NCBI GenBank assembly: GCA_016929775.1 | Contig: JAFGIE010000226.1 | Location: 1-19,965 of the forward strand | DNA: 19,965 nt | Direction: 5' to 3' | From: Anaerolineae bacterium | Lineage (GTDB): Bacteria > Chloroflexota > Anaerolineae > JAFGEY01 | Part shown: positions 1-19,965 of the stretch, one piece after another | Layout of the letters: every line of letters starts with the position of its first letter | Numbering within the stretch: the stretch's first letter is position 1 | Made by a program: the position numbers and the translations under genes | Notes under the pieces: model-generated | Database searches by the model: none | The model's input: only the letters and a program-made list of their open reading frames with translations | What the model was told of the DNA's origin: nothing

Positions 1-7
1 TCTCGTC

Positions 8-79
8 GGCGAGGTAGCTCAATGGTAGAGCAGGGGACTCATAAGCCCTTGGTTGGGAGTTCGAATCTCCCCCTCGCCA
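8..79 (+). tRNA. tRNA-Met (anticodon CAT)
   Basis: A full cloverleaf can be folded. The 7-bp acceptor stem pairs 8-14 with 72-78, with discriminator A79. The D stem is GCTC/GAGC, and the T stem GGGAG/CTCCC closes loop TTCGAAT. The anticodon loop CTCATAA at 38-44 gives CAT at 40-42. The anticodon stem has one A-G mismatch next to the loop and one G-T pair at its far end. CCA is not encoded. CAT could also be a lysidine-modified Ile tRNA, which I cannot exclude by eye; elongator Met is preferred because of the overall sequence. Confidence 0.93.
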
Positions 80-84
80 TGTCA

Positions 85-115
85 CAGGCCCTCGCAGGAC
101 CGCTGCGCGGGCCTG
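85..115 (+). terminator. Hairpin after tRNA-Met
   Basis: CAGGCCC (85-91) pairs with GGGCCTG (109-115). After one mismatch, CGCAG (93-97) pairs with CTGCG (103-107) around a 5-base loop. This gives 12 bp in total with one mismatch. Only TTG follows, so there is no U-tract. Its place just after the tRNA suggests transcript end formation or 3' processing. Confidence 0.5.
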
Positions 116-186
116 TTGCGTGAGTCGGTTCCCCCGCGCTGTGACACGCGATCCGGGGACCTACCCTTTTCCCAAGGAGCGCAGGC

Positions 187-1344
187 ATGCGATACGATTT
201 CGACCAGTTCGTCGACCGCCGCGGGACCGAGTGCTACAAGTGGGACGGCTGCGACGAGGACGTGCTGCCCCTCCCGGTAGCCGACATGGACTATGTCTCT
301 CCCGAGCCTGTCGTGCGCGCCCTGCGCGAGCGCGTCGATCACGGCGTGTTTGGCTATACCCTGCCCGCCCCGGCGCTGTACGACGTGGTCCAGGCGCGTC
401 TCAAATCGCTCTACGGCTGGGAGGTCGCGGCGGAGGAGATCCTGTTCCTGCCGGGGGTCGTGGTCGGCTTTAACCTGGCGTGCCACGCAGTCGGGGCGCC
501 AGGCGACGGGGTCCTGATCCAACCGCCCGTGTATGGCCCCTTTCTCGGCGCGCCGGGCAACGCGAGGCGCACGACGCAGGCGGCGGAGGTCCCGCTCGCG
601 GGCGACCGGTACGAGATCGACTATGATGTCTTGCAGGCGGCGATCGTGCCACGGACGCGCACCTTTTTGTTCTGCAACCCCCACAACCCGATCGGTCGCG
701 TCTACGAGCGGCGCGAGCTGGAGCGGCTCGCCGAGATCTGCCTGCGGCACGACCTAGTGATCTGCTCGGACGAGATCCACTGTGACCTGGTCTTCCGCGG
801 GCATCCCCACACGCCGATCGCATCCCTGTCCCCCGAGGTGGCGCGGCGGACGATCACGCTCATGGCGCCCTCCAAGACGTACAACATCGCCGGGCTGCAC
901 TGCTCCTTTGCCGTGATCCAGGATCCTGCGCTGCGCGAGCAGTTCCGCGGCGCGACCGCCGGGCTGGTGTCGAGCGTCAACGCGCTTGGCTATACGGCGG
1001 CGCTGGCGGCGTACAGCGAGGGGCAGGAGTGGCTCGACCAGGTGCTCGTCTACCTGGAGGCGAACCGTGACTACCTGGTCCGGTACGTCGCCGAGCACCT
1101 GCCCGGCATACAGATGGTCGTTCCCGAGGGCACCTATCTCGCCTGGCTTGACTGCCGGTCGCTTGGGCTGGACGAGGAACCGAGCGCCTTCTTTTTGCGC
1201 GAGGCGCGCGTCTCGCTCGGCGCGGGCGGGTGGTTTGGGGCAGGTGGGGAGGGGTTCGTGCGCCTGAACTTTGCCTGCACGCGTGGAGTGTTGGCAGAGG
1301 CGCTGTCGCGCATGGCGAACGCGCTCGCGCGTGCAGCGGGATAG
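187..1344 (+). CDS. MalY/PatB-family PLP-dependent C-S lyase/aminotransferase
   Basis: A cytoplasmic fold-type I PLP enzyme of 385 residues, the usual family length. Family signatures seen are the N-terminal VADMDY (about 31-36), FCNPHNPIG (162-170), SDEIHCDL (194-201) and SKTYNIAGLH (229-238), in which Lys230 should form the Schiff base with PLP. MalY/PatB members cleave cystathionine or other cysteine S-conjugates to pyruvate, ammonia and a thiol; some act as aminotransferases. The exact substrate cannot be read from the sequence. The ATG at 187 has AAGGAG at 174-179 and starts exactly at the family N-terminus. It stands alone between the tRNA and a convergent gene. Confidence 0.93.
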   Translation: MRYDFDQFVDRRGTECYKWDGCDEDVLPLPVADMDYVSPEPVVRALRERVDHGVFGYTLPAPALYDVVQARLKSLYGWEVAAEEILFLPGVVVGFNLACHAVGAPGDGVLIQPPVYGPFLGAPGNARRTTQAAEVPLAGDRYEIDYDVLQAAIVPRTRTFLFCNPHNPIGRVYERRELERLAEICLRHDLVICSDEIHCDLVFRGHPHTPIASLSPEVARRTITLMAPSKTYNIAGLHCSFAVIQDPALREQFRGATAGLVSSVNALGYTAALAAYSEGQEWLDQVLVYLEANRDYLVRYVAEHLPGIQMVVPEGTYLAWLDCRSLGLDEEPSAFFLREARVSLGAGGWFGAGGEGFVRLNFACTRGVLAEALSRMANALARAAG

Positions 1345-1362
1345 GGCTGTGCCCGGGTGCGC

Positions 1363-1722
1363 CTAGCCCGTGACGCTGCGGTACCACTCGATCGAGGGGG
1401 GACCGTCGCTGCGCACCTGGATCGCCACGACGTCCAACCGCCATGGTCCCTCCCAGTCCCGCTCCTGGACGTAGGTCTGGGCGACGTCGATCATGTGGGC
1501 GAGCTTGAGCGCTGTTACCGACTCTTCGGGGGTCCCGTACGCCGTGCCTCGGCGGGTGCGCACCTCGACAAAGGCCAACGTCTCCCCGTCGCGCACGATC
1601 AGGTCGACCTCGCCCGCCGGGCAGCGCCAGTTCGTGGCGATCACGTCGCAGCCCGCCGCGACGAGGTATCGCGCTGCCCGATCCTCGCCCCACCTGCCGA
1701 GCGCCTGGCGTCTCTTTGTCAT
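1363..1722 (-). CDS. YraN/UPF0102-family protein (endonuclease-like fold)
   Basis: A 119-residue protein, normal for the YraN (UPF0102) family. It opens with GRWGEDRAARYL (9-20) and carries the core GEVDLI (37-42) followed by FVEVRTR (51-57). The family is built on a restriction-endonuclease-like fold with an E/D...D...E-x-K pattern; here the Lys position is Arg55, a common variant. Its role is not established, although a link to DNA processing or recombination is often proposed. The open frame continues far upstream, but homology begins at MTKRRQALGRWG, and AGGAG lies ahead of this ATG. It converges with the PLP enzyme, leaving only 18 bases between the stops. Confidence 0.9.
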   Translation of the reverse strand: MTKRRQALGRWGEDRAARYLVAAGCDVIATNWRCPAGEVDLIVRDGETLAFVEVRTRRGTAYGTPEESVTALKLAHMIDVAQTYVQERDWEGPWRLDVVAIQVRSDGPPSIEWYRSVTG

Positions 1723-1761
1723 GGCGCGCCCGTCCCTTCTCCTGTTCGTCCGGCGCCCTCC

Positions 1762-1790
1762 ATTGTACACCATTTCCCGGCAAACAGACA
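1762..1790 (-). promoter_or_regulatory. Possible promoter for the yraN-like gene
   Basis: On the minus strand TACAAT (1767-1762) is a good -10 box about 40 bases before the start codon. The -35 position at 17-base spacing (TGTCTG, 1790-1785) is poor, so this is tentative. Confidence 0.4.
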
Positions 1791-1807
1791 GCTTTCGCAC
1801 CCGCGAG

Positions 1808-1836
1808 TTGACAGTTTCGGACTGTGACGGTAAGAT
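1808..1836 (+). promoter_or_regulatory. Promoter for the lipoprotein/membrane-protein pair
   Basis: TTGACA (1808-1813), a 17-base spacer and TAAGAT (1831-1836) match the housekeeping sigma pattern. The start site would fall near 1843, giving a leader of about 42 bases before the ATG at 1885. Confidence 0.7.
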
Positions 1837-1884
1837 ACTGCCCTCTGCACGCCCGAGCACCGATCGCATAGAAAGGAAGGACCG

Positions 1885-2532
1885 ATGAGGTTGAAACGCA
1901 CCAGGCTGGCTGCCGCGCTGATCGCCGCCTGCCTGATCCAGGGGATGATCCTGGGCTGTTGGTGCGGCTCGCTGCCCGTCCAAGTCTCGCTTTCGACGGC
2001 GACCCCCGACCCGACCGTGACGCTGGGAACGCAGCCCACGGCGATCCCGACGCTCGTCCCCACGCCGGCGACCGGCTCTGCTGCCGGGCGCGTTTACCCC
2101 CGTCCCTACGCCTACACCGAGGCGGAAGCGGCTGCCCTCTCGGAGGACCAGCGAGGCGTGCTGCACGACCTGGGTTGGCCCCACGCGTTCAGCATGATCC
2201 GCCTGCCCGACGACGTGGGCGACGAGCACTGGGTCGAGACGTGGCATTACTATGACGTCGGGGTGGTGTTTGTCTTTCGCGACCGCGCGTTCCACCACCA
2301 AGAGCCAGAGCGGAGCGTCCCTGCCTACCAGATCGCCGCAACCTCGTACCGGCCCAACCAGTTCTACACGCGCGACCTGCTTCCCGAGCTGGATTGGCGC
2401 GAGGTCGAGGGGCTCAACGCGCTGCTGCCCGCCGAGGCCCTGTTTTACGCCCAGGATGGCGTGATGATCGGTTTCCAGGGCGAAGAGCTCGCGTTCGTCG
2501 AAGCGATCGCCATGCTGCCGAGGGAGGAATGA
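1885..2532 (+). CDS. Predicted exported lipoprotein, function unknown
   Basis: A protein of 215 residues that I do not recognise. The N-terminus is a lipoprotein-type signal: basic MRLKRTR, a hydrophobic stretch 8-24, and either ILGC (Cys25) or LIAAC (Cys16) as lipobox. A Thr/Pro-rich linker follows (about 35-60), of a kind often seen in Chloroflexota surface proteins. Residues 65-215 form a globular domain rich in Trp, Tyr and acidic residues, with no motif I can name. The ATG at 1885 has a strong AGGAAGGA just upstream. The stop overlaps the start of the next gene, so the two are co-transcribed and probably act together at the cell surface. Confidence 0.8.
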   Translation: MRLKRTRLAAALIAACLIQGMILGCWCGSLPVQVSLSTATPDPTVTLGTQPTAIPTLVPTPATGSAAGRVYPRPYAYTEAEAAALSEDQRGVLHDLGWPHAFSMIRLPDDVGDEHWVETWHYYDVGVVFVFRDRAFHHQEPERSVPAYQIAATSYRPNQFYTRDLLPELDWREVEGLNALLPAEALFYAQDGVMIGFQGEELAFVEAIAMLPREE

Positions 2533-3848
2533 TGCGTAGACTGCGCGAATGGCTGTTCTGGGCCCGGGTGCGCCGCGCCGCTCGCCCGTCGTTGTACGTC
2601 TTTCCGTGGGTCGCCGTGCTGCTCTTGCTCTCCGGCACCCTGGCGGTCTCTTCCGAGTACTCGGCCCTGCAGAAATGGGAGAGCAGCGCCTCGCCGGGCC
2701 TTGCGCTGGCGGAGTTTGTGGCGGGCGTGCCAGGGCGCCGCCGGGCCTACGTGGAAGACATGGCGGAGCGCGGCGTGATCAACAGCTACGAGCGCACCGC
2801 CGAGCTGCAGCGCGTCGCCGCGCTCGAGACGGCGTGCCAGGATGCCGCCGCGCTCCTGCGGGCCAAGGCGGACGCCGCCGGTTGGGACGTGGTCGCCCGG
2901 CACGGGATCGACACCCTGGCGCAGTCGATGGTCAGCCTGATCGGCGGCAAGGTGGTCGAGGGAGCGACCAAGACGCAGGTCGGGGGTCGCTTTCTACGCT
3001 GGATCGGCGCGCCCGCCTCGGCGACCGAGTGGGTGGACGACGTGGTCACGACCTTTGCGAATGCCCTGATCACGGCAGAGGGTGGGCCGGTCTCGCGGGC
3101 GAGCGTGCCCGACTGGGACCGTGAGTGGGCGCGCCTGGACGCCCAGATCGTCGAGATCCTGGGACAGGACCACGATGCCCTGCTGCGCGCCCGCCTGTCG
3201 GCGACGATCCGGGGCTTGCGCGTCTCTTGCCGCGACGATCCCGATGGGTATGCGGCCTACTTGAGGACGCAGGCAGAGCACTATGACCGCTTCTATGGCC
3301 TGAGCAACGCCGCCATGCGCGCCCGGGACCCGAGCGTCGATCCCGCCCGCCAGACCTCCCCCTGGGAGAGCAGCGAAGACGTGCGCGCCTGGCTGAACGA
3401 GCAGGCTGGGTGCACGCTGCCCCCCGCGCCCACGCCGACCACTCCATCGGTCCCGATCGCGACCTCGCCCGCCGCCCAACCGGACGTGGTCACGCTCACC
3501 GGGCAGGTGGTCAAGGCGCCCGGCAGCCCGAACGAGGTGTCGATCACGATCCCCTGGGGACCGGGCAACGTGCCCTCGGGATACGCGCGCTTCCGTCCGC
3601 GCGAGGGATCGATCTCGTACTGGAACACGTGCGCGACCGTCGTGTGCCAGGTCACCGATGGCTGGTGCCAGCGCCCAAGTACCGACACGCTCTACCCCGA
3701 GGCGTGCGGGCTGACGGTCACGTGTGCGGGGCAGAGCTGCACCCAAGAGTCGTATAGCACGCCCGAGGTGTTCGACCTCGATCTCGAGTGCAAGGCCGAT
3801 GGCTCGTGCGAGGGACGGATCGGCCTCTACTGGATCACGGTCAAGTGA
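2532..3848 (+). CDS. Membrane-anchored protein with Cys-rich C-terminal domain, unknown
   Basis: A 438-residue protein starting at the second of two adjacent ATGs (2529, 2532). The second has better spacing to GGGAGG at 2522-2527, and its A is the last base of the previous stop (TGATG overlap). A basic N-terminus precedes one membrane segment (about 21-40), so the bulk should be outside the cell. A mainly helical region (45-290) is followed by a Pro/Thr linker (about 294-318). A 120-residue C-terminal domain contains eight Cys, suggesting disulfides or a metal site. I do not recognise the family. Its job is unknown; pairing with the upstream lipoprotein suggests a common envelope function. 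Confidence 0.8.
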   Translation: MRRLREWLFWARVRRAARPSLYVFPWVAVLLLLSGTLAVSSEYSALQKWESSASPGLALAEFVAGVPGRRRAYVEDMAERGVINSYERTAELQRVAALETACQDAAALLRAKADAAGWDVVARHGIDTLAQSMVSLIGGKVVEGATKTQVGGRFLRWIGAPASATEWVDDVVTTFANALITAEGGPVSRASVPDWDREWARLDAQIVEILGQDHDALLRARLSATIRGLRVSCRDDPDGYAAYLRTQAEHYDRFYGLSNAAMRARDPSVDPARQTSPWESSEDVRAWLNEQAGCTLPPAPTPTTPSVPIATSPAAQPDVVTLTGQVVKAPGSPNEVSITIPWGPGNVPSGYARFRPREGSISYWNTCATVVCQVTDGWCQRPSTDTLYPEACGLTVTCAGQSCTQESYSTPEVFDLDLECKADGSCEGRIGLYWITVK

Positions 3849-3855
3849 GTGCGGG

Positions 3856-3884
3856 TTGCCGGGCGCCCGCCCTTGTGCTAGAAT
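3856..3884 (+). promoter_or_regulatory. Promoter upstream of cinA
   Basis: TTGCCG (3856-3861), a 17-base spacer and TAGAAT (3879-3884) form a good sigma-70-type promoter. The expected start site, near 3891, lies inside the left arm of the inverted repeat that follows. Confidence 0.65.
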
Positions 3885-3886
3885 AA

Positions 3887-3939
3887 GCGCTTGTACTGCG
3901 GGCAGCGCCTGCAGTACAAGCGCCCGCCGCGTGGCGGGC
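3887..3939 (+). repeat. Perfect 13-bp inverted repeat plus adjacent hairpin in cinA leader
   Basis: The arm at 3887-3899 (GCGCTTGTACTGC) is exactly complementary to 3911-3923. The inner bases add a G-T and two or three G-C pairs, leaving a loop of 3-5 bases. A second hairpin follows at once: GCCCGCC (3922-3928), loop GCGT, GGCGGGC (3933-3939). There is no T-tract, and the repeat starts two bases after a -10 box. An operator or a 5'-UTR structure is therefore more likely than a terminator of the upstream gene. Confidence 0.75.
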
Positions 3940-3961
3940 AGCAGGTGATGCGGAGGATGCC

Positions 3962-5164
3962 TTGAACGCCGAGATCGTCACGACTGGCACCGAACTGCTC
4001 TTGGGCGTGATCACCGACACGAATTCGACCTACATCGCCCGGCAGCTGCGCGACATCGGCCTTGACCTGTACTACATCACGTCCGCCGGGGACAATGAGG
4101 CGCGCGTCGCACGCGCGATCGAGATCGCGCTCGAGCGCTCCGACGTGGTGATCACGACCGGCGGTCTGGGCCCCACGGTCGACGACGTCACCCGCGAGGC
4201 GGTCGCGCGCGCCACAGGGAGGTCCTTGGTCGTCGACGAGACGCTGCTGGTTTCGATCGAGGCGTTCTTTGCCCAGCGCGGCTATCCTATGTCGACCAAC
4301 AACCGCCGCCAGGCGCGGATCCCACAGGGCGCGATCCCGATCGAGAATCCGGTCGGCACGGCGCCCTGCTTTGTCGTCGAGGATCCGCGCGGGGTCGTGA
4401 TCAGCCTCCCGGGCGTGCCGCGCGAGATGAAGTACCTGATGGCGCACGCCGTCCTCCCCTACCTGCGCCGCGCCTTTGACCTGCATCAGGTGATCGTCGC
4501 CCGCACGCTGCGCACGTGCGGGATCGGCGAGAGCGCGCTCGACGCGCGCATCGACGACCTGGAGACCTCGCCCAATCCGACGATCGGCCTCGCCGCCCAT
4601 CCCGGGCAGAGCGACATCCGGATCACCGCCAAGGCGGACAGCGTCGCCGAAGCGGAGGCGATGCTCTCGGCGATGGAGGCGCGCGTGCGCGAGCGCGTCG
4701 ACGACGTGATCTTTGGCCTGGACGACGATCGCTTGGAGGCAGTCGTGATCGGCCTGCTGCGCGACCGGTCGCTGACCGTCGCCGCCGCCGAGGTGAGCAC
4801 CGGCGGCTTGCTCTGCGGGTGGTTGTCCGACGCGGATCCGGTGGGTGAGACCTACCTCGGCGGCTGGGTGCTCCCCGACAGCCACGCGTGGGCGCTGGGA
4901 GAGGAGGCTACCACGGGTGGGGGTGTGTGCGCACAGGCGCGCGCCCTTGCCGCACGCGTGTGCGCCGTGACTGGGGCGCGCGTCGGCGTGGCGGTGATCA
5001 ACACCGGTCCGGAGGAGACGGCGATCGAGGTCCTGCACGACGGAGCCGCGCACGGACGGGTGGTCCGCTACCGGGGGCACGAGGCGGATGCCCACACCTG
5101 GACCGCTTCCCTGGTGCTGGACCTGGTGCGGCGCCTGTGCCTGGGACTGCCAACAGAGGTCTAG
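3962..5164 (+). CDS. cinA: CinA-family protein (MoaB/MogA-like domain plus CinA C-terminal domain)
   Basis: A 400-residue protein, the usual CinA length. The N-terminal MoCF/molybdopterin-binding-like domain (1-170) shows GTELLLG (9-15), TTGGLGPTVDD (65-75) and LPGVPREM (149-156); the middle region has GIGES (187-191). CinA proteins act on pyridine nucleotides (ADP-ribose pyrophosphatase and NMN deamidase). The C-terminal PncC-like domain (about 255-400) is atypical. The usual ESCTGG reads EVSTGG (277-282), the following Tyr-containing GG..V.YSN segment reads GGWVLPDSH, and the Gly-rich GPGG-type loop is not visible. Deamidase activity is therefore doubtful. The start is TTG with GGAGG at 3952-3956; it matches the family N-terminus. 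Confidence 0.93.
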   Translation: MNAEIVTTGTELLLGVITDTNSTYIARQLRDIGLDLYYITSAGDNEARVARAIEIALERSDVVITTGGLGPTVDDVTREAVARATGRSLVVDETLLVSIEAFFAQRGYPMSTNNRRQARIPQGAIPIENPVGTAPCFVVEDPRGVVISLPGVPREMKYLMAHAVLPYLRRAFDLHQVIVARTLRTCGIGESALDARIDDLETSPNPTIGLAAHPGQSDIRITAKADSVAEAEAMLSAMEARVRERVDDVIFGLDDDRLEAVVIGLLRDRSLTVAAAEVSTGGLLCGWLSDADPVGETYLGGWVLPDSHAWALGEEATTGGGVCAQARALAARVCAVTGARVGVAVINTGPEETAIEVLHDGAAHGRVVRYRGHEADAHTWTASLVLDLVRRLCLGLPTEV

Positions 5165-5185
5165 GTAGGGCGGTACACGCACAAG

Positions 5186-5211
5186 GCGCACATTCCGTGC
5201 GGAATGCGCGC
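5186..5211. terminator. Hairpin between cinA and tRNA-Leu
   Basis: Bases 5186-5196 pair with 5201-5211 around loop GTGC: eleven positions with one A-C mismatch. It lies between the convergent ends of cinA and the tRNA, so it may end transcripts from both sides. No T-tract is present on either strand. Confidence 0.5.
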
Positions 5212-5226
5212 CCAGCCGTGCAGGTG

Positions 5227-5308
5227 TGGGGAAGGCGGGAGTCGAACCCGCACGGATTTCTCCACGTGATCCTAAGTCACGCTCGTCTGCCAGTTCCGAC
5301 ACTTCCCC
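5227..5308 (-). tRNA. tRNA-Leu (anticodon TAG)
   Basis: On the minus strand the acceptor stem GGGGAAG (5308-5302) pairs with CTTCCCC (5234-5228), followed by discriminator A. The anticodon stem CGTGA/TCACG closes loop CTTAGGA, giving TAG. A long variable arm and the 82-base length fit a class II leucine tRNA. The T arm is GCGGG / TTCGACT / CCCGC. CCA is not encoded. Confidence 0.95.
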
Positions 5309-5322
5309 GCTGATTGTGGTCT

Positions 5323-5351
5323 ATTATAGCCAGTCGGGCCAAATCCCGCAA
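5323..5351 (-). promoter_or_regulatory. Promoter of tRNA-Leu
   Basis: On the minus strand TTGCGG (5351-5346), a 17-base spacer and a perfect TATAAT (5328-5323) place the start site about 8 bases before the tRNA 5' end, a typical tRNA promoter layout. Confidence 0.75.
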
Positions 5352-5377
5352 CTCACGCGAATGACGAAGGAGAGGAT

Positions 5378-5878
5378 ATGACCACACCTGACGCGATCCG
5401 TTCGCAGTACCACGCGTCGCTCACTATGCTCGCCGAGGCGGTCTCCAAGTGTCCCGATCCGCTGTGGGACGATCGGGAGCACCCGAACCGGTTCTGGCAG
5501 ATCGCCTACCACGCCCTTTTCTACACCCACCTCTACCTGCAGGAACGTGTAGAGGCGTTCGTGCCCTGGAGCAAGCACCGGCGCGGGTACGAGCGTCTCG
5601 GTTCCCTTCCCGTCCCTCCGCATCCAGACGCGGCAAGCGTGGAGCCATATGCCAAGCAAGACCTGCTCGCCTACCTCAGCATCTGCCGGGACGAGGTCGA
5701 CGAGCGGGTGCCTGCCCTGAACCTCGAAGCGGAGTCAGGCTTCCATTGGTTGCCCTTTGACAAGCTCGAGCTCCAGTTCTACAACATCCGCCACTTGCAG
5801 CACCACGTCGGTCAGCTCGCCGACCGGTTGAGGAGCGAGGCGGCGATCGGCCTGGGCTGGGTGGGCAGAGGCGCGTAG
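5378..5878 (+). CDS. DinB-like four-helix-bundle protein
   Basis: A 166-residue protein of the DinB/YfiT-like superfamily. These are small helical bundles that bind a divalent metal through three His and often act as thiol-dependent transferases. The likely ligands are His45 in AYHALFYTHLYL (43-54) and His139 with His142/143 in IRHLQHHVGQL (137-147), the usual one-plus-two arrangement. The substrate is unknown. The ATG at 5378 is preceded by AAGGAG (5367-5372). The methyltransferase gene follows after 15 bases, so the two are probably co-transcribed. Confidence 0.8.
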   Translation: MTTPDAIRSQYHASLTMLAEAVSKCPDPLWDDREHPNRFWQIAYHALFYTHLYLQERVEAFVPWSKHRRGYERLGSLPVPPHPDAASVEPYAKQDLLAYLSICRDEVDERVPALNLEAESGFHWLPFDKLELQFYNIRHLQHHVGQLADRLRSEAAIGLGWVGRGA

Positions 5879-5893
5879 GCGGGGCAGCGCGCG

Positions 5894-7138
5894 ATGGAAG
5901 AGTTCCGTCCCACGGACGAAGCGCTGACCTACCTGCTCTCGCCCGCCGGCGCCGCGCTGCTGGAGCGGCTGTCGGCGCAGGAGCTGGACGAGGCGGACGC
6001 CCTGGCGCACGTCACGCGGCTGCGCAAGGAACACCCGCCTGAAGTGGCGGCGGCGGCGCTCGACCTGGTCCTCCTGCGCCAGCGCGCACGGTCCAAGTTC
6101 AGCCGCGCGGACCGCATGTTCTTCACCCGAGAGGCGCTCGAGCAGGCAAGCGCTGAGGTGGTCAGCCGTCGGCGGGCGGCGCGGTACGCGCGCTATGGCG
6201 CCGTCGCCGACCTGTGCTGTGGGATCGGCGGCGACGCGCTCGCCCTCGCCGCCCGGGGCGACGTCCTCGCCGTGGACCTCGACCCGCTGCGGCTGCGCAT
6301 GGCGCGCGCCAACGCAGGCGCCTACGATCTGGGCGACCGGATCGACGCGCGCTGCGCCGACGTGACGGCATACGCGCCGCCCGCGGGGCGCGCCCTGTGG
6401 GCCGATCCGTCGCGGCGGGCGGGGGGCAAGCGGATCTATGCCCTCTCGGCGTACAAGCCAGCGCTGCCGGCGCTCCTCTCCCTCGCCGCGCGCGCGCCGG
6501 GCGCGGGGATCAAGCTCTCTCCCGGCGTGGACTATCGGGAGCTGGAGCGCATCGTCGGCGGCATACCGCACGAGGTCGAGTTGATCTCGGTGGACGGGGA
6601 GGCGCGCGAAGCGGTGCTCTGGCTGGGGGAGCTGCGTACTGCGCGCCGGCGAGCGACCCTCCTCCCCGCCGGGCACACGCTCACCGGCGACGATCCGGAC
6701 CCCGAGGCAGACATCGCCCCTGGCGTGGGAGACTATCTCTACGAGCCCGATGCAGCCGTGATCCGCGCACACCTCGTCCGCACGCTCGCGGCGCAGATCG
6801 GCGCGCGGCAGATCGACCCGCAGATCGCCTACTTGACCGCCGACCGGCAGATCGACAGCCCGTTCGTGACCGGGTACCAGGTCCTGGAGAGGATGCCCTT
6901 TGGCCTGAAGCGCATTCGGGCGCGGCTGCGCGCCTACGATGTCGGCGAACTGGCGATCAAGAAGCGCGGGATCGGCATCGATCCCGCGCAGTTCTGGCGC
7001 CGTCTGCCGCACGGCGAGGGGCGCGAGCGCGTGATCCTGATCGTGACCCGAGTCAGGGATCGGCCCACCGCGCTGATCTGTCGCTCTGCCCAGGTCTCAC
7101 TGCGTTCCGAGAGCGGAGCGGACGGACCCGGTCCCTGA
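5894..7138 (+). CDS. Class I SAM-dependent methyltransferase with THUMP-like C-terminal domain
   Basis: A protein of 414 residues. After a helical N-terminal part comes a Rossmann methyltransferase core: motif I DLCCGIGGDALALA (104-117), the acidic end of strand 2 in AVDLDPLRLRMA (about 124-135), and ADPSRR as the motif IV equivalent. The C-terminal third, with ITKKRG-like AIKKRGIGIDP, resembles the THUMP-like domain paired with this methyltransferase type. An RNA substrate is likely by family, but the target is not known. The ribosome-binding site is weak (GGCGGGG upstream), which fits translational coupling to the preceding DinB-like gene. The last codons lie within a large hairpin. Confidence 0.85.
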   Translation: MEEFRPTDEALTYLLSPAGAALLERLSAQELDEADALAHVTRLRKEHPPEVAAAALDLVLLRQRARSKFSRADRMFFTREALEQASAEVVSRRRAARYARYGAVADLCCGIGGDALALAARGDVLAVDLDPLRLRMARANAGAYDLGDRIDARCADVTAYAPPAGRALWADPSRRAGGKRIYALSAYKPALPALLSLAARAPGAGIKLSPGVDYRELERIVGGIPHEVELISVDGEAREAVLWLGELRTARRRATLLPAGHTLTGDDPDPEADIAPGVGDYLYEPDAAVIRAHLVRTLAAQIGARQIDPQIAYLTADRQIDSPFVTGYQVLERMPFGLKRIRARLRAYDVGELAIKKRGIGIDPAQFWRRLPHGEGRERVILIVTRVRDRPTALICRSAQVSLRSESGADGPGP

Positions 7139-7152
7139 GAGGGACCGGGTCC
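7124..7152. terminator. Perfect 13-bp hairpin across the methyltransferase stop codon
   Basis: GGACCCGGTCCCT (7124-7136) is exactly complementary to 7140-7152, with a 3-base loop GAG. The TGA stop is at 7136-7138. It lies between convergent transcription units (methyltransferase on plus, cytochrome c on minus) and probably serves both as a barrier. There is no T-tract on either side. Confidence 0.65.
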
Positions 7153-7181
7153 GTGATGCCGGTAAGGCCCACAGAGCGCGT

Positions 7182-7496
7182 CTACTCTGGGAACGCCTCC
7201 GACAGGTACTCGATCACGGCTGCCTGTTCGGCTGCGTTGAGCTGGGCCCCATGGGCTACCATGCGCTCGACGTTCGCCTTCCAGTCTGCCGCGGACTTGG
7301 TCGCTTCCTCGACCCTGCTGTAGGGATGGCACGTCGAGCAGCGCTCCTCCGCCAATGCCTTGCCGTCGAGGGTCACCTCGCTTTCCCCGCCCGCGGGCTC
7401 CGTTGCCGCTTCGTCTGCGCCGCACGCTGCCAGCAGCGCGGCTGCGAGGACGGCGAGCAGGGCGATCAGGACAACGTGTGCTGTGCGTCGCTTCAT
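7182..7496 (-). CDS. Small monohaem cytochrome c lipoprotein
   Basis: A 104-residue protein. A basic start and hydrophobic segment end in a lipobox LAAC (22-25), predicting a lipid-anchored protein outside the membrane. A single haem motif CSTCH is at 53-57. Met79, in the segment W72...ERM79..GAQL, is the likely distal ligand. The tail AEQAAVIEYL is the usual last helix of class I cytochromes c. The start is set by AAGGAG (7510-7505) and the signal peptide. It is the last gene of the long minus-strand array, 31 bases after the flavodiiron gene. It is presumably an electron carrier on the outer face, while its neighbours are cytoplasmic. Confidence 0.9.
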   Translation of the reverse strand: MKRRTAHVVLIALLAVLAAALLAACGADEAATEPAGGESEVTLDGKALAEERCSTCHPYSRVEEATKSAADWKANVERMVAHGAQLNAAEQAAVIEYLSEAFPE

Positions 7497-7527
7497 GTGA
7501 GTGGCTCCTTCTCGGGTGGTTTCTTGT

Positions 7528-8733
7528 TCAGTCGATGTTTCCGCGAACGGCGCGCGCGAAACGCGCCCCAAAATCCCTGCCCGCCTCGAAATCGGCCTGG
7601 GTCGCTGCGCCGACGAACTCGAACTCGCCGAACAGCTCCCACTTGAGCTCCTCGACCAACTGCCCGAAGCGTCGCCCGGCGCCGCCGCTCCAGCCGTAGC
7701 TGCCAAAGCGCGCGGCGAGCTTGTTCTGGATCTTTTTGTGGCTTGCCATCTGGAGGGCCTGGTCGACCAGCGGAAAGAGGCTGCCTTCGTAGGTCGGGGC
7801 GCCCACCATCACCCCCCGCTGCGTCCACAGCGCAGGCAGGACATAGCTGACGTGGGTGTGGGCGACGTCAAAGATCTCGATCGGGACGCCCTGATCCGAG
7901 ATCCCTTGGGCGACGGCGTTCATCATCGCCTCTGTGTTGCCATACATCGAGCCATAGAGCAGCGTGACACCGGGCTGGGTGGGTCCGGTCGCGTACTCGG
8001 CCCACTCCTTGTACAGGCTGACGATCCGGCTCGGGTCCCTGCGCCAGATCAGCCCGTGCGACGGGGCGATGGTCGCGATCGGCAGGGCGCTCAGCTTGTC
8101 GATCGCGCGCAGGACGGGACGGCTAAAGAGCGCCACGATGTTGACATAGTAGCGCAGCGCCTCGCGCTCGTACCAGGCGAGGTTGCCGCATTCGTCGTCA
8201 AAGAGCGCCCCGCGCAGCGCACCATAGCCGCCAAAGGCGTCGCACGAGAACAAGATCTGGTTGCGGGTCTCATACGTGACCATGGTCTCAGGCCAGTGGA
8301 CCATGGGCGCCATGTAGAACTGGAGGGTATGCGCGCCCAGTGTGAGGGTATCGCCGTCGCCGACGGGCCGCACGTGGTCGGTGATCCCATAGAACGCGGC
8401 GAGCATGTCTTGGCAGCGCTTGCTGCACACAAAGGTCACGTCGGGCGCGACGCGGCGAACGGTGCGGATCACGCCGGTGTGATCGGGCTCGAGGTGGTTG
8501 ATGATCACGTATTCGAGCTGGGTCAGGTCGATCAGCTGCTCGATCTGCCCAAAGAACTCGTCGGTCTTGATCGCCTTGGCGAGGTCAATGATCGCCTTGT
8601 GCTCGTCGTCGATCAGGTAGGTGTTGTACGAGACGCCCTCTTGCGTGATCGGCCACAGGCCCTCGAACAGGTCCGTGGTCCGGTCGTTGACGCCGATCCA
8701 GTAGATGTCTGGCTTGACTTGGACAGGTGGCAT
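7528..8733 (-). CDS. FprA-type flavodiiron protein (O2/NO reductase)
   Basis: A 401-residue A-type flavoprotein. It has an N-terminal metallo-beta-lactamase-like diiron domain and a C-terminal flavodoxin domain that binds FMN. The expected diiron ligands are present: His80, Glu82 and Asp84 in NHLEPDH (79-85), His146, Asp165 in SCDAFGG, and His226 in PSHG. The FMN loop is YGSMYGNTEA (260-269). Such proteins reduce O2 to water (or NO to N2O) using rubredoxin or similar donors, and rubredoxin is encoded in the same array. AGGAG precedes the ATG, and a possible separate promoter overlaps the end of the upstream hydrogenase gene. Confidence 0.95.
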   Translation of the reverse strand: MPPVQVKPDIYWIGVNDRTTDLFEGLWPITQEGVSYNTYLIDDEHKAIIDLAKAIKTDEFFGQIEQLIDLTQLEYVIINHLEPDHTGVIRTVRRVAPDVTFVCSKRCQDMLAAFYGITDHVRPVGDGDTLTLGAHTLQFYMAPMVHWPETMVTYETRNQILFSCDAFGGYGALRGALFDDECGNLAWYEREALRYYVNIVALFSRPVLRAIDKLSALPIATIAPSHGLIWRRDPSRIVSLYKEWAEYATGPTQPGVTLLYGSMYGNTEAMMNAVAQGISDQGVPIEIFDVAHTHVSYVLPALWTQRGVMVGAPTYEGSLFPLVDQALQMASHKKIQNKLAARFGSYGWSGGAGRRFGQLVEELKWELFGEFEFVGAATQADFEAGRDFGARFARAVRGNID

Positions 8734-8761
8734 GTCTGCCTGCTCCTCGTTCTTTCCGGTA

Positions 8762-8789
8762 TTGTACGCTCAATGCGTCGCGCATGCAA
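8762..8789 (-). promoter_or_regulatory. Possible internal promoter for flavodiiron-cytochrome genes
   Basis: On the minus strand TTGCAT (8789-8784), 16 bases and TACAAT (8767-8762) lie 30-60 bases before the flavodiiron start, overlapping the last codons of the hydrogenase large subunit. It could give oxygen-responsive expression independent of the upstream genes. Confidence 0.45.
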
Positions 8790-10080
8790 TGCACGGGTCG
8801 AAGGCGCGCACGACGCGTCCCACTGCATGCTCGAGCTCCATGTCGACGGCATCGGCGGATACATAGCGTGCCGCAGCCACGCGCAGTGCACGCTCGATCG
8901 CCAGCATGTTGTGTACAGTGGGAATGATGAACGCCGCCTCCGCGATCCGGCCCTCTAGGATGCGGTAGTGGTGGATCAGCGGCCCACGGGGCGCTTCGAC
9001 CAGCCCATACCCCTCCCCGTCGCGCGGCGTATAGGGCACCGCCGTGTCCTCCCAGTCGAGCTGCTCGGACAGGATCTCGGCGGCGCGCTCCAGGGCATAC
9101 ACCAGCTCGATCCCGCGCGCCAGGTCAAAGAGCATGATCGCGTGCGCGGGCCGGCCAAAGGCACGGTGGAAACGTTCCAGGTAGGCGTCCGCGCGCGGTG
9201 TGCTCATCTGGTCGGCCATATTGATCCGGGCAAGGCTGTTGGCCCGGATCACGCCGCCCTGGTAGCTCGTCTGCCCCGCGTACGAGGTCTCGCTTTCCTC
9301 CAGCAGGAGGTGGCGCTGAAAGTCGCGCGCGGCAAAGGCGTCGCCGATCTCGCCGCTCGCGCACATGACGCGGATCACGTCGCCGTAGTAGCTGGGCTGG
9401 CGGTCGCCGACAGCGGCGATGTAACATGCCGGGCTATCGTCGCCCCAGGTGCCCAGGCGTTCGCCCATTGCGAGAGAGCGCTCCCAGTAGTGGTCGAACA
9501 GCTCGCACGCCGTGGGCAAGACCTGCTCGATCTCGACGCGCATCTCTGCTGCGGCTTGTGGTGCGATCCCGCTGGTCACGCCCCCGATCACGGCTTTCAC
9601 CGGGTGGATGAACTGCCCGCCCGCCACGGCGATCAGGTCGGTCCCCGCCTTGCGCACTTGAAGGGCCCGCGCGGCGATCTCGGCGCTCTGGATGCGTGCT
9701 GCCTGCTCGTCGCGCTGGAAGATGCTGCTCAGGCCCAGCCGGTCGGGCATGGTAAAGATAAAGAGCGACGTGGCCTGGTTCTGGATGATCTGCCCGAGCA
9801 GCAGCAGCTCGCGCAGGCGCACCGCCAGCGGGGGCGGAATGACGCCGAAGGCGTCCTCGAGGGCCTTGACCGAGGCAACGTGATGCGCGGTTGAGCACAC
9901 GCCGCAGATGCGGGGCGTGATCACGGGCATCTGCTCCGCCGGTGCGCCCCGCACAAAGTGCGAGAAGCCGCGGTACTCGACTGCCTGGAACCGCGCCGCG
10001 ACCACCTTGCCGCCCTGGATCTCGACCACCACCTGGGCGTGGCCCTCGATCCGGCTGATCGGGAAGGTCAGCGTGGGCAT
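8770..10080 (-). CDS. [NiFe] hydrogenase large (catalytic) subunit, group 3-like
   Basis: A 436-residue protein holding the NiFe(CN)2CO site for H2 oxidation or production. The N-terminal ligand motif is RICGVC (57-62, Cys59/Cys62). The C-terminal motif DPCIACATH (428-436, Cys430/Cys433) is followed directly by the stop codon, so the usual cleavable C-terminal extension is missing. The ATG at 10080 is one base after the small-subunit stop and matches the family start (ISRIEGHAQV). The sequence resembles soluble group 3 (MvhA/HydA-like) enzymes. No F420, NAD(P)- or membrane-coupling subunit is present in the window. KorAB upstream suggests a ferredoxin-linked role, which is an inference. Confidence 0.93.
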   Translation of the reverse strand: MPTLTFPISRIEGHAQVVVEIQGGKVVAARFQAVEYRGFSHFVRGAPAEQMPVITPRICGVCSTAHHVASVKALEDAFGVIPPPLAVRLRELLLLGQIIQNQATSLFIFTMPDRLGLSSIFQRDEQAARIQSAEIAARALQVRKAGTDLIAVAGGQFIHPVKAVIGGVTSGIAPQAAAEMRVEIEQVLPTACELFDHYWERSLAMGERLGTWGDDSPACYIAAVGDRQPSYYGDVIRVMCASGEIGDAFAARDFQRHLLLEESETSYAGQTSYQGGVIRANSLARINMADQMSTPRADAYLERFHRAFGRPAHAIMLFDLARGIELVYALERAAEILSEQLDWEDTAVPYTPRDGEGYGLVEAPRGPLIHHYRILEGRIAEAAFIIPTVHNMLAIERALRVAAARYVSADAVDMELEHAVGRVVRAFDPCIACATH

Positions 10081-10081
10081 C

Positions 10082-10963
10082 TCAGAGCACCTTCTCCACC
10101 GGTCGTGGCGGGCGGTCGGTGGCTGCATAGTCGGAGAACTGGAACAAAAAGAGCGCCATCTGCGGCGACAGCAGCGCGGCTTCGATCTCGTCGGCGGGGA
10201 TGTCGGTCAGAGAAGAGAACACGCGCTGGATGCTCTTCAGCCAGGCGGTCGACTCTTTGGCGATAAAGGCGTCGGATGGCCCGCGGCAGCCGACGCACGG
10301 ATGCCCAGCCTGGGGGCAGGGGGCGCCGCACCCGCCGCGGGTCGACGAACCGACACACGCGTAGCCCTGGTTGATCAAGCAGATGTCAGGCAGGACTTGG
10401 CCCTGTTGGAAGCCGACGAGGTGCTGGGGCCGCATGTCGCGCAGCTTCCTGCGCCCGCACTCCTGGCACACGGTGCGCGAGGGCGTGAAATCGGGCGGCT
10501 CGAGCAGCAGGGCCATGAACAGCGTCGGGGTCGGCGGGCACCCGGGGAGATAGCGATCGACCTCGACCACGGCGTCGATCGGGCGGCAGCGGGGCAGCAA
10601 GCGCGGCAGGTGGCGGCGGTGCTCTTTTGCCGCAAACACCGCACGCACCTCGTCGCGATCGCCCAAGCTGGCGATCCCTCCCGAGATCGCACAGGTGCCC
10701 ACCGCCACGACCTGGTCGGCGCGGCGCGCTGCGCGGCGCAGGTTGTACATGTCCTCGTCGGTGCGCACGCCGCCGCTGACTAGGAGCAGGTCCACCTCGG
10801 GCACGTCGTACGCCGAGACGACGAGCGGCATATACACCAGCGCGTACTCGTCGGTCCACTGCCCGGCATTGAGCAGCGAGACCTCGCAGCCGGCGCAGCC
10901 GGAGAGTTGGAGTACGGCAAAGCGAGGCATGTCGCGCCCAACTTTGGATTGCCCTTCTGCCAT
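10082..10963 (-). CDS. [NiFe] hydrogenase small (Fe-S) subunit, group 3-like
   Basis: A 293-residue protein that carries electrons between the NiFe site and an external partner. The proximal cluster ligands are Cys23, Cys26 (SGCAGCE), Cys91 (GTCAISGG) and Cys142 (PGCPP). Further Cys for two more clusters occur at 166, 169, 195, 203, 212, 216, 223 and 226, including the group 3-style GCGAPCPQAGHPCVGC. There is no Tat signal or membrane anchor, so the enzyme is cytoplasmic. An internal Met12 (MPRFAVLQLSGC) is an alternative start nearer the usual family N-terminus. It lies 39 bases after korB and one base before the large subunit. Confidence 0.93.
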   Translation of the reverse strand: MAEGQSKVGRDMPRFAVLQLSGCAGCEVSLLNAGQWTDEYALVYMPLVVSAYDVPEVDLLLVSGGVRTDEDMYNLRRAARRADQVVAVGTCAISGGIASLGDRDEVRAVFAAKEHRRHLPRLLPRCRPIDAVVEVDRYLPGCPPTPTLFMALLLEPPDFTPSRTVCQECGRRKLRDMRPQHLVGFQQGQVLPDICLINQGYACVGSSTRGGCGAPCPQAGHPCVGCRGPSDAFIAKESTAWLKSIQRVFSSLTDIPADEIEAALLSPQMALFLFQFSDYAATDRPPRPVEKVL

Positions 10964-11002
10964 GTCCCTGACCTCGGGCTCGCGATGCCGGTGCGCGGGT
11001 TC

Positions 11003-11872
11003 CTACATCACCTCGGCGCGCAGGGCATCCACCTGTTCTGGCGTGAGCGGGCGCATGGGGCGCTCTACGAGGGGCCCCTCCTGGAGCGCCGCGACCTGCG
11101 CCTCGTAGGTCGGGATGCCCGTCACCTGGTAAAAGACGCCGATCGGGATCCGGTCGCCCCACTCTTGCGCCCGTTCCCAAGCCGCGGCGCGATCGGTGAC
11201 GTCGTGCCCCGTCTCTTCCAGCTTGTAGACGCGCTCGTTGTAGAAATCGTAAGCGCTGGCGCGGTTAAAGGTCACGCACGGCTGGAGTACGTCGACCAAG
11301 GCATAGCCGTCGTGCTGCAGGGCCTGAACTAGGAGGGAAACCAGGTGCCGCAGTTCGCCCGGGTAGCCGCGTGCCACAAAGGTTGCGCCCATCGTGATCG
11401 CCAATGCCAGCGGCGGGACCGGGCTATCGATCGCGCCCTGAGGCGAGGTCGGCGTGCGCATGCCGGGGCTGCTCGTCGGCGAGTACTGCCCCTTGGTCAG
11501 GCCATACACGCGGTTGTTCTGTACCAGATCGACAAAGCCGATGTTCCGGCGGGCGGCGTGGGCAAAGTGGGCGAGCCCCATGCCGTAGCCGTCGCCATCG
11601 CCGTGCACCGCCAAGACCCGCATCCCGTGGTTCGCCAGGCGTACACCGGTTGCCACCGGCAGCGCACGACCGTGCAGACCATGGAAGCCGTTGACCTTCA
11701 TATAGTGGGGCAGCTTGCTGCCACAGCCGATCCCGGTGCAGATGATCAGTTCGTGCGGTGCGATCTGCAGCTCTACCAGGGCCATCTTGAGCGCGTTGAG
11801 GATGCCATAGTTGCCGCAGCCCTTGCACCACGTCGGGCTCTCGGGACTGTCGAAATCTGCTCTGGTGACCAT
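11003..11872 (-). CDS. korB: 2-oxoacid:ferredoxin oxidoreductase beta subunit
   Basis: A 289-residue thiamine diphosphate-binding subunit. It shows WCKGCGNYGI (15-24), CTGIGCGSKLPHY, HGLHGRALPVATG, the GDGDGYGMG TPP/Mg loop and NNRVYGLTKGQYSPTS, all typical of KorB. Cys16, Cys19 and later Cys residues should bind a 4Fe-4S cluster. With KorA it oxidises a 2-oxoacid (probably 2-oxoglutarate, possibly pyruvate) with CoA and reduces ferredoxin. The ATG at 11872 follows GAGGAG and lies 14 bases after the korA stop; the frame stays open upstream, but similarity starts here. No ferredoxin-like delta subunit is present. Confidence 0.93.
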   Translation of the reverse strand: MVTRADFDSPESPTWCKGCGNYGILNALKMALVELQIAPHELIICTGIGCGSKLPHYMKVNGFHGLHGRALPVATGVRLANHGMRVLAVHGDGDGYGMGLAHFAHAARRNIGFVDLVQNNRVYGLTKGQYSPTSSPGMRTPTSPQGAIDSPVPPLALAITMGATFVARGYPGELRHLVSLLVQALQHDGYALVDVLQPCVTFNRASAYDFYNERVYKLEETGHDVTDRAAAWERAQEWGDRIPIGVFYQVTGIPTYEAQVAALQEGPLVERPMRPLTPEQVDALRAEVM

Positions 11873-11886
11873 CGTCTGCTCCTCTG

Positions 11887-13629
11887 TCAGCTCGTCGCTC
11901 GCTCGACGATGTACTCGGGCGAGAAGGGGCGCCCATCGTAGCGCAGGATCTGCGCTGCGGGCGATCGTCCGGTCTCGGTGCGGATCAACCTGGCAAGCTG
12001 CCCGGTCGAGTTGACCTCGACCGTGACCACGCGCTGCGCCTGGTCGAGCGCCGCTGCCACGTCGGCAGCGGGAAAGGGCCACATGTCCCCCACGTGCAGC
12101 ATGTTGGCGCTGCCGGGACGCGCGCCGTTCAGGCGATCGACCGCCTCGCGCAGCGGGCCATAGGTCGAGCCCCAGCACACATAGGTCGTCTCGGCGGAGG
12201 CGGGGCCATAGCGCGTCGGCGGCTGCACATGCTTGGCCATGCCCACCTGCTTGCGCGCGCGCTTGTCGACCTGGGCGACGCGCATCGCCATCTCTTCGGT
12301 GATCGCCCCGCGCTGGTCGTGCTCGTTGCTCGCCGAGACCCAGACTGCGTTGGAGTGCCCGGGGAGGGCGCGTGGCGAGACGCCCGAGGGCGTGAGCTTG
12401 TAGCGGAGATAGGGTTCCTCGAGGGCATCCAGTTCGGCTGGACTGAGCAGCGCGCCGCGATCGATCTCGACGGCGTCAAAGTCGAGCGCGTCCACGTCGA
12501 GAGTCCGGACAGCGACCGCCAGGTAGTGATCGCTGAGGACCAGCACCGGCGTCTGGAACTGCTCCGCGAGGTTGAACGCGCGCCATCCAGCTTCGAAGGC
12601 CTGCTCGTGCGTGCCAGGGGTGAGCATAAAGCGCGGGAACTCGCCCTGCGAGGCGTGCAGCATAAAGAGCATGTCGCCTTGCTCGTTGCGGGTGGGCAGG
12701 CCCGTCGCCGGTCCGGGTCGCTGCGCGTTATAGATCACGACCGGGGTCTCGGTGATCCCGGCAAGCCCCAGGGCCTCCACCATCAGCGAGAAGCCGCCGC
12801 CCGAAGTGGGAACGAGGGCGCGCGCCCCCATGTGCGCGGCGCCGATCGCCATGTTGATCCCGGCGATCTCGTCCTCGGTGTGCTTGACCACGACGCCGTA
12901 CTGCGCGCCGTGTGCCGCCATCCAGTGCAGGACCGGGGAGCCGGGCGTCATCGGGTAGCCCGACGCGAAGCGGCAGCCGCCCGCGAGCGCGCCCATGGAG
13001 AAGGCCTCGGTGCCGTTGAGCACCATGCGCGGCGGCGCGCCGGCGACGGTCGGCAGCGTGTATGGATAGTCTCCGGCATGGGCCGCTCCCTGCTGGTAGC
13101 CCCATGCCACCGCTGCGAGGTTGCCGTCGACCACAGCTTGGCCCTTGCGCGCGAAATTGTCGCGGATCACGCTCTCGAGTGGGGCGACGTCAAAGCCGGT
13201 GATGCCGGCGGCAAAGCCCAAGGCGAGCGTATTGCGCGCCAAGGTGGTGCCTGCCTTTTCCTGCGCCATCTCGCTCATCGGCAGCGAGATGTAGCGTATC
13301 CCTTCGCCCGTCAGGTCTTCGGGGGCGACCTTGAGGCTGCTGTCATAGACGACCGCCCCACCGGGCGCCATCGCCGTGCGGTGGCGTGGGATCGTCTCCT
13401 CAGTGAGCGCCAATAGCAGGTGAACGGGTTCGGCGTGTGCGTGGAGCGGCTGGTCGCTGACGCGGACCGAGTAAAAGTTATGCCCACCCCGGATCCGCGA
13501 GTAGTAGTCGGGGAGGCCAAAGACGTACAGCCCGCCCCGGGTCAGTGCAGTGCAGAACCCAGCGCCGCTCGACTCGACGCCATCGCCTGCCGCGCCTCCA
13601 ATTCGGATGGTCAGATCGGTGCTTGCCAT
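11887..13629 (-). CDS. korA: 2-oxoacid:ferredoxin oxidoreductase, fused gamma-alpha subunit
   Basis: A 580-residue fusion. The gamma domain (1-190) starts with IRIGGAAGDGVESSG (8-22) and contains YSRIRGGHNFYSVRVSD. The alpha pyrimidine-binding region (about 205-450) contains YPMTPGSPVLHWMA, KHTEDEIAGINMAIGAAHMG and TSGGGFSLMVEALG. A C-terminal transketolase-like domain follows. This is the two-subunit KorAB type. It supplies reduced ferredoxin, which the neighbouring FTR and possibly the hydrogenase could use. The ATG at 13629 matches the family N-terminus; GGGGTGG lies upstream as a loose ribosome-binding site. The 82 bases before it hold no clear promoter. Confidence 0.93.
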   Translation of the reverse strand: MASTDLTIRIGGAAGDGVESSGAGFCTALTRGGLYVFGLPDYYSRIRGGHNFYSVRVSDQPLHAHAEPVHLLLALTEETIPRHRTAMAPGGAVVYDSSLKVAPEDLTGEGIRYISLPMSEMAQEKAGTTLARNTLALGFAAGITGFDVAPLESVIRDNFARKGQAVVDGNLAAVAWGYQQGAAHAGDYPYTLPTVAGAPPRMVLNGTEAFSMGALAGGCRFASGYPMTPGSPVLHWMAAHGAQYGVVVKHTEDEIAGINMAIGAAHMGARALVPTSGGGFSLMVEALGLAGITETPVVIYNAQRPGPATGLPTRNEQGDMLFMLHASQGEFPRFMLTPGTHEQAFEAGWRAFNLAEQFQTPVLVLSDHYLAVAVRTLDVDALDFDAVEIDRGALLSPAELDALEEPYLRYKLTPSGVSPRALPGHSNAVWVSASNEHDQRGAITEEMAMRVAQVDKRARKQVGMAKHVQPPTRYGPASAETTYVCWGSTYGPLREAVDRLNGARPGSANMLHVGDMWPFPAADVAAALDQAQRVVTVEVNSTGQLARLIRTETGRSPAAQILRYDGRPFSPEYIVERATS

Positions 13630-13711
13630 GGTATCCACCCCACAGTCTAGGATCCGGCTGGTACAAGTTCCGGTGCAACGGGCGAAAAGCGGGCCCTGTC
13701 CCTCGCGCCTG

Positions 13712-14230
13712 CTAGGTGCGGACCTGCAGCCTGGTGCGCTGCCCCTGGCGCCAGACGACCAGGTCGACCGGCTGGTCGTACCTGAGACCGGCGGTCGCAC
13801 GATGTACGTCTTGGTCGCTGCCGATCGTCTGCCCGTTAAGCTGGACGATCACGTCCCCTGCGCGCAGGCCCGCCAGCCCCGCCGCCGACGCAGGTCGCAC
13901 GCGTCCGACGTAGGCGCCTGCCGGGAGCCGGATGCCGCGCTTGGCTGCGATCTGGGCAGCATCGGCGATCGACACGCCCAGTCTGGGCGGATCGTGGGCC
14001 CGCTGTCTCAAGATATCGTTGATGCGCGGGATGTCCGCCCCAATCACTACCTGCCCGTCGACGATGGACACAGGCACGCCCTGTTGGCCCGAGATGCGCA
14101 CCATCTCGTTGGCCCGATAGGAGTCCTGGCTTACGTCGTGCTCGGCAAAGGGAATGCCGCGCTGTGCCAGGTAGTTCTTGAGCTGGTAGCAGTACCCGCA
14201 GGTCGGGGTCGTGTAGACGGTGATGCTCAT
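13712..14230 (-). CDS. Glutaredoxin domain fused to a PDZ domain
   Basis: A 172-residue protein. Residues 1-80 are a glutaredoxin/NrdH-like thioredoxin fold with active site CGYC (11-14) in TTPTCGYCYQLKNYL and the cis-Pro segment QQGVPVSIVDG. Residues 85-172 look like a PDZ domain: LGVSI, the AGAYVGRV...SAAGLAGLRAGDVIVQLNG core, and a closing beta strand. There is no signal peptide or membrane segment, so it is cytoplasmic. PDZ domains bind protein C-termini, so the fusion could direct disulfide reduction to chosen partners (inference). The ATG at 14230 starts at the glutaredoxin fold; the frame is open for 25 more codons upstream, but without a good ribosome-binding site. Confidence 0.88.
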   Translation of the reverse strand: MSITVYTTPTCGYCYQLKNYLAQRGIPFAEHDVSQDSYRANEMVRISGQQGVPVSIVDGQVVIGADIPRINDILRQRAHDPPRLGVSIADAAQIAAKRGIRLPAGAYVGRVRPASAAGLAGLRAGDVIVQLNGQTIGSDQDVHRATAGLRYDQPVDLVVWRQGQRTRLQVRT

Positions 14231-14264
14231 CCGTGCACCCTGTGTGACCCGCCACATAGATGCA

Positions 14265-14300
14265 GAGAGAACCGGGCGCGCAGCGGCGCGCCGGTCTCTC
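14265..14300. terminator. Hairpin between FTR-rubredoxin and glutaredoxin-PDZ genes
   Basis: GAGAGA (14265-14270) pairs with TCTCTC (14295-14300), continued inward by CCGG and CGCGC pairs with two one-base bulges (about 15 bp). A near-complementary outer pair, 14246-14255 with 14314-14322, can enclose it. No U-tract is present. It may terminate partially or process the minus-strand transcript. Confidence 0.5.
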
Positions 14301-14320
14301 CGCACGTGCGTACGTGGCGG

Positions 14321-14839
14321 TCAGGCGAACCGCTCGAAGCGATCCCGGTCGGCCTTGCAGATCGGGCACTTGAGTGGGGGCTGAGGGCGTGCGCACAGGT
14401 AGCCACACACCTTGCAGCGCCACACCGGCAGCCCGCTCCGGGTGAACCCGACCTGCTCCATCTCGTGCGTCTCTGCCTCTGGCGGACCCTCGAAACGGCG
14501 ATCCGGGATCGACTCTGCCTCCCGCTCACCGCGCACGATCTCTTCGGCGACATACAGCGCACAGTAGCACGCTCCATAGTCGTCGAGGTCGGGATCGCGA
14601 TAGTCGCACGGGCAGATGATGTCCAGGTCTGCCTCGCGTTCGCCGTCTGCCAGACGGCAGGGGCAGGCTTGGTAGCCGTAGCGCGCCTCGTTGGTCAGCA
14701 GCCCGTCCATCAGGTCGAGCACAAAGTCGACGTCGGGATGGAGATAGTAGCCCGCCGCCTCGCCCTCTCGCTTCAGCCGCTGGTACAGCGCCCACGCCTC
14801 CGGTCGCTGGCGCGCGCGCTCTGCGTCCGCGCTGGTCAT
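14321..14839 (-). CDS. Ferredoxin-thioredoxin reductase catalytic subunit fused to rubredoxin-like domain
   Basis: A 172-residue protein. Residues 20-100 carry the FTR-beta cysteine pattern CPC (59-61), CPC (76-78) and CYC (91-93). In the family, one Cys of the first pair and one of the last form the redox-active disulfide, and the other four bind the 4Fe-4S cluster. The last motif has Tyr92 where chloroplast FTR has His. Residues 140-172 are a rubredoxin/rubrerythrin-type knot: C142-x2-C145, C158-x2-C161. FTR reduces thioredoxin-fold disulfides with ferredoxin electrons. No FTR alpha subunit is present. The start ATG overlaps the glutaredoxin stop by four bases, and its likely partners are the two adjacent glutaredoxin-fold proteins. 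Confidence 0.92.
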
Positions 14840-15084
14840 AGCCCCAGTAGCTCCCTCATCCGCTCTTCTTTGTAGCCCGCGACGCTTTCGTCGTCGTTGA
14901 CGACCAGGGTGGGAAAGCTGATCCGCGGGTTCCACTTGCGGACCTCTTCCAGGACCTTGTCTTTTTCTTCTTTTTCCAATAGATCCACGTAGACCAGGTC
15001 GTACACGACGTTGTTCTCGTCGAGCAGCGTCCTGGCTTTGCGGCACCAACCACACGTGCTGAGCGCATACAGTTTGACGTTCAA
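14836..15084 (-). CDS. Small glutaredoxin-like protein (CGWC)
   Basis: An 82-residue protein with a thioredoxin fold: beta strand VKLYALST, active site CGWC (11-14), helix [10 protein letters not shown], and cis-Pro region [10 protein letters not shown]. The size and the CGWC active site fit the NrdH/glutaredoxin-like group. There is no GSH-binding signature I can be sure of. The start codon is TTG; no ATG or GTG occurs in frame between it and the upstream stop. AAGGGA and GAGG lie just upstream. The four-base overlap with the FTR-rubredoxin gene suggests coupled translation and a ferredoxin-FTR-glutaredoxin electron path (inference). Confidence 0.88.
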
Positions 15085-15100
15085 TGCCTCGTCCCTTAGC

Positions 15101-15853
15101 CTATGCTTCGAGCGTGCAGATCGCGCCTGGGCGCTTGATGCGCAGCACGAGGCTCTCCATCAAGCGGAAGAGGTGATCCAGTCCCTCGTTGCCCATGTAC
15201 GTCGTGATCAGGTCCTGGCCGATCGCCAGGTCCAAGTTGTGCGCGCCAAGCGAGAGGACCATCGCTTGGTCTGGCGCCAGCACCATCGAGCGAAAGAGCC
15301 CACCGTCGGCTACGTCGGTGATCAGCTTGCTCTCGAGGCGCATGCCCCGCCCGAAGCGCTGGGTCTTGGCATACAGCGCCGGGCTGACGATCACGGCGTA
15401 GGGCCCAAAGAAGCCATCGCTGACCAGGGCCTCGATCGCCGAGGTGATGTTCTCAAAGGCGTTGCCGGTGGTCTCCCAGTCGAGCAGCTTGACCGTCTTG
15501 CGTCCCTCGGCAGACAGCAGCTCCCCCAGGACCATCGTGTCCTCTTCCTTGGCGCAGTGTGCTGCCGCTTCGGCGGCGGCGCCCAGCTCGAGCGGCAGAC
15601 CCGCACGGCGGTTGGCCTCGATGTCGCGCCAGAAGAGCGAGAAATCGGACTGGATGGTCTTCATCGCCAACTGGCGGCGGTTCGGCCCGGCGCCGACCGG
15701 CACTATCTCTGTCCCGGCGCCAAAGGGTCCGACTAGCTCGATGAACCGGCGCCCGACCAGGATCTGCCGCGCAGCGTGGACGACGACCTTGTCCAGCCGC
15801 TCCCACTCCGCCTTGGTCAGGGGTGCATCATCACGCATAAACAGGTCGCTCAT
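15101..15853 (-). CDS. Family 1 encapsulin nanocompartment shell protein
   Basis: A 250-residue protein related to HK97 phage capsid protein and to linocin M18/CFP29-type encapsulins. It self-assembles into a hollow shell that packages proteins bearing a short C-terminal targeting tail. Seen are the N-terminal helix PLTKAEWERLDKVV (11-24), ARQILVGRRFIELVGPFGAG (28-47), and the E-loop/P-domain middle with PNRRQLAMKTIQSDFSLFWRD. The C-terminal block YMGNEGLDHLFRLMESLVLRI precedes AICTLEA. The length is slightly below the about 265 residues typical of T=1 shells. Its AGGAGG overlaps the stop codon of the upstream cargo gene (10-base gap), so shell and cargo are translationally coupled. Confidence 0.95.
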   Translation of the reverse strand: MSDLFMRDDAPLTKAEWERLDKVVVHAARQILVGRRFIELVGPFGAGTEIVPVGAGPNRRQLAMKTIQSDFSLFWRDIEANRRAGLPLELGAAAEAAAHCAKEEDTMVLGELLSAEGRKTVKLLDWETTGNAFENITSAIEALVSDGFFGPYAVIVSPALYAKTQRFGRGMRLESKLITDVADGGLFRSMVLAPDQAMVLSLGAHNLDLAIGQDLITTYMGNEGLDHLFRLMESLVLRIKRPGAICTLEA

Positions 15854-15863
15854 GTCTGTCCTC

Positions 15864-16844
15864 CTACTTGTCGATCAGGCTGCCGACGGTGAACCCTGTG
15901 CCGGCAGCAGGCTTGTCTGTATCATCGGTCTGTGCTGCGGGAGGCTCGGCTTTCTCTGGTGCCTCCGCTTCTTTCGTTTCTCCCGCTTCTTCCATCAGCT
16001 CTTCGACCGTCATTGCCAGGAACTCGTTGCGCGTGACCATGTTCTCGACTTCGTTCTTGAGCCCGGCGTGCTCTGCCAGTTCGGGGTTCGCCGCGAGCTG
16101 GGCAAAGCGCTCGCGCGCGGCGAGCGTCAGATCGAGGTCCGACTTGAGAGCGGGCATCACGTCCGTGCTCATATCCACCCCGGGGTACTCGAACCTGAGC
16201 GCTTGTCCCGACTCGGTTAGCTCCTCGGCAAAGTGCGACAGGTGCTTCATATGGCGCATGGCGCTCAGTTCGAGCTCGCCGCTCACCGGGCAGGCCTGGT
16301 CCTCAAAGACAAACGCGTGGCGCAGGTGCTGGAGCACGATCCTGTAATGCTCGTCCGTCTCCTGCTGAAAGTACGCGAGCATGTCCGGCGAGAACCCGGC
16401 CTCTTCTCCATAGGTGAACGGCTCCTCGGCGGCGGGACCCAGCTTTTCCAGCCACTGCTCGAAGCGGCGCTGGTGTGTCAGCGACTCCTGGCTCTGCTGG
16501 AGCAGCATGCGCTTGATCTCGGGATCGTCGACCTTGGCTGCCTGGTCCTTGTACACCTGGATCAGGTTCTTTTCCCAGGCGATGTAGGAGCGCAGAAGCG
16601 AGCCGTTTGAGGTCGGGTCGTGTGGGTAGTCGCCTTGGGCCATCTGCGGCTCTGCGCCCAACTCGCCCAAGACGTCGCCGATCCAATCCATGTGCCACAT
16701 CTCTTCGCGCGCCGTGGCGAGCAAGTCCGCGCCAAAGGGGGTGCTCTCACCGACCTGGTAGGCGTGGACCAGATACCGGATGACCGACGCGTGCTCATCG
16801 GCGAGATCCACGTTCAGCATGTCGATCAGTGCTTGCCTGTCCAT
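15864..16844 (-). CDS. Tandem ferritin-like protein with encapsulin-targeting tail (cargo)
   Basis: A 326-residue protein with three parts. Domain 1 (1-145) has a bacterioferritin-like diiron pattern: Glu17, Glu48-x2-His51, Glu91, and Glu120 with His124. Domain 2 (about 150-287) is a second helical bundle with E165 and HMKHLSHFAEE (198-208), recalling the EMKHAD motif but with His in place of the first Glu; its last helix lacks a clear E-x2-H. A disordered Glu/Pro/Ala/Asp linker (288-315) leads to the terminal GFTVGSLIDK, an encapsulin cargo tag. The likely role is ferroxidase and iron storage, or peroxide consumption, inside the shell. AGGAGG lies five bases before the ATG. The exact family name is uncertain. 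Confidence 0.88.
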   Translation of the reverse strand: MDRQALIDMLNVDLADEHASVIRYLVHAYQVGESTPFGADLLATAREEMWHMDWIGDVLGELGAEPQMAQGDYPHDPTSNGSLLRSYIAWEKNLIQVYKDQAAKVDDPEIKRMLLQQSQESLTHQRRFEQWLEKLGPAAEEPFTYGEEAGFSPDMLAYFQQETDEHYRIVLQHLRHAFVFEDQACPVSGELELSAMRHMKHLSHFAEELTESGQALRFEYPGVDMSTDVMPALKSDLDLTLAARERFAQLAANPELAEHAGLKNEVENMVTRNEFLAMTVEELMEEAGETKEAEAPEKAEPPAAQTDDTDKPAAGTGFTVGSLIDK

Positions 16845-16872
16845 TCATACCTCCTAGAACAACGTCTGCAGG

Positions 16873-16908
16873 GCGCAGGCCCCAGGCGGCGTCACCTGGG
16901 GCCTGCGC
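16873..16908. terminator. Perfect 14-bp hairpin between superoxide reductase and cargo genes
   Basis: GCGCAGGCCCCAGG (16873-16886) is exactly complementary to 16895-16908, with an 8-base loop. On the minus strand it follows the superoxide reductase stop by 7 bases. Only 28 bases separate it from the cargo start, too few for a usual promoter plus leader. Partial termination or 3'-end protection is likely. Confidence 0.6.
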
Positions 16909-16915
16909 GGCGCGA

Positions 16916-17311
16916 TCAGGCGAGCGCGACCTCTGCGGTGCTTTCCCACAGCCCGTGGATGTTGCAGAACGAGACCGCCTGCAAGATGCCCGGCTTGTCC
17001 GTCTTGATCGTCACCACCGCGCTGGGCGCGGTGTACAGCGGTCCCTGGTTGGGCCCGGCAACCGACTCGCCGTGCGCCGTGAACTCAAAGTGCCCGACCT
17101 GCAAGGGGACCGGCGCCCCTTCGGGCTGAAAGTAGACCGCGATCCACGAGATGTGATGCTCGGTGGTGTTGGGGTGTGCGACGCCCTTGCCCAGGCTGAC
17201 CTTGACCTCAAAGTCAACGCCTGCTTCGACGCTTGCGGGCGCCTCGATCACCGGGACGTGTTTCTCGGTCTTCCAATCTGCGCTCTTGATCACTTGACTG
17301 ATGGCTGCCAC
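16916..17311 (-). CDS. Class II (1Fe) superoxide reductase / neelaredoxin
   Basis: A 131-residue protein that reduces superoxide to hydrogen peroxide without making O2, using rubredoxin electrons. The catalytic iron site is complete: EKH (16-18, with Lys17 near the open site and His18 as ligand), HPNTTEHH (46-53, His46 and His52), and CNIHG (116-120, axial Cys116 and His119). It lacks the N-terminal desulforedoxin domain, hence class II. The start is GTG at 17311-17309, fixed by AGGAGG six bases upstream and by the family N-terminus. It sits between rubrerythrin, which would remove its product, and the encapsulated ferritin-like gene. Confidence 0.96.
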   Translation of the reverse strand: MAAISQVIKSADWKTEKHVPVIEAPASVEAGVDFEVKVSLGKGVAHPNTTEHHISWIAVYFQPEGAPVPLQVGHFEFTAHGESVAGPNQGPLYTAPSAVVTIKTDKPGILQAVSFCNIHGLWESTAEVALA

Positions 17312-17362
17312 GATTGTCCTCCTTTGCCCATGTGTCCTTGGGCTACAAAGTGTGTGTGGGTA

Positions 17363-17426
17363 GGACGGCGCCGCCACGGCGCCATCCCTCTATCCGCGCG
17401 TAGGGGATCTCCTGCGTGCGTCCCCT
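17363..17426. other. Two hairpins in the rubrerythrin-superoxide reductase gap
   Basis: The 141-base gap (17312-17452) is the longest in the minus-strand array. GGCGCCG (17367-17373) pairs with CGGCGCC (17377-17383) around loop CCA, extended by three pairs after a mismatch (17363-17365 with 17385-17387). A weaker stem AGGGGA/TCCCCT pairs 17402-17407 with 17421-17426. No U-tract and no convincing promoter were found in the gap. Confidence 0.5.
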
Positions 17427-17452
17427 GACGTCCCTTCGCTGCTGAGACTGTG

Positions 17453-17956
17453 CTAGAACTTGACGAACCGGGACCGGTCGGTCCTGGAAACCGGGCACTT
17501 TTCGGGTGGCTCGCCGATCACGGTGTAGCCACACACCGGGCAGATGTACACGGGCTGGGAGGCGATGTCTGCGCCCGCTTCGACCTGCGCCTTGGCGCTG
17601 CGGTACATGACCTCGTGGATCTTTTCCGCTTCCAGGGCGTAATGGATGCTCACCAGCGCGCCCCTCTCGCCCTGCAAATGCGCCACGGCGTCATAGGCGG
17701 GGTACATCTCGGTGTTCTCAAAGTTCTCGCCGCCGGCGGCGCTTTCGAGGTTGTCGGCGGTCGTGCCAATGCCCTGCAGCTCCTTCAGGTGGTTGATGGC
17801 GTGCACCTGCTCGGCGTAAGAGATGGCGCGGAAGAGACGCGCCACCTCGGGCAAGCCGTCCGCCTCGGCTTGCGCGGCAAAGGCCAAGTACTTCATGTGG
17901 GCCTGGCTCTCGCCAGCAAATGCGTCTTGCAGGTTCGCTTTGGTCATTGCGTGCAT
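17453..17956 (-). CDS. rbr: Rubrerythrin (peroxidase) with altered rubredoxin site
   Basis: A 167-residue cytoplasmic protein that reduces H2O2 to water. The diiron four-helix domain has Glu16, SYAEQVH (Glu49, His52), GERGA (Glu97) and ALEAEKIHEVMY (Glu111, His114). The C-terminal rubredoxin domain has CPVC (139-142), but the second pair reads CPVS (154-157). The fourth iron ligand is thus Ser157 (codon TCC) instead of Cys (TGC), which should change iron binding and electron entry. AGGAG lies 11 bases before the first ATG; Met4 is a possible alternative. It is 33 bases after the flavoprotein gene. Confidence 0.94.
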   Translation of the reverse strand: MHAMTKANLQDAFAGESQAHMKYLAFAAQAEADGLPEVARLFRAISYAEQVHAINHLKELQGIGTTADNLESAAGGENFENTEMYPAYDAVAHLQGERGALVSIHYALEAEKIHEVMYRSAKAQVEAGADIASQPVYICPVCGYTVIGEPPEKCPVSRTDRSRFVKF

Positions 17957-17989
17957 GTCGTTCTGTCTCCTCGTAGGGTGTATAGTGCG

Positions 17990-19219
17990 TCAGGCGGGGG
18001 CTGTGCCCCGCGCCAGCGCGCTCAGATCCAGACTGCCATCGATCAGGCGTTCGCCATATGCAGCCACTTCTCGCCGTTCGGCGATCAGCCGCTGGATCGA
18101 CCGTGCTTCGGTCGTATCGCCCAGCAAAATGGCGCCCACGACCACGTTGCCGCGGAACGTGAGCCGCTTGTAGATCCCGTTGTCCTCGTCGCTATAGCGC
18201 GCGATCGTGTACTCGTCTCCCTCGACCGTCGACTCGCCGAGGCACGTCAAGTCAATGCCCACGATCTTGAGCGTGGTGGAAGGCACAGTGCCCGCATATA
18301 GTGGGCGCCCGCTGCCCACCATGTTGGCTGCCGCCATGCGTGCCTGCTCGATCGCAGCAGGGATGATGCCGTACACCCGTCCCTCGAACTCGGCAACGTC
18401 CCCGGCAGCATACACGTCTGGGGCGCTGGTCTGCAGGTGCCCGTTCACCACGACGCCGCGCGCGACCTCGAGCCCTGCTGCGCGGGCTAGATCGGTCTTG
18501 GAGCGAATGCCGGTCGAGAGCAACGCCATATCGCCTGCGATCTCGGCGCCATCCGAGAGCCGTACGCCCTGTACGTGCCCGTCGCCCAAGATCGCTTCGG
18601 TGCTCTTGCCAACGTAGAAGCGCAGGCCTATCGCCTCCAGGCGGCGCCTCAGCACGGCTGCGCCGGGGGCGTCCAGCTGGCGCGGCAGGAGATAGGGAAA
18701 GATCTCGAGCACGTACACGTCGCGCTTGGGGCCAAGCAGCGCGCGCGCCGTCTCCAGGCCCAGCAGACCCCCGCCGAGCACGAGCACGCGATCCACCTGC
18801 TCGGCATACGCCTTGATGGCGCGCGCGTCCTCCAGGGTGCGGAGCGTGAAGACGCCCCGTACGTTCGCGCCCGCGATCGGCGGCACAAAGGGCACGCCCC
18901 CCGTCGCCAACAGCAAGCGGTCATACGCGAGCGTCGTCCCATCGCTCAACGATAGTGCGTGCGCCTGGAGATCGAGCTCCGTGACGCAAGCGCCCAGCCG
19001 CAACTGGATCCCCTGCGTGGCGTACCAATCGACTGGTCGGAAAAAGAGATCCTGCTCCTCGATCTCGCCCGCGATCCAAGCCCACAGCCGGGGGCGTTGG
19101 TAGTAGGGATAGGGCTCGCTGCCGATCAGCTGCACGGATGCGCTCGAGTCCGCGCGCGCGATCGCTTGTGCTGCGGTCACTCCTGCCACGCCGTTGCCCA
19201 CGATGACATAGTTCGGCAT
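17990..19219 (-). CDS. FAD-dependent NAD(P)H oxidoreductase, rubredoxin reductase-like
   Basis: A 409-residue two-dinucleotide-fold flavoprotein. The FAD motif is IVGNGVAGVTAAQAI (5-19), the NAD(P) motif is LVLGGGLLGLETARAL (about 146-161), and the second FAD contact is YAAGDVAEF. It resembles NADH:rubredoxin oxidoreductase and the N-terminal half of nitrite reductases. The C-terminal domain (about 310-409) is shared by these relatives. Lying six bases after rubredoxin, it most likely passes NAD(P)H electrons to rubredoxin and thereby to superoxide reductase, rubrerythrin and the flavodiiron protein. The donor (NADH or NADPH) cannot be decided. Confidence 0.9.
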   Translation of the reverse strand: MPNYVIVGNGVAGVTAAQAIARADSSASVQLIGSEPYPYYQRPRLWAWIAGEIEEQDLFFRPVDWYATQGIQLRLGACVTELDLQAHALSLSDGTTLAYDRLLLATGGVPFVPPIAGANVRGVFTLRTLEDARAIKAYAEQVDRVLVLGGGLLGLETARALLGPKRDVYVLEIFPYLLPRQLDAPGAAVLRRRLEAIGLRFYVGKSTEAILGDGHVQGVRLSDGAEIAGDMALLSTGIRSKTDLARAAGLEVARGVVVNGHLQTSAPDVYAAGDVAEFEGRVYGIIPAAIEQARMAAANMVGSGRPLYAGTVPSTTLKIVGIDLTCLGESTVEGDEYTIARYSDEDNGIYKRLTFRGNVVVGAILLGDTTEARSIQRLIAERREVAAYGERLIDGSLDLSALARGTAPA

Positions 19220-19225
19220 CGTGGA

Positions 19226-19387
19226 TCAGCTCAGTTCTTCGAACATATCTTTGCCCGCCCCGCATTCGGGACAGACCCAGTCGTCGGGCAGGTCTTCGAA
19301 AGGCGTGCCGGGCGCAATGTCATTCTCTGGATCGCCGACCAGTGGGTCGTAGATGTAGCCGCAGCCCAGGCATTCCCATTTCTGCAT
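19226..19387 (-). CDS. Rubredoxin
   Basis: A 53-residue electron carrier with a single Fe(Cys)4 centre: [12 protein letters not shown] provides the first CxxC pair and [18 protein letters not shown] the second. The conserved aromatic and Gly residues of rubredoxin are present. The ATG at 19387 gives standard rubredoxin length and has AGGAG nine bases upstream. A GTG at 19408, overlapping the regulator stop, would add seven residues and is less likely. It is the probable donor for superoxide reductase and the flavodiiron protein. Confidence 0.95.
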
Positions 19388-19404
19388 CGCATCGCTCTCC
19401 TGTC

Positions 19405-19839
19405 TCACGTGGCCCGATCTGGGCCCGCGCAGCTCGCACAGTACCCATAGATCGTTACCTCGTACCGGATCGGGTGGAATCCATCCTTGTCCTGGAACAA
19501 GGTCGCAAGCTGATCAAAGTCGCCGGGGACGTCCCGGATCTTGCCGCAGCGCACGCACACCAGGTGTCCGTGCGATCCGCGAGACAGCTCATAGTGCCGC
19601 GTGCCGCCGCCCAGGTTCAGCTCGTAGACCTGACCGATGGCAACCAGCTCACGCAGGGTATTATACACCGTTGCGAGCGAAATGTCAGGCATTCCCTCTG
19701 ACACGCGCGCGTGGATCTGCTCGGCAGTCGGGTGCTGTGGCGTGCAGCCGACGATCACTTCGATGATCGCCCGGCGCTGCGGCGTCATCTTGTACCCGTG
19801 TTCCCTGAATTGGTCTACCAGATCTTGCAGTTGGCCCAT
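19405..19839 (-). CDS. Fur/PerR-family metal-dependent transcriptional regulator
   Basis: A 144-residue protein with an N-terminal winged helix (recognition helix in [14 protein letters not shown], 52-65) and a C-terminal metal/dimer domain. The structural zinc site is CVRC (95-98) with CASC (134-137). Regulatory ligands would be His36, Glu84, His90, His92 and Asp103. Asp103 fits PerR (peroxide sensing), while Glu84 at the position of PerR Asp85 is more Fur-like, so the assignment within the family is open. As first gene of the oxygen-defence array it probably controls its own promoter. GGAGAG lies seven bases before the ATG. Confidence 0.93.
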
Positions 19840-19863
19840 TAGACACTCTCCGTATTGAGACAG

Positions 19864-19892
19864 ATTATAAGGGTCGGAAGGACTCCTGTCAA
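19864..19892 (-). promoter_or_regulatory. Consensus promoter of the redox-defence array
   Basis: On the minus strand a perfect TTGACA (19892-19887), a 17-base spacer and a perfect TATAAT (19869-19864) precede the regulator by about 25 bases; the start site should be near 19857. A 9-base palindrome AGGACTCCT (19879-19887) sits in the spacer and could be part of an operator. No clear Fur or Per box was recognised. The remaining bases to the window end (19893-19965) hold nothing I can name. Confidence 0.85.
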
Positions 19893-19965
19893 GTCAGGCA
19901 CACTGGTCGTGCCAGGAGCAGTCGCCCACTGTCGGCGGAAGCGCGCAGGCAGGCTCTGCCGCAAA

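What the first reader, a model, noticed from the sequence alone, without database searches (positions are those of the whole stretch)
15101..16844. Encapsulin compartment with a tandem ferritin-like cargo
The gene directly before the encapsulin encodes two ferritin-like bundles in one chain, an acidic/Pro-Ala linker and a terminal GFTVGSLIDK. That tail matches known Family 1 cargo tags of the TVGSL/GIGSL type. Described encapsulin ferritins are usually short single-bundle proteins (EncFtn) or full-length single-domain ones. A 326-residue double-domain protein with one canonical diiron site and one altered bundle could divide ferroxidase and structural or peroxidase work, and its pseudo-dimer would set an unusual stoichiometry in a 60-subunit shell. 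Cargo and shell are translationally coupled.
Basis: partly seen in the sequence, partly recalled or inferred. Interest (0 to 1): 0.8.

Follow-up and report, generated by a model that had tools for sequence, protein, structure and literature searches.

The report
Encapsulin with tandem ferritin cargo
An anaerobic bacterium appears to pack a double-barrelled ferritin, marked by a short address tag, into a protein shell beside its oxygen-defence genes; this kind of cargo is already described, but here most iron-binding residues of the second barrel are gone and the shell has lost almost all of one loop.

Summary
Confirmed: a 326-aa protein (15864-16844, minus strand) with two four-helix bundles, a disordered acidic/Pro-Ala linker and a C-terminal FTVGSL tag lies 10 nt before a Family 1 encapsulin (15101-15853). 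Cargo status is well supported: of 38 class-mate genomes in which I read such a tandem protein, 30 of 30 next to an encapsulin carry the tag, 0 of 8 in genomes without an encapsulin do. The class is published: two-bundle "bacterioferritin" or "Flp+Flp" cargos with targeting peptides, including Chloroflexi (PMC8346489, PMC11202242), so the claimed novelty falls. Not seen described: the 35 tandem relatives outside the window's clade keep all 12 diiron ligands, whereas all 120 listed clade sequences (window included) have Ser for the fourth-helix Glu of bundle 1 and His, Thr and Leu for three ligands of bundle 2. Bundle 1 keeps 5 of 6; bundle 2 is very probably no diiron centre. The shell's E-loop is cut to 4 residues (86 of 120 listed shells); 29 of 120 instead carry 4-8 cysteines there. 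Superoxide reductase, rubrerythrin, rubredoxin-reductase-like, flavodiiron and Fur genes in the window point to iron sequestration in oxygen defence. New variant of a known kind.

The parts
15101..15853 (-). Family 1 encapsulin shell protein, 250 aa
15683..15694 (-). shell residues 54-57: all that is left of the E-loop (4 residues)
   Evidence: 86 of 120 listed shells, window included, have exactly 4 residues here; M. xanthus EncA has 30 residues where this shell has 9
15864..16844 (-). tandem ferritin-like (bacterioferritin-type) cargo, 326 aa
   Evidence: Pfam Ferritin 8.7e-07; two-bundle model; tag conserved
16440..16838 (-). bundle 1 (residues 3-135): E17, E48/H51, E91, S121/H124
15966..16388 (-). 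bundle 2 (residues 153-293): ligand positions read H166, H198/H201, T240, N273/L276
15894..15965 (-). acidic Pro/Ala linker, predicted disordered (residues 294-317)
   Evidence: mean pLDDT of the ten-residue blocks 42-56
15876..15893 (-). cargo-loading tag FTVGSL (residues 318-323)
   Evidence: same TVGSL core as the M. xanthus and IMEF targeting peptides given in PMC7925596 and PMC11202242
15854..15866 (-). cargo stop codon plus 10-nt gap; the shell's AGGAGG ribosome-binding site begins inside the stop codon
   Evidence: sequence
16845..16915 (-). gap between desulfoferrodoxin and cargo, with a 16-bp GC-rich hairpin (16873-16908)
   Evidence: RNA fold of 16845-16920 -43.8 kcal/mol, z -4.28, no shuffle as low; no T-run after it
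16916..17377 (-). desulfoferrodoxin / superoxide reductase (ferrous iron-binding domain only)
   Evidence: PF01880 9.3e-33, TIGR00332 108.8 bits
17453..17956 (-). rubrerythrin with C-terminal rubredoxin-like domain
   Evidence: PF02915 1.1e-22, PF21349 8.9e-08
17990..19219 (-). NADH:rubredoxin-reductase-like flavoprotein
   Evidence: PF07992 6.3e-57, PF18267 Rubredoxin_C 1.6e-17
14836..15084 (-). glutaredoxin-like protein directly after the shell gene
   Evidence: PF00462 2.1e-11
14321..14842 (-). ferredoxin:thioredoxin reductase beta-like domain plus rubredoxin-like domain (start chosen by me)
   Evidence: PF02943 1.9e-19, PF21349 2.3e-13
19405..19839 (-). Fur-family regulator upstream on the same strand
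   Evidence: PF01475 4.2e-27

Best explanation
The pair is a Family 1 encapsulin iron compartment of the published bacterioferritin ('Flp+Flp') cargo class, in an anaerobic, probably Anaerolineae, bacterium. The FTVGSL tail of the tandem ferritin, on a flexible linker, docks on the inner face of the shell (inferred from the tag and from known systems). Bundle 1 oxidises Fe(II) with O2 or H2O2 at a five-ligand, classical-ferritin-like site, and the iron mineralises inside the shell (inferred). Bundle 2, which has lost most of its diiron ligands, serves as the structural half of a pseudo-dimer (inferred). The compartment works with the superoxide reductase, rubrerythrin and flavodiiron protein encoded in the same window: they remove superoxide, peroxide and O2, while the compartment removes the free iron that would feed Fenton chemistry (inferred from gene order).
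For: Fold and family of both proteins. Tag in 118 of the 120 listed sequences, with one more AVGSL. Among 38 genomes in which a tandem protein was read, out of 77 with any match and 298 searched, 30 of 30 with an adjacent encapsulin have the tag and 0 of 8 without one do; Fisher p 2e-8, not corrected for kinship. The same 8 genomes have no PF04454 match. Relatives outside the clade, 27 encapsulated and 8 stand-alone, keep all 12 ligands in 35 of 35. In the window's clade E17, E48, H51, E91 and H124 are kept in every sequence that covers them (116, 118, 119, 120 and 120 of 120), while 121 is Ser, 198 His, 240 Thr and 276 Leu in 120 of 120. Desulfoferrodoxin lies 69-1375 nt from the cargo-shell block in 6 of the 23 genomes that have one, 30 searched, and next to the cargo in the window. 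The window also has Fur, rubrerythrin, rubredoxin-reductase-like and flavodiiron-type genes.
Against: No experiment. Tag docking could not be modelled here. In 17 of the 23 genomes with desulfoferrodoxin the gene was not on the cargo's contig; many contigs are short. Rubrerythrin-family hits occur in 30 of 30 genomes, but that family also hits the cargo itself, so this says little. Loss of the fourth-helix Glu in bundle 1 might weaken ferroxidase activity. The shell-carrying and stand-alone relatives share descent, so the 30 and 8 cases are not independent. The 8 shell-less genomes are drafts. The flavodiiron gene is over 6 kb from the shell gene.
Confidence: 0.78

Rival explanations
1. Cage within a cage: twelve tandem chains form a bacterioferritin-like 24-bundle cage with its own cavity, held inside the shell by up to twelve tags. 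The degenerate bundle 2 keeps the contacts and bundle 1 does the chemistry.
Against: No oligomer was modelled here. EncFtn cargos form open decamers (PMC8346489), so the shell may do the containing. The tandem PDB entry 9viw is a sequence relative, but its assembly was not seen.
Confidence: 0.35
2. Haem-bridged pseudo-dimer: the two bundles sit like a bacterioferritin homodimer and hold one haem between Met49 and Met199, an electron path for iron release.
For: A Met follows residues 48 and 198 in every sequence that covers it: 119 of 120 (one gap) and 120 of 120 in the clade, 35 of 35 at both places outside it.
Against: Recalled, from no call: a Met is also found at this position in haem-free bacterial ferritin FtnA, so it is not diagnostic. 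The relative placing of the two bundles was not measured; no coordinates could be read.
Confidence: 0.15
3. The tail is only a disordered C-terminus, and the protein works in the cytosol as a ferritin.
For: Eight relatives in genomes without a detected shell lack tag and linker, so the bundles do not need encapsulation.
Against: The tag is strictly conserved behind a linker that varies freely, and tag and shell co-occur 30 of 30 against 0 of 8.
Confidence: 0.04

Closest known systems
Bacterioferritin-type ('Flp+Flp') Family 1 encapsulin cargo (Andreas & Giessen 2021, PMC8346489; review PMC11202242, section 8)
   Same: Two four-helix bundles in one chain, disordered C-terminal stretch, C-terminal targeting peptide, encapsulin operon, reported in Chloroflexi; second bundle described as having variable centres.
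   Different: The review says that in general only bundle 1 keeps the centre. In my sample 27 of 27 encapsulated relatives outside the window's clade keep both centres, and the window's clade has also lost one bundle 1 ligand.
Tandem bacterioferritin, PDB 9viw (sequence match only)
   Same: Best PDB sequence match, 306 aa; both of its halves align to bundle 1.
   Different: The match reaches residue 295 of 306, which leaves little room for a linker and tag (inferred); whether its organism has a shell was not seen.
EncFtn / IMEF encapsulated ferritins
   Same: Family 1 cargo role; the M. xanthus and IMEF tags have the same TVGSL core.
   Different: Not two bundles in one chain. NCBIfam EncB and ferrit_encaps models hit only far below their cut-offs (27.5 of 90, 20.6 of 125).
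Myxococcus xanthus EncA shell
   Different: Window shell is about 30 residues shorter, mainly in the E-loop and in a loop after the long helix.

Membership tests
Family 1 encapsulin shell | HK97-fold Linocin_M18 protein over the curated cut-off | tested here: met
Family 1 encapsulin shell | A-domain, P-domain and E-loop present | tested here: inconclusive
   Model aligns over residues 8-249; E-loop cut to 4 residues. P. furiosus 2e0z aligns 236 residues of model to an equal span, yet PMC8229669 lists it among shells with a compact E-loop, so precedent is unclear
Family 1 encapsulin shell | Self-assembles into an icosahedral shell | not testable with these tools
   needs expression and electron microscopy
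Bacterioferritin-type (Flp+Flp) encapsulin cargo | Two four-helix bundles in one chain | tested here: met
Bacterioferritin-type (Flp+Flp) encapsulin cargo | C-terminal targeting peptide and an encapsulin gene alongside | tested here: met
Bacterioferritin-type (Flp+Flp) encapsulin cargo | One conserved ferroxidase centre in bundle 1 | tested here: inconclusive
   5 of 6 ligands kept, Ser121 in 120 of 120; activity not testable
Bacterioferritin proper | Six-ligand diiron site in each subunit | tested here: not met
   bundle 1 five of six; bundle 2 lacks E198, E240 and H276 in 120 of 120
Bacterioferritin proper | Haem at the subunit interface, 24-subunit cage | not testable with these tools
   Met49 and Met199 conserved, not diagnostic
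EncFtn | Match to the encapsulated-ferritin models over their cut-offs | tested here: not met
   TIGR04535 20.6 bits against 125; NF058679 27.5 against 90

The most novel reading that the evidence does not exclude
The window's clade is a re-engineered iron compartment. The second diiron centre was given up while clade-specific residues (E162, H198, H201, E265, each in 112 or more of 120 sequences) became fixed, perhaps as a displaced metal site. Among the related shells the E-loop, which otherwise helps set subunit contacts and shell size, was either stripped to 4 residues or replaced by a cysteine-rich, possibly metal-binding loop, giving shells with unusual pores or geometry.
Probability: 0.22. 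Interest if true: 0.65.

Novelty: new variant of a known kind. Interest (0 to 1): 0.42.

Why it matters
In the passages I read, no two-bundle encapsulin cargo had a solved structure or an assay; the 2021 survey and the 2024 review both call the purpose of a cage in a cage unknown. Encapsulated relatives with two intact centres, this clade with about one, and untagged relatives in genomes without a shell form a natural series for asking what encapsulation buys a ferritin. A shell with almost no E-loop would test how far that loop decides shell size.

Tried and rejected
Novelty of the double-bundle cargo: rejected after reading passages of PMC8346489 and PMC11202242. A peroxidase role for bundle 2: rejected, ligands missing. 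'Haem cargo': kept only as a rival, since Met at that position is not diagnostic. An E-loop-less shell as a new kind of encapsulin: held back, because P. furiosus 2e0z aligns over an equal span of 236 residues; its sequence was not compared residue by residue, and PMC8229669 counts it among shells with a compact E-loop, so the precedent is uncertain. A second tagged cargo in the window: none seen, as the pattern [TSAI][VI]G[STGN]L occurs nowhere else in the six frames. A terminator between desulfoferrodoxin and cargo: the hairpin is strong but has no T-run, and the terminator scan found 4 sites against 3.7 expected, so a role in mRNA processing or stability is equally open. Rubrerythrin as a conserved neighbour: hits in 30 of 30 genomes, partly the cargo itself, too many to be telling; in G009 one lies between desulfoferrodoxin and cargo (by eye).

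Literature searches, number of papers found: 'encapsulin, ferritin-like, cargo, Chloroflexi' 2; 'encapsulin, bacterioferritin, Anaerolineae', any two terms, 34, 20 listed; 'encapsulin, bacterioferritin, tandem' from 2022, 2, unrelated by title; 'encapsulin, E-loop, truncated, cysteine' 3; 'encapsulin, bacterioferritin, heme, targeting peptide' from 2021, 6; 'encapsulin, Chloroflexota' 1, unrelated by title; 'encapsulin, E-loop, cysteine-rich' 0; 'Myxococcus xanthus, EncA, EncB, targeting peptide, cryo-EM' 3; 'encapsulin, desulfoferrodoxin' 0; 'encapsulin, E-loop, deletion' 8. Of these I read passages of PMC8346489, PMC11202242, PMC7925596 and PMC8229669 only; the rest were seen as listings. 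Only open-licence papers are held, so subscription papers may describe these points.

Dropped rows. The protein searches list the best 120 of 256 cargo and of 501 shell matches, each with the window's own protein as one of the 120. The two structure alignments hold 61 and 59 of these, chosen by me. 77 of 298 genomes matched the cargo; I read 38 with a tandem protein. The other 39 had weaker matches (E 1.5e-13 or worse), mostly in frames of single-bundle length, and were not examined; G153 could be a fragment. G250 has only the last 100 residues of its cargo (contig edge) and is left out of the tree and of the counts in bundle 1 and most of bundle 2. 17 of the 47 genomes with a shell match are not among the 30; no tandem cargo was found on the stretches read of 16 of them, and G211 (weak match) was not read. 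The tag pattern was widened, to admit variants such as SVGKL, SVGNL, TVGGL and TVGTL. The tree warns of long branches meeting at the window's clade; only that the clade is one branch (support 100/100, length 1.79) is claimed, not its place.

Full report

Is it a cargo? Of the 120 best-scoring sequences (window included; 256 found), 118 carry a [TIPS][VI]G[STGN]L motif in their last 25 residues, one has AVGSL and one has none, behind a linker that changes freely in length and sequence. The tag core equals that of M. xanthus (native peptide PLTVGSLRRGG, PMC7925596, passages) and of IMEF cargos (PMC11202242 Table 2, passage). I searched 298 genomes of the class of L001, an Anaerolineae MAG by its record title. 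77 matched the cargo; in 38 of these I read a tandem protein. In 30 it lies next to an encapsulin frame on the same strand and ends in a tag; in the other 8 no encapsulin is near and the protein stops at about the end of its last helix. Those 8 genomes have no encapsulin by Pfam either, 0 of 8, although they are drafts. By eye, twenty cargo and shell clusters in the two protein lists share the same longest-contig length, e.g. 30612, 60127, 36240 and 27908; some of the short ones may coincide by chance.

Already known? Yes, as a class. [quoted passage not shown] The 2024 review PMC11202242 (passages) describes two consecutive bundles, a linker, a long disordered C-terminus, one conserved ferroxidase centre in bundle 1 and variable centres in bundle 2, and suggests a 12-mer cage in the shell.

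What is particular here. Taking the six diiron ligand positions of each bundle (17, 48, 51, 91, 121, 124; 166, 198, 201, 240, 273, 276 in window numbering), the 35 tandem proteins outside the window's clade, 27 encapsulated and 8 stand-alone, keep all twelve. In the window's clade position 121 is Ser, 198 His, 240 Thr and 276 Leu in 120 of 120; 166 is E 56, H 32, Q 31, N 1; 273 is N 57, E 56, T 4, D 3; 201 is His in 112 of 120; E17, E48, H51, E91 and H124 are kept wherever the sequence covers them. The clade is one branch with support 100/100 and length 1.79 on a tree of 48 sequences. Recalled, not from a call: classical ferritins also lack the fourth-helix bridging Glu, so bundle 1 with five of six ligands is likely still a ferroxidase. 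Bundle 2 can hardly hold a normal diiron site. It has residues fixed in this clade (E162 118, H198 120, E265 119 of 120), which may be structural or a displaced metal site; this is open. The review's general statement that only bundle 1 keeps its centre does not hold for the sampled relatives outside this clade.

The shell. Of the 120 shells listed (window included; 501 found), 86 have exactly 4 residues where the E-loop should be, with no Cys; 5 have 9-14 residues with no Cys; 29 have 29-37 residues, and all 29 carry 4-8 Cys there. Two sampled genomes, G008 and G044, also have Cys-rich E-loops beside tandem cargos with both centres intact. One Cys-rich shell, P0212, shares its contig length with P0108, a cargo of the window's own clade, so both loop types seem to occur in the clade. 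[quoted passage not shown] Whether so short a loop has a precedent is unclear: P. [quoted passage not shown]

Neighbourhood. All on the minus strand: Fur (about 24 nt after a perfect -35/-10 pair), a rubredoxin-reductase-like flavoprotein, rubrerythrin, desulfoferrodoxin, cargo, shell, glutaredoxin-like, FTR-beta/rubredoxin, and further on pyruvate:ferredoxin oxidoreductase, NiFe hydrogenase subunits and a flavodiiron-type protein. In 6 of 23 genomes with desulfoferrodoxin (30 searched) that gene is 69-1375 nt from the cargo-shell block; in the other 17 it was not on that contig. This fits an oxygen and peroxide defence set of an anaerobe in which the compartment takes up iron; it is inference from gene order.

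Verdict. The window shows a variant clade with an eroded second centre and a shell nearly without an E-loop, neither of which I found described in the searches and passages listed.

Noticed in passing
29 of the 120 listed shell homologues (P0165 to P0237, not all in that range); L019/L039 (G008) and L028/L038 (G044): Related encapsulins carry a cysteine-rich E-loop (4-8 Cys in 29-37 residues, e.g. ACLHDEEGCxCxxGxC; more Cys in G008), while sisters have almost no E-loop. Possibly metal-binding or cross-linking. No paper found with 'encapsulin, E-loop, cysteine-rich'.
   Followed up: partly
L008, L009, L013, L017, L022, L025, L026, L068: Tandem bacterioferritins in 8 class-mate genomes where no encapsulin was found: all 12 diiron ligands kept, no linker or tag.
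   Followed up: yes
window 16873-16908: A 16-bp GC-rich hairpin between desulfoferrodoxin and cargo; folded stretch -43.8 kcal/mol, z -4.28, no T-run.
   Followed up: partly
window 19864-19892: A perfect TTGACA-17-TATAAT pair on the minus strand, about 24 nt before the Fur-family gene; an 11-of-12 pair lies at 19660-19688 inside that gene.
   Followed up: no
window 14321-14842: Ferredoxin:thioredoxin reductase beta-like domain fused to a rubredoxin-like domain, in the same run of genes.
   Followed up: no
window 7528-8733, 8770-10963, 11003-13800: Flavodiiron-type protein, NiFe hydrogenase subunits and pyruvate:ferredoxin oxidoreductase subunits on the same strand, a compact anaerobic redox region.
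   Followed up: no
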